From: Luteibaculum oceani
Lineage (GTDB): Bacteria > Bacteroidota > Bacteroidia > Flavobacteriales_D > Luteibaculaceae
DNA length: 64,000 nt
Direction: 5' to 3'
Assembly (NCBI RefSeq): GCF_007995015.1
Contig: NZ_VORB01000002.1
Span: 186,001 to 250,000, forward strand
The notes under the pieces were generated by a model. The model was not told the DNA's origin, did no database searches, and saw only the letters and a list, made by a program, of their open reading frames with translations. Shown here piece after piece: positions 1 to 64,000 of this stretch (position 1 is the first letter of the stretch; each line of letters opens with the position of its first letter). A program made the position numbers and the translations under genes.

Positions 1-336
1 TTTTTCATACAGCCATATGCAATAGGCCTCGTTGTATTTTCCTAGTGCACGTGGAGTACTATCAACTTGTATAAAATGAATTAGTGAGTCTCTTGAGGCC
101 CCGTTTAAATCGTTTGATTTTAAGTAATTAACGTATTTGGTTAATTCTGTATCGGCGGGCTCCCTTCCAACTAAATCTATAAAAAGACGATTTACGTAAT
201 TTTCTATGGCTATGGTAGGAACTTCTGAATAAGCCGGGATGGTATTATTCTTAATTACGTTGTCCTTGCTTTTTCCACACGCAAAAACAAGCAGTAGCAA
301 GGTGGTAAAGTAAAAAAGGAGGTGGTGTCTTTTCAT
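1..336 (-). CDS. Lipoprotein, N-terminal 112 residues only (runs off window edge)
   Basis: The first 112 codons of a minus-strand gene can be read; the 3' part lies outside the window. The protein starts MKRHHLLFYFTTLLLLVFAC, a signal peptide ending in a lipobox with Cys20, so it should be a lipid-anchored envelope protein. After the Cys comes a polar linker and then a segment containing VNRLFIDLVGREPADTEL, which resembles the start of DUF1549-like domains found in envelope proteins of this phylum; that resemblance is from memory and is tentative. It follows hbd on the same strand but a terminator hairpin separates them, so it is probably its own unit; a TAAGTTTA sequence at 341-348 could be its -7 box. 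No function can be assigned. Confidence 0.75.
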   Translation of the reverse strand, partial: MKRHHLLFYFTTLLLLVFACGKSKDNVIKNNTIPAYSEVPTIAIENYVNRLFIDLVGREPADTELTKYVNYLKSNDLNGASRDSLIHFIQVDSTPRALGKYNEAYCIWLYEK

Positions 337-346
337 GCTATAAACT

Positions 347-398
347 TAATAAAAAGACGAGGGGATATATCCTCGGTTGTCCTTAAATATATCCCCTC
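347..398 (-). terminator. Rho-independent terminator after hbd
   Basis: A perfect 12-bp inverted repeat, GAGGGGATATAT at 359-370 and its complement at 387-398, has a 16-nt loop. On the minus strand it is followed by GTCTTTTTATT. It lies 21 nt past the stop of the 3-hydroxyacyl-CoA dehydrogenase gene and ends just before the next lipoprotein gene. Confidence 0.8.
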
Positions 399-419
399 AA
401 CAAATAAAATATTTCGATT

Positions 420-1328
420 TTAACTATTTACCGAAATTTGTTTTGAAAACTTAGGCGCTACTACTAGTTCTTTCGATCCAGGTGTATATTTGTAGAATCC
501 TTCTCCAGATTTTGCTCCTAATTTTCCGGCTGTAACCATATTCACAAGTAGCGGACAAGGGGCGTATTTCGGGTTTCCGAATCCATCGTGAAGAACTTCA
601 AGGATACTTTTGCAAACATCTAAACCAATAAAATCGGCAAGTTGTAGTGGACCCATAGGGTGAGCCATACCAAGTTTCATTACCGTATCTATTTCCTCAA
701 CACCAGCAACTCCTTCGTAAAGAGAGTAAATAGCTTCGTTGATCATTGGCATTAAAATACGGTTGGCTACAAATCCTGGGTAGTCATTTACTTCAACCGG
801 TACTTTCTTAAGATCTTTAGATAATTTAAAGATGGTTTCAGTAACAGCATCTGTAGTGGCGTATCCACGTATTACTTCAACCAGCTTCATTACGGGTACT
901 GGATTCATAAAGTGCATTCCAATTACCTGCTCTGGGCGGGTAGTTACCGAGGCAATTTTTGTAATAGAGATAGATGAGGTATTGGATGCAAGAATAGCAT
1001 GGTCGGGAGCATTTAAATCGATATCCTTAAAGATCTTAAGTTTAAGATCTAAATTCTCTGTAGCTGCCTCAACTACTAAATCGGCATTAGAAACCCCTTC
1101 GGCAATGCTCTGAGATTTTGCAATTCGTCCTATAGCTTGAGCCTTGTCCTCTTCGCTAAGAATTCCTTTGCTTACCTGGCGATCCATGTTCTTTTCAATT
1201 CGCTGAATAGCTCTATCTAAAGCTTCAGCAGAAATGTCTACAAGGGTAACATCAAACCCAAATTGTGCAAAAACGTGAGCAATTCCATTTCCCATGGTTC
1301 CTGCTCCAATTACTGAGATATTCTTCAT
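420..1328 (-). CDS. hbd: 3-hydroxybutyryl-CoA / 3-hydroxyacyl-CoA dehydrogenase
   Basis: At 302 aa this is a stand-alone NAD-dependent 3-hydroxyacyl-CoA dehydrogenase (Hbd/PaaH type), which oxidises 3-hydroxyacyl-CoA to 3-ketoacyl-CoA in the cytoplasm. The Rossmann motif GxGxxG is at residues 8-13 (VIGAGTMGNGIAH). The catalytic region HFMNPVPVMKLVEV is near residue 138. The C-terminal dimerisation domain contains PGFVANRIL and HPMGPLQLADFIGLD. It starts with ATG 11 nt after the sugar transferase stop and is the last gene of that transcription unit, followed by a strong terminator. The fused crotonase domain of FadB/FadJ is absent, as expected at this length. The link to polysaccharide genes looks like chance co-transcription. 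Confidence 0.93.
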   Translation of the reverse strand: MKNISVIGAGTMGNGIAHVFAQFGFDVTLVDISAEALDRAIQRIEKNMDRQVSKGILSEEDKAQAIGRIAKSQSIAEGVSNADLVVEAATENLDLKLKIFKDIDLNAPDHAILASNTSSISITKIASVTTRPEQVIGMHFMNPVPVMKLVEVIRGYATTDAVTETIFKLSKDLKKVPVEVNDYPGFVANRILMPMINEAIYSLYEGVAGVEEIDTVMKLGMAHPMGPLQLADFIGLDVCKSILEVLHDGFGNPKYAPCPLLVNMVTAGKLGAKSGEGFYKYTPGSKELVVAPKFSKQISVNS

Positions 1329-1339
1329 AATTATCTGAT

Positions 1340-2755
1340 TTATTTACCTGCTCCTTTTAGGATGATTAATACTGTATAAAATAAGATCTTAATGTCCAAA
1401 GCTAAGGACATGTTTTCTATGTATAGCAAATCGTATTTAAGACGTTGTATCATTTGGTCTACGTTTTCTGCGTAGCCATATTTTACCTGTCCCCAAGAGG
1501 TAATGCCTGGTTTCACCTTTAAGAGGTGCATAAAGTGGGGCGCTCTTTCTGTTATTTTGTCTATGTAAAACTGGCGCTCTGGTCTCGGGCCCACTATGGA
1601 CATTTCACCTTTTAAAACGTTCCAAAATTGAGGTATTTCATCCAAGCGTGTCCTTCTTAATAAGCGACCAATGGGGGTAATTCTCGGGTCGTATTTACTG
1701 GATAACTGCGGGCCTTTTTTCTCCGCATCGGTATACATGGTGCGGTATTTAATAATGCGAAAAGGCTTTTTATGTATTCCAATGCGCTCCTGAGTAAAAA
1801 ATATTGGGCCTTTAGAGGATAGTTTTATAAGTACGGCCAGGGCTAGATAAAGTGGAGAAAGCAGGATAAGTGCAATGGCAGATACCACAATATCAAAAGT
1901 ACGCTTTACTGCAAACTCCCAACTCGACATTATTTCGGGGTTTACCTCAATAAGGGGCGTCCCGAAAATGCTAGTCATTTTAACCGATCCCGCCATAATA
2001 TCGTACATGTCGGGAATGATTTTAATGTTGATATCTATATCCTCAAGTTTTGTAAGAATCTTACCAATATTCTTGTGTTCGGAGGATTCAATGGCAATTA
2101 AAACTTCTTCGATGTTTAGGGCATCGATTGTGCTTCTTAGGGCATCGAGTTCGCCCAAGTGCTGCATGCCCTTTTCTGTAAGCGCTCTGTCTTTACCATT
2201 AACCGAAATGTATCCTTTAAAGATATATCCAGGGTAGTTTTTAATAGATTCTATTTCCTGTATCGTTTCCCACGCAATTTTTCCACCACCAATTACCAGG
2301 GTGTTAAATCCAATTTGTCGGCTGAATATTTTCTTAACCGTTCGGTTGGTAAGGATAAAACGAAGTAAAAAACTACAAATAAAATGGGCGGTAAGGAGGA
2401 AAAAGTAGGACTTGTAGTAGGATTTATAATTGGGAATTTGGTCATCGAGAATAAAAACGAAGAACAAAATCGTTACCCCAATTAAACTGTACCATAATAC
2501 CTGTGAAAGTTCTTTTAAACGGTGCCTTCGATAGATTTTATTGTACATCCCCGCTACAGCGTACAATCCTACCCAAAAAACAGGGATAATGCCCAGGGCC
2601 AATAAGAAGTTTTTATCTACGGTGAGGCTAGAAATATGGTCAATGGAAACCCCTTCAATTTTAGTTTTTCTGTATAGGAAAAAAAGGGTCCACGCAAGAC
2701 CAGCAGCTAGAATATCGGCTACAACGTACTTGGTAATTTGTAAGCTTCTATTCAT
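1340..2755 (-). CDS. Polyprenyl glycosylphosphotransferase (undecaprenyl-phosphate sugar transferase)
   Basis: This 471-aa inner-membrane enzyme transfers a sugar-1-phosphate from a nucleotide sugar to undecaprenyl phosphate, the first step of exopolysaccharide or O-unit assembly (WcaJ/WbaP family). The N-terminal third has four to five hydrophobic segments, then a nucleotide-binding-like fold (TLVIGGGKIAWETIQEI near 150). From about 285 the bacterial sugar transferase domain begins with KRTFDIVVSAIALILLSPLY. Its conserved parts are visible: FTQERIG, KYRTM, DPRITPIGRLLRRTRLDEIP and MSIVGPRPE, with the catalytic Asp-Glu in LDEIP. The gene is 1 nt downstream of a lipoprotein gene and 11 nt upstream of hbd. 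Sugar specificity cannot be read. Confidence 0.93.
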   Translation of the reverse strand: MNRSLQITKYVVADILAAGLAWTLFFLYRKTKIEGVSIDHISSLTVDKNFLLALGIIPVFWVGLYAVAGMYNKIYRRHRLKELSQVLWYSLIGVTILFFVFILDDQIPNYKSYYKSYFFLLTAHFICSFLLRFILTNRTVKKIFSRQIGFNTLVIGGGKIAWETIQEIESIKNYPGYIFKGYISVNGKDRALTEKGMQHLGELDALRSTIDALNIEEVLIAIESSEHKNIGKILTKLEDIDINIKIIPDMYDIMAGSVKMTSIFGTPLIEVNPEIMSSWEFAVKRTFDIVVSAIALILLSPLYLALAVLIKLSSKGPIFFTQERIGIHKKPFRIIKYRTMYTDAEKKGPQLSSKYDPRITPIGRLLRRTRLDEIPQFWNVLKGEMSIVGPRPERQFYIDKITERAPHFMHLLKVKPGITSWGQVKYGYAENVDQMIQRLKYDLLYIENMSLALDIKILFYTVLIILKGAGK

Positions 2756-2756
2756 G

Positions 2757-3638
2757 CTAGTTTGGATAGAGCACTTTAACGTTATCTATTAGGTAGCTAG
2801 TGTTGGTTTGATCGAAGTTTGGAAAGCCTTCAATTCTAATATCAAAGGAGGAGGCATTGGGCTCGCTCGATATTTCATCCGAAAGGTTAACGTATATCTT
2901 ATTCCAAACCAATTGGTTTTTATCGTTGTATTTTGGCCCTACAAAAAGGGCTAGTTTTCCCACATCCGGCTGCCCAGGTGTATGAACTAAAATTGAAATT
3001 TGAAGGAAGCCTTCAATTTTGTAGTCGAACTCTAAGAATACGGGTGTTCCGTATCTAAAATTAAAGTTCTCCTTGGTGAAAATTGCAAAGCGGTCGTTAT
3101 CCCCATCCAAGAAAGCGTAGCCAGATCCATTACCTTCATAAACCATTGAGGAATCGGTGGTAGGCGTAAGTGAAGTATCTGCGGTTCCTGCGTTTTCAAA
3201 TTTCATTCCCGCTTCTTCAAAGTCTTCAAACCAAACATTAATTCCCGATCTCAACTGCAATTGAGGAACTAATTCTAGGGTATCTCCAATTCTGATTTCG
3301 GTGTTTACAACCTCCCAATTTTCGAAATGAGGATGATTTACTCTAGATGCCGAAATACCATCTCTTTTAATTCCGGGTCTTATCATTACATCCCGGGTAC
3401 CTGTTTCTAATACAGGGAACAGAGCAGGTAAATCGTAGACCCCTAATAACCCTCCATCTATGTATACCCAAGCTTCGGTGAAATTGTGCCGGTTAGTTCC
3501 TTGGCTGCTATAGTTTAGGTCGTTTTGTAGGGTGTCTATTCTAATAAAGCCAGGAATAGGTTCTTCCTTATCAAGCTTACAGGATACCAAAGCGGTGCTG
3601 CTCAGTATAATTAGAAGTATATAATATATGGGCCTCAT
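2757..3638 (-). CDS. Secreted lipoprotein of unknown function
   Basis: This is a 293-aa protein whose signal peptide ends in a lipobox (LSSTALVSC, Cys21), so it is lipid-anchored in the envelope. The rest is beta-rich without membrane segments. The middle contains WVYIDGGLLGVYDLPALFP, and the last 120 residues (VFLEFDYKIEGFLQISIL to SYLIDNVKVLYPN) read like a jelly-roll or carbohydrate-binding-like sandwich. I do not recognise a named family. A TAAATTTG box at 3653-3660 lies 14 nt upstream of the ATG. It precedes the polyprenyl sugar transferase by 1 nt, so it is co-transcribed with it and might serve the envelope or polysaccharide; that is only context. Confidence 0.8.
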   Translation of the reverse strand: MRPIYYILLIILSSTALVSCKLDKEEPIPGFIRIDTLQNDLNYSSQGTNRHNFTEAWVYIDGGLLGVYDLPALFPVLETGTRDVMIRPGIKRDGISASRVNHPHFENWEVVNTEIRIGDTLELVPQLQLRSGINVWFEDFEEAGMKFENAGTADTSLTPTTDSSMVYEGNGSGYAFLDGDNDRFAIFTKENFNFRYGTPVFLEFDYKIEGFLQISILVHTPGQPDVGKLALFVGPKYNDKNQLVWNKIYVNLSDEISSEPNASSFDIRIEGFPNFDQTNTSYLIDNVKVLYPN

Positions 3639-3652
3639 TGTTAAAACGGGGG

Positions 3653-3706
3653 CAAATTTATTAAGAATTAGGATAGCTCCTAATCTCGTTTACCTGTGGT
3701 AAACGA
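3653..3706 (-). promoter_or_regulatory. -7 box and two upstream hairpins before the lipoprotein gene
   Basis: TAAATTTG (minus strand, 3653-3660) fits the Bacteroidota -7 consensus TAnnTTTG. No clear TTG sits 19 nt upstream. Two perfect inverted repeats lie there instead: ATTAGGA at 3667-3673 with 3678-3684, and TCGTTTACC at 3686-3694 with 3698-3706. Neither is followed by a T run, so they may end the upstream oxidoreductase transcript weakly or act as operators. Confidence 0.5.
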
Positions 3707-3722
3707 TTTGGGGTTGGAAATA

Positions 3723-4715
3723 TTATTCTTGGTTGGCTATAATCTTTGCGTTAGCATCCATCTTTTCTAAAATGGTATGAGCTAATTCTAAAGCATTGGT
3801 GCCATCTTCTATGGAAACAACAGGACGCTTGTTGGATGCAATAGCTTCGAAAAAGCTATCTAATTCATCTCTGATAGCGTTTCTTGGTTCCACATCTGGT
3901 TGATCGAAAAGAATTTCTTTAGGTTTTTTGTTTCCACCTGGATCCAGGGTGATAGAGAACTCCGAAGTGTTTTCATCAATATCCTTCATAGAAACCGATT
4001 CAGCTTTCTTTTCCAGGAAATCCACCGATATGTAGGCATCTTGTTGAAAGAATCTTGATTTGCGCATGTTTTTCAAGGAAATTCTTGAGGCGGTAACATT
4101 GGCTACGCAGCCATTATTGAATTCTATTCTCGCATTTGCAATATCTGGAGAGTCGCTTAATACAGCTACACCACTTGCAGAAACCCTACGTACGGTAGAT
4201 TTCACTACGCTTAATATAATGTCCAGGTCGTGAATCATTAAATCGAGCACTACACTAACATCTGTACCGCGGGGGTTAAACTCGGCTAGGCGATGTGTTT
4301 CTATAAATTTGGGAGCGGTAATTTTATCCACCACAGCTCTAAACGCGGGGTTAAACCTTTCCACATGACCCACTTGTACTTTAACTCCAGCTTCCTTGGC
4401 GAGTTCAATTAGCTCTTTTGCTTCGGAAACTGTGTTTGTAATAGGTTTTTCAATAAATACGTGCTTGGATTTACGAATGGCTTTTTTGGCACAGTCGTAA
4501 TGCGAAAGGGTAGGAGTTACAATATCAATGGCATCGCAAGCATCTACAAGCTCATCGATGTTGGAGAAATTTTTAACTCCGAATTTATCTGATACTATTT
4601 TGGCTACTTCTGGGTTGGGGTCGTAAAAACCAACCAATTCCCACTGTTTTAACTCTAGTATTTGTTGAATATGAATTTTACCCAAATGTCCACAACCCAA
4701 GACTCCAATCCGCAT
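3723..4715 (-). CDS. Gfo/Idh/MocA-family NAD(P)-dependent oxidoreductase
   Basis: This cytoplasmic oxidoreductase of 330 aa starts MRIGVLGCGHLGKIHIQQIL, a Rossmann N-terminus with GxGxxG at residues 6-11. The family EKP motif appears as HVFIEKPITNTVSEAKEL, with the conserved Lys. The C-terminal alpha/beta domain carries the dinucleotide-sugar type core DLMIHDLDIILSVV (family His-Asp). A longer frame opens at 4757, but its 14 extra residues do not belong to the fold, so I place the start at 4715. Members reduce or oxidise sugars, inositols or biliverdin-like substrates; the substrate here is unknown. The next gene on this strand is 84 nt away. The gene diverges from pcm. Confidence 0.88.
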   Translation of the reverse strand: MRIGVLGCGHLGKIHIQQILELKQWELVGFYDPNPEVAKIVSDKFGVKNFSNIDELVDACDAIDIVTPTLSHYDCAKKAIRKSKHVFIEKPITNTVSEAKELIELAKEAGVKVQVGHVERFNPAFRAVVDKITAPKFIETHRLAEFNPRGTDVSVVLDLMIHDLDIILSVVKSTVRRVSASGVAVLSDSPDIANARIEFNNGCVANVTASRISLKNMRKSRFFQQDAYISVDFLEKKAESVSMKDIDENTSEFSITLDPGGNKKPKEILFDQPDVEPRNAIRDELDSFFEAIASNKRPVVSIEDGTNALELAHTILEKMDANAKIIANQE

Positions 4716-4810
4716 GGCTAATAAATTTGTGGATAAAGTTACAGCGATATGTGGCAAAGCGCGGCAATCTTTTTATTTATTTTCCACATCCTTATTTTAA
4801 TGAGTTTTTA

Positions 4811-5461
4811 ATGGAAGATAGCTACCGTACCAAAGGATTGCGAAAAAGACTGGTTGAAGAATTAATGGAGATGGGAATTAACAACGAAACCGTATTAAAT
4901 GCGGTAGGCGATGTTCCTCGCCATTTCTTTTTGGATACGGCTTTTTTAAAGTTTGCCTACACCAACAAAGCCTTTCCCATTGGAGCGGGCCAAACGATTT
5001 CTCATCCATATACCGTGGCGGTTCAGAGTACTTTGTTAGAGGTGGAAAGGGGGGATAAGGTATTGGAAGTTGGAACGGGTTCTGGATACCAAACGGCTAT
5101 TCTCTGTGCAATGGGGATTAAGGTATATTCAGTTGAGCGCCAGCGTAGTCTTTTCTTAAAAACCAAGAAACTACTTTCTAAATTAAAGTACGACGCCTAC
5201 TTAACTTATGGAGATGGGTATAAGGGGATCTCGGGATATGGCCCTTACAAAGGGATTATTGTTACCTGTGGTGCCCCAGAAGTACCAAAAAGCCTTTTAA
5301 ATCAGTTAGAGATTAACGGTAAAATGGTAATCCCAATTGATAAGGAAGAGGGGGTGCAGGAAATGACTAGAATCACCAAAATCGCTGATAATCAGTACAA
5401 AGAGGAGCGATTTGGGAAATTCAGATTTGTGCCAATGTTGCCAAATCGAGCTATGGGTTAA
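4811..5461 (+). CDS. pcm: Protein-L-isoaspartate O-methyltransferase
   Basis: This 216-aa SAM-dependent enzyme methylates L-isoaspartyl residues in damaged proteins so that they can return to aspartate. The SAM motif I is VLEVGTGSGYQTAIL. The family substrate-site region is present as PIGAGQTISHPYTVAVQ, and post-I motifs VYSVERQ and GDGYKG follow. I chose ATG at 4811 (MEDSYRTKGLRKRLVEEL) because it gives the usual family length; an upstream in-frame ATG at 4727 adds 28 residues without family character and overlaps the divergent gene's leader. It reads alone, followed by a long imperfect hairpin at 5464-5507 rather than a classical terminator. Confidence 0.93.
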   Translation: MEDSYRTKGLRKRLVEELMEMGINNETVLNAVGDVPRHFFLDTAFLKFAYTNKAFPIGAGQTISHPYTVAVQSTLLEVERGDKVLEVGTGSGYQTAILCAMGIKVYSVERQRSLFLKTKKLLSKLKYDAYLTYGDGYKGISGYGPYKGIIVTCGAPEVPKSLLNQLEINGKMVIPIDKEEGVQEMTRITKIADNQYKEERFGKFRFVPMLPNRAMG

Positions 5462-5463
5462 AA

Positions 5464-5524
5464 ATCGATTGTTAATAGCTTATGTCCGATAAGCTTGCAC
5501 AATTGATCTGTAAAGGTAAATTTG
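5464..5524 (+). promoter_or_regulatory. Promoter TTG-N19-TAAATTTG overlapped by a two-step hairpin
   Basis: TTG at 5495-5497 and TAAATTTG at 5517-5524 are 19 nt apart, an exact match to the Bacteroidota primary-sigma consensus. Transcription should start near 5528, about 28 nt before the ATG at 5556. A hairpin overlaps the -33 element: inner arms AGCTTAT (5477-5483) and 5489-5495 pair perfectly, and outer arms 5464-5472 and 5499-5507 pair with one mismatch. It may be an operator or the 3' end of the pcm mRNA. Confidence 0.75.
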
Positions 5525-5555
5525 TCGGCAACCAAAATTCTAAACTAGAATAAAA

Positions 5556-6314
5556 ATGAAAAAAGTATTACTAAGTGCAGCGATTGCTCTAACTTCAGTT
5601 GCTGTAATGGGACAAAGTCTTGTTTCAAAAAAGGGAGAGCCTATCCTTCCACAATCTCTAGATTATGCTGTTGGATTTGACGCTGTACCTTTATTTAATT
5701 CTTTAAAGTTCAACGACGCTTCTGCTACAATCGGAGCGGCATCTCCAGTTTCTCAATTTACTTTCTTCGGAAAGCGTTTCGATTCAGAAAACTCGGCTTG
5801 TCGTTTTACAGTAATGTTGTCTGCAAATACGTCTAAAACTGAAGATTACAGAAGCAGCACGGAAAATCCAGATGAGTTTACAAACAGAAACTTCGACCTA
5901 ATGGTAGGATTTGGTCACGAGTTTAGAAGAGGAAATACTCGTGTTCAAGGTTACTGGGGAGTTGAAGGTTTAGCTGGAATCGGAACTTCTAGATCTGAAG
6001 CTGATTACGCTGATAGAGATGGATTAACTGATGGTACTTACGACACTGATGTAAGACAAGGTACTGAGTTTACTCTTGCTGCAAGAGGTTTTATGGGTGT
6101 TGAGTACTTCTTCGCTCCAAAAATGAGCTTAGGACTTGAGTACGGTTTAACTGCTGCTCTTTCCACTCAAGGATTTGGAGAAGCTGAGTCTTTTGATGTT
6201 GCTGGTGGTACTGCTACTAACAACGATACAAGAGATATCGGAACTAAGTCTACTTCTTTTGGTTTAAACACTAACCTAAGCGGTGGTAGAGTTGTTATGA
6301 TGTTCCACTTCTAA
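5556..6314 (+). CDS. Predicted outer-membrane beta-barrel protein
   Basis: The 252-aa protein has a clear signal peptide (MKKVLLSAAIALTSVAVMGQ). The mature part alternates polar and hydrophobic residues with many Gly and aromatic residues, in strands such as FDLMVGFGHEFRRGNTRVQG, YWGVEGLAGIGTS, FMGVEYFFAPKMSLGLEYGL and a last strand ending VVMMFHF. A C-terminal Phe and this pattern fit an outer-membrane barrel of about eight strands. It sits between an excellent promoter and a strong terminator, so it is monocistronic. The clean promoter suggests high expression, like a structural envelope protein. No specific family or ligand is recognised. Confidence 0.8.
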   Translation: MKKVLLSAAIALTSVAVMGQSLVSKKGEPILPQSLDYAVGFDAVPLFNSLKFNDASATIGAASPVSQFTFFGKRFDSENSACRFTVMLSANTSKTEDYRSSTENPDEFTNRNFDLMVGFGHEFRRGNTRVQGYWGVEGLAGIGTSRSEADYADRDGLTDGTYDTDVRQGTEFTLAARGFMGVEYFFAPKMSLGLEYGLTAALSTQGFGEAESFDVAGGTATNNDTRDIGTKSTSFGLNTNLSGGRVVMMFHF

Positions 6315-6336
6315 GAATTATTTAGAATAACATGTT

Positions 6337-6378
6337 AAAAAGCCCCGTTTCGGATTTCCGAAACGGGGCTTTTCTTTT
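6337..6378. terminator. Bidirectional Rho-independent terminator
   Basis: A perfect 17-bp stem (6338-6354 with 6357-6373) is built on AGCCCCGTTTCGGA and its complement. It has a T-rich 3' side on the plus strand and an A run at 6337-6341 that gives T's on the minus strand. It separates the convergent barrel-protein gene and the YrdC-family gene and can end both transcripts. Confidence 0.93.
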
Positions 6379-6397
6379 ATTCAATGTATGATTTACT

Positions 6398-7009
6398 CTA
6401 GTCGATACTTCCCTTTCCCTCTCGAATTACTTCGGGTTCTGCTCCGCTACAATCTATAATAGTGGTTGCTTCTAGACCACTCATTCCTCCATCAATAATC
6501 AAATCAACCCGGTCTTCCCAATCATCTGCTATTAAGCTTGGGTCACTTATGTACTCTAAGATTTCATCTTCGTTATGAACGGAAGTAGAAATAAGAGGAT
6601 TACCTAATTCTCTGATTAGGGTTTGAGTAATCTTGTTGTCTGGAACTCTTATCCCAACCGTTTTTTTCTTGCTTCTAAAGATTCGAGGAACCTCGTTGTT
6701 AGCTTCAAGAATAAAAGTAAAAGGCCCAGGAAGTTTATCTTTCATCACCCTAAAAGTAGCGGTAGAAATGGGTTTGGTGTATTCCGAAATGTGGCTTAAA
6801 TCCTCACACATTAGAGTGAAGTTGGCCTTTTCGGGCTTGATACCTTTTAATTGCGCAACTTTTTGCACGGCCTTGTGATCGAAAAGGCTACATCCAATAA
6901 CATAAACCGCATCGGTGGGATAAATAATAACCCCACCTTGCTTTAAAATCTCTACGGCCTGAGCAATTTTTCTTGGCTCAGGATTTTCAGGGTGAATGCT
7001 TAAAAACAT
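6398..7009 (-). CDS. YrdC/Sua5/YciO-family protein, probable L-threonylcarbamoyladenylate synthase
   Basis: This is a 203-aa single-domain YrdC-like protein. Family members (TsaC/Sua5) make threonylcarbamoyl-AMP from threonine, bicarbonate and ATP for the t6A37 modification of ANN-decoding tRNAs; the related YciO group has an unsettled role. Visible motifs are GGVIIYPTDAVYVIGCSLFD (the family usually has PTET-YGLG), KLPGPFTFIL, KTVGIRVPDN and PLISTSVHNED. The PTDAVYVIG wording and length lean to the YciO side, so a TsaC role is not certain. It is the last gene of an SDR-transaldolase-YrdC operon with 9-nt gaps, ending at the bidirectional terminator. mtaB at 31070-32377 acts on the same t6A base. 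Confidence 0.82.
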   Translation of the reverse strand: MFLSIHPENPEPRKIAQAVEILKQGGVIIYPTDAVYVIGCSLFDHKAVQKVAQLKGIKPEKANFTLMCEDLSHISEYTKPISTATFRVMKDKLPGPFTFILEANNEVPRIFRSKKKTVGIRVPDNKITQTLIRELGNPLISTSVHNEDEILEYISDPSLIADDWEDRVDLIIDGGMSGLEATTIIDCSGAEPEVIREGKGSID

Positions 7010-7018
7010 GCTTAAAAA

Positions 7019-7675
7019 TTAAGCATTATTTTTCTTGTGATCCTCTAAAAACTTCTCTAATCCTATGTCTGTTAATGGGTGCTTAAGTAGCGCAACAATT
7101 GCAGAAAGAGGACCTGTCATTACATCGGCACCAATTTGAGCACAGTCGATAATGTGCATTGGGTGACGAACAGAAGCGGCTAAAATCTCAGTCTGGAATC
7201 CGTAGTTATCAAAAATCACACGAATTTGCTCTATCAGTTGAAGTCCATCTGTTGAGATGTCATCCAATCTTCCAATAAAAGGAGAAACGTAGCTAGCTCC
7301 AGCTTTAGCTGCTAAAAGTGCTTGACCAGCAGAGAAAATTAAAGTACAGTTGGTGCGAATTCCTTTATCAGAGAAGTATTTTATCGCTTTTACTCCGTCT
7401 TTAATCATTGGAACTTTTACAACAATGTTAGGGTGTAATGCAGCTAATTCTTCTCCTTCTTTGATAATTCCTTCGTAGTCTGTAGAAATAACCTCGGCAG
7501 AAATGTCTCCATCTACTACTTCGCATATCGCTTTGTAGTGATTTTTAACGGCTTCCTCGCCCTTGATTCCCTCTTTAGCCATTAACGACGGGTTGGTAGT
7601 TACTCCGTCTAAAATCCCAAGGTCGTTAGCCTCTTTAATTTGCTCTAGATTCGCTGTGTCGATAAAGAACTTCAT
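7019..7675 (-). CDS. Small transaldolase / fructose-6-phosphate aldolase
   Basis: A 218-aa TIM-barrel of the short transaldolase (TalC/FSA) family. It acts in the cytoplasm, either in the non-oxidative pentose phosphate pathway or as a fructose-6-phosphate aldolase. The N-terminus [17 protein letters not shown] and [13 protein letters not shown] are family hallmarks. The Schiff-base lysine is in [16 protein letters not shown] (VKVP). Later motifs are [39 protein letters not shown] and GADVMTGP. The gene lies 9 nt from each neighbour in an operon with an SDR and a YrdC protein. Sequence alone does not separate transaldolase from F6P aldolase activity. Confidence 0.92.
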
Positions 7676-7684
7676 GGTGTTTAT

Positions 7685-8488
7685 TTATTTGCTGTAGTGA
7701 TTTAACAATAGTTTCTCGAAAACCGAGTAGGGAAGGAATTTATGTAGTAAGTAGGAAATTCTTTGCAGAGGTTTTCCCACAATGTATTTGGCTTTTGGTT
7801 TAGCTAAGTTGGCAACGGAAATAATCTTTTTCGCCACTTTTTCGGCAGCAACTCCGTGGTTTACCTCCGAATTTATAATGTCCACTGTGCTTTTGTAATT
7901 CGATTGCCACAAGGCATTCTCATCCGGCTGTACTTCAGTTCTAGATTCCGCAATGTTGGTTAATATATCACCAGGAGCTATTACACTCGGATAAATATGG
8001 AATGGAATAAGCTCCATGCGCATGGATTTTACATATCCTTCTAAAGCGTGTTTAGAGGCCGCATAAGGTGCACGATAATTCAACCCGTAAGTCCCTGCTA
8101 AAGAGCTTACAAAAAGAAGTTTTACCCGATTTTTAACAATGTAATTTTTTAGAAGTGAATTGAAGTGAACAACACCTAATAAGTTGGCTTCCAGTATATT
8201 TTGGAATTGTTCACGATTAAAATCCAATGCTGCCCCCAGGGCTCCTATACCAGCGTTGTGTACGATGGTTAGGGGGCCAGAAATGTTTTGTTGAATATAA
8301 TCTGTGCAGGTAGCAATGCTTTCATTGCACGTTAAATCGAGTTGAATCCAATGAATACTTTCTTTAAATGCTCCAGTTTCAGCTTTTCTACTGGTTCCAA
8401 ATATTTGAAACCCTAGTGAATGAAATTGTCTTGCTGTTTCAGCTCCTAAGCCGGAGGAGGCTCCTGTAATGAGGGCTGTTTGTTGCAT
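7685..8488 (-). CDS. Short-chain dehydrogenase/reductase
   Basis: A 267-aa classical SDR, a cytoplasmic NAD(P)(H)-dependent oxidoreductase. The cofactor motif is TGASSGLG (residues 7-14), followed by the NAG motif in VHNAGIGALG. The catalytic tetrad is visible as Ser in LLFVSSLAGTYG and YxxxK in APYAASKHALEGY. The C-terminus after about 225 is basic and helical, as in SDRs acting on lipophilic substrates, but the substrate is unknown. It is the first gene of a three-gene operon and starts only 19 nt after the 3' end of the SRP RNA gene, so read-through from the RNA promoter may contribute to its expression. Confidence 0.9.
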   Translation of the reverse strand: MQQTALITGASSGLGAETARQFHSLGFQIFGTSRKAETGAFKESIHWIQLDLTCNESIATCTDYIQQNISGPLTIVHNAGIGALGAALDFNREQFQNILEANLLGVVHFNSLLKNYIVKNRVKLLFVSSLAGTYGLNYRAPYAASKHALEGYVKSMRMELIPFHIYPSVIAPGDILTNIAESRTEVQPDENALWQSNYKSTVDIINSEVNHGVAAEKVAKKIISVANLAKPKAKYIVGKPLQRISYLLHKFLPYSVFEKLLLNHYSK

Positions 8489-8507
8489 GAAGCAAAAGAA
8501 ATAAAAA

Positions 8508-8606
8508 GGGGCAAGCGACCCTTATCGCACCGCTACAACCGCCTACCCTTGCTTGCTTCCGCACCTGGGGGAGTTCAGCAGGAGCTGGTCGTAAGAGACT
8601 TGCCCG
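8508..8606 (-). ncRNA. ffs: Signal recognition particle RNA (small bacterial 4.5S type)
   Basis: Read on the minus strand, this 99-nt RNA has closing helix GGGCAAG / CTTGCCC. Its apical domain holds CCCAGGTGCGGAAGCAAGCA, matching the conserved asymmetric loop and GGAA tetraloop region that binds Ffh. A T5 tract at 8503-8507 ends it. A near-perfect promoter lies immediately upstream (8609-8638). With Ffh it forms the SRP that targets nascent inner-membrane proteins. An open frame crossing it on the same strand is not a gene. Confidence 0.9.
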
Positions 8607-8608
8607 TG

Positions 8609-8638
8609 CAAAAGTAGGGGTTTCCTTTCAATATTCAA
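8609..8638 (-). promoter_or_regulatory. Promoter of SRP RNA, TTG-N19-TACTTTTG
   Basis: On the minus strand TTG (8636-8638) is followed after 19 nt by TACTTTTG (8616-8609). Both elements and the spacing match the Bacteroidota consensus. The start of the SRP RNA closing helix falls just downstream, which supports both calls. Confidence 0.85.
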
Positions 8639-8669
8639 TAGAAAAATCACGAAGATTTTCCTTTTAATA

Positions 8670-8677
8670 TATATTTG
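8670..8677 (+). promoter_or_regulatory. -7 box for the DUF4199 gene
   Basis: TATATTTG fits TAnnTTTG and lies 16 nt before the ATG at 8694, predicting a short leader of about 12 nt. No TTG is found 19 nt upstream, so the -33 element is weak. Confidence 0.55.
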
Positions 8678-8693
8678 AAAAAACCTAAAATCC

Positions 8694-9227
8694 ATGATAT
8701 CACAAAACACCCTTAAGTACGGCTTTATTGCCGCTCTCGTAAACATTGTTATTGCCATTATTCTGTACATGTTAGGTCCATCTAGTTTAGGTTCTGGTAT
8801 GTTTGGAGGAATAATTTTTATGGGGATCAATCTAATTGTCACCATAATTGTACTTAGCATACTTGGAGCTAGGATTAGAAAGGATGAAGGTGGACTTATT
8901 ACTTTTAAAAAGATGTTTATTAACCTTCTGGTTATGGTAGCGGTAATGTTAGTGGTCGGAAGTTTGTTTGGATATTTATTATACGGTGTAATAGACCCAG
9001 AATGGATGGAGCAGGCCAAAGAGATGGCATTAGAAAATATGTATCAGTACAAAGATCAAATGCCGGAAGCGTCATTCGAAGATACAATTAAGCGAATGGA
9101 AGATGGTTTTGACACCTCTTTGGGTAATACTTTGAAACAACTATTAGGAAGTTTTATCCTTTGGACAATCTTTTCCTTAATTTTGGCCGCTATTCTTAAG
9201 AAAAAGGAACCAGATTTTGCAGAATAA
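8694..9227 (+). CDS. DUF4199-family integral membrane protein
   Basis: The 177-aa protein begins MISQNTLKYGFIAALVNIVI and has four predicted membrane helices: about 10-30, 38-58, 78-97 and a last one within SFILWTIFSLILAAIL. A soluble segment between helices 3 and 4 contains two acidic helices (residues about 105-150). This layout and the NTLKYGFIAA start match DUF4199, a Bacteroidota-specific inner-membrane family of unknown function. It overlaps the following glycosyltransferase gene by 11 nt, so the two are translationally coupled; DUF4199 genes often precede such a glycosyltransferase, which hints at a joint lipid or glycan role. Confidence 0.85.
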   Translation: MISQNTLKYGFIAALVNIVIAIILYMLGPSSLGSGMFGGIIFMGINLIVTIIVLSILGARIRKDEGGLITFKKMFINLLVMVAVMLVVGSLFGYLLYGVIDPEWMEQAKEMALENMYQYKDQMPEASFEDTIKRMEDGFDTSLGNTLKQLLGSFILWTIFSLILAAILKKKEPDFAE

Positions 9228-10197
9228 TCTACAATTATCCCTAGTTATACCGCTTTTTAATGAGGAAGAGTCGCTTCCAGAATTATTTAGTTGGATAAAA
9301 AAAGTATGTACCAGAGAATCAATCAGCTTCGAAGTTATATTTGTGGATGATGGTTCTAAGGATAAAAGCTGGGAGGTGGTTTCTTCTCTCGCTGAAGAAC
9401 ATACAGAAGTAAGAGGGATTAGATTTAGAAGAAATTACGGTAAATCGGCAGCCCTTAACGAGGGCTTTGCCATTGCCGAAGGTGATGTGGTTATTACTAT
9501 GGATGCTGATCTTCAGGATAGTCCAGAGGAAATTCCCGACCTGATTAAAATGATTGTAGAGGATGGTTATGATTTGGTAAGTGGATGGAAGAAAAAGCGC
9601 TACGATCCACTTTCTAAAACCATTCCAACCAAACTTTTTAATGCCGCTACTCGTAAAATGAGCGGCATCTACCTTCACGACTTTAACTGTGGATTAAAAG
9701 CCTATAAGAACGATGTAGTTAAATCTATTGAGGTTTACGGTGAAATGCATCGCTATATCCCAGTATTATCGAAAAGGGCTGGTTTCACCAAGATAGGAGA
9801 GAAGGTTGTACAGCATCAAGCGCGTAAATATGGAACCTCCAAATTTGGTTTCGAGCGTTTTTTGAATGGTTTCTTAGACTTGCTTACAATAACCTTTGTA
9901 TCCAAGTTTGGAAAGCGACCCATGCACTTTTTTGGTTTAATAGGTAGCCTTATGTTTCTTCTAGGTTCCCTAGTTACCGTGTGGATGGGGATACAGAAGT
10001 TATACTACGTTTTTTATGTTAAAGAAAGTGCTAGGCTAATTACAGACCAACCCATTTTTTACGTTGCTCTAACCCTTGCTATTATCGGGGTACAATTTTT
10101 CTTAGCTGGTTTCTTAGGTGAATTGGTTTCACGCAATGCGCCTGATAGGAACGTTTATCTATACAGAGAAACGATCAGAGCTGAGGAGAAACCTTGA
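9217..10197 (+). CDS. Family 2 glycosyltransferase (DPM1/GtrB-like, membrane-anchored)
   Basis: A 326-aa glycosyltransferase probably using a polyprenyl-phosphate acceptor on the cytoplasmic face of the inner membrane. The GT-A core starts at once with LSLVIPLFNEEESLPELFSW and has VIFVDDGSKDKSW, the DxD-type MDADLQDSPEEIP, and DFNCGLKAY. Two C-terminal membrane helices follow (about 238-262 and 282-305), as in GtrB and dolichol-phosphate-mannose synthase relatives. The start is TTG at 9217, inside the end of the DUF4199 gene and preceded by AAGGAA; no in-frame ATG or GTG exists that would keep the first beta strand. Sugar specificity is not readable. Confidence 0.9.
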   Translation: MQNNLQLSLVIPLFNEEESLPELFSWIKKVCTRESISFEVIFVDDGSKDKSWEVVSSLAEEHTEVRGIRFRRNYGKSAALNEGFAIAEGDVVITMDADLQDSPEEIPDLIKMIVEDGYDLVSGWKKKRYDPLSKTIPTKLFNAATRKMSGIYLHDFNCGLKAYKNDVVKSIEVYGEMHRYIPVLSKRAGFTKIGEKVVQHQARKYGTSKFGFERFLNGFLDLLTITFVSKFGKRPMHFFGLIGSLMFLLGSLVTVWMGIQKLYYVFYVKESARLITDQPIFYVALTLAIIGVQFFLAGFLGELVSRNAPDRNVYLYRETIRAEEKP

Positions 10198-10234
10198 TGA
10201 ATTGGTAGCCTAGTTTACTGGTATTCAGGTGAAA

Positions 10235-11404
10235 CTATTGAATAACTCCTGAGCCGATAAGCTCTTCGTTTAAATAACAAGCAACAAATTGGCCTGGGGT
10301 GATTCCTCGCTGGGCCTCTCTAAACTTGTAGTATAAGTCACCCGATTTATTCTCAATAACCACGTCTTGTAGTGGTTGACGATATCTAATTCTTGCTTTA
10401 CAATTAAGTGATTGCCCTTCTTGTATTTGGTAGGTAGGATTAATCCAATGCACGTCTTTTTCGGGTACTATAAGCCCATCTCTATATAGCCCTGGATGCT
10501 CTTCACCTTCGCCAGTGTAAATTTCATTGGTTTTAGTATTGGTTCCTATTACAAATAAGGGTTCTTTAAATCCACCTATTCCCAATCCTTTTCTTTGCCC
10601 AATGGTATAGTAATGAGCTCCTTGGTGTTCGCCTATTTCCTTACCCATTTCTGCATTTAGCGGGATGGCTTCAAAGGTTGGATTTATGCCATTTTGCTGC
10701 GCTTTCTTTTCCTCATATTTATTGGCATCAATGGCAAAAACCTTACCTTTTTTAGGTTTTAGCTGTTGCTGTAAAAAATCAGGCAGCTTAACCTTACCAA
10801 TAAAACAAAGACCTTGACTATCTTTTTTATTGGCTGTTACCAGCCCTTGTTCCGTTGCAATTTTTCTAACTTCAGATTTCTGCAAATGTCCAATGGGAAA
10901 TAAGGCTTTAGAAAGTTGTTCCTGACTTAATTGGCATAGGAAATAACTTTGGTCTTTATTGTTATCTGCTCCTGCAATTAGATGATGAATTTCTTTATTC
11001 CCCGCTAACGTGGTGGTTTTTTGGCAGTAATGTCCGGTGGCTACAAAGTCGGCACCTAGTTTTAAGGCCGTATCTAAAAATACATCAAACTTAATTTCTC
11101 TATTGCACAATACATCTGGGTTTGGAGTTCTTCCAGCTTCGTATTCTGCAAACATGTAGTCGACTATACGCTCTTTGTAGATTTCGCTTAGATCTATTAC
11201 TTGAAAAGGAATACCTAACTTTTCTGCAACCAGTAAAGCATCGTTACTATCTTCTACCCAAGGGCACTCGTCATCTAGAATAACACTATCATCATTCCAG
11301 TTTCGCATAAAGATTCCAATTACCTCATAACCTTGCTCTTTTAGAAGGTAGGCACAAACACTAGAATCAACTCCACCAGATAATCCGACTACTACACGTT
11401 TCAT
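10235..11404 (-). CDS. mnmA: tRNA-specific 2-thiouridylase MnmA
   Basis: The 389-aa enzyme makes 2-thiouridine at wobble position 34 of tRNA-Lys, -Glu and -Gln using ATP and sulfur relayed by cysteine desulfurase. The PP-loop SGGVDSS lies at residues 9-15. The two catalytic cysteines are in [12 protein letters not shown] (near 100) and SQGLCFIGK (near 200). Further conserved blocks are [33 protein letters not shown] and RYRQP. A TAAATTTG box ends only 4 nt before the ATG, predicting an almost leaderless mRNA. It diverges from the MORN-repeat gene at 11488. Confidence 0.96.
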
Positions 11405-11408
11405 TGTG

Positions 11409-11416
11409 CAAATTTA
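11409..11416 (-). promoter_or_regulatory. -7 box of mnmA
   Basis: TAAATTTG on the minus strand matches TAnnTTTG exactly. Only four bases separate it from the mnmA ATG, so transcription would begin at or next to the start codon. Confidence 0.6.
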
Positions 11417-11487
11417 GGGATAAGCAGTTGGTGTTTGGCTTAATAAAATTGATTTACTTGCGTTGCAAGCTAAAAGGATTGTTAAAA

Positions 11488-12468
11488 ATGAAAAGAGCCC
11501 TACTGTTTTTGGTCTGTTCTGTAATTGCAATTGCAGGGTTTTCACAAAAAAACACCATCGATAATCAAGGTAGAAAGCAAGGAATTTGGGAAAAGAAATA
11601 CCAGGATGGAAGCACCAAATACATCGGACAATTTAAGGATGATAAGCCAGTAGGGGAGTTTATTTATTACTATCCAGGGGAACGAGTAAAGAGCGTTTTA
11701 AATTATAGGAAGCCAGGCGTGGCTTACGCTATTCACCTGTATGAAAATGGGGTAAAGCAAAGTGAGGGGATATACGTTGAAACTAAGAAAGACAGCGTAT
11801 GGACATATTACGATAAGCGGGGCAGGATAATGAGCCGCGAAACTTATCGATTAGGTGAGAAAAATGGTTTAACCGAAAACTATTTTGAAAATGGCAATCC
11901 TTCACTTCAACAGAAATATGAAAATGGGGTGGCGATAGGAACCCAAAAAACCTATTTCGAGAATGGTAAGTTAAAAAGCGAAACCGATCTTAAAAAAGGG
12001 ATATTCCATGGGAATTATAAGGTGTACGACATCAAAGGGAATCCCGTTTTGGTTGGTACTTACGATAACGGGAAAGAAATTGGCGTTTGGGAAATCTACG
12101 ATCAAGGAATTCTTCGCAATAAGGTAGATAAGGACACCTTGGGAGGGATTGAATTAATTATTCCTATGAATGGGGAATTTACTGAAAACTATGCCAGTGA
12201 AATGCCTCGAGAGATCGCTAATTACAAGGACGGTAAACTACATGGAACCTACGAACTTTATTACGACAATGGTCGTTGGGAGTATGTAGATCAACAAGAT
12301 CCAAGAACAGGTAGCGTAGACAAATACCGAAAAATGGTAGGGCATACCCTGAAAATGCGTTGCAATTACGTTTATGGTAAAAAGCATGGCAAATGCGAAT
12401 ACTTCTTTGAAGATGGCAGCCTTAAAAAAGTGGAAGAATATAAAATGGACACTTTGGTTAGCAAGTAG
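11488..12468 (+). CDS. Exported MORN-like (YwqK-type) repeat protein
   Basis: Starting at ATG 11488 the protein is 326 aa with a signal peptide (MKRALLFLVCSVIAIAGFSQ). An earlier in-frame ATG at 11404 adds 28 non-signal residues and is rejected. The mature part is a chain of repeats of about 20-25 residues of the type G-x-W-x-x-Y-x-x-G-x-x-x, for instance QGIWEKKYQDGSTKYIGQF, DGKLHGTYELYYDNGRWEY and YGKKHGKCEYFFEDGSLKKV. Such repeats are annotated as MORN or 'YwqK-family antitoxin' in this phylum, although no toxin is nearby and the antitoxin label is doubtful here. It overlaps the subtilase gene by 56 nt. Confidence 0.82.
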   Translation: MKRALLFLVCSVIAIAGFSQKNTIDNQGRKQGIWEKKYQDGSTKYIGQFKDDKPVGEFIYYYPGERVKSVLNYRKPGVAYAIHLYENGVKQSEGIYVETKKDSVWTYYDKRGRIMSRETYRLGEKNGLTENYFENGNPSLQQKYENGVAIGTQKTYFENGKLKSETDLKKGIFHGNYKVYDIKGNPVLVGTYDNGKEIGVWEIYDQGILRNKVDKDTLGGIELIIPMNGEFTENYASEMPREIANYKDGKLHGTYELYYDNGRWEYVDQQDPRTGSVDKYRKMVGHTLKMRCNYVYGKKHGKCEYFFEDGSLKKVEEYKMDTLVSK

Positions 12469-13648
12469 TCTTGGGCTTGTTATATCTACATTTGGGCAAA
12501 GCCCTCACAATTTAAAATTCACTAAAATACCTGTCGCCAATAGGGTGTCTGGTATAGATATTGCCATTTTTGATGCCGGTTTTAAGGGGGCAGAAGGCTT
12601 TCCTTGGTTTCAAAAAATTGTAAGTGAAGGCCGGTTAAAAGGAACCTATAATTTGGTGAATCCGAAGGAAGGCGTTTATAACTACTCGGATCATGGGCTA
12701 AAGGTATTGTCCATTATTGAGGGTGATGATAGTCTATTTTATGGCGCATCGCCCGGCGCAAATTATTACCTGTTTGTGACCGAAGATGTTTTCACAGAAA
12801 GTAGAAAGGAAGAGTCTTACTGGGCACAAGCTTTCGAAATGGCAGACTCACTTGGGGTGGACATTATCAACAGCTCATTAAGCTACACCGAGTTCGATGA
12901 TTCTACCCAAAATTACACCCACGAGGAATTAGATGGTAAAACGGCCTTGATTAGTAAGGTTGCAAGACGGGCTTTAAACAAGGACATTCTTTTGATTTCT
13001 TCATCTGGAAATTACGCCAACGATCCATGGAACCACATTGGGTTTCCTGCAGATGCTGACTCCATTTTAACCGTGGGAGCCATAGATAGCTCTGGTGTAA
13101 TTACTCAATTTAGTAGTTACGGAAGCACGGTAGATGGAAGAGTAAAGCCAGAGATTGTGGCCGTAGGGCAACACAGTTTTTGTTACCATGCAGAAAGGGG
13201 CTTTGGAACATCCAGTGGTACCTCATTCTCCGCGCCAGTAATAACCGGTTTTGCGGCACAGCTTTTGAATTTTTTTCCAAAAAGTAGTAAGGTAGAAATT
13301 TGGTCGGCCATGTTAAGGTCAGCCCAGCATTACCCCAATGCATTGGAAAAATATGGTTACGGAGTTCCTAATTTTGATAAAGCTAAGCAACTGCTTGAAA
13401 AACAGGAGCTTGGGAAAATTCAACTGTACCCAAATCCCGTTAAACCGGGCGGTTATTTATCCTTAACAACTACGGGATTTAAAGGGGTGAAAATATTGGA
13501 TAGCAGGGGAAGGTTGCTCTTTGATTCCAAGCTTTCTGATGGTGCTAAAATTGAAATTCCCGCCTACGTGGAAGCTGGACTTTATGTGGTTATATTATCG
13601 GATTTAAACGGGAATATCGTTAGCAGATTAATTCAAGTAGAATCTTAA
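12413..13648 (+). CDS. Secreted subtilisin-like (S8) protease with T9SS sorting domain
   Basis: From ATG 12413 this is a 411-aa preprotein. The N-terminus is basic (MAALKKWKNIKW), then hydrophobic (TLWLASSLGLVISTFGQ), a plausible signal peptide. The S8 triad is visible: Asp in GIDIAIFDAGF, His in NYSDHGLKVLSII and Ser in GTSSGTSFSAPVITGFAAQL, with oxyanion-hole Asn in LLISSSGNYAND. From about 330 a C-terminal domain with IQLYPNPVKPGGYL and a terminal strand NIVSRLIQVES fits the type A T9SS sorting signal, so the protease is sent across the outer membrane. A frame ATG at 12374 is less likely because it precedes the basic n-region. The start lies inside the MORN gene, so translation may be coupled. 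Confidence 0.9.
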   Translation: MAALKKWKNIKWTLWLASSLGLVISTFGQSPHNLKFTKIPVANRVSGIDIAIFDAGFKGAEGFPWFQKIVSEGRLKGTYNLVNPKEGVYNYSDHGLKVLSIIEGDDSLFYGASPGANYYLFVTEDVFTESRKEESYWAQAFEMADSLGVDIINSSLSYTEFDDSTQNYTHEELDGKTALISKVARRALNKDILLISSSGNYANDPWNHIGFPADADSILTVGAIDSSGVITQFSSYGSTVDGRVKPEIVAVGQHSFCYHAERGFGTSSGTSFSAPVITGFAAQLLNFFPKSSKVEIWSAMLRSAQHYPNALEKYGYGVPNFDKAKQLLEKQELGKIQLYPNPVKPGGYLSLTTTGFKGVKILDSRGRLLFDSKLSDGAKIEIPAYVEAGLYVVILSDLNGNIVSRLIQVES

Positions 13649-14254
13649 CTAATACACCTTTACCTGAAGAATTTTTTCACCTTCTAATTCTCCGACCAAT
13701 TCATCTCCAATTTCAACAGGACCCACACCAGCTGGCGTTCCAGTAAAAATTAGATCTCCAATTTTTAGAGTAAAGAATTGAGAAATGTAGGAAATAAGCT
13801 TATTTACGCCGAATAACATTAGCGATGAGTTTCCATCCTGAACCAACTCACCATTCTTGTAAATCTTAAATCGAGTATTCTCTATATCTCCAACAGGAAG
13901 AAATTTTTGACTTACCGGAGCGGAGTAATCAAAGGCTTTGGCTTTTTCCCAAGGCAAACCTTTTTCCTTGCACTTCTGCTGTACATCGCGAGCTGTAAAA
14001 TCTATACCCAAACCTATCTCACTATAGTAGCGATGGGCGAATTTTTCGTCTATGTTTTTCCCTAAACGATTGATTTTAACCACTAATTCTCCCTCAAAAT
14101 GCAGGTTTTTAGTGAAATCTGGATAAACGAAAGGGTGGCTCTTTGGTAGTAAGGCCGTATCGGGTTTGCAAAATAAAACAGGTTCGGTAGGAACTTCATT
14201 TTTTAACTCTGCGGCGTGTGCAGCATAGTTTCTTCCAACACAGATGATCTTCAT
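13649..14254 (-). CDS. Fumarylacetoacetate hydrolase (FAH)-family protein, short form
   Basis: This 201-aa protein of the FAH fold begins MKIICVGRNYAAHAAELKN, typical of the short YcgM/FAHD1 group that acts as acylpyruvase or oxaloacetate decarboxylase. Metal ligands lie in LHFEGELVVKI (Glu-x-Glu) and in the Asp of GLGIDFTARDVQ. Later motifs are LISYISQFFTLKIGDLIFTGTPAGVGPVEIGD. The gene abuts the subtilase stop tail-to-tail with no spacer and overlaps the exonuclease gene by 1 nt, so it ends the E2-PD40-exonuclease operon. It is not part of the aromatic operon, which has its own longer FAH gene at 55182-56093. Confidence 0.88.
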   Translation of the reverse strand: MKIICVGRNYAAHAAELKNEVPTEPVLFCKPDTALLPKSHPFVYPDFTKNLHFEGELVVKINRLGKNIDEKFAHRYYSEIGLGIDFTARDVQQKCKEKGLPWEKAKAFDYSAPVSQKFLPVGDIENTRFKIYKNGELVQDGNSSLMLFGVNKLISYISQFFTLKIGDLIFTGTPAGVGPVEIGDELVGELEGEKILQVKVY

Positions 14255-15036
14255 TATTTTGTGCTGTTTTTCTGGTCTATTTGCTCCTTAATTTTTTTCA
14301 AAACGTCTTTGGTATTTTGGGGGAATTCGGCATTTAACATCCACCCATAATAACCTGGTTCATCTTTAAGAACGTCCTCTACTGGCTTACCTCTATGTTT
14401 GCCAAAATTAAAAACCGGAACGTCTTCATCATTTAAAGCAAATCTGCCAGCCATATCTAGCTTTTTAGATTTTCCTCTTGAGAATTCGTGTAATTCGGCA
14501 CTGGATTTAGGCAATTCTTGGTAGCGTTCTACCTGGGCTAATAGCACATCCAAAGTTGCTTCGGAGTCTGCCAGGGCGCTATGCGCGTTCTCGAGGTCCT
14601 TATCGCAGTAAAACTTATAGGCCGCACTCAAAGTTCTTTCCTCCATACGATGAAAGATTACTTGAGCGTCAATTAATCTTCTTCCCTCAAGTGTAAAGGG
14701 AAATCCAACACGACTAAACTCCTCGTGAAGCACGGGGATATCGAATTTATTGGAGTTAAATCCACCCAAATCACATCCCTCTAAAAACTCGGCAATTTTA
14801 GGTGCCAAAGCTTCAAAAGTTGGTTCCAATGCTACTTTTTTATTGGTAATACCGTGGATTTTAGCGGCGTGATCCGGAATAATCATTTCGGGGTTTACAA
14901 GACTATAAAACTGCTCCCGTTTCCCATCGGGGTGTAGCTTTATAATTCCGATCTCTACAATGCGATCGGCTGCTTGATTAATTCCCGTAGTTTCTAAATC
15001 GAATACCGCCAAAGGACGGTCTAATTGTAATTGCAT
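14254..15036 (-). CDS. DnaQ-like 3'-5' exonuclease
   Basis: A 260-aa cytoplasmic DEDDh exonuclease related to the DNA polymerase III epsilon chain. Exo I is LAVFDLETTGINQAADRIVEIGI (Asp and Glu). Exo II is GGFNSNKFDIPVLHEEF with the conserved Asp, and Exo III is ENAHSALADSEATLDVL, with His and Asp placed as in the DEDDh type. After residue 190 a small domain contains NFGKHRGKPVEDVL and GYYGWMLNAEFPQNT, a frequent companion of DnaQ-like nucleases in this phylum that may help nucleic-acid binding. It is 1 nt from the PD40 gene and overlaps the FAH gene by 1 nt. Whether it serves proofreading or RNA turnover is unknown. Confidence 0.88.
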   Translation of the reverse strand: MQLQLDRPLAVFDLETTGINQAADRIVEIGIIKLHPDGKREQFYSLVNPEMIIPDHAAKIHGITNKKVALEPTFEALAPKIAEFLEGCDLGGFNSNKFDIPVLHEEFSRVGFPFTLEGRRLIDAQVIFHRMEERTLSAAYKFYCDKDLENAHSALADSEATLDVLLAQVERYQELPKSSAELHEFSRGKSKKLDMAGRFALNDEDVPVFNFGKHRGKPVEDVLKDEPGYYGWMLNAEFPQNTKDVLKKIKEQIDQKNSTK

Positions 15037-15037
15037 A

Positions 15038-17359
15038 TTATTTAAAGCACTGATGCACAGGATAAGTATAATCCTGTAACATCACATCTTCTCTTTTAAG
15101 TACCACTTTTAGCCTGTGGCAAATGGAGTTGTCTTCTACCTGTACCTCAAAAATGTAATCAGTGGATTCTGGGATAAGGTTAAAATCGAACCTTCCATAG
15201 GGGTCTGTGCTGAAAGACTTTATGATGTTCCCATTCCTATCCAAAAGGTTTACTTCCATGTTGGGTTTGCCATAGGGGACATTATCTACAAATACTTGCC
15301 ACTTTAATTTCCTGCCGCTTCTAGAATATTCAGATTCCAAATCCTTTCTCAAGCTTCTTTGCTTCAGTGTAAGTTCGATATTTCCGAAATCGGTTTGAGA
15401 TAATTCTAATTTTCTATCGTCTAACCCAAGGTTACATGATGTACTAAAGGTTTCCTGCTTAGTAACTTTGTTGTTTTCAACAAACTCCAATCGGTAGCCT
15501 GTACAGGGTTGTAGAATGATGTAATATTTACCTGTGCGCTCCGATTTGCTTATGCGTTCTGCAGTTTTAGTTAATAAGTTATTTACCCGAACATAGGTGT
15601 TTCCAACCGAGTTGCTTTTTGCATCTTCTAGTCCTCTGTATCTATCTTCAGATTGATTTAAAGAGAAGTTAATGGCTTTGAAATTTACCTCGTAGATATC
15701 GAAATCTCCTTTGTGTTGTTTCCCTCCATTTCTAGATAAAAAGCCATAAGTTCCATCCGCACTAAACGAAAAGTAAAGATCGTCGAAGAAGGAATTAACC
15801 GGTGGCTTCATATTGGTAGGAGAAGAGAAAATTCCCATCTCGTTTATGGTCGACTTAAAGATATCGTATCCACCCATAGACTCAGGTCTATTACTTGAGA
15901 AAAAGAATGCTTTTCCGTTTGGATGAAAAGAAGGAGTAGTTTCGTCGTATGGCGAATTAATATTTTCACCAAGGTTAACTGGATCCGACCACTGGCCGTA
16001 ATCGTCTTTACGAGTGAAGTAAAGGTCTAGTCCACCATAACCATCTTCAGCGCGCATGGAAAAGATTGCCATTTTTCCATCTGGAGAAATGCTAGCAAAA
16101 GGTGACCAAGCTTGAGATTGTTGGTTAGTAAAAACTCTTACCGGTTCTTTCCAGGCATTATTTTGTCCTTTAGCTTGGAAAATGTCACTATTGGCGTCCT
16201 TACCATTGAAATATGCCACTTTAGAGCCATTTTCATCTACGAAAACAGGATAATCATCGTAAGGACCAGAAATACGGCTCTTCTTTGGATTTTCCCATTC
16301 TAAGTACACGTTTCGTTCAGCCGTGTATATGTCAAAATCTGCTCGAGCCAATTTGCTGTTAAACCAAGTGGTATCATTAATTTCATTAGGAGAAATTCTT
16401 GCAGAGGCAAAAAGTAAGTTTCCATTGAAATTATAGGTCCTTGGAGCTATTTCGGCGTATGGAGTGTTGATAGATTCGGCGTTAATTACCTTACCGTTAC
16501 CTGGATTTACAAGGTATTGTTTGGCACTATTGAGTTGTTCTAAGGAAAGAACGGCATCGTCGTATCCAATTCCGCCTTTTTTAGTTACCGATAAAAAGAG
16601 TTTATACTTTCTTTCAGCTTCCTCTAAATCACCCAAGCGATGATATGCCACTCCTAACCAATAAATGGCCTCAGTTGGGGCGTATTCAAAGTAAGGGACA
16701 GTTGGTTTATAGGTTGTATTTAATACAGCACTTTTAAGGTAGGGAAGGGCACGAGCTGGATCCCCGTATCCATTTAGTACACAATATCCAGCGTTAAATT
16801 GAACCCCTTTTAGATTAGGGTTTACCGATAACATTTGATCGAAAACGAAGTAAGCATGGTCGTAAAAACCTTGGTACATTAGCTCGTTTCCTTTTGCATT
16901 TCTAATGGCTTGCAATTGGTATCTATCCGCCGCGGCCTTAATAGGAATACCCGGTTTATCTTGCCTTATATCCTTACTTTTTCTAATGAGGTAAGCTCTA
17001 TATTCTGCAGCCGTAATTTCATCTACAGTAATAGGTTCGGGAAAGGTATATTCACCTTCCTCAATTCGTTCCTTAGAATTAAAGGGGTTAAAAGTAGATA
17101 GGGTAAATCCCTTTTTGGAAGAATCCGACTTGTCACCCCCAGACATTTCAACTCCTAGGCTGTCAAGAAATCTTATTGCAGCTGCATCAATGTTAGGATT
17201 GGTCAAAGATGAGTTTTCATCTGACTTTTCCTCAGTTTTACTCGATTTCTTACTGTCCTTTTTATCTTTCTTTCCATCTTTATTGATGGAAAAAATCTGG
17301 GCGTGCCCAGCGAAAGAAAACATACAAAAGGCAATTACAAGGCCTAGAACTTTATTCAT
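15038..17359 (-). CDS. TPR plus PD40 beta-propeller envelope protein (PorE-like, no OmpA domain)
   Basis: This is a 773-aa exported protein with signal peptide MNKVLGLVIAFCMFSFAGHAQ. A Lys/Ser-rich stretch follows (20-60), then helical TPR-like repeats (about 150-280; AIYWLGVAYHRLGDLEEAERKY). PD40/WD40-like propeller blades fill about 300-560 (SPFASISPDGKMAIFSM, ETTPSFHPNGKAFFFSSNRP, YFSFSADGTYGFLSRNGG), and two beta domains of carboxypeptidase-regulatory type come last. This order resembles PorE and related OmpA/PD40 proteins, but the protein stops at VHQCFK with no peptidoglycan-binding OmpA domain. It is 17 nt after the E2 gene. A link to gliding or T9SS envelope structures is inference. 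Confidence 0.8.
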   Translation of the reverse strand: MNKVLGLVIAFCMFSFAGHAQIFSINKDGKKDKKDSKKSSKTEEKSDENSSLTNPNIDAAAIRFLDSLGVEMSGGDKSDSSKKGFTLSTFNPFNSKERIEEGEYTFPEPITVDEITAAEYRAYLIRKSKDIRQDKPGIPIKAAADRYQLQAIRNAKGNELMYQGFYDHAYFVFDQMLSVNPNLKGVQFNAGYCVLNGYGDPARALPYLKSAVLNTTYKPTVPYFEYAPTEAIYWLGVAYHRLGDLEEAERKYKLFLSVTKKGGIGYDDAVLSLEQLNSAKQYLVNPGNGKVINAESINTPYAEIAPRTYNFNGNLLFASARISPNEINDTTWFNSKLARADFDIYTAERNVYLEWENPKKSRISGPYDDYPVFVDENGSKVAYFNGKDANSDIFQAKGQNNAWKEPVRVFTNQQSQAWSPFASISPDGKMAIFSMRAEDGYGGLDLYFTRKDDYGQWSDPVNLGENINSPYDETTPSFHPNGKAFFFSSNRPESMGGYDIFKSTINEMGIFSSPTNMKPPVNSFFDDLYFSFSADGTYGFLSRNGGKQHKGDFDIYEVNFKAINFSLNQSEDRYRGLEDAKSNSVGNTYVRVNNLLTKTAERISKSERTGKYYIILQPCTGYRLEFVENNKVTKQETFSTSCNLGLDDRKLELSQTDFGNIELTLKQRSLRKDLESEYSRSGRKLKWQVFVDNVPYGKPNMEVNLLDRNGNIIKSFSTDPYGRFDFNLIPESTDYIFEVQVEDNSICHRLKVVLKREDVMLQDYTYPVHQCFK

Positions 17360-17376
17360 ATCCGGGGATTAGGGTC

Positions 17377-18714
17377 TTAAATCTCTCTGTTGGGGTCGAA
17401 GGATTCCAGTAAATCTGCAACTCTTCTAACAAATTTACCTCCTAAGGCTCCGTCCACAACCCTGTGGTCGTATGAGTGTGACAACATCATAAAATGACGA
17501 ATACCAATCATATCACCACTTGGTGTTTCGATAACCGCAGGTTTTTTCTTGATGGCTCCAACCGCCATAATTGCAACCTGTGGCTGGTTAATAATTGGAG
17601 TGCCAAAAACATTTCCAAAGGACCCAACATTGGTTACAGTGTAGGTTCCATCTTGAATCTCTTCTGGTTTCAATTTGTTTATTCTAGCACGGTTGGCAAG
17701 ATCGTTTACCTCTTTGGTTAATCCAACAAGGTTATAGCGGTCTGCATTTTTGATAACCGGAACGATTAAGTCACCACTTGGAAGGGCTGTGGCCATACCA
17801 ACGTTGATGTTTTTGCGGTAAACGATTTTGTTATCGTCTTTAACCGAAATATTGATTTCTGGAAACTCCTTAATGGCATTTGCAATGGCCTCGATGAAAA
17901 TAGGAGTGAAGGTGATTTTTTCTCCTTCTCTTTTAAGGAAATCTTTTTTAACTCTATCTCTCCATTGCACCAAGTTAGTAACATCGGCCTCTACGAATGA
18001 AGTTACGTGAGGAGATACTCGCTTAGACATTACCATGTGGTCTGCAATAAGCTTTCTCATTCTTCCCATTTCCTGAATTTCATCTGAACCAGAAACTGAT
18101 ACAGCTGGAGCTTTTATTTCAGGGCTAGGTGCAGCCTTCTTGGCTGGTGCACTCGATGCAGCTGGTTTACTTGGAGCTGGTGCAGCAGCAGGAGCGGAAC
18201 CATTAGATCGGTTTTCTACATATGCTAAGATATCATCCTTGGTAACTCTTCCTTGAGCACCAGTACCTTCTATTTGTTCCAACTCAGCCATGCTGATATT
18301 TTCCTCTTTCGCAATGGAGCGCACAAGAGGGCTATAGAATTTACCTGAAGGACCTGTTTTTCCTATATTTTCTTCAACTGCCTGAATATCTTCTTCGATT
18401 TTCGCTGCAGCTTTTTCGGCAACAGGCTCTTGTTTTGGTGCACTTGGAGCAGCTCCAGCACTATCGCCAGCACCTTCAACTTCCATAATGGCGATTGGTT
18501 TTCCAACCTCTACAACATCGCCTTCAGCAACTAAAATTTCAACTATTGTCCCATCTTCTGGAGCAGGAACCTCGCTATCTACTTTATCTGTAGCGATTTC
18601 AATTATTGGGTCATCTGCCTCCACAGTAGCACCAACCTCTGCTACAATTCCAGTAACGGTTGCCTCTGCAACACTCTCTCCCATTTTCGGAAGTAATATC
18701 TCTATCTTTCCCAT
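17377..18714 (-). CDS. 2-oxoacid dehydrogenase E2 component (dihydrolipoyl acyltransferase)
   Basis: At 445 aa with one lipoyl domain, this is the E2 core of a 2-oxoacid dehydrogenase complex, most like branched-chain or mixed-specificity types. The lipoyl Lys is in EIATDKVDSEVPAP near residue 43. An Ala/Pro-rich linker leads to the E1/E3-binding domain (SPLVRSIAKEENISMAELEQ, about 130-165). The acyltransferase domain ends with SHSYDHRVVDGALGG, carrying the catalytic HxxxDG. The start at 18714 (MGKIEILLPKMGES) is fixed by the promoter: the longer frame from 18735 would begin inside the -7 box. It leads an operon with the PD40, exonuclease and short FAH genes. Confidence 0.92.
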   Translation of the reverse strand: MGKIEILLPKMGESVAEATVTGIVAEVGATVEADDPIIEIATDKVDSEVPAPEDGTIVEILVAEGDVVEVGKPIAIMEVEGAGDSAGAAPSAPKQEPVAEKAAAKIEEDIQAVEENIGKTGPSGKFYSPLVRSIAKEENISMAELEQIEGTGAQGRVTKDDILAYVENRSNGSAPAAAPAPSKPAASSAPAKKAAPSPEIKAPAVSVSGSDEIQEMGRMRKLIADHMVMSKRVSPHVTSFVEADVTNLVQWRDRVKKDFLKREGEKITFTPIFIEAIANAIKEFPEINISVKDDNKIVYRKNINVGMATALPSGDLIVPVIKNADRYNLVGLTKEVNDLANRARINKLKPEEIQDGTYTVTNVGSFGNVFGTPIINQPQVAIMAVGAIKKKPAVIETPSGDMIGIRHFMMLSHSYDHRVVDGALGGKFVRRVADLLESFDPNREI

Positions 18715-18732
18715 GTTATTCGCTATTGCCTG

Positions 18733-18762
18733 CAAATTTATACGATTAGCCCGTGTTCACAA
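18733..18762 (-). promoter_or_regulatory. Promoter of the E2 operon, TTG-N19-TAAATTTG
   Basis: On the minus strand TTG (18760-18762) and TAAATTTG (18733-18740) are exactly 19 nt apart, a full match to the Bacteroidota consensus. The predicted leader is about 14 nt before the ATG at 18714. The -33 element lies just inside the 3' flank of the upstream glycosyltransferase gene. Confidence 0.85.
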
Positions 18763-18763
18763 G

Positions 18764-20692
18764 CTAAGTTTCTATTGCGCTATCCAGTTGCGCTAAGTTT
18801 TGCCAAAATAGATTGAAATCTGTATTTAATTGATAATTCTTGCAATAATTTCTATTTAACAGTAGAATTTGCTCCTTTTCGAGGGCCGGATTGGCCACTG
18901 GGATGATACCCTTAAAGGATTTTTGATGAATCAAGTTCGTAGTAAATTCCTCGTTCAATCCTATCCAAGTGTACTTTCCTCTGATAACTAAAAACAGGTT
19001 TACTGCTAGTTTTAAAGGGTTGTTTCTAAAAACCAAGTAGGGGAGCAATACCAGTACATTTAAGCTGATAGCATAATCTACCAAACGCTTTTTTAATCTT
19101 GCGCTTCTGCTAAACAGGGGTTCAGGTTCTATATATTGTAATTCTCCTCGATGATCTTTAGATCCAGAACCAATTACAAAATCGGCTTCGCGAGGAACAA
19201 TTTTAAAATGCACCGTTCGCGGCAATTCCATCGACATCAGGGTAATAATGGTTTCATTTTTGATATCACTGTTCAAAAAGATAACCTCATCAATCCTATT
19301 GATTTTTACCCATTCCGCTAGTTCCAACTCTAGTGTTTTTAGCGATTTTTCCTCCAAATTTGGGTTCCATGACAGGCATCTGTCATATTGTGAATCTTTT
19401 GGGAGTTTTTGAATGAAACTTTCGGTGTTTTCCTTATCACCAACAACGAGTGTAACGGTTTTCCAGGGCTTAAAATATTGGGTAACTCCAAAACGATCTG
19501 TAAGCGATCTCAATATTAGAATTGGAAGGAACCCTACTAAAGGAGAGCTTAGCACAAATAATCTCGAAAAACGCATAGTTTCTGGCAGTAAACTATAGAT
19601 AAATCCGAGGCTTAAGACACTAAAGGCAACTCCTTTTACCAATTTAGCATAACCGCCAGACCTTTTGTAGGATCCAACAATTAGAAAGTTAAATACCACC
19701 AAAGCACCAATAACCGACGGTGCCCATTGATTTACAAGTTCTGGGAAAACCTTTTCGGAATATCCAGAATATTGAGTGAGGTAAAAACTCAATAATATCA
19801 GCAATAAAGCAAATTCAATCAGCGGTTTCCAAAGCGCCGAAAAAGCGTTTTTAATAAGCGCGAATATGGCTTTGAAATAAACGGCAAGCTTTATAAGACC
19901 AATAAATAACCTAGCATGCTGGCCTTTAAAATGCTTTTGAGCATATAAAATCATGGCCTGATAAAACACCCTTACGTAATTCAAGCTACCCTTTTTGGTA
20001 CTCTCTCCTTTGTAGTGAATGATTTTGGTGTTCGCCAGATAAAAGTTCTTGTATCCACCTTTTAGAATACGGAAAGACAAGTCGATGTCTTCGCCATACA
20101 TAAAAAAGGATTCATCTAACAGCCCGATTTTATCTAAAGATTCTTTGCGCATCCACATGTAGGCACCAGAAAGTACTTCAATGGGGTGGTTTTCATCTTT
20201 AGATAAATGCCCCATGTAATAGCGGGCAAATCTTTGTGATTTGGGAAATAGAGAGCATAATCCCACCATTTTATAGAAGGCGGTCCAAGGCGCGGGAAGT
20301 CCTCGTTTAGATTCAGGTAAATACTTACCTGAACCATCAATCATTTTAACCCCCAACCCTCCAATACTAGGGTCTGCTTCGCAATGATCGAAGCACAGTT
20401 TAAAGGTGTCTTCTTGTACCACCGTGTCTGGGTTAAGAAGCAATACATATTTTCCTGAGGCTTGCCGTATAGCTAGATTGTTACCTCTACTAAAGCCCAA
20501 ATTTTCCTTAGACTCAATAAGCTTAACCCAAGGAAATAACTTTTTAACCATGGCTTGGGAGCCATCCACGGAATTATTATCGACAACAAAAACTTCGGTG
20601 TTGAGACCTTTGGCAGCTATTTCAACTGATTTAAGGCACTGTTCTAGGAAGTGCTTTACATTATAATTGACTACAACTACGCTTAAATCCAT
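18764..20692 (-). CDS. GT2 glycosyltransferase fused to a membrane/sugar-transferase-like C-terminus
   Basis: A 642-aa inner-membrane protein. Residues 1-255 are a GT-A family 2 domain: MDLSVVVVNYNVKHFLEQCL, VFVVDNNSVDGSQ, GFSRGNNLAI, LLLNPDTVV and FFMYGEDIDLSFRI, of rhamnosyl- or galactofuranosyl-transferase type. About four membrane segments lie between 265 and 395. The C-terminal 240 residues contain a nucleotide-binding-like fold (TVTLVVGDKENTESF) and then SARLKKRLVDYAISLNVLVL, reminiscent of the KRTFDI membrane helix in the sugar transferase at 1340-2755, but the catalytic cytosolic part of that family is missing. The gene is 3 nt after recR. Specificity is unknown. Confidence 0.85.
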   Translation of the reverse strand: MDLSVVVVNYNVKHFLEQCLKSVEIAAKGLNTEVFVVDNNSVDGSQAMVKKLFPWVKLIESKENLGFSRGNNLAIRQASGKYVLLLNPDTVVQEDTFKLCFDHCEADPSIGGLGVKMIDGSGKYLPESKRGLPAPWTAFYKMVGLCSLFPKSQRFARYYMGHLSKDENHPIEVLSGAYMWMRKESLDKIGLLDESFFMYGEDIDLSFRILKGGYKNFYLANTKIIHYKGESTKKGSLNYVRVFYQAMILYAQKHFKGQHARLFIGLIKLAVYFKAIFALIKNAFSALWKPLIEFALLLILLSFYLTQYSGYSEKVFPELVNQWAPSVIGALVVFNFLIVGSYKRSGGYAKLVKGVAFSVLSLGFIYSLLPETMRFSRLFVLSSPLVGFLPILILRSLTDRFGVTQYFKPWKTVTLVVGDKENTESFIQKLPKDSQYDRCLSWNPNLEEKSLKTLELELAEWVKINRIDEVIFLNSDIKNETIITLMSMELPRTVHFKIVPREADFVIGSGSKDHRGELQYIEPEPLFSRSARLKKRLVDYAISLNVLVLLPYLVFRNNPLKLAVNLFLVIRGKYTWIGLNEEFTTNLIHQKSFKGIIPVANPALEKEQILLLNRNYCKNYQLNTDFNLFWQNLAQLDSAIET

Positions 20693-20695
20693 TGC

Positions 20696-21319
20696 TTAGC
20701 GATCGGCTTTATCAAAAGGGGTTCTATTTTGGATGGATCTTCCCAAAGAGATTTCATCGGCATATTCCAACTCATCCCCAAAACTAATTCCTCTAGCTAA
20801 GGTGCTGATCTCAGCGCAAAGCGGATTTAATTTTTTGTGAAGGTAAAATGCCGTTGTATCGCCTTCCATTGTTGCATTTAAGGCTAAAATAACCTCCTTT
20901 GTTCCTTCTTCTTGTACCCGTTTTAAAAGCGAGTCTATGTTAACATCGCTAGGGCCAATACCCTCTAAGGGTGAAATTACCCCACCCAAAACGTGGTAAA
21001 GTCCATTAAATTGTTTGGTAGCCTCTATGGCCATTACATCTTTTATGGTTTCTACAATGCAAATAAGTTCCTGATTTCGGTGGGGAGAAGCACAGATATT
21101 ACACAAAGTACTATCTGATAAATTGAAACAGCGTTCGCAGTATTTAACCTCAGTTGCCAAATCTTTCATGCTGTTGGCAAATGCCTCAATTCTATCCGCA
21201 TCCCATTTTAACATGTGCAGTACGAGACGCAAAGCAGATTTTCTTCCTACCGAAGGGAGGGAAGACAATTGCTCAACTGCTTTTAAAACGTGTTTAGATG
21301 GTATGTGGTCCTCCGACAT
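20696..21319 (-). CDS. recR: Recombination mediator protein RecR
   Basis: The 207-aa protein works with RecO (and RecF) to load RecA on SSB-coated single-strand DNA in gap repair. The N-terminal helix-hairpin-helix region reads LSSLPSVGRKSALRLVLHML. The Cys4 zinc finger is in YCERCFNLSDSTLCNICASP. The Toprim domain has LICIVETIKDVMAIEAT, YHVLGGVISPLEGIGP and EVILALNATMEGDTTAFYL; the C-terminal Walker-B-like region is TLARGISFGDELEYADEISL. Length and order are standard for the family. It starts with ATG and stands upstream of the GT2 gene by 3 nt, divergent from a sodium symporter gene. Confidence 0.96.
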   Translation of the reverse strand: MSEDHIPSKHVLKAVEQLSSLPSVGRKSALRLVLHMLKWDADRIEAFANSMKDLATEVKYCERCFNLSDSTLCNICASPHRNQELICIVETIKDVMAIEATKQFNGLYHVLGGVISPLEGIGPSDVNIDSLLKRVQEEGTKEVILALNATMEGDTTAFYLHKKLNPLCAEISTLARGISFGDELEYADEISLGRSIQNRTPFDKADR

Positions 21320-21369
21320 GCCTGCAAAGAAAACAATAAAATAATTCTTACTTTTCGCCCTTCTGAATT

Positions 21370-22872
21370 ATGAGCTCAACCGTTATTATTATTCTAATTG
21401 CAGCCTATTTTTTGCTGCTTCTTTTTATAGCTAAAATCACCTCCAAAAATGCCGACGAAGCTTCCTTTTTTATCGGGAATAAATCTTCTAAATGGTATGT
21501 AGTTGCCTTTGGAATGATAGGTGCTTCTCTTTCTGGGGTAACCTTTATTTCTGTTCCCGGTTGGGTAGGAAGTAGTGCTATGACCTATTTTCAGGTGGTT
21601 TTAGGGTATTTATTGGGATATGTTTTTATATCATTTATTCTAATGCCGTTATACTATCGACTTAATTTAACATCCATCTACACCTTTCTTGGAAAAAATT
21701 TGGGGAAGCCCGGAAATCAGGCTGGAGCGTCGTTTTTTCTATTTTCTAGGATTCTTGGGGCAGCATTTAGATTATACCTAGTATGCCTAGTACTTAAGAG
21801 TTTTGTATTGGTAGATTTTAATATCCCATTTCCTGTGATAGCGCTAATAAGCATCGCGCTAATCTGGCTCTACACCAATAAAGGTGGTATTAAAACCATT
21901 ATTTGGACAGATACCCTCCAAACCGCGTTTATGTTAGTGGCGATTGCCTTAGCATTTTGGCAGTTGAGTAGTGCTATGAATTTTGGTGTTTTCGAAGCGG
22001 TTGGGGCAATTTTTGAAAGCGACTATAGCAATGCGTTTGTTTTTGATGATATCAATTCCAAACAAAATTTCTGGAAACAATTTTTAGGCGGAGCATTGAT
22101 TACTATTACCATGACAGGGATGGATCAAGATATGATGCAAAAGAATTTGAGCTGTAAAAACATTGGAGATGCCCAAAAGAACATGCTCAGTTTTGCTGGG
22201 GTATTGGTGTTTGTAAACTTGTTATTCCTTGGATTTGGAGCTTTGATGTTTATGTATATCGATGCGGGAAATTTTGGAGCCGACCAATGGAGCAAGTCCG
22301 ATGAGATTTTTCCAGCCTTGGCGCTTTCTGGTAATTTGGGAATGGCAGTGGCCATCTTTTTTATTCTGGGTCTAATTGCTGCGGCTTATTCTTCCGCAGA
22401 TTCTGCCCTTACTTCTTTAACTACATCCTTATATGTAGATTTTTTAGAGGATAAAAAGGATACTCCCGTGCAAGCGAAAAAGAAAAGGCGGGTTATCCAT
22501 GTAGGAATTTCTGTCGCCCTATTTTTAGTAATCGTAATTTTCGAAAAACTGGCGGACTCCAGTGTGATTGATCAGTTGTTAACGGTGGCAGGATACACTT
22601 ATGGTCCAATTTTAGGGATGTTTATTTTCTGCCTTACGTCTCAGAAAAATCTTGCAAATAAACCTTGGGCGATTTGGGTAGCGGCCATAGCGGCTCCCTT
22701 TTTAACCTATGCTATAAAAGCAGGATTGGAAACCAGTGCACCCAATTATCAAATAGGATACGAGCTCCTGCTGCTAAATGGACTGATCAATTACGGATTG
22801 TTGATGTTGTTTGGGGTTAATTCACCCCGTTTACAAACACAGAATAAACCACCAGCGACGACGATAGGATAG
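21370..22872 (+). CDS. Sodium:solute symporter (SSS family)
   Basis: A 500-aa inner-membrane transporter with 13-14 hydrophobic segments, of the SSS family that couples Na+ entry to uptake of sugars, amino acids or other nutrients. Recognisable parts are the N-terminal SFFIGNKSSKWYVVAFGMIGASLSGVTF region, the TM5-6 area GGIKTIIWTDTLQTAFMLVA, MTGMDQDMMQKNLSCKN, and the Na2-site-like helix GLIAAAYSSADSALTSLTTSLYVDF. A TACTTTTC sequence about 15 nt upstream is one base off the -7 consensus. The 3' end overlaps the convergent exporter gene by 56 nt. The substrate is not deducible. Confidence 0.92.
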   Translation: MSSTVIIILIAAYFLLLLFIAKITSKNADEASFFIGNKSSKWYVVAFGMIGASLSGVTFISVPGWVGSSAMTYFQVVLGYLLGYVFISFILMPLYYRLNLTSIYTFLGKNLGKPGNQAGASFFLFSRILGAAFRLYLVCLVLKSFVLVDFNIPFPVIALISIALIWLYTNKGGIKTIIWTDTLQTAFMLVAIALAFWQLSSAMNFGVFEAVGAIFESDYSNAFVFDDINSKQNFWKQFLGGALITITMTGMDQDMMQKNLSCKNIGDAQKNMLSFAGVLVFVNLLFLGFGALMFMYIDAGNFGADQWSKSDEIFPALALSGNLGMAVAIFFILGLIAAAYSSADSALTSLTTSLYVDFLEDKKDTPVQAKKKRRVIHVGISVALFLVIVIFEKLADSSVIDQLLTVAGYTYGPILGMFIFCLTSQKNLANKPWAIWVAAIAAPFLTYAIKAGLETSAPNYQIGYELLLLNGLINYGLLMLFGVNSPRLQTQNKPPATTIG

Positions 22873-23593
22873 ATAAATAAGGGGCCAGTTCTTTCACTAC
22901 CTCTCTAGCCAAATCTCTACGTGGTTGAACGTAAATAATATCATTAGCCTGTACGATCATATCAGCATGGCTAATTCCGCTAATTCTTGATAAGTCTATT
23001 CTATACACTTCCCTTTCTGTACCTACCTTTCGGATAAGCTTAATCTTCTTTGCATTACCTCTTTCCGTAATACCGCCAGCTAAAGCCAGCGCTTCCAGAA
23101 CGGTGGTGTTGGTGTTTTGCAAGTAGATTACTTGTGCACTACCACCGGCCCCGGGAGATACAATAACACGGTTATTGGTAATGTTTAGCAGGACAAATGG
23201 TTCCTTCAAATACTGACTAAGTAACTCCTCCAATCTAAATTCAGCTTCTCTAAGGGTAAGTCCCGCTAGTTTAACACGGCCCAGGGCAGGGATATTTACC
23301 ATCCCATCGTGCTCTATTCTGTAGGGGAAACCGATACCTCTTCCATTGTTGTTGTTTTGCAACATCATTTGGTTGTTATTCCCTTGTTGCTTCTCAGGGT
23401 CTATAATATCAAACCCCTCGCGGTTATACACCCGCATAGAAATAACGTCATTGGCAGATAAAACATAACTGTCGGAGTTATTTATCTCAGGTAACTCCAT
23501 ATCTAATTTTCCACTATCTCTAAAAAGTATGTAAGAGTTTATACCACAGGAACTTAGTAATAGAACAGGAAGGATAAATAACAGTTTTCTCAT
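22817..23593 (-). CDS. Polysaccharide export lipoprotein (Wza-like, SLBB domains)
   Basis: Starting at 23593 the protein is 258 aa with a lipoprotein signal MRKLLFILPVLLLSSCGINS (Cys16). The polysaccharide biosynthesis/export domain reads YVLSANDVISMRVYNREGFD, then YRIEHDGMVNIPALGRVKLA and LTLREAEFRLEELLSQYL. One SLBB domain follows (LEALALAGGITERGNAKKIKLIRK), and NDIIYVQPRR is near the end. A final hydrophobic stretch YLSILSSSLVVYSVFVNGV could be a membrane anchor. The protein likely forms the outer-membrane exit of a capsule or EPS pathway. A frame from 23728 adds 45 residues ahead of the signal and is rejected. Confidence 0.9.
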   Translation of the reverse strand: MRKLLFILPVLLLSSCGINSYILFRDSGKLDMELPEINNSDSYVLSANDVISMRVYNREGFDIIDPEKQQGNNNQMMLQNNNNGRGIGFPYRIEHDGMVNIPALGRVKLAGLTLREAEFRLEELLSQYLKEPFVLLNITNNRVIVSPGAGGSAQVIYLQNTNTTVLEALALAGGITERGNAKKIKLIRKVGTEREVYRIDLSRISGISHADMIVQANDIIYVQPRRDLAREVVKELAPYLSILSSSLVVYSVFVNGVN

Positions 23594-23652
23594 GATGTGT
23601 CTTGTCAACAACGGGCTAAAGTATAAAGTTTTGCTTGTAATTTGGTCGCCAA

Positions 23653-24888
23653 ATGGAGCGTGATTCTGGATTTTTATGGGATTTGGTTGTAGTGGGTGGT
23701 GGAGCTGCAGGATTTTTTTGTGCCGCAAATTTGTTGGAACAACATCCCGATGCTAGAATTCTTATTGTAGAGTCTTCTCAAAAAATCCTCAGTAAGGTTA
23801 AGATTTCTGGAGGGGGAAGATGTAATGTAACCCATGCTTGTTGGGAGCCAAAAGAATTGGTGTTGAATTATCCCCGCGGCAAAAAAGAACTTTTAGGACC
23901 TTTTCATCGCTTTGCTTGCGGCGATACCATGGAGTGGTTTTCCAATAGAGGAGTGGAATTAAAAATAGAAGAAGATGGAAGGGTGTTTCCCATCTCCGAT
24001 TCCAGCCAAACCATTATCGATTGTCTTATTAAACATACCTTGGATAAAGGTATTCGCCTGAATCTTGGTTGTAAAATAACAGCGATTAAAACGTGGGAAG
24101 AGGGCTACATTTTGGAGTCAAAAACGGGAATGTTGTCCACCAAAAATGTGCTATGGGCTACTGGTGGGACAGAAAGTTCATACAAGGTACTTGCTGACCT
24201 GGGTGTACAATTAGATCCCCGATTTCCATCCTTGTTCTCCATGAACATTGCCGATGCGAAATTGAAAAAGATGTCGGGTCTGGCAGTGCCAAATGCCGAG
24301 GTCGGTATCCCTCGATTAAAGCTAAATGCTTCGGGTCCGCTTTTGATTACCCATTGGGGAATTTCAGGTCCAGCGGTATTAAAATTATCGGCATTTGGCG
24401 CCGAAAAATTGGCTGAAATTGGATATCAAACAGAAATAACCATCAATTGGGTGGGGCTATTGGTTGAAGAAATATTGGAGATGCTCGAAGACGACCAAAA
24501 GCAGTATCCAAAAATGAAATTAGCCAAGCTTAGATGCTTTCCTGTGTTACCAAAACGTTTATGGAGTTATTTAGTCTTTAAGGCAGGCTTGGATGAAGAG
24601 GCCATATTTGGGTCTTTGGCACCCAAACATCTGAAAAAATTAGCCGAAGAGTTGGGTAAATGTGAACTCCGTATGGATGGTAAAACCACCTATAAAGAGG
24701 AGTTTGTAACCGGGGGTGGCATCCATTTAAGGGAGATAAATTTTAAAACTATGGAACTTAAAAAGCTTCCAGGTTTTTATGCTTGCGGCGAAGTTTTAAA
24801 TATCGATGGAGTAACGGGTGGATTCAATTTTCAGAATGCCTGGACTGGAGCCTTTATTGCCGCTGAGGCCATGGCTAACGACCTCTAA
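23653..24888 (+). CDS. HI0933/BaiN-like FAD-dependent oxidoreductase
   Basis: A 411-aa flavoprotein of the HI0933 family. It starts MERDSGFLWDLVVVGGGAAG with the FAD-binding GGGAAG at residues 15-20, then VKISGGGRCNVTHAC, the family signature. Other conserved blocks are EDGRVFPISDSSQTII, NVLWATGGTES, PSLFSMNIAD, GPLLITHWGISGPAVLKLSA and the C-terminal FYACGEVLNIDGVTGGFNFQNAWTG. Members include the proposed bile-acid reductase BaiN and rRNA dihydrouridine synthase RdsA, so an RNA-modifying role is possible; the physiological reaction here is unknown. It overlaps the convergent membrane-protein gene by 14 nt. Confidence 0.9.
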   Translation: MERDSGFLWDLVVVGGGAAGFFCAANLLEQHPDARILIVESSQKILSKVKISGGGRCNVTHACWEPKELVLNYPRGKKELLGPFHRFACGDTMEWFSNRGVELKIEEDGRVFPISDSSQTIIDCLIKHTLDKGIRLNLGCKITAIKTWEEGYILESKTGMLSTKNVLWATGGTESSYKVLADLGVQLDPRFPSLFSMNIADAKLKKMSGLAVPNAEVGIPRLKLNASGPLLITHWGISGPAVLKLSAFGAEKLAEIGYQTEITINWVGLLVEEILEMLEDDQKQYPKMKLAKLRCFPVLPKRLWSYLVFKAGLDEEAIFGSLAPKHLKKLAEELGKCELRMDGKTTYKEEFVTGGGIHLREINFKTMELKKLPGFYACGEVLNIDGVTGGFNFQNAWTGAFIAAEAMANDL

Positions 24889-25375
24889 GCCTTTGTTTAA
24901 AACGGTATAAAGCCTTTTTATACTTGCTAACCCTTCTGGAATTTACAAATGCAGTAACTATGGCAAGGAGAGACCAAAAGAAATCTAGAAAATTGTAATT
25001 CTTAATGGTGTATTGAAAATAGGCTGCCAATTTGGTGAAATTAATTCCCGCTAAAGCTTTGATTGACAAATTGAACTTGGAAAATTCTGGTTGAACGAAA
25101 AGAACATCCTGCTCGTAGTATGCGAATATGATGTATTTCCCTATGAAAATACCAATAAATGAGAACGAGGTTGCCACGGTAGAATAGAGCCAGGCATTCT
25201 GTCTTTCAAAATAAAGCGAGGCTACAAATCCCGATAAAAAGCCTATCGCAATTGCGAAAAAACCTGTTTGGATGTAGGTAGAAATAGCCACCCAACCCCA
25301 TATAAAACCACCAAAACACACCACGAAAATAACGGCGAGTACAAAGCGAATTTGGTGGTTAAACAATTGCAACAT
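24875..25375 (-). CDS. Small integral membrane protein of unknown family
   Basis: A 166-aa protein with four predicted membrane helices: FVLAVIFVVCFGGFIWGWVA, FFAIAIGFLSGFVASLY, YSTVATSFSFIGIFIGKYII and FLDFFWSLLAIVTAFVN. A soluble loop containing VQPEFSKFNLSIKALAG lies between helices 3 and 4. The C-terminus is very basic (RRVSKYKKALYRFKQRLRGR), so it should face the cytoplasm. I do not recognise the family. It is monocistronic between convergent BaiN-like and divergent typA genes; the near-consensus TTTATTTG just before the ATG may be its -7 box. Confidence 0.72.
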   Translation of the reverse strand: MLQLFNHQIRFVLAVIFVVCFGGFIWGWVAISTYIQTGFFAIAIGFLSGFVASLYFERQNAWLYSTVATSFSFIGIFIGKYIIFAYYEQDVLFVQPEFSKFNLSIKALAGINFTKLAAYFQYTIKNYNFLDFFWSLLAIVTAFVNSRRVSKYKKALYRFKQRLRGR

Positions 25376-25463
25376 GTTGCAAATAAATCAATTATTAAAA
25401 AGTGAAATGTGAATTTTTGGTTAAGTCAAGGAATTCTAAAGCATTAAATCCACACAAAAGACG

Positions 25464-25471
25464 TACTTTTG
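25464..25471 (+). promoter_or_regulatory. -7 box of typA
   Basis: TACTTTTG matches TAnnTTTG. It lies 21 nt before the TTG chosen as start at 25493. The frame's first TTG, at 25469, lies inside this box and cannot be translated from this promoter. No TTG is found at the -33 position. Confidence 0.6.
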
Positions 25472-25492
25472 CCGCCTCTTAAAGTTAAAGAA

Positions 25493-27301
25493 TTGAAGTT
25501 AAAGAACATTGCCATTATTGCCCACGTAGACCACGGTAAAACTACCTTGGTGGATCGTTTAATCGAGGCAGGTCAAATTTTTCGTGATAACCAAGATCGT
25601 CAAGACCTATTACTCGACAACAACGAATTGGAGCGCGAAAGAGGAATTACCATCGTTTCTAAGAACGTTTCGGTAAGGTACAAAGACACAAAAATTAATA
25701 TCATCGATACCCCTGGTCACGCCGACTTTGGTGGTGAGGTAGAGCGTGTATTGAACATGGCTGATGGTGTTCTTTTATTGGTAGATGCCTTTGAAGGGCC
25801 TATGCCACAAACGCGTTTTGTACTGCAGAAAGCACTAGAAATTGGACTTAAGCCAATTGTAGTTGTAAATAAAGTTGATAAGCCGAACTGTGAGCCAGAA
25901 TTGGCATACGAAAAGGTATTTGATTTGATGTTCCACCTTGGAGCAACTGAAGATCAGTTAGATTTTAAAGTAATCTACGGTTCAGCCAAAAATGGCTGGA
26001 TGGGACCTGATTACAACACTCCAACCGATTCTATTATCCCATTGTTGGATATGATCGTGGAGGAAATTCCTTCTCCAAAACTAGACGAAGGAAATACACA
26101 GCTTTTAATTACCTCTTTGGATTATAGTTCTTTCGTAGGAAGAATTGCTATCGGACGTTTACGTCGTGGTACACTTAAGGAAGGGCAGCCTATTATCCTT
26201 TCTAAAAGAGATGGAAAGCAGGTAAAATCTAGAATTAAAGAGCTTTTTGTTTTCGAAGGATTGGAAAGAGCAAAGGTTAGCGAGGTTGAAAAAGGAGATA
26301 TCTGTGCCATTGTAGGTGTAGAAGGATTTGAAATTGGAGACAGTATCTGTGATGCTGAAAATCCAGAGCCACTTCCACCAACGGCAATCGACGAGCCAAC
26401 TATGAGCATGCTTTTTACCATTAACGATTCTCCGTTTTTTGGTAAAGAAGGAAAGTTTGTTACCTCTAGACACGTAAAAGAGCGTTTAACCAAGGAGTTA
26501 GAAAAGAACCTGGCACTTAGAGTTCAAGAAACTGATAAGGCAGATTCTTTTATGGTATTCGGTCGTGGTGTACTTCACCTTTCGGTTTTAATTGAAACCA
26601 TGCGTAGAGAAGGCTACGAATTACAAGTTGGGCAGCCACAGGTAATTATTAAAGAGGTAGACGGTGTTAAAAGTGAGCCAGTAGAAGAGCTTACTGTTGA
26701 CATTCCTGAGAATGTATCGGGTAAAGCAGTAGAAGCAGTTACCTTGAGAAAAGGAGAACTTTCTTCTATGACTCCAAAAGGAGACCGTATGCTGCTTGAG
26801 TTCACCATTCCTTCTAGAGGGATTATTGGACTTAGAAATTACCTACTAACTGTTTCGGCCGGTGAGGTAATTATGGCACACCGTTTTAAAGGATTTGAGC
26901 CATACAAAGGAGAGATCCCAGGTAGACAAAATGGTTCTTTAATTTCTATGGAAACAGGAACTGCTTTGCCATACTCCCTAAACAAACTGCAAGACAGAGG
27001 TAAGTTCTTTGTCGATCCAGGTGAGGAAATATACATGGGGCAGGTTGTTGGAGAAAACTCTAAAGCAGGAGATATGGTAGTTAACCTTACCAAGGGTAAG
27101 CAGTTAAATAACATGCGTTCTTCGGGAGCGGATGAGAAAAACAGAATTGCACCTGCAATTAAATTCTCACTAGAAGAGGCTTTAGAATATATCCAGGCAG
27201 ATGAGTATGTGGAATTAACCCCAAGCTCATTAAGGCTCAGAAAAATTCTTCTTCAGGAGCATGAGAGAAAAAGAGCTGCAAACCCAGCGCTAGCGAAATA
27301 A
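25493..27301 (+). CDS. typA: Translational GTPase TypA/BipA
   Basis: A 602-aa ribosome-associated GTPase of the EF-G family that helps 50S assembly and stress adaptation. G1 is [15 protein letters not shown], the switch-I region [13 protein letters not shown]3 [13 protein letters not shown]4 VVNKVDKP and G5 YGSAKNG. Domain II, EF-G-like domain III and the TypA-specific C-terminal domain ([29 protein letters not shown]) are complete. I place the start at TTG 25493 ([16 protein letters not shown]), which matches family N-termini; the frame extends 8 codons upstream into the promoter. A strong terminator follows immediately. Confidence 0.95.
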
Positions 27302-27307
27302 GAATAG

Positions 27308-27339
27308 AAAAAGAGCCAGAATCCTGGCTCTTTTTTTTT
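27308..27339 (+). terminator. Terminator of typA
   Basis: Stem GAGCCAG / CTGGCTC (27313-27319, 27324-27330) is extended by A-T pairs and followed by nine T's, 7 nt after the typA stop. Confidence 0.92.
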
Positions 27340-27353
27340 CTCAGAATCTACCT

Positions 27354-27467
27354 ATGAAATATGACCGTGAAAAAACAATACAAATTTGTTTGTCCCTAAT
27401 TACCTTTTTGTTCTCTTTTATAGCTGCATTAAAGGTGCTGGATATGAGGTGGCAGCAAAGGCTGTAA
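27354..27467 (+). CDS. Possible 37-aa single-span membrane peptide
   Basis: An ATG frame of 37 codons encodes MKYDREKTIQICLSLITFLF and continues SFIAALKVLDMRWQQRL: a charged N-terminus, one hydrophobic span of about 17 residues and a basic C-terminus. The start lies 15 nt after the typA terminator. A short CAGC-AAAG-GCTG stem at the stop codon is followed by a T7 run. No promoter was seen. It could be a real small protein or chance; the rest of the 27302-27528 gap shows nothing else. Confidence 0.3.
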   Translation: MKYDREKTIQICLSLITFLFSFIAALKVLDMRWQQRL

Positions 27468-27528
27468 TCTTTTTTTGCTAATTCAATTAAATTTAGCTAT
27501 TTCAGTCTATAGGGAATCAAAAAAGTGA

Positions 27529-28176
27529 TTATTCTTTGATGCATCTACAGAAGAGCAAAGTGGTGTTAATATCACTTTCCAATCTATTGACCCCATTTTT
27601 AGGAGCTGCAAAGAAACGCACCCAAGCTATTCCAGATTCTACAGATCCGGAACTTGTCCAATAACCCGCTGTATATCCAAATTCTGGTGGAGAATCATCT
27701 ATAATGTGACCAGCCGGGTGCACATTGAAACCATATTTATCTATTCCGTTTCCGTCCAATTTCCAATTATGTAGAGATTTTAGTAGGTAGCCATGTTTTC
27801 CTCGCCAGGTTGATCCTGGAAATACATTTAAGTTGTCTGAAATTAAAGTTTCCAGAATTGTCCAATCCCTATCGCTTGCAAGGGCCCAACCCTTGGGGCA
27901 TGCTAAAAGAGCTTCATTCCAATGGTAAAGCCTACCATAATTTCTATTATCGGGACCATCAACTTGGACCGAGCCTTCAGTTTTAAAAGCTAGGTTTTCG
28001 GCCATCCACCACTGGTTTCCAATTAAAACAGTTTTATATTTTTTCCCATCTCTTATATCTACAAAATGAGATGTTTTCAGGTTTGATATTTCCTGATTTT
28101 TAATCTTTTTAGGTTGGGTGCAAGAGCTAAAAAAGAGGAGGAGGTACAAAGAAAATGGTGTAGCAAGATTTTTCAT
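27529..28176 (-). CDS. FISUMP-domain lipoprotein
   Basis: The 215-aa protein has a lipoprotein signal (MKNLATPFSLYLLLFFSSC, Cys19) and a full FISUMP domain (Fibrobacter succinogenes major paralogous domain, TIGR02145). Hallmarks are VDIRDGKKYKTVLIGNQWWM, AENLAF, YGRLYHWNEALLACPKGWAL and the C-terminal LLFCRCIKE (usually SVRCIKD). The domain is thought to be surface-exposed and perhaps adhesive; its function is unknown. The gene overlaps the upstream DinB-like gene by 4 nt (ATGA), so the two are translationally coupled. Confidence 0.88.
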   Translation of the reverse strand: MKNLATPFSLYLLLFFSSCTQPKKIKNQEISNLKTSHFVDIRDGKKYKTVLIGNQWWMAENLAFKTEGSVQVDGPDNRNYGRLYHWNEALLACPKGWALASDRDWTILETLISDNLNVFPGSTWRGKHGYLLKSLHNWKLDGNGIDKYGFNVHPAGHIIDDSPPEFGYTAGYWTSSGSVESGIAWVRFFAAPKNGVNRLESDINTTLLFCRCIKE

Positions 28177-28667
28177 TGACAGTCTAACTTCGTATTGTCC
28201 CCGTAAAAGCCCAAATCTTGGTTCTTTATTAACTTGGTAAGTAGAGCAATCTGGCCCGTGTGGTAGGAAAAATGTTCAATTACATGTACCACTATTCCAA
28301 GCCCGGTGGTATTAATTCCTTGGATTTCGAACTCCAATCCCAAATCTTTTTCGGTAACTCGGTGGCAATTTGCTGAGATATCTGATCTCAATCCTTCCAA
28401 AATCTCTATCAAGTCTTTTTTTGAATATGTTCTGCTTTCGAACTCGTCCTGTCGTTTGCGTTGAAATTTAATTTCCAGCAGGTTGAATAGCAGCCATTGT
28501 CGGCAATTTCCGTTTAAGTGGAGAATTAGATTTCCCACGGTATTACAGTTTTGGTTGGGTTTAAACCAAACTTCTTCATCAGAAAGTAAATCCAAACAGT
28601 GTAAAATCCTAGGGATGGATTCCTCACAGATTCTCAGTTGAATTTCGTTTTGTAGGAGTGATAACAT
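28173..28667 (-). CDS. DinB-like four-helix protein
   Basis: A 164-aa protein with the four-helix-bundle pattern of the DinB/DUF1572 group, often metal-binding thiol transferases. The likely metal-site histidines are in VGNLILHLNGNCRQW and VVHVIEHFSYHTGQIALLTKL. I choose ATG 28667 (MLSLLQNEIQLRICEE) over 28694 because the latter lies within the terminator hairpin of the upstream gene. Even so, the T run of that terminator touches this ATG, leaving no room for a separate ribosome site. The gene precedes the FISUMP lipoprotein with an ATGA overlap. Confidence 0.8.
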   Translation of the reverse strand: MLSLLQNEIQLRICEESIPRILHCLDLLSDEEVWFKPNQNCNTVGNLILHLNGNCRQWLLFNLLEIKFQRKRQDEFESRTYSKKDLIEILEGLRSDISANCHRVTEKDLGLEFEIQGINTTGLGIVVHVIEHFSYHTGQIALLTKLIKNQDLGFYGDNTKLDCQ

Positions 28668-28700
28668 AAAAAAAGGCCTTACGAATAATCGCAAGGCCTA
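28668..28700 (-). terminator. Terminator hairpin abutting a start codon
   Basis: Arms AGGCCTT (28674-28680) and AAGGCCT (28693-28699), plus inner CGA/TCG, form a hairpin with a T7 tract on the minus strand (28668-28674). It lies 27 nt past the stop of the 28727-29515 lipoprotein gene and ends exactly at the ATG of the DinB-like gene. Confidence 0.85.
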
Positions 28701-28726
28701 ATTTCTAATAATTATCGGTTATCTAC

Positions 28727-29515
28727 TTAGAAAAGTACGTTAACGTTTATGTAAAATACACCCGTATTACCATTGGCATCAACCGCAGAGAATAAAAGAG
28801 GAGTATCGCCTCCAGCTGCTGTAACAGGAACAAGTAGAGGAATTAGCTCTCCATTTTCGTCCAATAAGTCGTCTACAATTGAGAAAGTAAAATCGGCGCT
28901 GCCTGGAAGTTCTTTTTCGAAAGAGAAGATGTTGTGATCTCTTCCGATAAACTCAATCTTAATACGCTCCAGGTCGGTATTTGAATTAACCACTGCATCA
29001 ACCTCAATTTCATTTCCTCTGTTAACATTAATGGTAATGGTTCCAGGTTGGAAATCAGGATTCACACTATTTACATTCCAAAAAGGTCTTGAGTTTCTTG
29101 CGGTGTCTTGATAAATAACATTCACCACGCGGCTAATTCCCTGGTTACCGTTTTTATCGAATACATCGAATACAAAGCGGTAGGTACCATTAGCTGCACC
29201 TGCAGCATTAACGCTTGCACTACCTGTTCCATTAGATCCCTCTAGTGAAAAATTGTTTTCGTAAGCCAAATCGAAATTGGTTCTGGTAATGTTTTTCTCA
29301 TTCTTCAATCCCTTTACCGATCTTACAAAAACGCGGTTTAAATCGCCATTATCTACTGCGCTAAAATCCACTCTAAATTCATCGCCCAATCTAACATATG
29401 CGATGTTACCAGTTCCGTTTACGGTGGCAGATTCAAATCGTGGGCGGATTCCATCGTGCTTTTCGCATGCTACTAGGGTAGCTATTAATAGGGTAAGGGC
29501 AAGAATTCTTTTCAT
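28727..29515 (-). CDS. Secreted lipoprotein with Ig/DUF4625-like beta domains
   Basis: A 262-aa protein with signal peptide and lipobox (MKRILALTLLIATLVACEKH, Cys17). The mature part looks like two Ig-type beta sandwiches. The first has VRLGDEFRVDFSAVDNGDLN and ends with YRFVFDVFDKNGNQGISRVV, a wording seen in DUF4625-like lipoproteins; the second ends ALLFSAVDANGNTGVFYINVN style (DANGNTGVFYINV). It probably sits on the envelope surface. It is 33 nt downstream of another lipoprotein gene and is closed by a terminator. No function is recognised. Confidence 0.78.
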   Translation of the reverse strand: MKRILALTLLIATLVACEKHDGIRPRFESATVNGTGNIAYVRLGDEFRVDFSAVDNGDLNRVFVRSVKGLKNEKNITRTNFDLAYENNFSLEGSNGTGSASVNAAGAANGTYRFVFDVFDKNGNQGISRVVNVIYQDTARNSRPFWNVNSVNPDFQPGTITINVNRGNEIEVDAVVNSNTDLERIKIEFIGRDHNIFSFEKELPGSADFTFSIVDDLLDENGELIPLLVPVTAAGGDTPLLFSAVDANGNTGVFYINVNVLF

Positions 29516-29548
29516 GTTTCTCTCAAATATTGCGGACGAAAATAAACA

Positions 29549-30304
29549 TTATCTAATTACGGCGGGGTGCAAATAAATGCGACTTATTCCCTTAGTATTG
29601 AAGAGGCAAATGGCTATATCACCCTCTCCAGCCGTGTTATTTGTAAAAATATACCCCAATGCATCGAGGCGGGTACGTGTTACCAAGCTGTCTGGGGTTG
29701 ACGTTCCCATGAAAACTGGAGCAGCTTGGTCGAAGTTGTTTCTAAGATGTAAAACGCTGTACCTGCTTACGGTGTCGGGGTCCATGAGGTAATACTTTTT
29801 TAGAATGATAGAATCTCTAAGGGTTAACTCCCAATTGGGTTGTGCGTGTTGGTAACCAACGGGTTCTAAAATGGAATCGGAAAGTGAAAGCCCTTCGGGA
29901 TTATATAAAAACAGATGTTCTTTGGAACTTACATTTCCCGAGAGATCACCTACCGAAAGTTTAAGCAGATAAAATCCAAAAGGGGCTCCCTCTAAAGCTG
30001 TTCTACTTAGTTTTATCTCATTATTTACTTTATCACTGAAGGCATAGGAAAAAACCTCCTTGTTTTCCGCCCCATTGGTGGGGTCGTAATATGTGATTTT
30101 AAGTAGGTAGGGGAGTTCACTGTCCACAGCATCACTAGCGAGCCAATTGGTGGGGATTTGCGTGATCGTTTCTACTATGGAGTAGCTCTTTTCCCTTTCC
30201 CAGGATATAATTGGAGCGGTAATATCCTCTTGTTCCTTTTTGCAGGAAATACAGAGAATACTACTTAGACTTAAAACCGCTATGAATAAAGCTTTGAAGT
30301 TCAT
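29549..30304 (-). CDS. Secreted lipoprotein of unknown function
   Basis: A 251-aa protein with a lipoprotein signal MNFKALFIAVLSLSSILCIS (Cys21 follows in CISCKKEQ). The sequence is beta-rich: DITAPIISWEREKSYSIVET, FGFYLLKLSVGDLSGNVSSK and a C-terminal domain ending ISRIYLHPAVIR. The DLSGNVSSKEH segment resembles the DKNGN segment in the neighbouring lipoprotein at 28727-29515, so the two may be distant paralogues with Ig-like folds. The first 44 nt overlap the 3' end of the inositol monophosphatase gene, suggesting coupling. Confidence 0.75.
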   Translation of the reverse strand: MNFKALFIAVLSLSSILCISCKKEQEDITAPIISWEREKSYSIVETITQIPTNWLASDAVDSELPYLLKITYYDPTNGAENKEVFSYAFSDKVNNEIKLSRTALEGAPFGFYLLKLSVGDLSGNVSSKEHLFLYNPEGLSLSDSILEPVGYQHAQPNWELTLRDSIILKKYYLMDPDTVSRYSVLHLRNNFDQAAPVFMGTSTPDSLVTRTRLDALGYIFTNNTAGEGDIAICLFNTKGISRIYLHPAVIR

Positions 30305-31064
30305 TGTGAATAGTACCGTTCGAAGCTATGATTTCTTCTCCAAATAAAAAGTCATTTCCGCCTTTAAAATCCGAAATTTTTCCACCAGCTTCTTTAACAA
30401 TGATGATTCCAGCCGCAACGTCCCAGGGATTTAGGCCATACTCATAAAACGCATCAAATCTACCACAGGCAACATAGGCAAGATCTATAGCCGCCGATCC
30501 CAATCTTCTCAAACCTCTTGAATTGTGCATCAGTTTATTGAGGATTTCCATGTACTGTTTTTCTCGCTCAAAATCGTCATAAGGAAAACCAGTGGCAAAA
30601 AGGGAGTGCTCCATTTTTTCCGCCTTGGAAACCTGAATGGGTCTATTGTTAAGGTAGGCGCCTCCGCCTTTATAAGCGGAAAATAACTCTTTATTTATGG
30701 GGTTGTAGATCACCCCTAAAATTATTTCACTTTTAAAGGCTAAAGCTATGCTTATGCAATACAAAGGCAGGCCGTGAACGAAGTTGGTAGTGCCATCAAT
30801 TGGGTCTATAATCCATTGATAATCTGCACTTTGTTTCGCAACACTTTCTTCCTCGGCAATAAACCCTGCTTCGGGTAAAAGTTTGCCTAATTGTGAAACC
30901 AAGCGCTCCTCGGTTTTTTTATCCACCTCCGTTACCAGGTTGTTGAAGGACTTGCTTTCAATGAGAAAATCTCTGTTTATTGCGGCGTCCTCTATGAGTT
31001 CTCCCGCTTTTTGGGCAACAAATTCAACCTTTCCTAAAAGGGTGTGTAAAGCCTGTATTTTCAA
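30261..31064 (-). CDS. suhB: Inositol-1-monophosphatase family protein
   Basis: A 267-aa Mg2+-dependent phosphatase that cleaves inositol phosphates or related sugar phosphates; SuhB homologues also take part in rRNA antitermination. Motif A is YQWIIDPIDGTTNFVHGLPL with the metal-binding Asp-Pro-Ile-Asp-Gly. Glu ligands are in GFIAEEESV, and motif B is NPWDVAAGIIIVKEAGG. The start is TTG at 31064 (encoding MKIQALHTLLGK), 5 nt after the mtaB stop; there is no nearby in-frame ATG. It sits between mtaB and a lipoprotein gene with which it overlaps by 44 nt. The symbol is by family; the exact substrate is not shown. Confidence 0.9.
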   Translation of the reverse strand: MKIQALHTLLGKVEFVAQKAGELIEDAAINRDFLIESKSFNNLVTEVDKKTEERLVSQLGKLLPEAGFIAEEESVAKQSADYQWIIDPIDGTTNFVHGLPLYCISIALAFKSEIILGVIYNPINKELFSAYKGGGAYLNNRPIQVSKAEKMEHSLFATGFPYDDFEREKQYMEILNKLMHNSRGLRRLGSAAIDLAYVACGRFDAFYEYGLNPWDVAAGIIIVKEAGGKISDFKGGNDFLFGEEIIASNGTIHNELQSFIHSGFKSK

Positions 31065-31069
31065 TGTAG

Positions 31070-32377
31070 TTATGCTTTTTCGGTTACAACGGGAATGGCA
31101 TTTACATTGCCATTGCTGTCTATTGATTCTAGCGCGATAAATTCGCAGCTATTTGCTTTATCGGGTTGATATGCCGCACTTACTCTTACGTAATTATCGG
31201 TATAGCCCTGCATAAATCCATCGTGGTTATCCTTTTCCCAGAGTACGGTACGGGTGGCACCTAACTGAGTATCGTAGAATGCTCTTTTAAGCTTGTCCGA
31301 TAGGATATTTAACTGTCTGGTACGCTCGTATCGAATGTTTTTAGGTACAATACCATCCTTTCGCAATGCAGTAGTGTTCGCTCTTTCGGAGTAGGTAAAT
31401 ACGTGAAGATAGGATACGTCTAAATCCTTAAGATAATTTACCGTTACGTTAAAATGCTCTTCGGTTTCTCCAGGGAAACCAACTATAACATCTACACCAA
31501 TACAAGCGTGGGGCATTAACTCCTTAATTCGCTTTATTCTATTCGTATAAAGTGAGGTGTCATACCTTCTGCGCATGGCTGCCAACAGCTCGTCATTTCC
31601 CGATTGTAGAGGGATATGAAAGTGAGGCATAAACTTTTTACTGCGCGCTACGAAGGCTATAATTTGGTCTGAAAGTAGGTTGGGTTCTATGCTTGAGATT
31701 CGGTAGCGTTCAATACCGGGAAGCTCGTCGAGCTGCATGATAAGTTCTAAAAAAGACTCTTGCGTACCCGCTCCAAAGTCGCCAATGTTAACTCCTGTAA
31801 GTACAATCTCCTTTGCACCTTGGTCTATTGCTTCTTTGGCCGATTTTAAGGTAGTGGCTATATCTGCCGATCTGCTTCTACCTCGCGCTAGGGGAATGGT
31901 GCAAAAGGAACAGAAGTAATCGCATCCATCTTGCACTTTTAAAAAGGTTCTGGTTCTATCGCCCGCACTGAATCCGGGAATAAACTCTTTGGTTTCTTTT
32001 ATAGCTTCCCTGGCGATAATTGCCTGTTCTTCTTTGCGGTGAACGTATTCTAAAGCATTAAACTTTTCGTTGGCTCCTAAAACAACATCCACTCCAGGAA
32101 TGCTGGCTATTTCATTGGGTTTAAGCTGGGCGTAACAACCAATTACAATAACGGTTGCATCGGGATTCAGTTTATTGGCTTTTCTAACAATATTGCGGCA
32201 TTTTTTATCCGCATTTTCAGTTACCGAGCAGGTATTAATTATATATACATCAGCCGATTCAGAAAAACTCACTTTGGCGTAACCCGCTTCGGTAAATTGT
32301 CTGCCTATGGTGGATGTCTCCGCGAAATTCAGTTTACATCCCAATGTGTAAAAAGCTACCCTGTTCTGTTGCCCCAT
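31070..32377 (-). CDS. mtaB: tRNA ms2t6A37 methylthiotransferase MtaB
   Basis: A 435-aa radical-SAM enzyme that adds a methylthio group to N6-threonylcarbamoyladenosine at position 37 of ANN-decoding tRNAs. The N-terminal UPF0004 domain has VAFYTLGCKLNFAETSTI, with further cluster cysteines in IINTCSVTENADKKC and VIGCYAQLKP. The radical-SAM CxxxCxxC motif is GCDYFCSFCTIPLARGRSRS. HIPLQSGNDELLAAMRRRY and IGVDVIVGFPGETEEHF follow, and a TRAM-like C-terminus ends the protein. A TATCTTTG box lies only 7 nt before the ATG, so the leader is very short. inositol monophosphatase follows after 5 nt. Confidence 0.95.
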   Translation of the reverse strand: MGQQNRVAFYTLGCKLNFAETSTIGRQFTEAGYAKVSFSESADVYIINTCSVTENADKKCRNIVRKANKLNPDATVIVIGCYAQLKPNEIASIPGVDVVLGANEKFNALEYVHRKEEQAIIAREAIKETKEFIPGFSAGDRTRTFLKVQDGCDYFCSFCTIPLARGRSRSADIATTLKSAKEAIDQGAKEIVLTGVNIGDFGAGTQESFLELIMQLDELPGIERYRISSIEPNLLSDQIIAFVARSKKFMPHFHIPLQSGNDELLAAMRRRYDTSLYTNRIKRIKELMPHACIGVDVIVGFPGETEEHFNVTVNYLKDLDVSYLHVFTYSERANTTALRKDGIVPKNIRYERTRQLNILSDKLKRAFYDTQLGATRTVLWEKDNHDGFMQGYTDNYVRVSAAYQPDKANSCEFIALESIDSNGNVNAIPVVTEKA

Positions 32378-32384
32378 GAGGCTG

Positions 32385-32392
32385 CAAAGATA
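32385..32392 (-). promoter_or_regulatory. -7 box of mtaB
   Basis: TATCTTTG on the minus strand matches TAnnTTTG. Seven bases separate it from the mtaB ATG, giving a predicted leader of only a few bases. No -33 TTG is at the expected place. Confidence 0.55.
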
Positions 32393-32502
32393 AGGATTGT
32401 TTTATCGCTTTGCCTAAGGTTCTTACATGTGGTAAAACAGAACAAATTATTAGGTTTCATCAATACAATTAACCACGGGGATTAATTAAAGTGAAGGACA
32501 CT

Positions 32503-32654
32503 TTGTATTTATTTCTACAAATGCTATATTAGGATATGAAACGACGCGAGAACTGTTCAAGCAGTCGTATTAAAAGACTTTTAGTCTGGTCGATAGAGAG
32601 CCAGACATCTGGTAGGATAGAGGAAGGGAGCTTAGGCTCCCTTCCTTGTTTTTA
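32503..32654 (+). ncRNA. Candidate small structured RNA with own promoter and terminator
   Basis: TTG (32503-32505), 19 nt, then TATATTAG (32525-32532, one base off consensus) predict a transcript starting near 32536. It holds hairpins ACGAC/GTCGT (32541-32545, 32564-32568) and GTCTGG/CCAGAC (32584-32589, 32601-32606). It ends with a strong terminator, GGAAGGGAGC and its complement (32622-32631, 32636-32645) with a T-rich tail. A 39-codon ATG frame runs through the terminator and is unlikely to be the product. The rest of the 32378-32761 gap shows nothing else. Confidence 0.6.
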
Positions 32655-32761
32655 GGTGAAATATTAAACTCTTGGAATACCTTTTTTTTGGAATTAAAAC
32701 TTTTAACAAGGTGTAGAACTAATTGTCCTTTAATTTGCCTTGATCACCTGTAATTTAATTA

Positions 32762-34102
32762 ATGATAAGGCATCTCTATCTATTTTCTGTTAGTTTTTTG
32801 TTTTGTAGCTCCCTGTTTTGCCAGTATGAGTTTGTTGTTATTAATACTGATAAAAATCCAGTAGTAGAGGCAATTGCTATATATCAGTCCTCAGATTTGG
32901 GTGAAGATTTATTTACAATAAAAATTGACTCCAAAGAAGACTTCTATTTCTTAAGGGATCAAAGTAGTTTGGCGCTGATTAAGTTTACCTATAAACAGGA
33001 TAATAGGTGGGAACGGGACGGCTATTATTGGTACAACGAAAGGGATTCTTTAAAACCAAATGAACTGATTCTGAACACAGGTAAATTATTTTACTCTCCA
33101 GCCATATTGCAATCAAACTTTTCAAATGGGATTGCGGCGGCTGTATGGAAAATCGAGGAGCATCTAAAGGAAAATGGTTTAGCCATACCGGTTTTGTTTT
33201 CCAATACTAAGCTAGAGCTTATATCTGTTAAAGATGTAAGACTTAAGGCTTCCAATCGCAAAATCAATCGCATATTTTCGGAGTTGATAAGCATGCACTC
33301 AGGGAATCAGGATGTCTTGGACTATATTCTATTTCGTAAAAATTTATGTCTACTTCAAAAAGGTGCCATGGTATCAAGTGATTCCTTACAACCCATTTAT
33401 AGATTTCTTTTTCATTTAGCGAAAGCTAGATTAAAACTAGTTGAACAGTTGGCAGTAATGGATCCACAAAGTATCAGGGATACAATTGCCTTTTACCTCG
33501 ACCATAAATCAGCGTACGATAGATTGGCATTATTGGAATACGCAGAATCAAATTACCTTATTTCAGGTAGGCAAGAGGATTATTATAACCTTTTGGGTAG
33601 TATAATCCAAAAGGAGCATGACAAATCTGTTACCAGGTATATAAAGGTTCTACAAGATTCTTTTGAAGAGAGAAATTTGGTTAAGGGAGATCAAAGGTTA
33701 CCATCGCTGGAAAATCTACGCTCTTTGGAAATCGTTGATCTGAATAAACCTTCTGGGAAGTTTCGATTATTAGACTTTTGGGCAACTTGGTGCAAGCCCT
33801 GCATTAATTCATTTCCTCATTTAATAGAACTTCACAATGAATTTGAAAATTTAGAAGTAATAGGAGTAAATGTCGAAATGGATGCTGAAAATCCTTTGAA
33901 ATTCTTGGATAAGAACCCTGAATTAGATTGGTTGCAGTTAATAGATTATGGTAATCAAAAGTTTAAACAGAATTTTAAAATTATTGGTTACCCTTGGTAT
34001 ATTCTGATCGATCCAGATGGTCATGTTGTAAATACTAACCTTCCGCATAATAAAGAAGACCTAAGGAATTACTTGGGTGAGGTTTTATTATCCAAGGAAT
34101 AA
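32762..34102 (+). CDS. Exported TlpA-like thioredoxin-fold protein
   Basis: The 446-aa protein starts with a signal peptide (MIRHLYLFSVSFLFCSSLFC then QYEF). Residues 20-300 are a helical/beta region of unknown family, as often seen in front of Bacteroidota TlpA domains (DUF4369-like in position). The last 130 residues are a thioredoxin fold of the TlpA/ResA type: FRLLDFWATWCKPCINSFPH holds the redox motif CKPC, and IIGYPWYILIDPDGHVV holds the cis-Pro region. It probably acts as a periplasmic or lipid-free thiol reductase. It ends 3 nt from the convergent YdeI-like gene with no terminator between. Confidence 0.85.
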   Translation: MIRHLYLFSVSFLFCSSLFCQYEFVVINTDKNPVVEAIAIYQSSDLGEDLFTIKIDSKEDFYFLRDQSSLALIKFTYKQDNRWERDGYYWYNERDSLKPNELILNTGKLFYSPAILQSNFSNGIAAAVWKIEEHLKENGLAIPVLFSNTKLELISVKDVRLKASNRKINRIFSELISMHSGNQDVLDYILFRKNLCLLQKGAMVSSDSLQPIYRFLFHLAKARLKLVEQLAVMDPQSIRDTIAFYLDHKSAYDRLALLEYAESNYLISGRQEDYYNLLGSIIQKEHDKSVTRYIKVLQDSFEERNLVKGDQRLPSLENLRSLEIVDLNKPSGKFRLLDFWATWCKPCINSFPHLIELHNEFENLEVIGVNVEMDAENPLKFLDKNPELDWLQLIDYGNQKFKQNFKIIGYPWYILIDPDGHVVNTNLPHNKEDLRNYLGEVLLSKE

Positions 34103-34105
34103 CCA

Positions 34106-34690
34106 TTACCTCCTGTACTTATCATGCAAGCCCTTACCTTCCAAAATCATGGGTATGGCCTTTTCCAGTCTCGAAATTTTGGTTTTTTCCTGTTTAGCCG
34201 AATCGATATGCTCGCAATATTCTCTTTGCTTAAAGGGCGTTAGCTGCTTAAACTTTTTGCTTAATTCCGCATTTTCATCCAGCTTGGCCTGTAGCAGTTC
34301 TGGAATCACAGTTTTCTTGCTTCTTTCTGGTTTAGGGGCTAGGTCTACTTTTTCGGCAGCCTCTATTAAATAAGGCTTTATTTTTTCGGGTTCCACTTGA
34401 TCTCCCTCAAAAAATTTCCAATGGCGCATATGTTTGGTGCCCTCTTGGGCTTGCTCCAAAATGTTTAATGAATCGGCTAGAATAGCTCCATAGAAGAACC
34501 AGAGTCCGCAAAAGCCTTTAAATGCGCCCAATCCGACAACATTTTTGTTATCCACGCAGTACACCGGAATTCCCCATTTCATTTTTTCCTCCATACCAGT
34601 AGAATTAAGTACAGTTCTCAACTGTTCTAATTGATCCTTCCACTGAGGGTGTGCTTCTATATATTCTTCGGGGCTGCTATACCTTTTCAT
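34106..34690 (-). CDS. YdeI/OmdA-associated, DUF1801-like protein
   Basis: A 194-aa cytoplasmic protein. The N-terminal half matches the DUF1801 (YdhG-like) fold: LEQLRTVLNSTGMEEKMKWG, PVYCVDNKNVVGLGAFKGFC and GLWFFYGA. The C-terminal half contains KFKQLTPFKQREYCEHIDSA and KTKISRLEKAIPMILEGKGL, the bacteriocin-protection YdeI/OmdA signature. Such proteins are widespread and poorly understood. It overlaps the phosphoesterase-like gene by 14 nt and is the last gene of the SusCD-symporter unit. No catalytic residues can be proposed. Confidence 0.87.
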   Translation of the reverse strand: MKRYSSPEEYIEAHPQWKDQLEQLRTVLNSTGMEEKMKWGIPVYCVDNKNVVGLGAFKGFCGLWFFYGAILADSLNILEQAQEGTKHMRHWKFFEGDQVEPEKIKPYLIEAAEKVDLAPKPERSKKTVIPELLQAKLDENAELSKKFKQLTPFKQREYCEHIDSAKQEKTKISRLEKAIPMILEGKGLHDKYRR

Positions 34691-35525
34691 GAATTTCTGG
34701 ATTGAATGCTAACTTTTTTCCTTGCAGTTCGGTTTCTGCGGGAGGCAAAATATCACAATTATCCCAAATTCCTGTTTCCAGAGTTTTTGCGTAAGCTTCT
34801 GGTAATTTTTCTTTGCGCATTTTTTCAGCGGCTAAGACGTTGTCGTATTTCAGTTGGTGAAACTGAACACTTAGGTCTTTGTAGGTTGTTTCAAGAACAC
34901 AGCACCAGGTTTTGGTAGTACCATCATTTGCAGGCATACCAATTACTCCTGCGTTAATCCAGGCTTTGTTATCATTAAAATCATAAAAGGGAATACCGCC
35001 ATGTCCCGATAAAATACAATCCGCCTCTAAAGCCTCAAAGTTTCGTGCTTTCGCGGTCCATGGGGTAGATTTGAATATGAATTCTGAGGTATTAAAGTAG
35101 GAGCCGTGCACCACTGCATAGTTTATTCCACCAAACTCAAATTTCAGGAATTCGGGGAGTTGCCCAATAAATTCTAACTCGTTTTCACCAATTCTTTCCT
35201 TTGCAAAAGGGTACCATTGTTTTGAGAATACATCACATCGGGAGTTTTCATCAAAATCGCAGCCGCAGTCGTCCTCATTGTTCTTTAATTGGAGTTCCAC
35301 ATTCCCAGCGATACTGTGTATTCCCCATTTGGCAACCGTTTCCAAGGATTCTTTAGGGTTGGCACAATAGCCTACAATGTCACCGGTACAAATTATTTCA
35401 TTGGGGCTAAAACCATTAAAAGCGGCAAATTCTTGTAGGGCATTTAAAGCTTCTAAATTACTGTATACACCTCCAAAAACAAGAAGTCGATTTCCAGGAA
35501 TTTTTATCGATTTGATTTTTTCCAT
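34677..35525 (-). CDS. Metallophosphoesterase-like protein with degenerate metal ligands
   Basis: From ATG 35525 the protein is 282 aa with the order of a YfcE/MPP-family calcineurin-like phosphoesterase, but key residues differ. Motif I, usually SDIHGNLEAL, reads FGGVYSNLEAL (Asp and His lost). Motif II CTGDIVGYCANP is intact. Motif III, usually GNHD, reads AGNVELQL. Motif IV VVHGSYFN is intact, but the final GHTH-type motif reads LSGHGGIPFY. At least four ligands are replaced, so it may be a binding protein or need a different metal. A Cys cluster (DDCGCDFDENSRCDVF) is unusual. The longer frame from 35618 runs into the symporter gene and is rejected; the chosen start overlaps it by 22 nt. 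Confidence 0.8.
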   Translation of the reverse strand: MEKIKSIKIPGNRLLVFGGVYSNLEALNALQEFAAFNGFSPNEIICTGDIVGYCANPKESLETVAKWGIHSIAGNVELQLKNNEDDCGCDFDENSRCDVFSKQWYPFAKERIGENELEFIGQLPEFLKFEFGGINYAVVHGSYFNTSEFIFKSTPWTAKARNFEALEADCILSGHGGIPFYDFNDNKAWINAGVIGMPANDGTTKTWCCVLETTYKDLSVQFHQLKYDNVLAAEKMRKEKLPEAYAKTLETGIWDNCDILPPAETELQGKKLAFNPEIHEKV

Positions 35526-36847
35526 AAAACGGGCAAAAGGTATCCAGAAAAAGTTAAAAATGTTCCTAAAATATTGGCGAAAAGTAGGTCTGCGTAGGGT
35601 CCATTTAATCCTGCCCAAGATCCTTTAATTACTCCAAAAGCCAATAACATTCCGACCAAAACTCCGGCTCCAACACTTAAATGAAAAGACAACTTGGGAG
35701 CATGCATTTTCTTTAGTAAAAACACGGGAGCAAGTCCTAGAACCATGGTTCCGCTTATGGTGGTTGCGGATAAGATGGTTGGGGAAAATAGAATAGGAAC
35801 GGTTCCCGCAATACCTAGTATTAGCATGCTAATGCGTCCGGATTTTACAGAGAAATTTCCGAGTTTCAGATCCTGAATAGCCAATTTTGAAAAGGAGGAA
35901 AAGGTAGAATCCAAAGTACTGGCTGCGGAGGTTACCATAATTACATTCATCACCAGCATAAGACCGGGTCCAAAGTATTTTGCCACACTAACGGCTGCAG
36001 GATTTTCTAAACCGGTGAGCTTTGCATGAACGCCCACCAGGGAAAATAGAGATATGCAAATGATTCCAATAAAAGTGGCTAAGAAATACGACTTAAGGGT
36101 TACTTTTTCGTCGCTAACAAAACCACGATCCGTCATAACTGGATCGTGAAAAGGGTAGGAGAATATCTGAATAAAAACGACCCCTAACAGGTTTAGTCCA
36201 TTGCTCCAGTGCCATGTACCCGTGGTGAAAAGCTTACTGGGGTTTTCGTAAACGGGAAATATCTTAAAGAGGATGATAGCCAAAAGAACAGCAAATAGTG
36301 CCAATTGAATAACATCCGTAAGTAGGGAGCTTTTTAATCCTCCTTTGATGGTGTATGCTAGGGTTAGGGCAGTAAAAACCAGAATAGAGGCATAATAGCC
36401 AGTGCTTCCCTGATCTCCAAAGTAAGATCCTATCACCATGGTGTTGCTCCAAACCTCATTAAAGAGGCGGAAACAGATTAAAATGGAGAAAAATACAAGG
36501 GCGGAACGTCCGAATTTCGTTTTTAAAAAATGGTGGATGGAGCTGTACCCAAGTTTCCTAAGTTGATAAATTATCCATCCACAAACGATAAAACTAAGGT
36601 AGTAGGCAGCATAAAAGAACCCTCCGGGAAAACCGTAACTATTCCCCAAATCGGCTGCGTTGGTTATGCTTTTGGCAAATATCCAACTGATAACCAAACT
36701 TGCCGTTAGGGTGTAAAGGGAGGGGGTATTATTTTTAATACCCCTCGCTTTAAAGAATTGGTCTGTGGTCTTAGACCAAGGTGAAATAAAAAATAGCACC
36801 AAACTTGATGCTATTATTAAGATCCATTGCCAGGAAATTAAGTCCAT
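35504..36847 (-). CDS. Sodium:solute symporter (SSS family)
   Basis: A 447-aa inner-membrane protein with about 12-13 hydrophobic helices. SSS features are TIKGGLKSSLLTDVIQLALF (the GGLKxVxxTDxxQ signature), MTDRGFVSDEKVTLKSYFLA and MVTSAASTLDSTFSSFSKLA, the Na+-site-like helix. It shares this organisation with the symporter at 21370-22872 but is clearly divergent. It lies 14 nt downstream of susD-like and overlaps the phosphoesterase-like gene, so it probably moves into the cytoplasm what the SusCD pair brings across the outer membrane. The substrate is unknown. Confidence 0.88.
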   Translation of the reverse strand: MDLISWQWILIIASSLVLFFISPWSKTTDQFFKARGIKNNTPSLYTLTASLVISWIFAKSITNAADLGNSYGFPGGFFYAAYYLSFIVCGWIIYQLRKLGYSSIHHFLKTKFGRSALVFFSILICFRLFNEVWSNTMVIGSYFGDQGSTGYYASILVFTALTLAYTIKGGLKSSLLTDVIQLALFAVLLAIILFKIFPVYENPSKLFTTGTWHWSNGLNLLGVVFIQIFSYPFHDPVMTDRGFVSDEKVTLKSYFLATFIGIICISLFSLVGVHAKLTGLENPAAVSVAKYFGPGLMLVMNVIMVTSAASTLDSTFSSFSKLAIQDLKLGNFSVKSGRISMLILGIAGTVPILFSPTILSATTISGTMVLGLAPVFLLKKMHAPKLSFHLSVGAGVLVGMLLAFGVIKGSWAGLNGPYADLLFANILGTFLTFSGYLLPVLWKKSNR

Positions 36848-36861
36848 ACGGCAAATATCAA

Positions 36862-38301
36862 TTATTCATCCCACCAAACAGGTGCATTAACACTATTTCC
36901 ATCGGTGTTGGCTGCAGCTTGTTGGTAGTTAAATGCATTGAGAGCCTCTTCATCCGTAGGGTAAGGCATACGAACAGGAATGAGGTTGTTATTTAAACTT
37001 GCCTCAATGGTTTTAAGAGCAGGAAATCCTGTTCTACGCCATTCTATCCATGCCTCGTAACCATTAATAATTTGAGCAATCCATTTTTGAGTAATGATTT
37101 GTTCTATGGTGTTTGCCCCATTTGCTCCATAGGCCGCATTTCCTGTGGTTAGGTAATCTGTAGGCATAGTGGTGTTCCAATAATCAAATGCTTGTTGCAC
37201 CGCTTTATCGTAAAAAGATTTAGCGCTTCCGGTAACATATCCTCTTTCTATGGCTTCGGCAATAAGGAAGTTGGTTTCCCATGCCGTTAGGTAATTTGCT
37301 TCCAGAACTCCAGCATTTTCTCTGAAAATGGTACCGGTTAGGGAAACGGAATCCAAAGAAATAGAGTTAGATGCATTTCTTCCATTTAAAATTCCTCTGT
37401 ACAGGCTCGATGTGTCGTTTTCGGTTCTGTAAAAGGTTGCAATTCTAGGGTCGCCTAGGTCATTAAGAATTTCTTCTGATGTAAGCGACAAGGTGTAAAG
37501 GTTGAAATCTCCATCTCTTAGGTTAGCCATTCTAAAATTATTAGGCTTTCCATCGGTGAAATCTACCACGGCGTTGTCTGCATTTTCGGCAATGTAATTT
37601 CCAGCGTTTACCAGAGTAGTTAATTCGGTAGATACATCCATTTTAGAACTTATGCGCATTAGCGCTTTAATTCGAAGGGAGTTAGCGAATTTGGCCCACT
37701 GACTTAGGTCTCCATTAAAAATAATGTCTCCAGCTAAGCTATTGCCACCCGTATAATTTTCAAAAAAGGTGGATGCTTTTCTCAGGTTATCTAAAATTCC
37801 ACCCTCTGCCATGTAAATATTTTCCTGGCTACTGTATTTAGGGTTAATTATTCCTTCTTTGGCTCTAAAAGCTTCGAAATAAGGAGCGTCGCCATAAATA
37901 TCGGTAAGGGCCATAGCAAAGTAGGCCTTAAGCACCAATGCAGGTCCCTCGTAGACATCGTAAACACTGGTTTCCTGAGATTTTGCTAAAAGAATCTCGT
38001 TGTCCCTTAAGTTGGTATATATAAATGGCCAGGGGTTTCCTCCTAATTGTGGTTCACTTAGACTGTGTCGGTCAAAAAGGTTAAAATCTACCATGGCAAA
38101 GTGTTGGCTTAGTAGATTTCCTGCAACGAATCCTTCGTAACTCATTTCCTCTGCAAAATCGTATGATACTTGTCTTAACAGGAATTCTGGTTCAACGGAA
38201 ACCGGAGCGTTTTGGTTGGTATTTATATCCTCGAAATCCTTAGTACAGCCAACAAATGCAAGCGCTGAAAAAAGGATATTTATGTATAGTAATTTTCTCA
38301 T
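36862..38301 (-). CDS. SusD/RagB-family nutrient-binding lipoprotein (SusD-like 2)
   Basis: A 479-aa surface lipoprotein (MRKLLYINILFSALAFVGCT, Cys19) that caps the SusC barrel and binds its ligand. Family features are DFEDINTNQNAPVSVEPEFL after the Cys, the TPR-rich core (GPALVLKAYFAMALTDIYGDAPYFEA, cited in part) and the C-terminal WIAQIINGYEAWIEWRRTGF. These phrases are typical of the SusD-like_2 group, which often binds peptides or other non-glycan nutrients. It follows susC by 9 nt and precedes the symporter by 14 nt. No degradative enzyme is encoded beside it, so the ligand is probably imported whole. Confidence 0.93.
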   Translation of the reverse strand: MRKLLYINILFSALAFVGCTKDFEDINTNQNAPVSVEPEFLLRQVSYDFAEEMSYEGFVAGNLLSQHFAMVDFNLFDRHSLSEPQLGGNPWPFIYTNLRDNEILLAKSQETSVYDVYEGPALVLKAYFAMALTDIYGDAPYFEAFRAKEGIINPKYSSQENIYMAEGGILDNLRKASTFFENYTGGNSLAGDIIFNGDLSQWAKFANSLRIKALMRISSKMDVSTELTTLVNAGNYIAENADNAVVDFTDGKPNNFRMANLRDGDFNLYTLSLTSEEILNDLGDPRIATFYRTENDTSSLYRGILNGRNASNSISLDSVSLTGTIFRENAGVLEANYLTAWETNFLIAEAIERGYVTGSAKSFYDKAVQQAFDYWNTTMPTDYLTTGNAAYGANGANTIEQIITQKWIAQIINGYEAWIEWRRTGFPALKTIEASLNNNLIPVRMPYPTDEEALNAFNYQQAAANTDGNSVNAPVWWDE

Positions 38302-38310
38302 GATAATAGC

Positions 38311-41300
38311 TTAGAAGTTAAACCCAATTTTAAATCCAATACTGCGGGTAGAAGCGTAGGACATATCCTCTACACCACTCACGAACTGGTTTCCTTGTAC
38401 CGCAATTTGTTCAGGATCGAAGTGTGGAATCTCACTAAATGCAAATAGGTTTCTTCCTACCAATGAAATTCTAATGTTTTTAAAATTGTGAAGGAAGGTT
38501 CCATCTATAATTTCAGGTCTAAAGGTGTAACCAATAGAAAGTTCTCTGATTTTAAGATAAGATGCATTGTAGGTATTGTTCTCCTCGTGGTTTCTATCGT
38601 AGTATTGGCGGTAGTAATCCTCCGCATCAACGGGAGTTGAGTTGGGCGTCCAAACTGGATTCTCTGCGGTACCGGTATTCTGAACACCTTCTGCAACTAT
38701 ACCACCTTCGGGGCGATTTTCAGTTTCCTCTAATTGACCCGCCACACCGGCTAGGGCTTGAGTTCTAGATACTAAAACTCCACCATGTCTCCAGTCCATT
38801 AATAGGTTTAAAGAAAACTGCTTGTATTTAAATTGGTTATTGAATCCAATTATAAAGTCTGGGTTTGCGTTTCCTAGTTTTTTAAGGCGGTTATCTACAA
38901 TATATTTTCCGTTTTCATCGATAACGAAATCGCCATTTTCATTTTTTAAATAACCTGTACCATACATATCGCCAATGCGACCACCTTTTTCTACAATAAA
39001 GAATACAGATTGGTTTACGTTATCGTATACTCTAGAGTAAGCAAGGGTAAGTTGATCAACACCATTAGGTAATTCCTCTACAATATTTCTGTAACGGCTG
39101 TAGTTAATCTGGCTACTCCATTGGAAATCACCTTTTCTCATGGCATTAACTCCTGCCATTATTTCCCATCCTGTGCTGTTTACTCTACCACCGTTTATAA
39201 CCTGCTGTGTGTATCCGCTTGAAACAGGAACTGGCAAGGAAATAATTTGGTTTTCGGTAGTTGCATTAAAGTAGGTGAAATCCAAATAGAACAGGTTGTT
39301 GTAAAACCTCACTTCACCACCCAACTCAATGCTGTTGGTTTTTTCAGGAAGTAGGTTGCTGTTTGGAATAATGTTTTGATCCGAGAAAGTAGTTTCTCCT
39401 TTGTATGGAGTTTGTGCAAGGAATACACCTTGAGTTTGATATGGATCTGTATCGTTTCCAACCTGTGCAATACTTGCACGTAATCGGGCAAAGCTTATTT
39501 GCTCTGGCAATTCAATTACGTTGGAAAGGATGAAAGATGAAGAAATAGAAGGGTAGAAGAAAGATACGTTATCCGTTCCCGTTATGGTTGCTAGGGAACT
39601 AGACCAATCGTTTCTTCCGGTAATGTCTACAAACAAGTAATCTTTGTAACCCAATTTCGCGATTCCGTATATGGAATTAATTCTTTTTCTAGCTCCAAAC
39701 TCAAAAACATCTAAAGGAACGGCGGCATTGGAGAAATTGAAAATACCAGGTTGAGCTAACTCAATAGATTGAATTTGATTAGTGGTCGCTTCCTGATCCA
39801 TGCGGTTGGCGCCAACTAGAGCGTCTAGCGTGAAATCTCCAAAAATGCGCTTGTAATTTAAACCAATGTTACTATTCACCTCGCGGTAGAAAACATCGTG
39901 TTCTGCATATCCACCATTCTTAAAACGATTGGTACTAAATGCCCTTCTAAAGGTTCTCAGCTCGTTAGATAAATCCATACCACTGCTCACTTGGAGCTCT
40001 AGATTATCCAGAATTTTATAGCTCGCGTTAACATTCCCGAAAACGCGGTCTCTGTTAAAGGCATTTCTGTTTTCAAGAAGAATGAAATAAGGGTTGTCGA
40101 AGAAGGTGTAGTTAAATGAATACTGTTGGATATTTTCCAATCCTGGTTGCCAGTAATCTTTCATGGGCGCAATATCTAGGGATCTTGGTCCCCATGCTAC
40201 CAATGAATAATTAACGTTTTCAGAACCATATCCACTCGAAGGCCTATTGTCGCTATTTGAATTGATGTAGCTAATTGCAGTACCTACTTTTAAGCGTTCG
40301 GTTGGATTAAAATTTAGGTTGGCACTGATGGTTTTACGCTTAAGATTTACTCCTGGGATAATGCTTTTGCTGTACAAGTCGGTGTACGACAATCTTGCAC
40401 TTCCGTTTTTGGAGCTGGTTGAAATAGCAACGTTGTTGGTAGTTGTTACTCCAGTTTCATAGAAGTTTTTCAGATTATCTGGGTGCGATTTGAACTCGGT
40501 TGGAGTTATGGGAGCTCCTTTATGTACAGCAACGTCTCCACCTCTAACAACGGTACCATCAGGTAGGGTAACAGGTGAGTCGTACTGAGAGATAAGGGTT
40601 CCTTGGTCTAACCTTGGACCGTAACTGTAGCTGATATTGTCGTTTACACCAAATCTACCATCAACAAATTCAAACTGCCCTGAATTTCCTTGTCCGTATG
40701 TATTTTGAAACTTTGGAAGCTGAAATGGCCTTTCGAAGAAGGTGCTATTGGAGTAACTAACCCCGATACCGTCGGATTTGCTTCCATCTTTAGTCTCGAT
40801 AACAATTACCCCGTTAGAAGCCCTGGTTCCATAAAGCGCTGCGGCACTTGGTCCTTTTAATACAGAAACCGACTCTATGTCGTCTGGGTTAATTTCCATG
40901 GCACCATTTCCAAAATCAACTTCTTGAAAACCAGCAGCGGCATCGTTGGTGTAGTTAATGATGGAGTTGTTGTTCACCGGGATTCCATCCACAATAAAAA
41001 GCGGATTGTTATTGGTGAAACTTTGCTCTCCTCGTATGCTAATTTTGGAACTTGATCCAACACCTGTAGCTCCCTGAGTAACCGTTACACCGGCTATCTT
41101 TCCACTTAAGTTATCTAAGAAATTAGGCGCTTTTACTTCGGTGATGTCCTTGCTTTCTAATTCCTGAACGGCATATCCCAGTGATTTTTTAGATCGTTTA
41201 GTTCCAAGCGCAGTTACCACTACCTCATTCAAATTAACCTGGTCGGGCTCTAAGGAAATGTCGTAAGCCTTTTTCTCTGTAATCTCCACCGCTTGAGGTT

Positions 41301-41529
41301 CGTAACCTACATAGGTGAATATTAAGGTGGTTGGTAGTTTTGCAACGGTTAAGGTATAGGATCCGTTTTCGTTGGTGGTTGTACCATTAGAAATTCCTTT
41401 TTCAACGATAGTTACACCAGGAATTTTGTAATTAAGTTCGGAATCTTTTACAATTCCGGAAATGGCGACTTGTGCATTTACTCCAAACGTAAGCAATGCA
41501 AAACACCATAGAAGATACCACTTCTGCAT
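38311..41529 (-). CDS. SusC/RagA-family TonB-linked outer-membrane transporter
   Basis: A 1072-aa TonB-dependent transporter with signal peptide MQKWYLLWCFALLTFGVNAQ. A carboxypeptidase-regulatory-like domain (about 22-95) has SGIVKDSELNYKIPGVTIVE and NGSYTLTV. The plug carries LNEVVVTALGTKRSKKSLGY and the RagA signature FTNNNPLFIVDGIPVNN and SVLKGPSAAALYGTRASNGV. The 22-strand barrel ends with TRSIGFKIGFNF and a terminal Phe. It is the first gene of the SusC-SusD-symporter-phosphoesterase-like-YdeI unit. No SusR-type or anti-sigma regulator is next to it. Confidence 0.95.
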   Translation of the reverse strand: MQKWYLLWCFALLTFGVNAQVAISGIVKDSELNYKIPGVTIVEKGISNGTTTNENGSYTLTVAKLPTTLIFTYVGYEPQAVEITEKKAYDISLEPDQVNLNEVVVTALGTKRSKKSLGYAVQELESKDITEVKAPNFLDNLSGKIAGVTVTQGATGVGSSSKISIRGEQSFTNNNPLFIVDGIPVNNNSIINYTNDAAAGFQEVDFGNGAMEINPDDIESVSVLKGPSAAALYGTRASNGVIVIETKDGSKSDGIGVSYSNSTFFERPFQLPKFQNTYGQGNSGQFEFVDGRFGVNDNISYSYGPRLDQGTLISQYDSPVTLPDGTVVRGGDVAVHKGAPITPTEFKSHPDNLKNFYETGVTTTNNVAISTSSKNGSARLSYTDLYSKSIIPGVNLKRKTISANLNFNPTERLKVGTAISYINSNSDNRPSSGYGSENVNYSLVAWGPRSLDIAPMKDYWQPGLENIQQYSFNYTFFDNPYFILLENRNAFNRDRVFGNVNASYKILDNLELQVSSGMDLSNELRTFRRAFSTNRFKNGGYAEHDVFYREVNSNIGLNYKRIFGDFTLDALVGANRMDQEATTNQIQSIELAQPGIFNFSNAAVPLDVFEFGARKRINSIYGIAKLGYKDYLFVDITGRNDWSSSLATITGTDNVSFFYPSISSSFILSNVIELPEQISFARLRASIAQVGNDTDPYQTQGVFLAQTPYKGETTFSDQNIIPNSNLLPEKTNSIELGGEVRFYNNLFYLDFTYFNATTENQIISLPVPVSSGYTQQVINGGRVNSTGWEIMAGVNAMRKGDFQWSSQINYSRYRNIVEELPNGVDQLTLAYSRVYDNVNQSVFFIVEKGGRIGDMYGTGYLKNENGDFVIDENGKYIVDNRLKKLGNANPDFIIGFNNQFKYKQFSLNLLMDWRHGGVLVSRTQALAGVAGQLEETENRPEGGIVAEGVQNTGTAENPVWTPNSTPVDAEDYYRQYYDRNHEENNTYNASYLKIRELSIGYTFRPEIIDGTFLHNFKNIRISLVGRNLFAFSEIPHFDPEQIAVQGNQFVSGVEDMSYASTRSIGFKIGFNF

Positions 41530-41593
41530 GATGGTTTTGGGTTTAGTTAAATTTTAATGTAAGGGTGGGATGGATGGTAGTGAATCAATGGAA

Positions 41594-42250
41594 CTACTGA
41601 GGTGGAGCCCTAAGTAATTCATTTACTGTTTTACTTTCTGAGGCTTTAGAAACTCCAGTATTTGGAGAAGCAAATTTTTCTTTGAAAAGTAGCGCCTTAA
41701 TTACAAGGCCTAAAAGTTTATTCTGAGGATTTAACAGCCAAGCCTCAAGCGTTTCTTTCGCATCGATATCGGGGCTACCTGCGAGTAAATACAGGTTTTG
41801 AAATTTAGCTCTACAGGTATCTACAAATTCATTGAGCAGCTGTTCTGTTTGCCACGGCAGCGATTGAAATTCTTCGAAGTTGAAGTGTTCCTTGTGGATA
41901 CCAAAAATATTAACTCCACCGTCTTCACTTGGTTCGATAACCCAATCGTTGTCCGCTAATTTGTCGGCAACAAATTTTATGGTGTTGTGGTGTAAGTTTG
42001 GATTGTCAACACCTAACAATATTACCTTTTCGTATCCTTCTGAAAAAGTACTTTGTACGGCGTTGGCAATCTTTTCACCGAAACTGGTACCTTCTTGTAA
42101 GGTATATTGGATGAGGTCTAATCCACTGCGTTCTACAGCCTTGGTGGTGTGATTTTTAAACGCACTCCAAATCTTCCTATTAAGGGTTACGTTTTGGTCT
42201 CCGTAAAGGGGTTTTGCAACTGCCTCCAAATGGGTTGGGCGAGAGAACAA
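41594..42250 (-). CDS. DUF2064 glycosyltransferase-like protein, N-terminus uncertain
   Basis: The frame called from TTG 42250 gives 218 aa: MFSRPTHLEAVAKPLYGDQN, the DxD-like VILLGVDNPNLHH and IEPSEDGGVNIFGIHKEHF, which fit the DUF2064 (TIGR04282) group of GT-A-fold proteins. Upstream codons remain open for 24 more residues back to a TGA and read DRQKTAVLLF before the SRPTHLEA segment, completing the first beta strand. That extension has no ATG, GTG or TTG, only ATT or ATA. Either the start is rare, TTG is used with a clipped strand, or the gene is damaged. It stands alone 64 nt upstream of susC. Confidence 0.7.
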   Translation of the reverse strand: MFSRPTHLEAVAKPLYGDQNVTLNRKIWSAFKNHTTKAVERSGLDLIQYTLQEGTSFGEKIANAVQSTFSEGYEKVILLGVDNPNLHHNTIKFVADKLADNDWVIEPSEDGGVNIFGIHKEHFNFEEFQSLPWQTEQLLNEFVDTCRAKFQNLYLLAGSPDIDAKETLEAWLLNPQNKLLGLVIKALLFKEKFASPNTGVSKASESKTVNELLRAPPQ

Positions 42251-42441
42251 AAGAACTGCGGTCTTTTGCCTATCGGTTGATTCGCTTATGTTTTCGCTCG
42301 GTGTAATAACGTAACTTTTTAATCAGCTCGAATATCTCTACGCAATTGCCTAGGATTTGGTTCGCTAAACTAGAATTATTTCTTCCTGATTGGATAAATA
42401 AATAGAGAAAGTTTAGCTGTAAATGTGTGATTCTTAAAAGT

Positions 42442-43011
42442 TTACTGCTGTGCGACCAGCTCTAAATTTTCTGCAATATTTTTTGCTTGGCTTAAGTGTC
42501 GGGTGTTGTGGAAGATTACCACACGATACACATCGCCAAGTCGTAGTTTTACAAATTGGCTAAGGCTGAGCGGACATTTAATTTTATCGAGTGGGATATT
42601 TTTACTGCGTTCCAGTAGTTTAATAAGTTGGTTTTGATGGGCAATAAACCCATTTATAATCTTGGGGTAGAGTTTGGAGTAAATAGGGTCTTTATCGCGT
42701 GGGGAACGCATGGGGCGGCTTTCTCCCGGCAGCATAGATTTGGCAAATTTATTCCCCCAATATCCAGGCTTAAAAAGACCATTTCCTTTTTTGTTTTCGT
42801 TTTTCTCTACTAAGGCGTGGAATTCTGGGTGGTAGAACTCTGCATAGAGATTTAAATGTTCTATACACTCTAAAATACTCCAGGTTTCCGGTCGACTTCT
42901 GTAATTCAGCGCTTCTTCTGGAAGTTCGAGTAGACTTTCTGCCACTGCAATGTGGTTTTGTGTTTGCTTAATGAGTTCTTCGATGAGGAAATTTTGGTCT
43001 ATCGTTTTCAT
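42442..43011 (-). CDS. DinB-family four-helix protein
   Basis: A 189-aa DinB_2-type protein. The metal-site histidines are likely in ILECIEHLNLYAEFYHPEFH (residues about 48-65) and VIFHNTRHLSQAKNIAENL near the C-terminus. The RPETWSILECIEHL phrase is common in this group, whose members are putative metal-dependent thiol transferases or hydrolases. It follows the DnaE2-type polymerase by 9 nt, so it may be expressed with a DNA-damage gene; the name DinB here is the helical-bundle family (YfiT-like), not DNA polymerase IV. It is unlike the DinB-like gene at 28173 in detail. Confidence 0.85.
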   Translation of the reverse strand: MKTIDQNFLIEELIKQTQNHIAVAESLLELPEEALNYRSRPETWSILECIEHLNLYAEFYHPEFHALVEKNENKKGNGLFKPGYWGNKFAKSMLPGESRPMRSPRDKDPIYSKLYPKIINGFIAHQNQLIKLLERSKNIPLDKIKCPLSLSQFVKLRLGDVYRVVIFHNTRHLSQAKNIAENLELVAQQ

Positions 43012-43020
43012 AGGGTAGGG

Positions 43021-45972
43021 TTATGCTTGGTCGTCTAAGTTTTGCACTTCTAATAATTCTTGTTTTGCAACTTCAATGGTTATGAAATCGTATTCTTCAA
43101 CCACTTTGCCTGAAATGCGATAGTGTCCTTTTCCTCGAAAGGGATATGCAGATGCGGCAGGTGGAAAATGAACGGTATCTATCCATTGTCCTTGTCTATC
43201 TAGCCAAGTTCCAAAATGCATGATTTTACCATCACTGGTTTTGGTTCGTTTAACGTGAACTAGATATGCAACTAATGTAACATTTTTGTTTAATAGGTCG
43301 GGTAAATCGCTAGCTTTTAAATTTTCGCTTGGGGGAAATTTTAATAAATCCCATGGCGATTGTAAGGGGAAGCCGAGGAGTTCTATTTCGTCGTAAGCAT
43401 CTTGTAGTTGATGATGCCATAATTGGGGTAAGGCATAGTTTTTAGTGGGAGGAGCAAAGAGTTTGGCAGTAGGTTCAGCAGCTAAACTTTCTGTACTCAA
43501 CAAGGTGTGAGCTCTCCAAAGAAGTTTTTTCTTGTCGGGTTCAAATGCTCTAAACGCTCCAACCCGAATTAACAGGGTAACTTGTTCTATCCCTATTGAA
43601 AGTCGGTCGCAGAAGTCATCGAAATCGAGAAAAGCACCATTTCTATTTCTCTCTAACAGTATTTTCTCTACTATTTTAAACTCTAGTCCCTGTATCATTC
43701 CCAAACCAATAAAAATGGTGTTTAAACTCCGGATGTTGCATAGAATATCGCTTCTATTAATGCATGGAGCTTCGACTATAGCGCCAAATTTCTTGGCCTC
43801 GTGGAGGTAGAGGGAGCGAGAATAAAATCCACCACCATTGTTAATGCAAGCCACCATATACTCAGTGGGGTAATGGGCTTTTAAGTAGAGCGCCTGAAAA
43901 CTCTCGACGGCATAGCTGGCCGAGTGTCCCTTGGCAAAAGCGAAACTGGCAAAGGTTTCAATCTGACTCCAAATTTCTGAAACCACCTTTTTGCTATATC
44001 CTTTTTTGAGGCAATTGGTGAAGAACTTATCCCTTACTTCGGCAAATTCGGTTCGCTTTTTAAAGTTCCAAGACATTCCTCGTCTTAATATATCTGCCTC
44101 GGCCAGGCTGAGTTCGGCAAAGCGGCTTGCAACTTTCATCACATCCTCCTGGTAAACCATTACTCCGTAAGTTTCCTCTAGGATGTTATAGAGTTCTGGA
44201 AGTTCTTTTTTAGCTTTTTCCCGACGTGCTTTATCTCGAAAACGGATGATATATTCCCGCATCATCCCACTTTTAGCAACTCCTGGTCTAATAATGGAAC
44301 TAGCTGCTACCAGGCGCAAGTAGTCATCGGCTTTTAGTTTGGTGAGTAACATTCTCATGGCCGGAGACTCGACATAGAAACAACCTATGGTTTCCCCAGT
44401 TTTGAGCATTTTTTTCACTTTGTTATCCTGCCGAAACATGAGGGTGTTGTGTACATCAATTTCAACGCCATGCCTTTGTTTAACTAGCTTTACCGCGTCG
44501 TATATTTTACCTAATCCCCGCTGACTAAGTATGTCGAATTTATGGAGCCCAACGTCTTCGGCTACCTCCATATCGAATTGGGTGGTTGGAAAGTTTTTAG
44601 GTGGAACAAAAGTGCCACAGTAATAATGGATGGGTTTTTCAGCGATTAAAATTCCGCAGGCATGTACGCTTAAGTGGGAGGGGAGTCCCGCAATGTACTC
44701 GCTATATTTTATAATCCATTTGGCATAATTATCACTTTGGTTGGGGTCGGGATTTCGTTGAATCTTTTCAATTTCGTCGCCAGGTAAACCAAACACTTTC
44801 CCCAATTCTCTAAAAACCGATTTATGCTTAAAGGTTATATACGAACCTAAGAGCACTGTGTGGTCGTATCCGTATTTATTAAAAAGATAATGGGTGATGT
44901 CGTCTCGATCTGTCCACGAAAAATCAATGTCGAAATCGGGAGGAGAGGCGCGGTAGGGGTTGATAAAACGCTCGAAATATAAGTCGAGCTCTATGGGTTC
45001 TACATCTGTTATACGCAGCAAATAAGCCGCCAAACTATTGGCACCACTTCCTCTTCCCACATAGGGATAACCTTTGTGTAAGGCGTATTGCACCAAATCC
45101 CAGTTGATTAAAAAATAAGCGGCAAACTCTTTTTGTTGCAATACATCTAGCTCATGTCTTAACCGTTCTACTGCATGTCTTGGTCTTCCTCCAAACCGGT
45201 AGTCCATCCCTTTCCAGCACTCGCGTTCCAACAATTCGAAATCGGCTTGGGGACTACCCGTAAAAGTTTTCTTGTTTTGGTTAACCCCAAATTCAAACTG
45301 TACCTGACAGTTGTCTAGGAGCTTTTCGGTATTGTAAATCAGCTCGGGGTGATTGATAAAGCTGGATCTCAGTTCGTGATAAGGGGGGAGGTTTTCGCTC
45401 GGCTTAGCTTGATGGTCAGGGGGTAATTTGCTCAGCAATACGTTGTCGTGTATCGCTCTTAGTAAACGGTGTGTGTTGAACTCCCTTTTATTGCTAAAGG
45501 ACACTTCTTGATGAACAACAAGCTTGCTGGGTTTTAATCGCAAGGGGCTAAACTTTAGTTTCCCCAATTCGTGATGCCCTACTCCAATAAACTCCCAATC
45601 CTTTAGTAGGCTATCTTGCATTTTATTAAAGGGGTAAACAATGTAGCAGTGCTCAAAGTCTGGAGCGCGATCTGGGAAGGGGGCTTTGCTTTTTAATACT
45701 GCACTTAGGTAGCGATTGAGCTCCATAAAGCCCAGGTTGTTTTTGGCTATGCCTATAAATTGCTGTTTTACCCCATTTCTGAAATCAATCCCAATTCGTA
45801 AGCGTATTCCAAAATCTTTGGCGATGCGTAAACTCTCCAGGCAGGCCGATGTATTGTTAATATCGGTAAGGCAAAGATCACTATGCCCCAGTTTTGAAGC
45901 TTTTTCGAGAAGAGCGTGTGGACTTAAAGTCCCGTATCCCAAACTATAATAGGAATGGCAATTTAACAGCAT
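43021..45972 (-). CDS. dnaE2: DNA polymerase III alpha subunit, short DnaE2-like (error-prone type)
   Basis: At 983 aa this is a short C-family polymerase, shorter than a replicative DnaE. The PHP domain is degenerate: MLLNCHSYYSLGYGTLSPHA lacks the first His and LCLTDINNTSA lacks the usual TDH His, as in DnaE2/ImuC. Polymerase motifs are present: YPYVGRGSGANSLAAYLLRI, PPDFDIDFSWTDRDDITHYL (catalytic Asp pair), GVMVYQEDVMKVA and FAFAKGHSASYA. An OB-type tail contains ISGKVVEEYDFITIEVAK. Such polymerases carry out damage-induced translesion synthesis, usually with ImuB, but no imuA, imuB or lexA gene is in this window. The ATG is immediately downstream of nested palindromes that look like a repressor site. 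Confidence 0.9.
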   Translation of the reverse strand: MLLNCHSYYSLGYGTLSPHALLEKASKLGHSDLCLTDINNTSACLESLRIAKDFGIRLRIGIDFRNGVKQQFIGIAKNNLGFMELNRYLSAVLKSKAPFPDRAPDFEHCYIVYPFNKMQDSLLKDWEFIGVGHHELGKLKFSPLRLKPSKLVVHQEVSFSNKREFNTHRLLRAIHDNVLLSKLPPDHQAKPSENLPPYHELRSSFINHPELIYNTEKLLDNCQVQFEFGVNQNKKTFTGSPQADFELLERECWKGMDYRFGGRPRHAVERLRHELDVLQQKEFAAYFLINWDLVQYALHKGYPYVGRGSGANSLAAYLLRITDVEPIELDLYFERFINPYRASPPDFDIDFSWTDRDDITHYLFNKYGYDHTVLLGSYITFKHKSVFRELGKVFGLPGDEIEKIQRNPDPNQSDNYAKWIIKYSEYIAGLPSHLSVHACGILIAEKPIHYYCGTFVPPKNFPTTQFDMEVAEDVGLHKFDILSQRGLGKIYDAVKLVKQRHGVEIDVHNTLMFRQDNKVKKMLKTGETIGCFYVESPAMRMLLTKLKADDYLRLVAASSIIRPGVAKSGMMREYIIRFRDKARREKAKKELPELYNILEETYGVMVYQEDVMKVASRFAELSLAEADILRRGMSWNFKKRTEFAEVRDKFFTNCLKKGYSKKVVSEIWSQIETFASFAFAKGHSASYAVESFQALYLKAHYPTEYMVACINNGGGFYSRSLYLHEAKKFGAIVEAPCINRSDILCNIRSLNTIFIGLGMIQGLEFKIVEKILLERNRNGAFLDFDDFCDRLSIGIEQVTLLIRVGAFRAFEPDKKKLLWRAHTLLSTESLAAEPTAKLFAPPTKNYALPQLWHHQLQDAYDEIELLGFPLQSPWDLLKFPPSENLKASDLPDLLNKNVTLVAYLVHVKRTKTSDGKIMHFGTWLDRQGQWIDTVHFPPAASAYPFRGKGHYRISGKVVEEYDFITIEVAKQELLEVQNLDDQA

Positions 45973-45973
45973 T

Positions 45974-46022
45974 GACTAGATTATAGACATTTATCTGTTT
46001 ATAATATAGTCATAAAAATGTC
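45974..46022 (-). promoter_or_regulatory. Nested palindromes upstream of dnaE2 (candidate damage-response operator)
   Basis: GACTAGATTATAGAC (45974-45988) and GTTTATAATATAGTC (45997-46011) form an inverted repeat with 13 of 15 pairs and an 8-nt spacer. A second pair, GACATTT (45986-45992) and AAATGTC (46016-46022), is nested around the right arm. The first arm ends 1 nt before the ATG, so a bound repressor would cover promoter and ribosome site. No protein is assigned. Confidence 0.55.
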
Positions 46023-46036
46023 ATTACAAGTTAAAA

Positions 46037-46249
46037 TTGATTGTTGGTGAAAAAAATATTTTCAAAGCGCGGGCTATGAACGATCTATAACCGATAAAGC
46101 CATAAAAGTATAGCCACGTACAAGTATTCTTTAACCATGAGGGAGATAACTAGCGAAAACGCAACAATAACTTAAAGTAAACCGTAACTCCCAGCGTTGC
46201 TCCCTCAAACCTCGATAGCCTCTGCGAAAAATCGTGGAGGTTTTTTGTT
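46037..46249 (+). ncRNA. Candidate structured RNA of about 180 nt
   Basis: This orphan plus-strand stretch has a TTG (46037-46039) 17 nt before TATTTTCA (46057-46064), a sub-optimal promoter. Possible helices are GGCTAT (46072-46077) with ATAGCC at 46110-46115 or 46215-46220, GAGGGAG/CTCCCTC (46139-46145, 46200-46206) and GCG-AAAA-CGC (46153-46162). It ends in the terminator at 46207-46246. The alternative pairing of GGCTAT could be a switch. Size would suit 6S RNA but the fold is not convincingly that. No good coding frame is seen. Confidence 0.4.
46207..46249 (+). terminator. Rho-independent terminator of the RNA candidate
   Basis: AACCTCGAT (46208-46216) pairs with ATC..GAGGTT (46231-46242) and is followed by TTTTTT. 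The T run is on the plus strand only, so it ends a plus-strand transcript although no plus-strand gene lies upstream. Confidence 0.7.
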
Positions 46250-46317
46250 TTCCGGGTTAAGGGTTAAGAGGCAAGAGTCTTGAGTGGAAGGTTAGAAGTG
46301 AGAAGAATAAGAGTAAA

Positions 46318-46355
46318 TGAACCTCCACGCGCTTGGCATGGCCTCCAGACGTGTA
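46318..46355 (-). other. Possible degenerate copy of tRNA-Pro anticodon and T arms
   Basis: CCAGACGTGTA at 46345-46355 and TGAACCT at 46318-46324 recur in the same order in the tRNA-Pro gene (46452-46462 and 46430-46436), with spacing 27 instead of 22. The rest of the cloverleaf is absent, so this may be a tRNA relic or chance. Confidence 0.3.
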
Positions 46356-46363
46356 AAGGTGAA

Positions 46364-46402
46364 TAAAAAAAGGGACTCAAAGCTAAAAACTCTGAATCCC
46401 TT
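46364..46402 (-). terminator. Terminator of tRNA-Pro
   Basis: On the minus strand AAGGGA plus TTCA pairs with TGAG plus TCCCTT, allowing a G-T pair, and is followed by seven T's. It lies 12 nt after the tRNA 3' end. Confidence 0.8.
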
Positions 46403-46413
46403 GTAAATCTTAG

Positions 46414-46486
46414 TCGGGATGACAGGACTTGAACCTGCGGCCTCACGCCCCCCAGACGTGTACTCTACCAGCTGAGCTACATCCCG
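46414..46486 (-). tRNA. tRNA-Pro (anticodon GGG)
   Basis: The 73-nt minus-strand gene has acceptor stem CGGGATG / CATCCCG, a D arm with AGCTCAGCTGGTAGAG, an anticodon stem-loop CACGT-CTGGGGG-GCGTG with anticodon GGG, and a T arm with GGTTCAAGTCC. The discriminator is A and CCA is not encoded. A TAGTTTTG promoter box and a terminator flank it. It decodes CCC and CCU. Confidence 0.95.
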
Positions 46487-46498
46487 ATTGGGTGGCCG

Positions 46499-46506
46499 CA
46501 AAACTA
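46499..46506 (-). promoter_or_regulatory. -7 box of tRNA-Pro
   Basis: TAGTTTTG on the minus strand fits TAnnTTTG and ends 12 nt before the mature tRNA 5' end. The -33 position has CTG instead of TTG. Confidence 0.6.
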
Positions 46507-46560
46507 ATCGTTTTCTTTAAATCAGAAAATAATTGTCTATTCCTTTTTATGATGGAATTA

Positions 46561-48459
46561 TTACTTAGGTAGGGCGGAAGTAGCACTATTTATATTTCCA
46601 CCTACAATTACTTTGGAGTCCCCAAAAATGGTGATTTCTGCCTTAACAAAATCTTCCTTTTTTGCATCCTTGTATATATTCTCCACATATTTTTGAGGGT
46701 TGCGGTCGATGTAGGGGAACCAAGTACTGTGAATTTGTATCATCACCCTATGTCCCTTTTTAAAGGTATGCAGGATGTCTTGTAGCGGAAAACTCACCTC
46801 ATCCTTTTTATTGGGTGTAAACGGAAGGGGTTTTTCGAAACTATCCCTAAAACGACCTCTAAATACCTCTGCTCTAACCAATTGCTGGTAACCACTTAAA
46901 ACGATGTTAGATGGTAAATTGGGGTCCTGCGCAGTGGTGTCTGGATACACATCGATTAGTTTTACAATAAAATCGGCATCCGTAGAGCTAATGGCAACCT
47001 TCAGCTTTGCCAAAATCTCCCCACCCAAAGTCAGGTTCTCATCGAGTACGTCACTGGTAAATGTTAAAACATCGGGGCGGGTAGAGGCATGGCGTTGATC
47101 GTCTGTCATGTAGGCTCTGGGGGTAAAGGTTAAACCCTCAATTTCTGACCTGTATGGAACAGGTTTATTGGGGTCGCTGGTGTAGGCAAACTTTTCTTTA
47201 TCTGAGCCATCTTGGTTAATTAGCAGCTTTCCACCCTCGGTAAATCCCAATTTTACAGGTGGAATAGATGGGCTGGGCCAATTTTCAAAACTCTTCCATT
47301 GCTTTAAGCCGGTATCAAACATGTATGCCTCGGGAAGTTTAGGGTTAACGGCACCCTTAAGGTGATGAGCAAAAAATTTGCGCTCAATTTCCCTTAAATA
47401 ATGGGTGGAAATGCTATCTCCAAAATAAATGTGGTTGTGGTAATGTTTCCCTTGTTCTCTCGCCCAACCGCCGTGCGACCAAGGCCCCATGATTAGGCTG
47501 TTTTTAGCCTTGGGGTTATTTCTTTCTATGTGCTTATATATGTTCAGTGGTCCGTATAAATCTTCCGCATCGAACCATCCGCCCACGGTTAAAACGGCAT
47601 GGTCTATGCCCCTCAAATGTGGCAGGATATTGCGCTTTTGCCAAAACTCATCGTAGTTCGGGTGATCTATGGTTTCCTTCCAAAAGAAGTTATCGTGGTG
47701 ATATTTCTCGGTTACGTTTTTAAGCGGACCAAGATTCAAATGAAACTCATAACCGTTGACCACTTTATTTCTATCAAAACGGTTTAACTGGTCAGTATAC
47801 CAGGCTTTATCCGTTAAACTGTCTTTTTGGTAGCCAAAAACAGCATATGCATAGGTGTAACTTTGTAAATAGGCGCCCATGTGATGAAAGTCGTCGAAGA
47901 AAAAATCTGAAATGGGTGCTTGAGGGGAAGATGCTACCAAAGCTGGATGTGCATTGGGCAAGGCTGCGGCTGTATAGAATCCAGGATATGAAATACCGAA
48001 TTGCCCCACTTTACCATTATTATTTGGGATGTTTTCAAGCATCCATGCAATGGCGTCATAGGTGTCGGAGCTTTCATCTATATCTTCCGTATTGTTGAGG
48101 TCGTTTCCAGGAATGTTAGGTGTCATGGTTGTAAACTCTCCCTCGCTCTGGTACCTTCCTCGCACATCTTGAAATGCAAAGATGTAGCCGTCTCTCACCA
48201 GATATTTAGAAGGGTGACCACCCGTCTTCCAATTTTTATACCCAGATGCATTATAACAAGTTCTGTTAAGCAGGATAGGGTAGGATTTACTGCGGTCTTT
48301 TGGGATGTATAACAGCGTGTATAATTTTTTCCCATCCCGCATAGGGATAAAATGCTCTACTTGGTCGTAGTTCTCACGCATGTAGAGGGAATCAACATTT
48401 TGACCAGAGGCAATTATGGCCAATTGAAGGGATATAATTAAGGAAACAAAAATTTTCAT
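46561..48459 (-). CDS. CocE/NonD-family (S15-like) exported hydrolase
   Basis: A 632-aa alpha/beta hydrolase with signal peptide MKIFVSLIISLQLAIIASGQ. The family order is clear: YDQVEHFIPMRDGKKLYTLL at the N-terminus, FQDVRGRYQSEGEF, the nucleophile elbow GKVGQFGISYPGFYTAA (Ser in GISYPG), and the Asp/His region GGWFDAEDLYGPLNIY and LIMGPWSHGGWAREQG. The C-terminal jelly-roll domain (PVPYRSEIEGLTFTP onward) is that of CocE and X-Pro dipeptidyl-peptidases. Relatives are glutaryl-7-ACA acylases, ester hydrolases or aminopeptidases. It is monocistronic and probably periplasmic; the substrate is unknown. Confidence 0.92.
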   Translation of the reverse strand: MKIFVSLIISLQLAIIASGQNVDSLYMRENYDQVEHFIPMRDGKKLYTLLYIPKDRSKSYPILLNRTCYNASGYKNWKTGGHPSKYLVRDGYIFAFQDVRGRYQSEGEFTTMTPNIPGNDLNNTEDIDESSDTYDAIAWMLENIPNNNGKVGQFGISYPGFYTAAALPNAHPALVASSPQAPISDFFFDDFHHMGAYLQSYTYAYAVFGYQKDSLTDKAWYTDQLNRFDRNKVVNGYEFHLNLGPLKNVTEKYHHDNFFWKETIDHPNYDEFWQKRNILPHLRGIDHAVLTVGGWFDAEDLYGPLNIYKHIERNNPKAKNSLIMGPWSHGGWAREQGKHYHNHIYFGDSISTHYLREIERKFFAHHLKGAVNPKLPEAYMFDTGLKQWKSFENWPSPSIPPVKLGFTEGGKLLINQDGSDKEKFAYTSDPNKPVPYRSEIEGLTFTPRAYMTDDQRHASTRPDVLTFTSDVLDENLTLGGEILAKLKVAISSTDADFIVKLIDVYPDTTAQDPNLPSNIVLSGYQQLVRAEVFRGRFRDSFEKPLPFTPNKKDEVSFPLQDILHTFKKGHRVMIQIHSTWFPYIDRNPQKYVENIYKDAKKEDFVKAEITIFGDSKVIVGGNINSATSALPK

Positions 48460-48612
48460 GGCGGCAAGTTAGAGAAAATGTTGTGGCTATAGTGTTGAGG
48501 TTAAGACTTTGATAAACAAATAGATAAGCCCAAATAAATAAGTTTAGTTTACAGTTGATTTACGCCTCAACCGACATTTTTTTTCGATTATCGAGAAAAA
48601 GTGCTTGGATAT

Positions 48613-48672
48613 ATGAAAAAAGCGCGTATCTTAGCATCAACGATGACGAGCTCTGTGGTAGGTGCTTGTTAG
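48613..48672 (+). CDS. Possible 19-aa peptide shaped like a lipoprotein signal
   Basis: An ATG frame encodes MKKARILASTMTSSVVGAC and then stops. It looks like a lipoprotein signal peptide ending exactly at the lipobox Cys (VGAC), 4 nt before a terminator. A near-palindrome TTTTCGAT-TATCGAGAAAA at 48581-48600 lies just upstream. No promoter was recognised and no plus-strand gene follows. It may be a tiny lipopeptide, a remnant or chance. Confidence 0.25.
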   Translation: MKKARILASTMTSSVVGAC

Positions 48673-48676
48673 AGTG

Positions 48677-48710
48677 AAAAAGGAGATTAACTTGTTAGTC
48701 TCCTTTTTTT
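48677..48710. terminator. Bidirectional terminator
   Basis: GGAGATTAA (48682-48690) pairs with TTAGTCTCC (48695-48703) with one G-T pair and loop CTTG. T7 follows on the plus strand and T5 on the minus strand. It ends the 48716-49231 lipoprotein transcript and any plus-strand transcript from 48600. Confidence 0.85.
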
Positions 48711-48715
48711 ATGCC

Positions 48716-49231
48716 CTAATTTTTGTTGGATTTAATTCTATACAGGTTTAGGAATATGTTTTCCTCACCTTCATTAATCATCATCAGTTTTAGCGTGTCG
48801 TAATTTTTTGTTGGTTCTCTTAGCACGGCCCATTTCTCAAACTCATCATTTTTTTGCTCTTTTAACCACAGAATAGAATCGCTTTCTAGTTTGTACTCAA
48901 AGGACTGTTCACTGTCTAAAGGTTCGTCTGAAATGGAAACTGCAAACTGAAAAACGCCACCTTCAAATTCCATCTTACCTTTATTCTCCGGATAAAAATG
49001 AATCTTCAGTTTTACCGCATCCAGAAAGAGACCTGCAAGGCCTTCCCCAATTTTTGCAATGTTTTCATTTTCATTTAACTCCTCTGTAACGTGGTCTACG
49101 ATGGGGGAGAAATCTACATTGTAGGAACCAACTAGCTGCGCTGGTTCGGGATTTGGAACTTCTTCGGCGGGATTAGCCGTTTGGCAGGAAGCCAAGACTA
49201 AAAGAATTAATAGGGAATAGATCGTTTTCAT
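48716..49231 (-). CDS. Small secreted lipoprotein of unknown function
   Basis: A 171-aa lipoprotein (MKTIYSLLILLVLASCQTAN, Cys16) with a Pro/Glu-rich linker, then a lipocalin-like beta domain of about 130 residues: LVGSYNVDFSPIVDHVTEEL, VKLKIHFYPENKGKMEFEGG, FEYKLESDSILWLKE and MMINEGEENIFLNLYRI. The 'GSY...KLKIHFYPENKGKME...FEYKLESDSI' order is common in small Bacteroidota lipoproteins that look like fatty-acid-binding folds, but no named family is recognised. It is monocistronic and is closed by a bidirectional terminator. Confidence 0.75.
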   Translation of the reverse strand: MKTIYSLLILLVLASCQTANPAEEVPNPEPAQLVGSYNVDFSPIVDHVTEELNENENIAKIGEGLAGLFLDAVKLKIHFYPENKGKMEFEGGVFQFAVSISDEPLDSEQSFEYKLESDSILWLKEQKNDEFEKWAVLREPTKNYDTLKLMMINEGEENIFLNLYRIKSNKN

Positions 49232-49353
49232 ATGCTTAAATTAAAAATCAGTATTTCCCAGTACAATGTACTTGTGATAGTCGGTTAAACTGATTTGATG
49301 TACGGAGAGGGGGCTGTGAAACAACAGCGACCGAGATTAACGTTGGAATAGAA

Positions 49354-49770
49354 TTAATGAATTTGGGCCAAATATTCCTTAGGAGATAAAACTGGAATAT
49401 TGGAATGTTTGAAGTCCTTTTTGTTTCGCGTAATTATAATTTCCACATCATTTTCCAAAGCAGAATAGTATTGGAAACCATCTTCGAAGTCTGGAAACTT
49501 ATTATCGCTTAGGGTCAGATCAACCACTCTATCATTGAGATTTAAGACCTCTACCAGTACTTTAAATTTTCTCAGAATTTCCCTTGCTTCATTTGCTGAT
49601 GTCAGTTTGGTTAAAATGTAATTAGTATTGGCGAAAGTAAGCGAGGAAATAGTAAGGGCAATTTGATGCTTGTCTGCTAAGGAAAAAATCTCCGCAGCCT
49701 CTTGGTAGAATCCATCTCTTTGTGCTAAAAGATCGAGGACAATATTAGTGTCTATTAAAACTCGATTCAT
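49354..49770 (-). CDS. vapC: PIN-domain ribonuclease toxin (VapC-type)
   Basis: A 138-aa PIN domain. The acidic active-site residues are visible: Asp in MNRVLIDTNIVLDLLAQRD, and the later acidic pair in DNKFPDFEDGFQYYSALEND with IIITRNKKDFKHSNIPVLSP after it. VapC toxins cut tRNA or rRNA and are restrained by a cognate antitoxin. The start overlaps the stop of the antitoxin gene by 4 nt (ATGA), the usual arrangement. It belongs to the larger PIN group seen with ribbon-helix-helix DUF6364 partners in this phylum. Confidence 0.88.
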   Translation of the reverse strand: MNRVLIDTNIVLDLLAQRDGFYQEAAEIFSLADKHQIALTISSLTFANTNYILTKLTSANEAREILRKFKVLVEVLNLNDRVVDLTLSDNKFPDFEDGFQYYSALENDVEIIITRNKKDFKHSNIPVLSPKEYLAQIH

Positions 49771-50012
49771 TTGTATTTGGACGTTAAGTAGTCTGTGTAA
49801 TCCTTTTTGATATCTACTTTTTTATCCAAACTAATTACCCCAGATAGGCTTTTTACCAATGGTGTAATCTCGGTGGAATTCCTCTTGGTACTGGTTAGAC
49901 TCTTTAGGTAAGATTCTATTAATTTTGAAACACTGATATTGTTTGCCTTGGCGTATTTTTTTGCTCTTTCAATTACAGATTGATCCAGACTTAGCGTTAG
50001 TTTTCTGTCCAT
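49767..50012 (-). CDS. vapB: Ribbon-helix-helix antitoxin (VapB/DUF6364-like)
   Basis: An 81-aa protein. The N-terminus MDRKLTLSLDQSVIERAKKY and ANNISVSKLIESYLKSL fit a ribbon-helix-helix DNA-binding domain of the DUF6364 group. The C-terminal tail (SGVISLDKKVDIKKDYTDYL) is the expected toxin-wrapping segment. It is transcribed first and overlaps the PIN toxin gene by 4 nt. An inverted repeat at 50021-50055, just upstream, is a natural autorepression site. The pair appears intact and should be functional. Confidence 0.85.
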   Translation of the reverse strand: MDRKLTLSLDQSVIERAKKYAKANNISVSKLIESYLKSLTSTKRNSTEITPLVKSLSGVISLDKKVDIKKDYTDYLTSKYK

Positions 50013-50020
50013 GATAATAG

Positions 50021-50055
50021 TTATACGTGTAAAAAAAATAAATATTCACGTAAAA
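50021..50055 (-). promoter_or_regulatory. Inverted repeat upstream of the VapBC pair
   Basis: TTATACGTG (50021-50029) and CACGTAAAA (50047-50055) form an inverted repeat centred on TACGTG / CACGTA with a 17-nt A/T-rich spacer. It begins 8 nt before the antitoxin ATG, the usual place for the operator of a toxin-antitoxin operon. Confidence 0.5.
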
Positions 50056-50180
50056 CTACTTGTATTGACCTCTAGTTGCTTTTGTGTAGGTTGTGAGCTG
50101 GTGTTTGAAGCAGTTTGATCTGTTTTCTACATTGAAACTTGAACCAAGGTGAAGTTCTTGGAGAGGATCCTTATTATTTA

Positions 50181-51230
50181 TTAAAGCTCAATCTTTTCTA
50201 TTTTATAATCAATGGTAATAGTATTCTGAACATCGAAATTGAGAGTGTCAACGGTTTGAAGTATGGACTTTAGTTTATTCAGTGATTTTTCAGAAATTTT
50301 AGGTTTAGTTATACAGTCCGTAGGTTTTCCATCCACCACAGTAATTTCAATTTTCATCATACTCTCAGTTTTTCTAGATCGGATGTCAAAATTGTTTTTG
50401 ATGAAACTTTCCAATTCCTCCCTTGAGTTGATGACAACTTTAGGAGCATTCATTTGCCGGAAATTTGCAAGACCCGCGGTGAAGAAATTTTCTTTGATTC
50501 TAGCTCCTCTTTCGAAAACATAGGATTCAGTTATTTCTAGCTTACCGGGATCTGAAATGAAAGAAAATGCCCTGTCATTATCGAAAGGATACTCCCTATT
50601 GCCAACCAGCATGGATCCTTCTAAAAATTCTCCCTCATCGTATTTAAGGGTCACATACTTTTTCTGGTTTTTGTCAATTGTCCATTTACCATGGCGTAAA
50701 CCATTTTTAAGCACACCCATGTACAGCAATTCATATTGATCCTCTTGGGTAGAACTAAAAAAGTTATGTAGCTCAGATTTTTTTACGCTGTATTCTATTT
50801 TTTTTCCTTCTAAAATGCTATTACCATTCTCGTCATTAAGTTCAATAACTAGCTCCTTTCCTTCGATATAATTCAAAGCGAGCCTCAGTTTACCATTCGG
50901 ATAAAATTCTTTCCACTCACCTGCTCTTTCGCCATCTTTAAATTCCATAATGAGCCTGGTTGTACCCGCTGGATCATAAAAACGGAAAACACCATTTCTA
51001 ATTCCATCTTTGTACACGCCTTCCATCTGAACTTGGTTGGTTTCAGCATAATAGTCTGTTACCTTACCATCAAAAGCGGGAATGGTATCATTAAACCCTG
51101 AAATTCGGTAATAAGTAGCCTTATCCATTGAGGTAATATTCCACATTTCATTGTAATAAAGCTTATCGAAATCCTGACCAAGGATGGTGGTTGAAAGAAT
51201 AATTAATAGAAGGGTAATTGTATTTTTCAT
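50181..51230 (-). CDS. Exported MORN-like repeat protein with TonB-C-like tail
   Basis: A 349-aa protein with signal peptide MKNTITLLLIILSTTILGQ. Residues 55-250 hold degenerate MORN/YwqK repeats: DGIRNGVFRFYDPAGTTRLI, DGERAGEWKEFYPNGKLRLA and NGLRHGKWTIDKNQKKYVTL. The last 95 residues (VVINSREELESFIKNNFDI to IDYKIEKIEL) resemble the TonB C-terminal fold often attached to such proteins, with MKIEITVVDGKPTDCITKP as its core. It is similar in design to the protein at 11488-12468. No partner is adjacent. Function is unknown. Confidence 0.78.
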   Translation of the reverse strand: MKNTITLLLIILSTTILGQDFDKLYYNEMWNITSMDKATYYRISGFNDTIPAFDGKVTDYYAETNQVQMEGVYKDGIRNGVFRFYDPAGTTRLIMEFKDGERAGEWKEFYPNGKLRLALNYIEGKELVIELNDENGNSILEGKKIEYSVKKSELHNFFSSTQEDQYELLYMGVLKNGLRHGKWTIDKNQKKYVTLKYDEGEFLEGSMLVGNREYPFDNDRAFSFISDPGKLEITESYVFERGARIKENFFTAGLANFRQMNAPKVVINSREELESFIKNNFDIRSRKTESMMKIEITVVDGKPTDCITKPKISEKSLNKLKSILQTVDTLNFDVQNTITIDYKIEKIEL

Positions 51231-51329
51231 CAGGTAATTAGTTGGGGTATTTAAGTATTTGAGATTGGTTGGTGAAAATACAGGAAAATAAATTTTTGTT
51301 TCAATTACTCCTATTGAAATGGCTATGAC

Positions 51330-52034
51330 TCACCAAGAAGATAGTAATGGCATATGGTCACTTATTTCTAACCATTTTTCTGCATTACCTATTTCAAATG
51401 TTTTCAGGGCATTTGCAATGTGTTCTGGACCAAATATATAATCGATATGGTAAGGCTTATCTAGTTTTCTTTGCAGGTAAAGGGTGAGAGTGCTCTCTTT
51501 CCCTTGCCTTTCATTAAAGAATTTGTGGTAGAAGCTTTCAATATGGAGTTCTCCAAATTCCCTTAAAACGTCCGAGTGATTCCACCAACGATCCCACTGA
51601 TCCCAAATCACATTGCTATTAAAGTCACCAACAACCAGAGGGTTTTGAAATTCGGCCTTGTTTATTTGAAGGTATTTCCACATTTGTCCGATGTACCCGA
51701 AGTTTGGAGAGTTATTCTTGTGTAGCCAAACTGCTAATAATTGCTGGTTTCCATTTATCAATATTGGTAGAAAGTATTTAACCGAATGGCCCTTGTAAAT
51801 ATTAGACCAAACTAAAGGTTGGAGGTCAACATCATATTTAGCAAAAATACCTAAACCCTTGTTTTTGTTATCTCCAATCCAAAGGTGGTTCGAAGCCCAC
51901 TGTTTATAGGCTTCATTATTTGTTTTTTTTGGGTTTTCGCACTCTTGTATTACGTTTATATCAGCGTCAAAATCTTTGAGCCATTGAAACTTTTTTCTGA
52001 GGGCTCCATTACAATTCCAGGTCAATAATCTCAA
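51330..52034 (-). CDS. Endonuclease/exonuclease/phosphatase-family protein
   Basis: A 234-aa protein of the EEP fold (ExoIII/DNase I-like). Motifs are LLTWNCNGALRKKF (Asn), INVIQECENPK (metal-binding Glu), LVVGDFNSNVIWDQW (Asp-x-Asn) and the C-terminal ISDHMPLL (Asp-His). Proteins of this length with WNCNGALRKKF are found scattered in many bacteria as presumed nucleases; the phosphatase option cannot be excluded. The start is TTG at 52034, directly after an in-frame stop, so no longer form exists. It reads alone. Confidence 0.88.
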   Translation of the reverse strand: MRLLTWNCNGALRKKFQWLKDFDADINVIQECENPKKTNNEAYKQWASNHLWIGDNKNKGLGIFAKYDVDLQPLVWSNIYKGHSVKYFLPILINGNQQLLAVWLHKNNSPNFGYIGQMWKYLQINKAEFQNPLVVGDFNSNVIWDQWDRWWNHSDVLREFGELHIESFYHKFFNERQGKESTLTLYLQRKLDKPYHIDYIFGPEHIANALKTFEIGNAEKWLEISDHMPLLSSW

Positions 52035-52210
52035 CTATTTGGGTTTTACATTCGTGGTACACTTTGTCTTTTGCGATTACCGGTGAATTTGTTTTCCCCG
52101 GAAAGTAGTAATAAAATAACGTTGTAAATCCTTTCAATCGCACCAAATTTTGTGCAGATTCAGTCCACAAATTATCTGCTGTTTATGATACTTGGTTGAG
52201 AAAACTACCC

Positions 52211-52241
52211 CAATAAAAAAGGCCCCATTGGGGCCCTTTTT
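52211..52241. terminator. Bidirectional terminator
   Basis: GGCCCC (52221-52226) and GGGGCC (52230-52235) form a stem with loop ATT, an A6 run before it and T5 after it. It ends the minus-strand charged-protein gene at 52281. The remaining gap 52035-52210 shows nothing else. Confidence 0.75.
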
Positions 52242-52280
52242 AAAATAGTTGATAGTTAGTTATTGGCTGCTGAACGGTGT

Positions 52281-52973
52281 CTATTCTATGGTTTTGCTTA
52301 GCTCCTTTAATTGTGCTTTATTCTTTTCTACTAGACTTTTCATTTCCGCTAGCTTTTCTTCGGCTTGTTTTATTTTCTCCGCCTTTTTCTTTTCTTCCTC
52401 GGCAGTTATTGTCCCTTCCGCTTTTTCCTTTTCTACTTTGGCTTTAGCTTGTCCTATTTTTTCTTCGTAATTGCGGATTTCGTCTTCCTGTTCCTTAATT
52501 TTCTTTTCGGCTTCTTCTTTTTTGGCCGCAGCAGTAGCTCTGGCAGCGTCAGATCTGGCTTTTCCGAATTCCTTTCCTTCTAACTCACCCTTATTTTTCC
52601 CATAGGCGTTCCCTTTTGAGGAGTCATCTTTGTCGTCGTCCTCGTCGTCATCATCGTCTAGCTCTTTTTTGCCTTTTGCAGCGGCAGCAGCCTTTTTCTC
52701 CTTTTTTATTTTTTCATCTCGGTCATCATCGTCGTCGTCATCGTCGTCTATCTCATCATCGTCGTCGTCTCTGTCTTTAACCTTTGCTTTTTCTCTTTTA
52801 AACTTTTCTTTAGTCTCTTTTTCCTTTTTCTCTTTCTCTTCTTGGGCTTTTTCTTTAGCTTCTTTTTGTTGTTCTACTTTTTCTACCTTTTTCAATTTTC
52901 CCTTTGCCTTTTCTTGTGCAAACATTGGGTTTAAGGCAAATAGTAATAGGGCAATAACAATGAGATTTTTCAT
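52281..52973 (-). CDS. Exported, highly charged low-complexity protein
   Basis: A 230-aa protein with signal peptide MKNLIVIALLLFALNPMFAQ. It then has a Lys/Glu-rich helix (residues 21-68) and two runs of Asp (DRDDDDDEIDDDDDDDDDRD at 67-86 and ELDDDDDEDDDKDD near 105). A short GNAYGKNKGELEGKEFGKAR segment follows, and a Glu/Lys coiled coil (150-230) with about 80 residues of heptads (KKIKEQEDEIRNYEEKIGQA). The Asp runs could bind Ca2+; the coil could pack with the small coiled-coil lipoprotein 9 nt upstream. No family assignment. The opposite strand's serine-rich frame is a shadow. Confidence 0.8.
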   Translation of the reverse strand: MKNLIVIALLLFALNPMFAQEKAKGKLKKVEKVEQQKEAKEKAQEEKEKKEKETKEKFKREKAKVKDRDDDDDEIDDDDDDDDDRDEKIKKEKKAAAAAKGKKELDDDDDEDDDKDDSSKGNAYGKNKGELEGKEFGKARSDAARATAAAKKEEAEKKIKEQEDEIRNYEEKIGQAKAKVEKEKAEGTITAEEEKKKAEKIKQAEEKLAEMKSLVEKNKAQLKELSKTIE

Positions 52974-52982
52974 AATTCTAGA

Positions 52983-53189
52983 TTAAATATCCTTTAACAA
53001 ACTGTCTATTTCAGATTGGTTTTCTTCCAATTTACTTTCACTTGATTCTAGGGTTTTATCGAGCTCCTCTATTGATTGCTCCACCTTTTGCTGTTTCATT
53101 TCTAATTCGGTATCCTTAGTGGCATCCGAGGATTGAGAACATGCAAAAAAGAGGGTTGATAATGCGAGAACCGCTAATGTTTTTTTCAT
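52983..53189 (-). CDS. Small coiled-coil lipoprotein
   Basis: A 68-aa lipoprotein: MKKTLAVLALSTLFFACSQS has its lipobox Cys at 17. After a short acidic linker, about 40 residues form one amphipathic helix with clear heptads (MKQQKVEQSIEELDKTLESS and on to SLLKDI). It resembles Lpp-type murein lipoproteins in shape, but it lacks the C-terminal Lys-Arg that Lpp uses for murein attachment. It is 9 nt upstream of the charged-protein gene, so the two are co-expressed and may interact through their coils. Confidence 0.75.
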   Translation of the reverse strand: MKKTLAVLALSTLFFACSQSSDATKDTELEMKQQKVEQSIEELDKTLESSESKLEENQSEIDSLLKDI

Positions 53190-53286
53190 AGTTGTCGGAT
53201 TTACAGTTGATTAACAGGGACTTGTATACGCGTATAATATTAATAAAGCTTCCTTTTGGATTTAAAAAACTGTCGGATGTCACGGA

Positions 53287-53382
53287 AATGGAATAATGTA
53301 CCAATGTACCAATGTATCAATGTACCAATGAAACAATGGATTAATGTATTAATGGAGAAATGTGGCAATGTAATAATGCAGT
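53287..53382. repeat. Tandem 8-bp repeat, 12 units (AATGnnnn)
   Basis: Twelve consecutive 8-bp units all begin AATG; the most regular is AATGTACC (53295, 53303, 53319), and the others vary only in the last four bases (for example AATGTATC, AATGGATT, AATGTAAT). The array lies between the small lipoprotein promoter region and a frameshifted membrane gene. No spacer-repeat structure exists, so it is not CRISPR. The varying half could reflect slippage plus point mutation. Confidence 0.9.
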
Positions 53383-53386
53383 TGCA

Positions 53387-53770
53387 TTAAAAAATAGCCA
53401 TGATGGAGTCGAAATTAAGGGCCAGAAAGAGAAAGCTGGTAAGATTGGCGTAAATAAGCATGGGGAGCAGCCAAATTAGTAGGGTCGCCAAGCCAAAATG
53501 AAGGTAGATTAAGGAAAGAGGGAGAAGAAGTCCAAGGTACAGATCCCAGAGTATTTGATGGCCCCAGTATTTTTTAGGATGCCTTTTAGGCTTTTTGCAA
53601 AAGATTCTTTTCCATTTACATAGGGGGAGTATAAAAGGAAAGATAACCCTAGAATCCACGCGGTTATCTTTCCAAAATTATGTTGGTTTGCGATCTTAAA
53701 AATATAGGTGTCTGTTCGAGAATAAACGGCGAACACTATAAAGGCCAGAAATAAGCCCCAAACGCCCCAT
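53387..53770 (-). pseudogene. Frameshifted small membrane protein (about 128 aa, four helices)
   Basis: Two minus-strand frames each hold half of what looks like one protein. Upstream: WGVWGLFLAFIVFAVYS and ITAWILGLSFLLYSPYVNGK (two helices). Downstream: QILWDLYLGLLLPLSLIYL and LATLLIWLLPMLIYANLTSF (two more). One extra A in the A6 tract at 53570-53575 would join them as KGILKKYWGHQILWDLYLG. The upstream frame lacks an ATG, but loss of one G from the G4 tract at 53765-53768 would put the ATG at 53770 in frame. Either two homopolymer errors in the assembly or a decaying gene. Family unknown. Confidence 0.6.
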
Positions 53771-53798
53771 TTTTTAAGAAATAGCTGAATGGATGGGT

Positions 53799-54386
53799 CT
53801 AAATTTCCTCAACCGTTCCGGTGCTGTCAGATTCAACTACCTCCATGGTTTCCTCAGGGAAGTAATCAACAGTATTGTTCTCTACAAGAGTTTTTAAGTT
53901 AGTCATGTTAAGGTTTTCTTGGTCTTCCATAGCTCCGCCCATGAAGGCTAGCATAGACTTAGCCATCATTCCATTCCCAGTGGTAACAGATTTTGACGTT
54001 ACTCTGGTTTTACCACCTAAGTCTTCAAGCTGAATCCTATAATCCATGGTCATAAAATCCATTGTGAATGTACATTCCATGTGGTCTTGTTCTTCAATGG
54101 AGTTTATGGTTTCCACCATAAACATTTCCTCACCGTTTTGCTCAACATAGATTTTAGATTCCGCACCAGCTTTTCCTTTTTCACCGCTGATGTGTTCTAT
54201 TTTCTTTACCTCTTTTAACCATTCATTTATGCGCGATTCATCCTGCATAATGGCCCATACTTCTTCTATAGGTTTTTCTATAACTACCTCGCTTTCGTAG
54301 GCTATTTCAGGCTTCAAAAAGCCAAAGCTTAGGAATATTAAAATCAATACCAGAAGGCTGATTCCGACAATTTTTAATGCTTTCAT
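53799..54386 (-). CDS. Membrane-anchored SRPBCC (START-like) protein
   Basis: A 195-aa protein. An N-terminal membrane helix (IVGISLLVLILIFLSFGFLK) is followed by a complete SRPBCC/polyketide-cyclase-like fold: ESEVVIEKPIEEVWAIMQDE, WLKEVKKIEHISGEKGKAGA and YRIQLEDLGGKTRVTSKSVT, with the long C-terminal helix KSMLAFMGGAMEDQENLNMT. The fold makes a pocket for hydrophobic ligands. Its C-terminal tail is acidic (EVVESDSTGTVEEI). It is 46 nt downstream of the aromatic operon on the same strand, so it might be transcribed with it, but the gap is larger than any within the operon. Ligand unknown. Confidence 0.82.
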   Translation of the reverse strand: MKALKIVGISLLVLILIFLSFGFLKPEIAYESEVVIEKPIEEVWAIMQDESRINEWLKEVKKIEHISGEKGKAGAESKIYVEQNGEEMFMVETINSIEEQDHMECTFTMDFMTMDYRIQLEDLGGKTRVTSKSVTTGNGMMAKSMLAFMGGAMEDQENLNMTNLKTLVENNTVDYFPEETMEVVESDSTGTVEEI

Positions 54387-54432
54387 GTTCTTATGGATTT
54401 ATATTTAAAACTAGGATTATTTTTAAACGGTA

Positions 54433-55185
54433 TTAATAAGTTCCATTCATTAAGGCTCCGCCTATGGTAGATTGGGCTTTAAGACCTAATTTTTTCATCA
54501 TTTCATAGCTTGTACAAACTGCGGCAGATGTAACAGGTATGCCAATTTCATCCTGGAGTTTATCAATGGCTTCTAAAGATGGCATTTGTACACAGGCTGA
54601 AGCTACAAGGGCATCTACGCCCGTTAAGTCTAGGCGCTTATATATTTCCAGTAAGTTCATAGGGTCTTGTGCTGCAACTTCCAAATTATCTGGTATTTCC
54701 AATGCAATACTGTCCTTTACGTTAAACCCTTGATGCTCTATGTACTCCACAACTAAATCCGTTAATGGCCTCATGTATGGGGTAATAACCGCAATGTTTT
54801 TAACCTTTAAAGTTTTTAGTCCACTCACCAATGCACCAGCGCTTGTGACAATAGGAGTAGGAAAGCCATTCTCTACAGTCTTTTTATTGAGGTTTTCCTC
54901 AGAAACGCAGTGGTAGCCTTTACCCATACTCATAATTGCAACCAAACAGGCATATCCCATTACATCCACCTGAGCATCGGAAAGTTCTGTTGCACACTTC
55001 AAGCTTTCAGCATCCATGGCTTCCAACTCCTCTTTGGTCACCTTTTTCATGCGCATTCTGCTGGAATGAAAGGTGAATTTTTCTGGAAACAATTCCTCTC
55101 TACCTCTAAATAGAGCAGGGATTTCGGTTTCCATCGTAATGTTAGAAGAGGGCACAATTTGCCCTATTTTAAATCGTGTTTTCAT
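54433..55185 (-). CDS. maiA: Maleate cis-trans isomerase family (Asp/Glu racemase superfamily)
   Basis: From ATG 55185 the protein is 250 aa. The two catalytic cysteines of the maleate isomerase/arylmalonate decarboxylase group are present: Cys in VMGYACLVAIM and Cys in LVASACVQMPSLEAI. The N-terminal substrate loop QIVPSSNITMETEIP is a maleate isomerase signature. The expected reaction is maleate to fumarate, which feeds the citrate cycle. The ATG overlaps the FAH stop (ATGA), so it is tightly coupled to that gene; a longer frame from 55266 lies within the FAH gene and is rejected. It ends the eight-gene operon. An arylmalonate decarboxylase-type activity is the main alternative. Confidence 0.85.
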   Translation of the reverse strand: MKTRFKIGQIVPSSNITMETEIPALFRGREELFPEKFTFHSSRMRMKKVTKEELEAMDAESLKCATELSDAQVDVMGYACLVAIMSMGKGYHCVSEENLNKKTVENGFPTPIVTSAGALVSGLKTLKVKNIAVITPYMRPLTDLVVEYIEHQGFNVKDSIALEIPDNLEVAAQDPMNLLEIYKRLDLTGVDALVASACVQMPSLEAIDKLQDEIGIPVTSAAVCTSYEMMKKLGLKAQSTIGGALMNGTY

Positions 55186-56093
55186 CGCACTACCTCCTTT
55201 ACGGTGTTTACGATTGTTCCAATGCCCTCTACGGTAGATTCTATAACATCGCCAGGCTGTAACCACTCTTGTGGCGTTCTCCCAGCTCCAACTCCTGCAG
55301 GGGTACCCGTTGCAATAATATCTCCTGGTTCTACAGTAAATACGGTGGAAATATCCTCTATTAAATCGTTGACATTAAAGAGCATAAACTTGGTATTGGA
55401 GTTTTGCTTTTCTACTCCATTCTTTTTCAACCAGAGATTTAAGTTATGTGGGTCTGTTATTTCATCGGCCGTTACAATTTCGGGTCCCATTGGAGCAAAA
55501 GTGTCTTGCCCTTTAGAAACGATCCATTGTCCCTGCCTTCTACAATCTCTTGCAGAAATATCGTTGATTACGGTATAGCCATAGACATAATCCAAGGCCT
55601 TCGCATTTTCTACATACTTCCCTTTCTTGCCAATAATCACGGCCAGTTCGCATTCCCAATCTAGTTGTTTGGTGAGTTTGGGATCTAGAAGCACGTAATC
55701 GTCTGGTCCACAAACTGCCGTGGTTGGTTTACAGAAAATTACGGGTTGTTGGGGCAGTGCTTTATCGGTATCTAAAGATCTGGCAGATTCGGCAACGTGT
55801 TCGGTGTAGTTTAGACCAATTCCTATAATGTTTTTGCGAGGTTTTGGAATGGGGGCTAACACCTTAAAGTCGTTCTGACTTACCTCGCACTTGCTCAAGT
55901 CTCCTGTAGATGCGTGTTTAACGTCCTTTCCAATCTCAACTGCTTTTTCAAGCCCCAGATCTATAAATTCTAACATAGAATTTGGCAAGGATTTACCAAT
56001 GGCCTTACCAAATGCCTCCATGTTGTATACTTTTCCATCGTACTTAAAACCAAGGTTTTCCTGGTTATTCTGTCTATATGTAAGTAATCTCAT
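55182..56093 (-). CDS. FAH-family hydrolase, probable maleylpyruvate/fumarylpyruvate hydrolase
   Basis: A 303-aa long-form FAH protein. The metal site is in LDWECELAVIIGKKGK (Glu-x-Glu) and the Asp of VINDISARDCRRQ. FVEPGDII-type motifs appear as FTVEPGDIIATGTPAGVGAG, and the front holds NIIGIGLNYTEHVAESARS. In a gentisate route this enzyme would cut the ring-opened product. Because the next gene is a maleate isomerase, I infer direct hydrolysis of maleylpyruvate to maleate and pyruvate, without a maleylpyruvate isomerase. It is 16 nt after the dioxygenase gene. Other acylpyruvase substrates remain possible. Confidence 0.88.
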   Translation of the reverse strand: MRLLTYRQNNQENLGFKYDGKVYNMEAFGKAIGKSLPNSMLEFIDLGLEKAVEIGKDVKHASTGDLSKCEVSQNDFKVLAPIPKPRKNIIGIGLNYTEHVAESARSLDTDKALPQQPVIFCKPTTAVCGPDDYVLLDPKLTKQLDWECELAVIIGKKGKYVENAKALDYVYGYTVINDISARDCRRQGQWIVSKGQDTFAPMGPEIVTADEITDPHNLNLWLKKNGVEKQNSNTKFMLFNVNDLIEDISTVFTVEPGDIIATGTPAGVGAGRTPQEWLQPGDVIESTVEGIGTIVNTVKEVVR

Positions 56094-56109
56094 TTTTTAT
56101 TGTGGTGTA

Positions 56110-57219
56110 TTATGCAATTATATCTTGGTGATCTTTTTCGTGAGGGCGTTCTTGGTATAGCCCTAAATTTTCAATTGTTGGTAGGTCATTAAAGGAGAAA
56201 AGGCATGCATCCTCGGTATCCGATAGGTTTACATGCTCGTGCACTGCCCATGATGGTACACAAAATATGTCTCGCTCTTTCCAATCGAAACGTGTACCAT
56301 TAATTACCGAATAGCCGTTTCCTTTTGCACATTGATAAACAAAGGAGCCCGTATGTTGGTGAGCTTTAGTATGCTCACCCGGTCTTAACATCTGCATGGA
56401 TGCTCCCATGGTTTGCATAACATGTCCTCCAGTGCATGGGTTGCGGTAATGCATAAGCACCCCGTCGTAAGGCGATGCCTTTCCGAATTTAGCCGCCTCC
56501 TTAAGGGCGGGATAAACATCCTTCCAGCGGTATTTAAAAATTGGAGAATATGGCTTGTCCCAATTTTCATACGCAGGCATCAATCCAGCTGCGGATCCAA
56601 ACGAATCTGGAAGATAATTGGTAGGCACATCTGTTGGTTGTTTTCCGTCGTATACAGCATAATCGTTGGCCTCCAATGCATTTACAAGCGGGATGTCTAA
56701 TCCGTCTTGCCAAATACAGGTTTTACCATCTTTTGCTACTCCATGTTCGTGCCAGGTGGAGTTTGGGGTAATAACAAAGTCGTTTACTTCGAAAGTTACC
56801 TTATTGCCATCTACCACAGTGTAACCACCTTCTCCCTCCATGATAAATCTGAGGGCTGAGGCCTTGTGTTTATGTGCTGAAGTACTTTCGCCTGGTCGAG
56901 TAACTTGAAGTCCAGTGTAAAGCCAACCAACCGCCGCCGAAACATCTCTTCTTTTATCGTTTACTAGGTAAACCACTCGGCGCCCGGCTTCCTCCGGGGA
57001 AACCAATTCAGAAGATCTTAAAACAAGTTCCCTTAAATCCTCATATTTCCATAACATGGGGATGGAGCTGGTTCTCGGTTCCCACGGTTCTATATCGTTG
57101 GCAACGGTCCAGAGGGCTCCGGCGCCAAGTCCTTCTAATTCTTTGTAGTAGGCCTTAAGTTCGTCGTTATCTTTAACTCTTGCTCTACCTAGAATATCAT
57201 CGCTATACTTATTATCCAT
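56110..57219 (-). CDS. Gentisate 1,2-dioxygenase-type bicupin
   Basis: A 369-aa bicupin ring-cleaving dioxygenase. The iron-site histidines of the first cupin are in STSAHKHKASALRFIMEGEG and NSTWHEHGVAKDGK; the second cupin also keeps HTKAHQHTGSFVYQCAKGNG and PSWAVHEHVNLSDTE. The N-terminal GALWTVANDIEPWEPRTSSI and PMLWKYEDL are family phrases. Gentisate dioxygenase opens 2,5-dihydroxybenzoate between C1 and C2 to maleylpyruvate. Family members also accept 1-hydroxy-2-naphthoate, salicylate, 5-aminosalicylate or 5-nitrosalicylate, so the substrate is inferred from the operon. It is 1 nt after the nitrilase gene. Confidence 0.88.
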   Translation of the reverse strand: MDNKYSDDILGRARVKDNDELKAYYKELEGLGAGALWTVANDIEPWEPRTSSIPMLWKYEDLRELVLRSSELVSPEEAGRRVVYLVNDKRRDVSAAVGWLYTGLQVTRPGESTSAHKHKASALRFIMEGEGGYTVVDGNKVTFEVNDFVITPNSTWHEHGVAKDGKTCIWQDGLDIPLVNALEANDYAVYDGKQPTDVPTNYLPDSFGSAAGLMPAYENWDKPYSPIFKYRWKDVYPALKEAAKFGKASPYDGVLMHYRNPCTGGHVMQTMGASMQMLRPGEHTKAHQHTGSFVYQCAKGNGYSVINGTRFDWKERDIFCVPSWAVHEHVNLSDTEDACLFSFNDLPTIENLGLYQERPHEKDHQDIIA

Positions 57220-57220
57220 A

Positions 57221-58186
57221 CTAATCGAGATTTTCTGTGAATGTTATCTTTTTGGTAGGAGAGGTGTTTACCCGCAAATCAAATATGTCGAAACGGTTGT
57301 AGTGCCCCAATATATCGTGCATTTGCTTGGGTTGAATGCATTTTGATAAATCGATCTCGGCATAAACAATTCCCTCATCATCAATAAGCGGCTCGCCGAT
57401 GCAAGCTCCATTTGGGCCAACGAATCCAGTAAATGCCGAGTTTTTTCTTCCAAATCGCTCCTCTATGTCCGGCACTTCGGGCTTTAGGGCTTCCATTATT
57501 TCCTGTGAAATGGTGGAACAGGAGACAATGGTAAACAATTTCCCTTCGAAGGCATGGGCTGCTGCACGTATTTTAATGGCTTCTGCCATGTTGTAATCGG
57601 GTGGAGCCACGGGTAAAGAAATGTAGTTAGCTATATGTACCAATTCCCCTTGACTTAGTAGGGTAAATCGGGCTAGCGTGTTGGTGTTTTCGCCACATGC
57701 GAGGGTTCCAAGAGGCCCAACCGAAGTGTCGTAAACTTTTAAACTCGAACCATCGCCACTGGTCCAGGTGAGCTTTTCTGCCCAGGTTGGAACTAGTTTT
57801 CGATGTCTCCCTAGAAGCTTTCCTTCATCAGAGATAATTAAGTTGGTATTATAAATTTCTCCATAGCTTTCTCCACGTTCATTTATTCCAAGAACTATGT
57901 TTAGCTTCAGTTCCCTTGCTGTTTCGAGAACTCTATTGATTTGAGGTGAATTTACCTCCACCGAATTTCTGTACAATCTTTCGTACCACTTGGAACCATC
58001 TATGGGATTAAGTACCCAATTCCAATAGGGGTATCCAGCCACAAATACTTCGGGGAAGGCAATTAAACTTGCACCGTTTTTGGCCGCTTCCTCGCAAATA
58101 GTAATCACCTTATCAATGGTTTTTTCTACATCTAGAAATACCGGAGATGCTTGAACTGCAGCGGCTTTAAATTTTTTAAACTCCAT
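57221..58186 (-). CDS. Nitrilase (carbon-nitrogen hydrolase family)
   Basis: A 321-aa nitrilase-superfamily enzyme of the branch that hydrolyses nitriles to acids and ammonia. The Glu-Lys-Cys triad is visible: Glu in LIAFPEVFVAGYPYWNW, Lys in LLGRHRKLVPTWAEKLTW and Cys in LGTLACGENTNTLARF. The YPYW phrase and the CGENTN wording favour true nitrilases over amidases. It overlaps the thioesterase gene by 11 nt and lies 1 nt from the dioxygenase gene, fully inside the aromatic operon, so its substrate is probably an aromatic nitrile giving the acid that the ligase activates. An amidase role on a nitrogen-containing ring-cleavage product is the alternative. Confidence 0.88.
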   Translation of the reverse strand: MEFKKFKAAAVQASPVFLDVEKTIDKVITICEEAAKNGASLIAFPEVFVAGYPYWNWVLNPIDGSKWYERLYRNSVEVNSPQINRVLETARELKLNIVLGINERGESYGEIYNTNLIISDEGKLLGRHRKLVPTWAEKLTWTSGDGSSLKVYDTSVGPLGTLACGENTNTLARFTLLSQGELVHIANYISLPVAPPDYNMAEAIKIRAAAHAFEGKLFTIVSCSTISQEIMEALKPEVPDIEERFGRKNSAFTGFVGPNGACIGEPLIDDEGIVYAEIDLSKCIQPKQMHDILGHYNRFDIFDLRVNTSPTKKITFTENLD

Positions 58187-58598
58187 TAGCTATGTAGGGT
58201 TTTATTTTGGCTCTAATCGATTCGCTAAAGGGCTGCGGGGCAATAGCTTTTCTATCCTCGCTAATCCCAACATTTACTAGGCTAACTTCGCCTTCTAGGC
58301 ATATGTCTGATTGGTTTTTAAATTGAAATCCACAACGCATTGATGAGTTCCCCAACTTTATCACCCACAACCTCTTAGTAATGATTTCACCCAGTCGGGC
58401 TGGTGATTTAAATTGAACATGTAAATCTACAGTTGGAATTCCGGCGTCGTCATGCATTTGGGCAAAACTGTAATCAAGTGCCTCTTCGAACCAGTCTTCA
58501 ACCGTTGCATTTAGCATCTCTAAAAACCTCGGGTAGAATACTATTCCAGCCTTGTCTATATGCTGAAATCTTATTTTTTCCTCCTTTTCAAATACCAT
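58176..58598 (-). CDS. 4-hydroxybenzoyl-CoA thioesterase-like (YbgC/hotdog) protein
   Basis: A 140-aa hotdog-fold acyl-CoA thioesterase. The active-site region reads FQHIDKAGIVFYPRFLEML, with the catalytic Asp of the 4HBT/YbgC group. VDLHVQFKSPARLGEIIT and RCGFQFKNQSDICLEGEVSL complete the fold. In this operon it should release gentisate from 5-hydroxysalicylyl-CoA (gentisyl-CoA) after hydroxylation. It overlaps the ligase gene by 11 nt on one side and the nitrilase gene by 11 nt on the other, so expression is coupled. Confidence 0.87.
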   Translation of the reverse strand: MVFEKEEKIRFQHIDKAGIVFYPRFLEMLNATVEDWFEEALDYSFAQMHDDAGIPTVDLHVQFKSPARLGEIITKRLWVIKLGNSSMRCGFQFKNQSDICLEGEVSLVNVGISEDRKAIAPQPFSESIRAKIKPYIANGV

Positions 58599-60219
58599 TT
58601 GCTTCGCTTTTAGGTGCCTCTTGCTTTAGCTTGTATCGCTGTATCTTTCCAGTTTGGGTTTTTGGCAGGCAGGAAGTAAACACAATTTTTCGGGGATACT
58701 TGTACGGGGCGGCATTTTGTTTAAACCAGTCTTGAATTTCTTTGGCTTTTTCATCCGATCCCAATGCCTGATTCTTCAATACAATATGCGCGCATACTAA
58801 CATTCCACGTTCCTCATCGGGTATTCCAATTACTCCACATTCAAGAATATCTGGATGCCCCAGCAGAGTCGCCTCAACTACCACAGCGGAAATGTTATAT
58901 CCCGAGGAGATAATCATGTCGTCGCTTCTAGAAACATACCAGAAATAGCCGTCTTCGTCTCTAGTGAATATATCTCCGGTTAAATTCCATCCGTTTTTAA
59001 CATACTCGCGCTGTTTCTCAGGGCGATTTAAATATCTGCAGCCTGTAATTCCTTTCACCGCAAGCTTGCCCTCGGTATTGGGCGGGACTTCATTTCCATT
59101 ATCATCCACCAGCTTGGCTTCATAACCTGGGACTGCAACCCCCGTGGCACCGGGTTTCATGTGTTCCCCATTGGCTGAAATGAAAATGTGCAGCATTTCC
59201 GTTGCCCCAATTCCATCAATAATTTTTAACCCCGTTGCATTATGCCAGTCGTGCCATACTTTTTTAGGTAGACTTTCTCCAGCGGAAACACATTTTCTTA
59301 AACTGCTAATGTCGTATTCTCCCACTTTTGTCTGAATAATTCGCCAGGCGGTAGGAGCTGTAAAGCAAATGGTGATTTTCTCCTTTTCAACTGCCGATAA
59401 AAGGATGTCTGGACTAGGTTTTTCAATTAGATAACTGCTTGCACCAAAATACATTGGGAAAAGCACCAGGCCACCAAGTCCAAAAGTAAATCCTAGTGGT
59501 GGGCTGCCGGTAAAAATATCATCGGCATGGGGCTGCAGGGCGAAGGGAGGAAAGGCCTCACAAATATTAAGGATATCTCTATGGTAATGAGCGGTCATCT
59601 TTGGCTTTCCGGTTGTACCACTGGTAAACCCAATTAGGGCTACATCATCTTGCAGGCTATTGAAATTAGAAAATGTTGTGGCATGTTTTTCCATGGCCAT
59701 TTCCAAGGAAAATTTCTCCCTCAGGGTGCCGTCAAAAAAGGCCTTGTGCTTAACAAAGGTGCCATTGCAGGCATCAATTTCCTCATGAAGGCGCTTGTCG
59801 CATAAAACATGACTTATCTCTGCGTATTCAATAATGGTATTTAACTCCTTGCTTCTTAGTAGCGGCATGGTCGTAACTACAATTCCTCCAGCTTTTATTA
59901 CCCCAAACCAACAAGCTACGAGCATAGGGTTATTTGCAGACCGTAACAAAACACGGTTTCCGCTTTTAAGTCCAAGGTCTTTGGTAAGCACATGGGCGAT
60001 TTGATTGGATTTTTCCTGTAACTGTTTGTAGGTCCAGTTACCATATTCGCTGCGAATACAAATGCGATTGCCATCACCCTTGTCGATGTGGTGATCTAAT
60101 AATCGGTACGCGCAATTCAATTCTTCCGGGTGCTGAAATTGAGGATTATCCAACAAAAAGGAAGGAAGATGTTCTTTGGGGAGATTTTGTTGCGCAAATA
60201 AATCTTGATAATGGGACAT
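58588..60219 (-). CDS. Aryl-CoA ligase (benzoate/2-aminobenzoate/salicylate-CoA ligase type)
   Basis: A 543-aa AMP-forming CoA ligase. The P-loop is LIGFTSGTTGKPKMTAHYHR; the A5 region is ISANGEHMKPGATGVAVPGY, A7 is WNLTGDIFTRDEDGYFWYVS, A8 is IISSGYNISAVVVEATLLGH and the A10 Lys is in PKTQTGKIQRYKLK. The segment GNRVLLRSANNPMLVACWFG is typical of 2-aminobenzoate- and benzoate-CoA ligases. It activates an aromatic acid for the CoA-dependent hydroxylase encoded 11 nt upstream. Salicylate is the favoured substrate because gentisate dioxygenase follows; anthranilate is possible. Confidence 0.9.
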   Translation of the reverse strand: MSHYQDLFAQQNLPKEHLPSFLLDNPQFQHPEELNCAYRLLDHHIDKGDGNRICIRSEYGNWTYKQLQEKSNQIAHVLTKDLGLKSGNRVLLRSANNPMLVACWFGVIKAGGIVVTTMPLLRSKELNTIIEYAEISHVLCDKRLHEEIDACNGTFVKHKAFFDGTLREKFSLEMAMEKHATTFSNFNSLQDDVALIGFTSGTTGKPKMTAHYHRDILNICEAFPPFALQPHADDIFTGSPPLGFTFGLGGLVLFPMYFGASSYLIEKPSPDILLSAVEKEKITICFTAPTAWRIIQTKVGEYDISSLRKCVSAGESLPKKVWHDWHNATGLKIIDGIGATEMLHIFISANGEHMKPGATGVAVPGYEAKLVDDNGNEVPPNTEGKLAVKGITGCRYLNRPEKQREYVKNGWNLTGDIFTRDEDGYFWYVSRSDDMIISSGYNISAVVVEATLLGHPDILECGVIGIPDEERGMLVCAHIVLKNQALGSDEKAKEIQDWFKQNAAPYKYPRKIVFTSCLPKTQTGKIQRYKLKQEAPKSEANGI

Positions 60220-60230
60220 GGAAAATGGGA

Positions 60231-62498
60231 TTAGGATTTCTTATGGCTTTCCGGCTTAAGCGCCTTCTTCATTTGTTCTATTTGTCTGCGTTCTTTTGTT
60301 TTTTCTTGGAATAACGACCCCTTAGCAGTTTCATAGGGCTGCGGAACCTTATGCTCCTTATAATTTTCGTGGGCTGCTGCGTGATTTACGAAGCCAGGAT
60401 GTAACAATAGCGGTTTGCCTAAACCAACTAGGTCTGCTCTTCCGTTAAGAATTATGGTGTTGATTTGGTCTATATCCGTAATTTTTCCAGAGGTGATGGT
60501 GGCAATGTTCGCCTTGTTTCTAATTTCTTCCGAATAGGGCGTTTGGTACATTCTTCCTCCGTCTACCTTTTGATGGCTAACAGTGTTTCCAGTGGTAACA
60601 TTTATGATGTCAGCACCTGCATTTTTAAAAGCTCTAGCAATCATTTCTGCATCTACGGCGCTTATTCCTCCTTCGGCCCAGTCTTCAACTGAAATGCGCA
60701 CCGAGATGGGTGTTTTTTGATCTAATTCCTTCCTAATTGCGTTAAAAACGGCCAGTGGAAACCGTAGCCTGTTCTCAACCTTCCCACCGTATTTATCTGT
60801 TCTTAAATTGGTTAAAGGTGATAGAAAACTTGCTAGTAATTGCCCTTCATCCGCTTTTATCTCAACCATATCGAAGCCAGCATCAACTGCATTTTTAGCC
60901 GCACGCACAAAGTCATTACGTACAAATTCCATATCCTTTTCGTCCATTTGTTTTGGATGGACGCCTGTGTTCAAAAATGGAATGGGCGACGCAGAAAAGA
61001 GAGGGGCCTCATTTTCTTGGGGAGAGGCTTTTCTTCCTGCATGAGCTAGTTGCGCTGCAATTTTACAATTGGAATTTTGGTGTATAAAATCGGTTATTCT
61101 TCGCCAGCATTTCGTTTGTTCCTTTTCATACAACCCTGGGGCATTTATACCGCAAGCTCCATCTTTATTTACCGCAATGGGTTCGGTTATAATTAATCCA
61201 AGACCCTGGCAAGCTCTGGATCCATAATGTGTTAAATGCCAATCGTTTACAAGTCCTTGTTTGGCTTTATTTTGAGGTAAACCAAACATGACTATTCTGT
61301 TGCTAAGGCTTAGTGCTCCCAGCTTAAAAGAAGTAAAAGCCGGCGGGGCTAATTCGGGATAATTATTCTGTTCTATAAACTCTTGCAGAACCTTTTTAGT
61401 AAAGGAACTGTCGCGCAATTGCAAATTTTCGAAGGTTACCTTTTTGGCACGGGTCATTACTCCAAAAGCGAATTGGTAGAAGGGGTGGCGTATATGCCTA
61501 TCCATATTTTCAAACCAATGTAACGATACGTTTGCGGCGTGCTGTATCATTTCAACGCGTTGCCGCCTGCTCTCTTCGTATTTTTCAAAAGCGAGTTTAG
61601 GCTGATCGCCGAACTGAATAATAGCATCGGATAAGGCAATTGCACTTTCCATGGCCAGTTTGGTACCAGATCCTATAGAAAAATGGGCGGTTGCCTTAGC
61701 ATCTCCCAGTAAAACTATGTTTTTATGGTGCCAGTTGGCATTTGTAACATGGGGGAATTGACGCCAATACGACTTGTTTTGAATGAGTTTGTGGCCCTCT
61801 AATTCGTCTTTATAGATTTCTTCGAGAAGCTGTTGGGACTCATCCTCGTTAAGTTGATCGAAGCCCCATTTTTTCCAGGTTTCTGGCGAACACTCAAATA
61901 TCCAGGTACTTTTACCTTTTTCGTACTGGTAGCTATGGGCAACCATGGCTCCGTTTTGAGTTTGTTTAAACCAATAGGTAAAAGCATCAAGAGGGCGGGT
62001 AGATCCCATCCATACAAATTTGTTGGATTTAAGCTTTACCTGCGTTCCAAGTTCCTTTTGTAGTTGTTCCCTTATTTTACTTCCAATACCATCTGCTGCA
62101 ACAACAATGTCGTATTCAGCTTGTATGGATAAGTCGGTTTGCTCTGTCTCAAAATGCAATTGAACCCCTTCTTCTTTGCAACGCTGTTGCAGTAATTGAA
62201 GTAATTTCTTTCTAGAGCAGCCGCAGAATCCGTTACCGGTAATTCTAACTTTCTTCCCATCCCTGGCTATGTCCAAATCGTCCCAATAGGCAAAATGGGT
62301 TCGGATTAGCTCATAGGATTTAGGGTCTCTTGTTAAGAACTCACTTAGGGTTTCATCCGAGAATACCACGCCAAATCCAAAACTATCATCCGCTTTGTTT
62401 CGCTCATACACCTCGATATGGCAATCGGGGTTTGCTTTTTTTGTTAAAATGGAGAAATACAATCCTCCGGGACCTCCGCCAATAACTGCTATTCTCAT
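60231..62498 (-). CDS. Bifunctional aryl-CoA hydroxylase/OYE oxidoreductase (salicylyl-CoA 5-hydroxylase or 2-aminobenzoyl-CoA monooxygenase type)
   Basis: A 755-aa fusion. The N-terminal 380 residues are a class A flavin monooxygenase: FAD GxGxxG in MRIAVIGGGPGGLYFSILTK, the DG motif in VVAADGIGSKIREQL and the GD motif in IVLLGDAKATAHFSIGSGTK. From about 395 an old-yellow-enzyme TIM barrel follows: FKLGALSLSNRIVMFGLPQN, CKIAAQLAHAGRKASP, TPISVRISVEDWAEGG and LVGLGKPLLLHPGF. This fusion is known from 2-aminobenzoyl-CoA monooxygenase/reductase and salicylyl-CoA 5-hydroxylases. The stop of the flavin reductase gene overlaps its ATG by 4 nt. Substrate choice rests on context. Confidence 0.92.
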   Translation of the reverse strand: MRIAVIGGGPGGLYFSILTKKANPDCHIEVYERNKADDSFGFGVVFSDETLSEFLTRDPKSYELIRTHFAYWDDLDIARDGKKVRITGNGFCGCSRKKLLQLLQQRCKEEGVQLHFETEQTDLSIQAEYDIVVAADGIGSKIREQLQKELGTQVKLKSNKFVWMGSTRPLDAFTYWFKQTQNGAMVAHSYQYEKGKSTWIFECSPETWKKWGFDQLNEDESQQLLEEIYKDELEGHKLIQNKSYWRQFPHVTNANWHHKNIVLLGDAKATAHFSIGSGTKLAMESAIALSDAIIQFGDQPKLAFEKYEESRRQRVEMIQHAANVSLHWFENMDRHIRHPFYQFAFGVMTRAKKVTFENLQLRDSSFTKKVLQEFIEQNNYPELAPPAFTSFKLGALSLSNRIVMFGLPQNKAKQGLVNDWHLTHYGSRACQGLGLIITEPIAVNKDGACGINAPGLYEKEQTKCWRRITDFIHQNSNCKIAAQLAHAGRKASPQENEAPLFSASPIPFLNTGVHPKQMDEKDMEFVRNDFVRAAKNAVDAGFDMVEIKADEGQLLASFLSPLTNLRTDKYGGKVENRLRFPLAVFNAIRKELDQKTPISVRISVEDWAEGGISAVDAEMIARAFKNAGADIINVTTGNTVSHQKVDGGRMYQTPYSEEIRNKANIATITSGKITDIDQINTIILNGRADLVGLGKPLLLHPGFVNHAAAHENYKEHKVPQPYETAKGSLFQEKTKERRQIEQMKKALKPESHKKS

Positions 62499-63106
62499 TT
62501 TAATTGTCGTTTTATTGAGAACATTTCTCCCAGTTTCGAATAGTTAGAGCCAGCTAAACGGGCTACAGGTCGGTATTTAGATAGATCGATGTGAAATTTT
62601 TCATTTACTATTTCATCGTTTACGTGGATGCAGATAATCTTGCCTATCACCACACAAGCGCCTCCATTTTTATGATCTTCTAGAAAGTAGTGGTGCACCA
62701 TCTCACATTCAAAATGCACAAGAGCTTCCTTAACGCGAAAGGGTTTGATAAAATCGCTTGAAAGGGTGGTTAATCCTGCGTATTCAAATTCATTTTCCTC
62801 TGGAAGCAGGGGAGCAGAGGTAGCATTCATGGCTTCTACCAATTCCTCGGTTACCAGATTAACCACAAACTCTTTATTTTCCAACACATTGTTAAGCGTA
62901 TCCTTGTTTTTATCTCCCGTCCTTACCGTAGAAAACATAACGTGAGGAGGATCTTCGCCAACGGCGTTGAAAAAAGAAAATGGGGCCAGGTTGTGGTTTC
63001 CAGAGTTACTTCGGGTGGATATCCAGCCAATGGGGCGTGGGATTACCGTACCGGTAAGCAACTTATATAATGTAGATCCTTCGGTTTCCTTAGAAATGAA
63101 TCGCAT
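62495..63106 (-). CDS. DIM6/NTAB-family flavin reductase-like protein
   Basis: A 203-aa FMN-binding split-barrel protein. It begins MRFISKETEGSTLYKLLTGT and has VIPRPIGWISTRSNSGNHNL, APFSFFNAVGEDPPHVMFST and KDTLNNVLENKEFVVNLVTE, all typical of the family. These proteins reduce free flavin or bind it. As first gene of the aromatic operon it may supply reduced flavin to the hydroxylase or OYE domain, although such domains usually use NAD(P)H directly. Its ATG lies 14 nt from a weak -7-like TAATATTG (63120-63127). No regulator gene is adjacent; divergent proC is 413 nt away. Confidence 0.87.
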   Translation of the reverse strand: MRFISKETEGSTLYKLLTGTVIPRPIGWISTRSNSGNHNLAPFSFFNAVGEDPPHVMFSTVRTGDKNKDTLNNVLENKEFVVNLVTEELVEAMNATSAPLLPEENEFEYAGLTTLSSDFIKPFRVKEALVHFECEMVHHYFLEDHKNGGACVVIGKIICIHVNDEIVNEKFHIDLSKYRPVARLAGSNYSKLGEMFSIKRQLK

Positions 63107-63264
63107 TTAGTAGGGTTTGCAATATTAAAGTTGCTGTAAACTAAATAATCCTAGAATTTTTGTTGGAACGAGAAGAGGAGAAATAATTAACAAGAGCATC
63201 CATTTTCGTGCTCAACTTGGTAAGCTAACCCTTTGTTTATTTAGGTTTAAATCAATTCGATATC

Positions 63265-63348
63265 CCTGACAAAAGCAAAAATTTTTATAAAAAACCCGAA
63301 GATCTGTCAGGTTTTGTTTAATCCGACATCATGTCAGGTTAAACAAAA
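63265..63348. promoter_or_regulatory. 37-bp near-perfect palindrome and TGTCAGG repeats between the aromatic operon and proC
   Basis: Arms TTTTGTTTAA (63312-63321) and TTAAACAAAA (63339-63348) pair perfectly and flank CCGACATCATGTCAGG (63323-63338), itself palindromic. The whole 63312-63348 has 16 of 18 pairs around a single central C. TGTCAGG also occurs at 63305-63311 and 63332-63338 and inverted (CCTGACA) at 63265-63271. No T run follows, so it looks like an operator array. The stretch 63128-63264 shows nothing else. Confidence 0.6.
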
Positions 63349-63495
63349 TTCATCGATAAAAAAAAGCCTGCTATCCAACCTATAGTGGTGTATAGCGAAG
63401 ATTCGCTTTTTGTGATTAAGGTACCTTATTTCGAAAAACCTTTTAAAATCAAGGCTTTTCGCATGGTTATTGCACTGACATGTACCGTAAACTAA
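63343..63495 (+). other. Open, startless 50-codon frame (possible gene relic)
   Basis: A plus-strand frame of 50 sense codons between TAA (63340-63342) and TAA (63493-63495) encodes TKFIDKKKPAIQPIVVYSED and then SLFVIKVPYFEKPFKIKAFR. It has the feel of real protein but no ATG before Met41, and a small hairpin AGCGAA-GA-TTCGCT plus T run (63394-63411) lies within it. It may be the debris of a larger gene; similarity to N-terminal domains of tyrosine recombinases is only an impression. Confidence 0.25.
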
Positions 63496-63519
63496 ACATT
63501 AATCCAAAAAATCAAGCCT

Positions 63520-64000
63520 ATGAAAGTTTTAGTCATTGGCGGAGGGAACATGGGATTAACCTATGCCGAAGCCATTGCCAAATCCAAATTTTTATTGTCC
63601 CAAGATGTGATGATTTTAGATTCATCCAAGGACAAAACCGAATCACTTAAAAAGAAGAGTCACTTCGATGTCTACGAAGATCTCACCGACTGTCTTCCAA
63701 AAGCAGATGTAATTTTTGTAGCGGTAAAGCCTTACCATGCCGAGGAGTTATTTACCGAAATGCGACCGTTAATGGCCGAGGGGCAAATTGTAATTTCTCT
63801 AATGGCCGGGGTAACCATTGCCTTTATCAAAGAAGGTTTAGGTATAGATAAAGTGGTAAGAGCAATGCCTAATTTACCTGCCCAGGTAGGTCAGGGGTTA
63901 ACATCGTTTACCGCGTCAGACGAGGTCTCCAGGCTGGAATTATCTACGGTGGAAAACCTTTTAGATACCACTGGAAAGTCGGTGAAATTAGATACTGAAA
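63520..64000 (+). CDS. proC: Pyrroline-5-carboxylate reductase, N-terminal part (runs off window edge)
   Basis: The first 160 codons are present from ATG 63520. The Rossmann start MKVLVIGGGNMGLTYAEAIA has GxGNMG-type binding residues. VIFVAVKPYHAEELF and IVISLMAGVTIAFIKEGLG are family motifs, as is VVRAMPNLPAQVGQGLTSFT (usually MPNTPA). ProC reduces pyrroline-5-carboxylate to proline with NAD(P)H in the cytoplasm. The MPNLPA wording and NMGLTYAEA fit Bacteroidota ProC. It is divergent from the aromatic operon with a 413-nt gap. The catalytic C-terminal dimerisation domain lies beyond the window. Confidence 0.88.
   Translation, partial: MKVLVIGGGNMGLTYAEAIAKSKFLLSQDVMILDSSKDKTESLKKKSHFDVYEDLTDCLPKADVIFVAVKPYHAEELFTEMRPLMAEGQIVISLMAGVTIAFIKEGLGIDKVVRAMPNLPAQVGQGLTSFTASDEVSRLELSTVENLLDTTGKSVKLDTE

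Follow-up and report, generated by a model that had tools for sequence, protein, structure and literature searches.

Which aromatic ring is opened ahead of a FAH-superfamily hydrolase and a maleate cis-trans isomerase, and how does its carbon reach fumarate? This question is raised by two neighbouring genes in a window of 64,000 nucleotides from Luteibaculum oceani (C2:186001-250000 of a 2.92-Mb genome with a completeness of 99.93%). The original prediction had seen in them a route in which maleylpyruvate is hydrolyzed to maleate that is then isomerized to fumarate, independently of a thiol-dependent isomerase. We found that the two genes form the 3' end of an operon of eight genes on one strand (63106-54433, minus strand). 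As judged from sequence comparisons, this operon probably serves the aerobic catabolism of anthranilate, in which the ring would be cut with its nitrogen still attached, ammonia would be freed afterwards, and the carbon would end in fumarate.

Operon layout and the terminal hydrolase/isomerase pair

The operon comprises the following genes, given from 5' to 3' and preceded by the region in front of them:

63107-63519, minus strand: intergenic region upstream of the operon, presumed promoter site
62495-63106, minus strand: flavin-reductase-like protein, first gene of the operon (PF01613, E=2.3e-24); overlaps the next gene by 4 bp
60231-62498, minus strand: putative anthraniloyl-CoA monooxygenase/OYE fusion (NF006101, 878.6 bits; cut-off of 1078 not reached)
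58588-60219, minus strand: aryl-CoA ligase, predicted anthranilate-CoA ligase (PF00501; best solved relative 4wv3)
58176-58598, minus strand: 4HBT-type thioesterase (PF13279, E=1.9e-11); 11-bp overlap with each neighbour
57221-58186, minus strand: nitrilase-superfamily C-N hydrolase, predicted amidase (PF00795, E=1.7e-37)
56110-57219, minus strand: bicupin, gentisate-dioxygenase-like ring-cleaving dioxygenase of the GDOsp (3bu7) clade (3bu7, E=4e-155)
55182-56093, minus strand: FAH-superfamily hydrolase, predicted acylpyruvase that forms pyruvate and maleamate, or else maleate (PF01557, E=7.6e-69)
54433-55185, minus strand: maleate cis-trans isomerase (4fq7, 304.6 bits; both catalytic Cys aligned)

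The genes are spaced by -4, 11, -11, -11, 1, 16, and -4 bases. Judged by eye, the flanking genes seem unrelated; they are divergent proline-synthesis-like genes, followed by a DNA polymerase IV-like gene. Within the presumed promoter region (63107-63519) there is no Bacteroidota-type TAnnTTTG box, and a sigma-70 scan of it performed no better than shuffled sequences. Since the NCBIfam names of the dioxygenase, the fusion, the FAH hydrolase, the isomerase, and the C-N hydrolase were all assigned with scores under the curated cut-offs, we set them aside as function labels for these five proteins.

The overlap of the FAH and isomerase genes by ATGA, on which the original prediction had drawn, is real and measures 4 bases (junction GTGCGATGAAAAC on the minus strand). 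As the start of the isomerase we chose the ATG at 55185, which agrees with the homologues; a longer open reading frame with a GTG start spans 54433-55266. The resulting protein of 250 amino acids has the Pseudomonas maleate cis-trans isomerase 4fq7 as its closest solved structure (304.6 bits, residues 5-250), and the alignment confirmed the two catalytic cysteines that had been claimed for it: C80 is located within GYACLVAIMSMG and C198, the residue changed to Ala in structure 4fq5, within SACVQMPS. In an alignment of 75 sequences, each of the two is at least 98.5% invariant. With its catalytic cysteines and its close similarity to characterized enzymes, the protein belongs to the NicE type, and the suggested likeness to nicotinate degradation was right in that a NicE-like isomerase ends the route. 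The solved relatives of the FAH hydrolase include the maleylpyruvate hydrolase 6jvv (105.7 bits). Since 78 of 80 related loci contain the pair along with the remaining operon, its pairing is not a matter of chance.

A maleylpyruvate isomerase is indeed missing, as had been proposed for the locus: in a search of the genome, the glutathione-type model TIGR01262 had no match at E<=1, and the sole match of the mycothiol-type model PF11716 reached 15.9 bits, under its cut-off of 24.2. The genome hence lacks a detectable thiol-type (glutathione or mycothiol) maleylpyruvate isomerase of the kind that marks the canonical gentisate pathway. Because no thiol-dependent isomerase was detected and a NicE-like isomerase is present, hydrolysis before cis-trans isomerization is the best reading, and the sequence data support the FAH/isomerase pair as the mark of a thiol-independent route that ends with the conversion of maleate to fumarate. 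While this part of the original prediction stands, gentisate as the substrate of ring cleavage is probably wrong.

A scan with one genome per species yielded 80 Flavobacterium-type loci whose dioxygenases are 76-83% identical. Homologues of the C-N hydrolase and of the FAH hydrolase were each present in 79 of these loci, those of the isomerase in 78, the thioesterase in 76, the ligase in 75 (one match being only 26% identical), the fusion in 69, and the flavin reductase in 65. The gene order is the same across these loci, and many of the missing genes reflect ends of contigs or loci. An FMN-binding glutamate-synthase-like protein, which is not part of the window operon, is encoded in 37 of the 80 loci; in one of them (L014:6813-8396), its gene lies between the ligase and thioesterase genes. 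Two records titled 'Bifidobacterium breve' MAG (L026, L058) consist of Flavobacterium-like contigs with the operon, and their titles look wrong. The dioxygenase was found in 64 of 150 sampled Flavobacterium genomes. Among 299 genomes of the window's own order it occurred only in the window genome; the operon is therefore patchy in this order and may have moved between lineages. Horizontal gain is possible in view of this distribution and of the GC content, which is 42.7% in the operon (54433-63106) and 39.6% in the remaining window.

The C-N hydrolase and the ring-cleaving dioxygenase

The key to the locus is the C-N hydrolase gene (57221-58186), which the original prediction had left out and which lies 1 base upstream of the dioxygenase gene. 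Enzymes of the nitrilase superfamily cleave the C-N bonds of nitriles or amides via a thioester and do not attack aryl amines. The Glu-Lys-Cys triad is intact in the window protein (Glu46, Lys130, Cys164), with an invariance of at least 98.5% across 76 sequences, and the clade is characterized by the motif ACGENTNTLARF. An amide product of ring cleavage would call for just such a C-N hydrolase, encoded beside the dioxygenase and with its triad intact, and we predict that the enzyme is an amidase for maleamate or maleamylpyruvate. Its placement calls for caution with regard to this role: the protein falls into the nitrilase branch, whose typical substrates are nitriles and not amides, and its best solved relatives are nitrilases and cyanide-degrading enzymes. 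In the clade, the catalytic Cys is no longer followed by Trp: the sequence is CGENTNT in place of the CWEH of 8uxu-type nitrilases. The operon does not encode an isochorismatase-family maleamate amidase (NicF); the C-N hydrolase found there belongs to PF00795.

The dioxygenase (56110-57219) reached 287.7 bits with the gentisate dioxygenase model, whose cut-off is 442. Like the canonical gentisate enzymes, it is a bicupin with a 3-His iron site and a conserved Arg/His/Asp pocket; the iron ligands H116, H118, and H157 and the pocket residues R80, R124, H159, and D172 match the SDO/GDO residues. Because the conserved pocket residues equal those of gentisate and salicylate dioxygenases, the sequence alone cannot name the substrate, gentisate included, and we discarded these residues as an uninformative substrate marker. 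The presence of metal sites in the two cupins was likewise rejected as a clade marker, since some canonical enzymes share it. Together with its relatives from these clusters, the protein forms a clade (support 100/100) that is separated by a long branch from four canonical enzymes and is marked by 26 diagnostic columns; e.g., WQDG versus WLDG beside the active-site Asp. The dioxygenase of Ruegeria pomeroyi, which contains the compared 103-residue stretch of 3bu7 (GDOsp), is a member of this clade, and GDOsp was reported as a gentisate 1,2-dioxygenase and is listed with the characterized enzymes in PMC4585797. This published assignment is the strongest counter-fact to the anthranilate reading, in which the window enzyme is predicted to be a 5-hydroxyanthranilate 1,2-dioxygenase. 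By our reasoning, cleavage of 5-hydroxyanthranilate between C1 and C2 must turn the NH2-bearing carbon into a carboxamide, so that maleamylpyruvate would be formed.

For GC-rich loci, gene content was determined by tblastn. Outside the Bacteroidota, in R. pomeroyi, the genes for the C-N hydrolase, the dioxygenase, the FAH hydrolase, and the isomerase are consecutive, and this four-gene module adjoins two indolepyruvate oxidoreductase genes, a thioesterase gene, and MarR genes. In Sagittula and on a Shinella plasmid, this module is joined by a homologue of isatin hydrolase (60 and 55% identical), while Embleya possesses the module with a homologue of tryptophan 2,3-dioxygenase about 4 kb away. 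The Caballeronia cluster encodes an oxidoreductase, a thioesterase, the fusion, the dioxygenase, the FAH hydrolase, the C-N hydrolase, and the isomerase, together with a protein of the cyclase family, which matches the solved isatin hydrolase 5nmp (E=1.1e-137). Indolepyruvate oxidoreductase genes also occur in the iad loci, whose products convert indole-3-acetate to anthranilate by way of isatin and isatinic acid (PMC9613470). In Novosphingobium, Aminobacter, and Tistrella the cluster contains the dioxygenase and the FAH hydrolase with a different nitrilase-superfamily lineage. In Cupriavidus, the dioxygenase, the FAH hydrolase, and the fusion are present in a region rich in insertion sequences, but an amidase is missing from about 10 kb around them. 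Association of the C-N hydrolase with the dioxygenase extends over three phyla, and in the hosts examined the hydrolase sits beside the genes for ring cleavage and not beside those of the upper half. It was found in none of four canonical gentisate loci (dioxygenases 37-43% identical), among them an E. coli locus with the maiA isomerase and an Alicyclobacillus locus with a DinB-family gene. We found no genuine salicylyl-CoA (Sdg) locus with which these could be compared.

These loci yielded two further observations. The second nitrilase-superfamily lineage near the same dioxygenase in Aminobacter (L095), Tistrella (L096), and Novosphingobium (L092) is about 30% identical and carries the motif CWEN. 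A flavin-reductase-like gene adjoins its gene each time; the flavin reductase may be more than an accessory protein. In the window operon it may supply reduced flavin or serve another flavin step. The megaplasmid of R. pomeroyi harbours a second cluster, of the beta-oxidation type for anthraniloyl-CoA, beside tryptophan 2,3-dioxygenase (L098:7250-11295), so that both types of route are present on one replicon.

The upper steps and the damaged reductase domain of the fusion

The best solved relative of the ligase is the anthranilate-CoA ligase 4wv3 (299.8 bits, compared to 244 for benzoate-CoA ligases), and we predict the same activity for the window protein. The thioesterase is predicted to free 5-hydroxyanthranilate from its CoA ester. 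Since the window genome encodes tryptophan 2,3-dioxygenase and kynureninase, anthranilate can arise from tryptophan, although these genes may serve NAD synthesis instead. The kynureninase gene adjoins a kynurenine-3-monooxygenase-like gene (G000:C3:253647-257891), an arrangement as for the synthesis of NAD from tryptophan. The co-occurrence of tryptophan dioxygenase with the operon was dropped as evidence: it is present in 30 of 30 operon-bearing genomes, but also in 138 of 150 Flavobacterium genomes.

The fusion is homologous to 2-aminobenzoyl-CoA monooxygenase/reductase and matches the salicylyl-CoA 5-hydroxylase model NF006101 under its cut-off; in a maximum-likelihood tree it groups with the Flavobacterium copies (support 100/100). 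In OYE-family reductases of this class, two histidines that bind the substrate and a tyrosine lie within the motif ELHxAHGY. The window fusion reads EIKADEGQ at this position, with the catalytic His and Tyr gone, and thus lacks the intact His-x-x-His-x-Tyr of the Azoarcus-type enzyme. The first catalytic His has been lost in 69 of 69 dioxygenase-linked fusions; in the 11 fusions linked to beta-oxidation genes, H-x-x-H-x-Y is kept without exception. The match between dioxygenase linkage and loss of the OYE His is therefore complete. All 65 Flavobacterium fusions have Gln at the first His; the motif reads ELQAGHGY in Caballeronia and Cupriavidus, and ELQAGHGF in Novosphingobium. One Rhodococcus fusion, whose neighbourhood fits neither class, also keeps H-x-x-H-x-Y. 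Dioxygenase-linked fusions fall in three places on the maximum-likelihood tree, and linkage and His loss each change three times; a sign test found 2 supported pairs (p=0.5), too few independent changes for significance.

According to work cited in PMC3534580, the Azoarcus enzyme combines hydroxylation at C5 with ring reduction and releases 5-hydroxyanthraniloyl-CoA when NADH is limiting. We read the pattern of residue loss as a sign that the ring-reducing step may have been lost wherever the aromatic product must pass to a ring-cleaving dioxygenase, and we predict that the fusion 5-hydroxylates anthraniloyl-CoA without reducing the ring. The loss fits any route that needs an aromatic product; it does not itself tell anthranilate from salicylate.

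A proposed route from anthranilate to fumarate, its rivals, and known systems

Gene content and order, catalytic residues, conservation, linkage, and the loss of the OYE residues were read directly from the sequences. From these we infer every substrate and product of the following scheme. Anthranilate, derived from tryptophan via kynurenine or, in other hosts, from isatin, would be activated by the ligase to anthraniloyl-CoA; the fusion would hydroxylate C5, its damaged OYE half leaving the product, 5-hydroxyanthraniloyl-CoA, aromatic, and the thioesterase would release 5-hydroxyanthranilate. The bicupin enzyme would then split the C1-C2 bond, the NH2-bearing C2 becoming the carboxamide of maleamylpyruvate, from which the FAH enzyme would form pyruvate and maleamate. 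The nitrilase-superfamily amidase would hydrolyze maleamate to maleate and ammonia (the order of the FAH and amidase steps could be reversed), and the maleate isomerase would yield fumarate. A thiol-dependent isomerase would not be needed anywhere in this scheme. The 2-amino analogue 5-hydroxyanthranilate is suggested as the substrate by the tie of the C-N hydrolase to the dioxygenase, the anthranilate-CoA-ligase-like enzyme, the fusion with a damaged reductase, and the linkage to isatin hydrolase and tryptophan dioxygenase.

We also consider it rather likely that this is a widespread pathway with a dedicated 5-hydroxyanthranilate 1,2-dioxygenase, a nitrilase-superfamily amidase, and an OYE centre lost about three times on recruitment, and that the Ruegeria 'gentisate dioxygenase' is one of its members. 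The database labels 'gentisate' and 'salicylate' for these enzymes would then probably misdescribe their function here. In the literature searched, which included few subscription papers, we found neither a gene-level description of the proposed pathway, which may exist elsewhere, nor any mention of maleamylpyruvate or maleamoylpyruvate. Tryptophan degradation that proceeds through anthraniloyl-CoA monooxygenase was omitted from GapMind, a catalogue of carbon-source pathways in bacteria, 'due to a lack of knowledge' (PMC9007349). If the scheme is true, genes would be assigned to the route via 5-hydroxyanthranilate that work with cultures had suggested in 1968, an end would be supplied to the degradation of tryptophan and of isatin/auxin in many bacteria, and two groups of enzymes now called 'salicylyl-CoA 5-hydroxylase' and 'gentisate 1,2-dioxygenase' would receive correct names. 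The change of the OYE His to Gln or Lys would provide a one-residue sequence test for the branch that a genome uses.

The database names point to a different starting compound, salicylate, which the ligase, a salicylyl-CoA 5-hydroxylase, and the thioesterase would convert to gentisate, to be degraded via maleylpyruvate and maleate to fumarate with the nitrilase as a side enzyme. The 878.6 bits of the 5-hydroxylase model, the match of the dioxygenase to the gentisate model, its pocket residues, and the publication of the Ruegeria protein as a gentisate dioxygenase all speak for this route. However, both named models score under their curated cut-offs, and the presence of the C-N hydrolase beside the dioxygenase across three phyla, the linkage to isatin hydrolase and tryptophan dioxygenase, and the anthranilate-like ligase are left unexplained, so that we regard a salicylate route as unlikely. 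The Streptomyces SdgABCD pathway for salicylyl-CoA has a ligase, a CoA-ester 5-hydroxylase, and a gentisate-type dioxygenase, as in the operon; unlike the operon, it is not known to have an amidase or a maleate isomerase.

The nitrogen might instead leave before the ring is opened, with 5-hydroxyanthranilate being deaminated to gentisate, perhaps by the C-N hydrolase, and degraded via maleylpyruvate and maleate to fumarate. Given that aryl amines are not attacked by the nitrilase superfamily and that the operon contains no gene for an aryl deaminase, we hold this to be quite improbable, even though the sequence 5-hydroxyanthranilate, gentisate, maleylpyruvate was proposed for Nocardia opaca (Cain, 1968, as cited in PMC4539516). 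As described there, the Nocardia route shares 5-hydroxylation of anthranilate and a gentisate-like cleavage with our scheme; it proceeds via gentisate, whereas the operon lacks a deaminase and an amide is predicted. No genes for the Nocardia route were found described in the literature searched. True nitrilases and cyanide-degrading enzymes as the best solved relatives would fit a C-N hydrolase with a nitrile as its substrate, at a step before the aromatic acid, the remainder being a salicylate or anthranilate route. With its gene placed in the ring-cleavage half, the Trp after the catalytic Cys lost, and no nitrile source in the locus, this is very unlikely. Still more improbable is a beta-oxidation type 2-aminobenzoyl-CoA pathway as in Azoarcus, with the dioxygenase, the FAH hydrolase, and the isomerase serving another substrate: the fusion and the ligase are homologous to proteins of that pathway, but the SDR, enoyl-CoA hydratase, and acyl-CoA dehydrogenase genes that accompany beta-oxidation-linked copies are missing from the operon, and the window copy has lost the catalytic OYE residues.

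The sequence of steps that we propose for anthranilate combines elements of three known pathways. With the 2-aminobenzoyl-CoA pathway of Azoarcus evansii it would share the processing of anthranilate as a CoA ester and the attack at C5 by a monooxygenase/OYE fusion; in contrast to that pathway, the OYE residues are lost, and a thioesterase and a ring-cleaving dioxygenase take the place of the beta-oxidation genes. With the gentisate pathway (gtdA-maiA on an E. coli plasmid) it would have in common the opening of the ring between C1 and C2 by an Fe(II) dioxygenase of the bicupin type and the subsequent action of a FAH-type hydrolase, whereas the operon comprises a C-N hydrolase and a maleate isomerase, is devoid of a thiol-dependent isomerase, and encodes a dioxygenase of a separate clade. 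The resemblance to the lower nicotinate pathway (NicF, NicE) points to a likeness one step deeper than the isomerase, whose closest relative is 4fq7: maleamate would be converted via maleate to fumarate in both, but here the amidase would belong to the nitrilase superfamily and the maleamate would stem from the ring of anthranilate.
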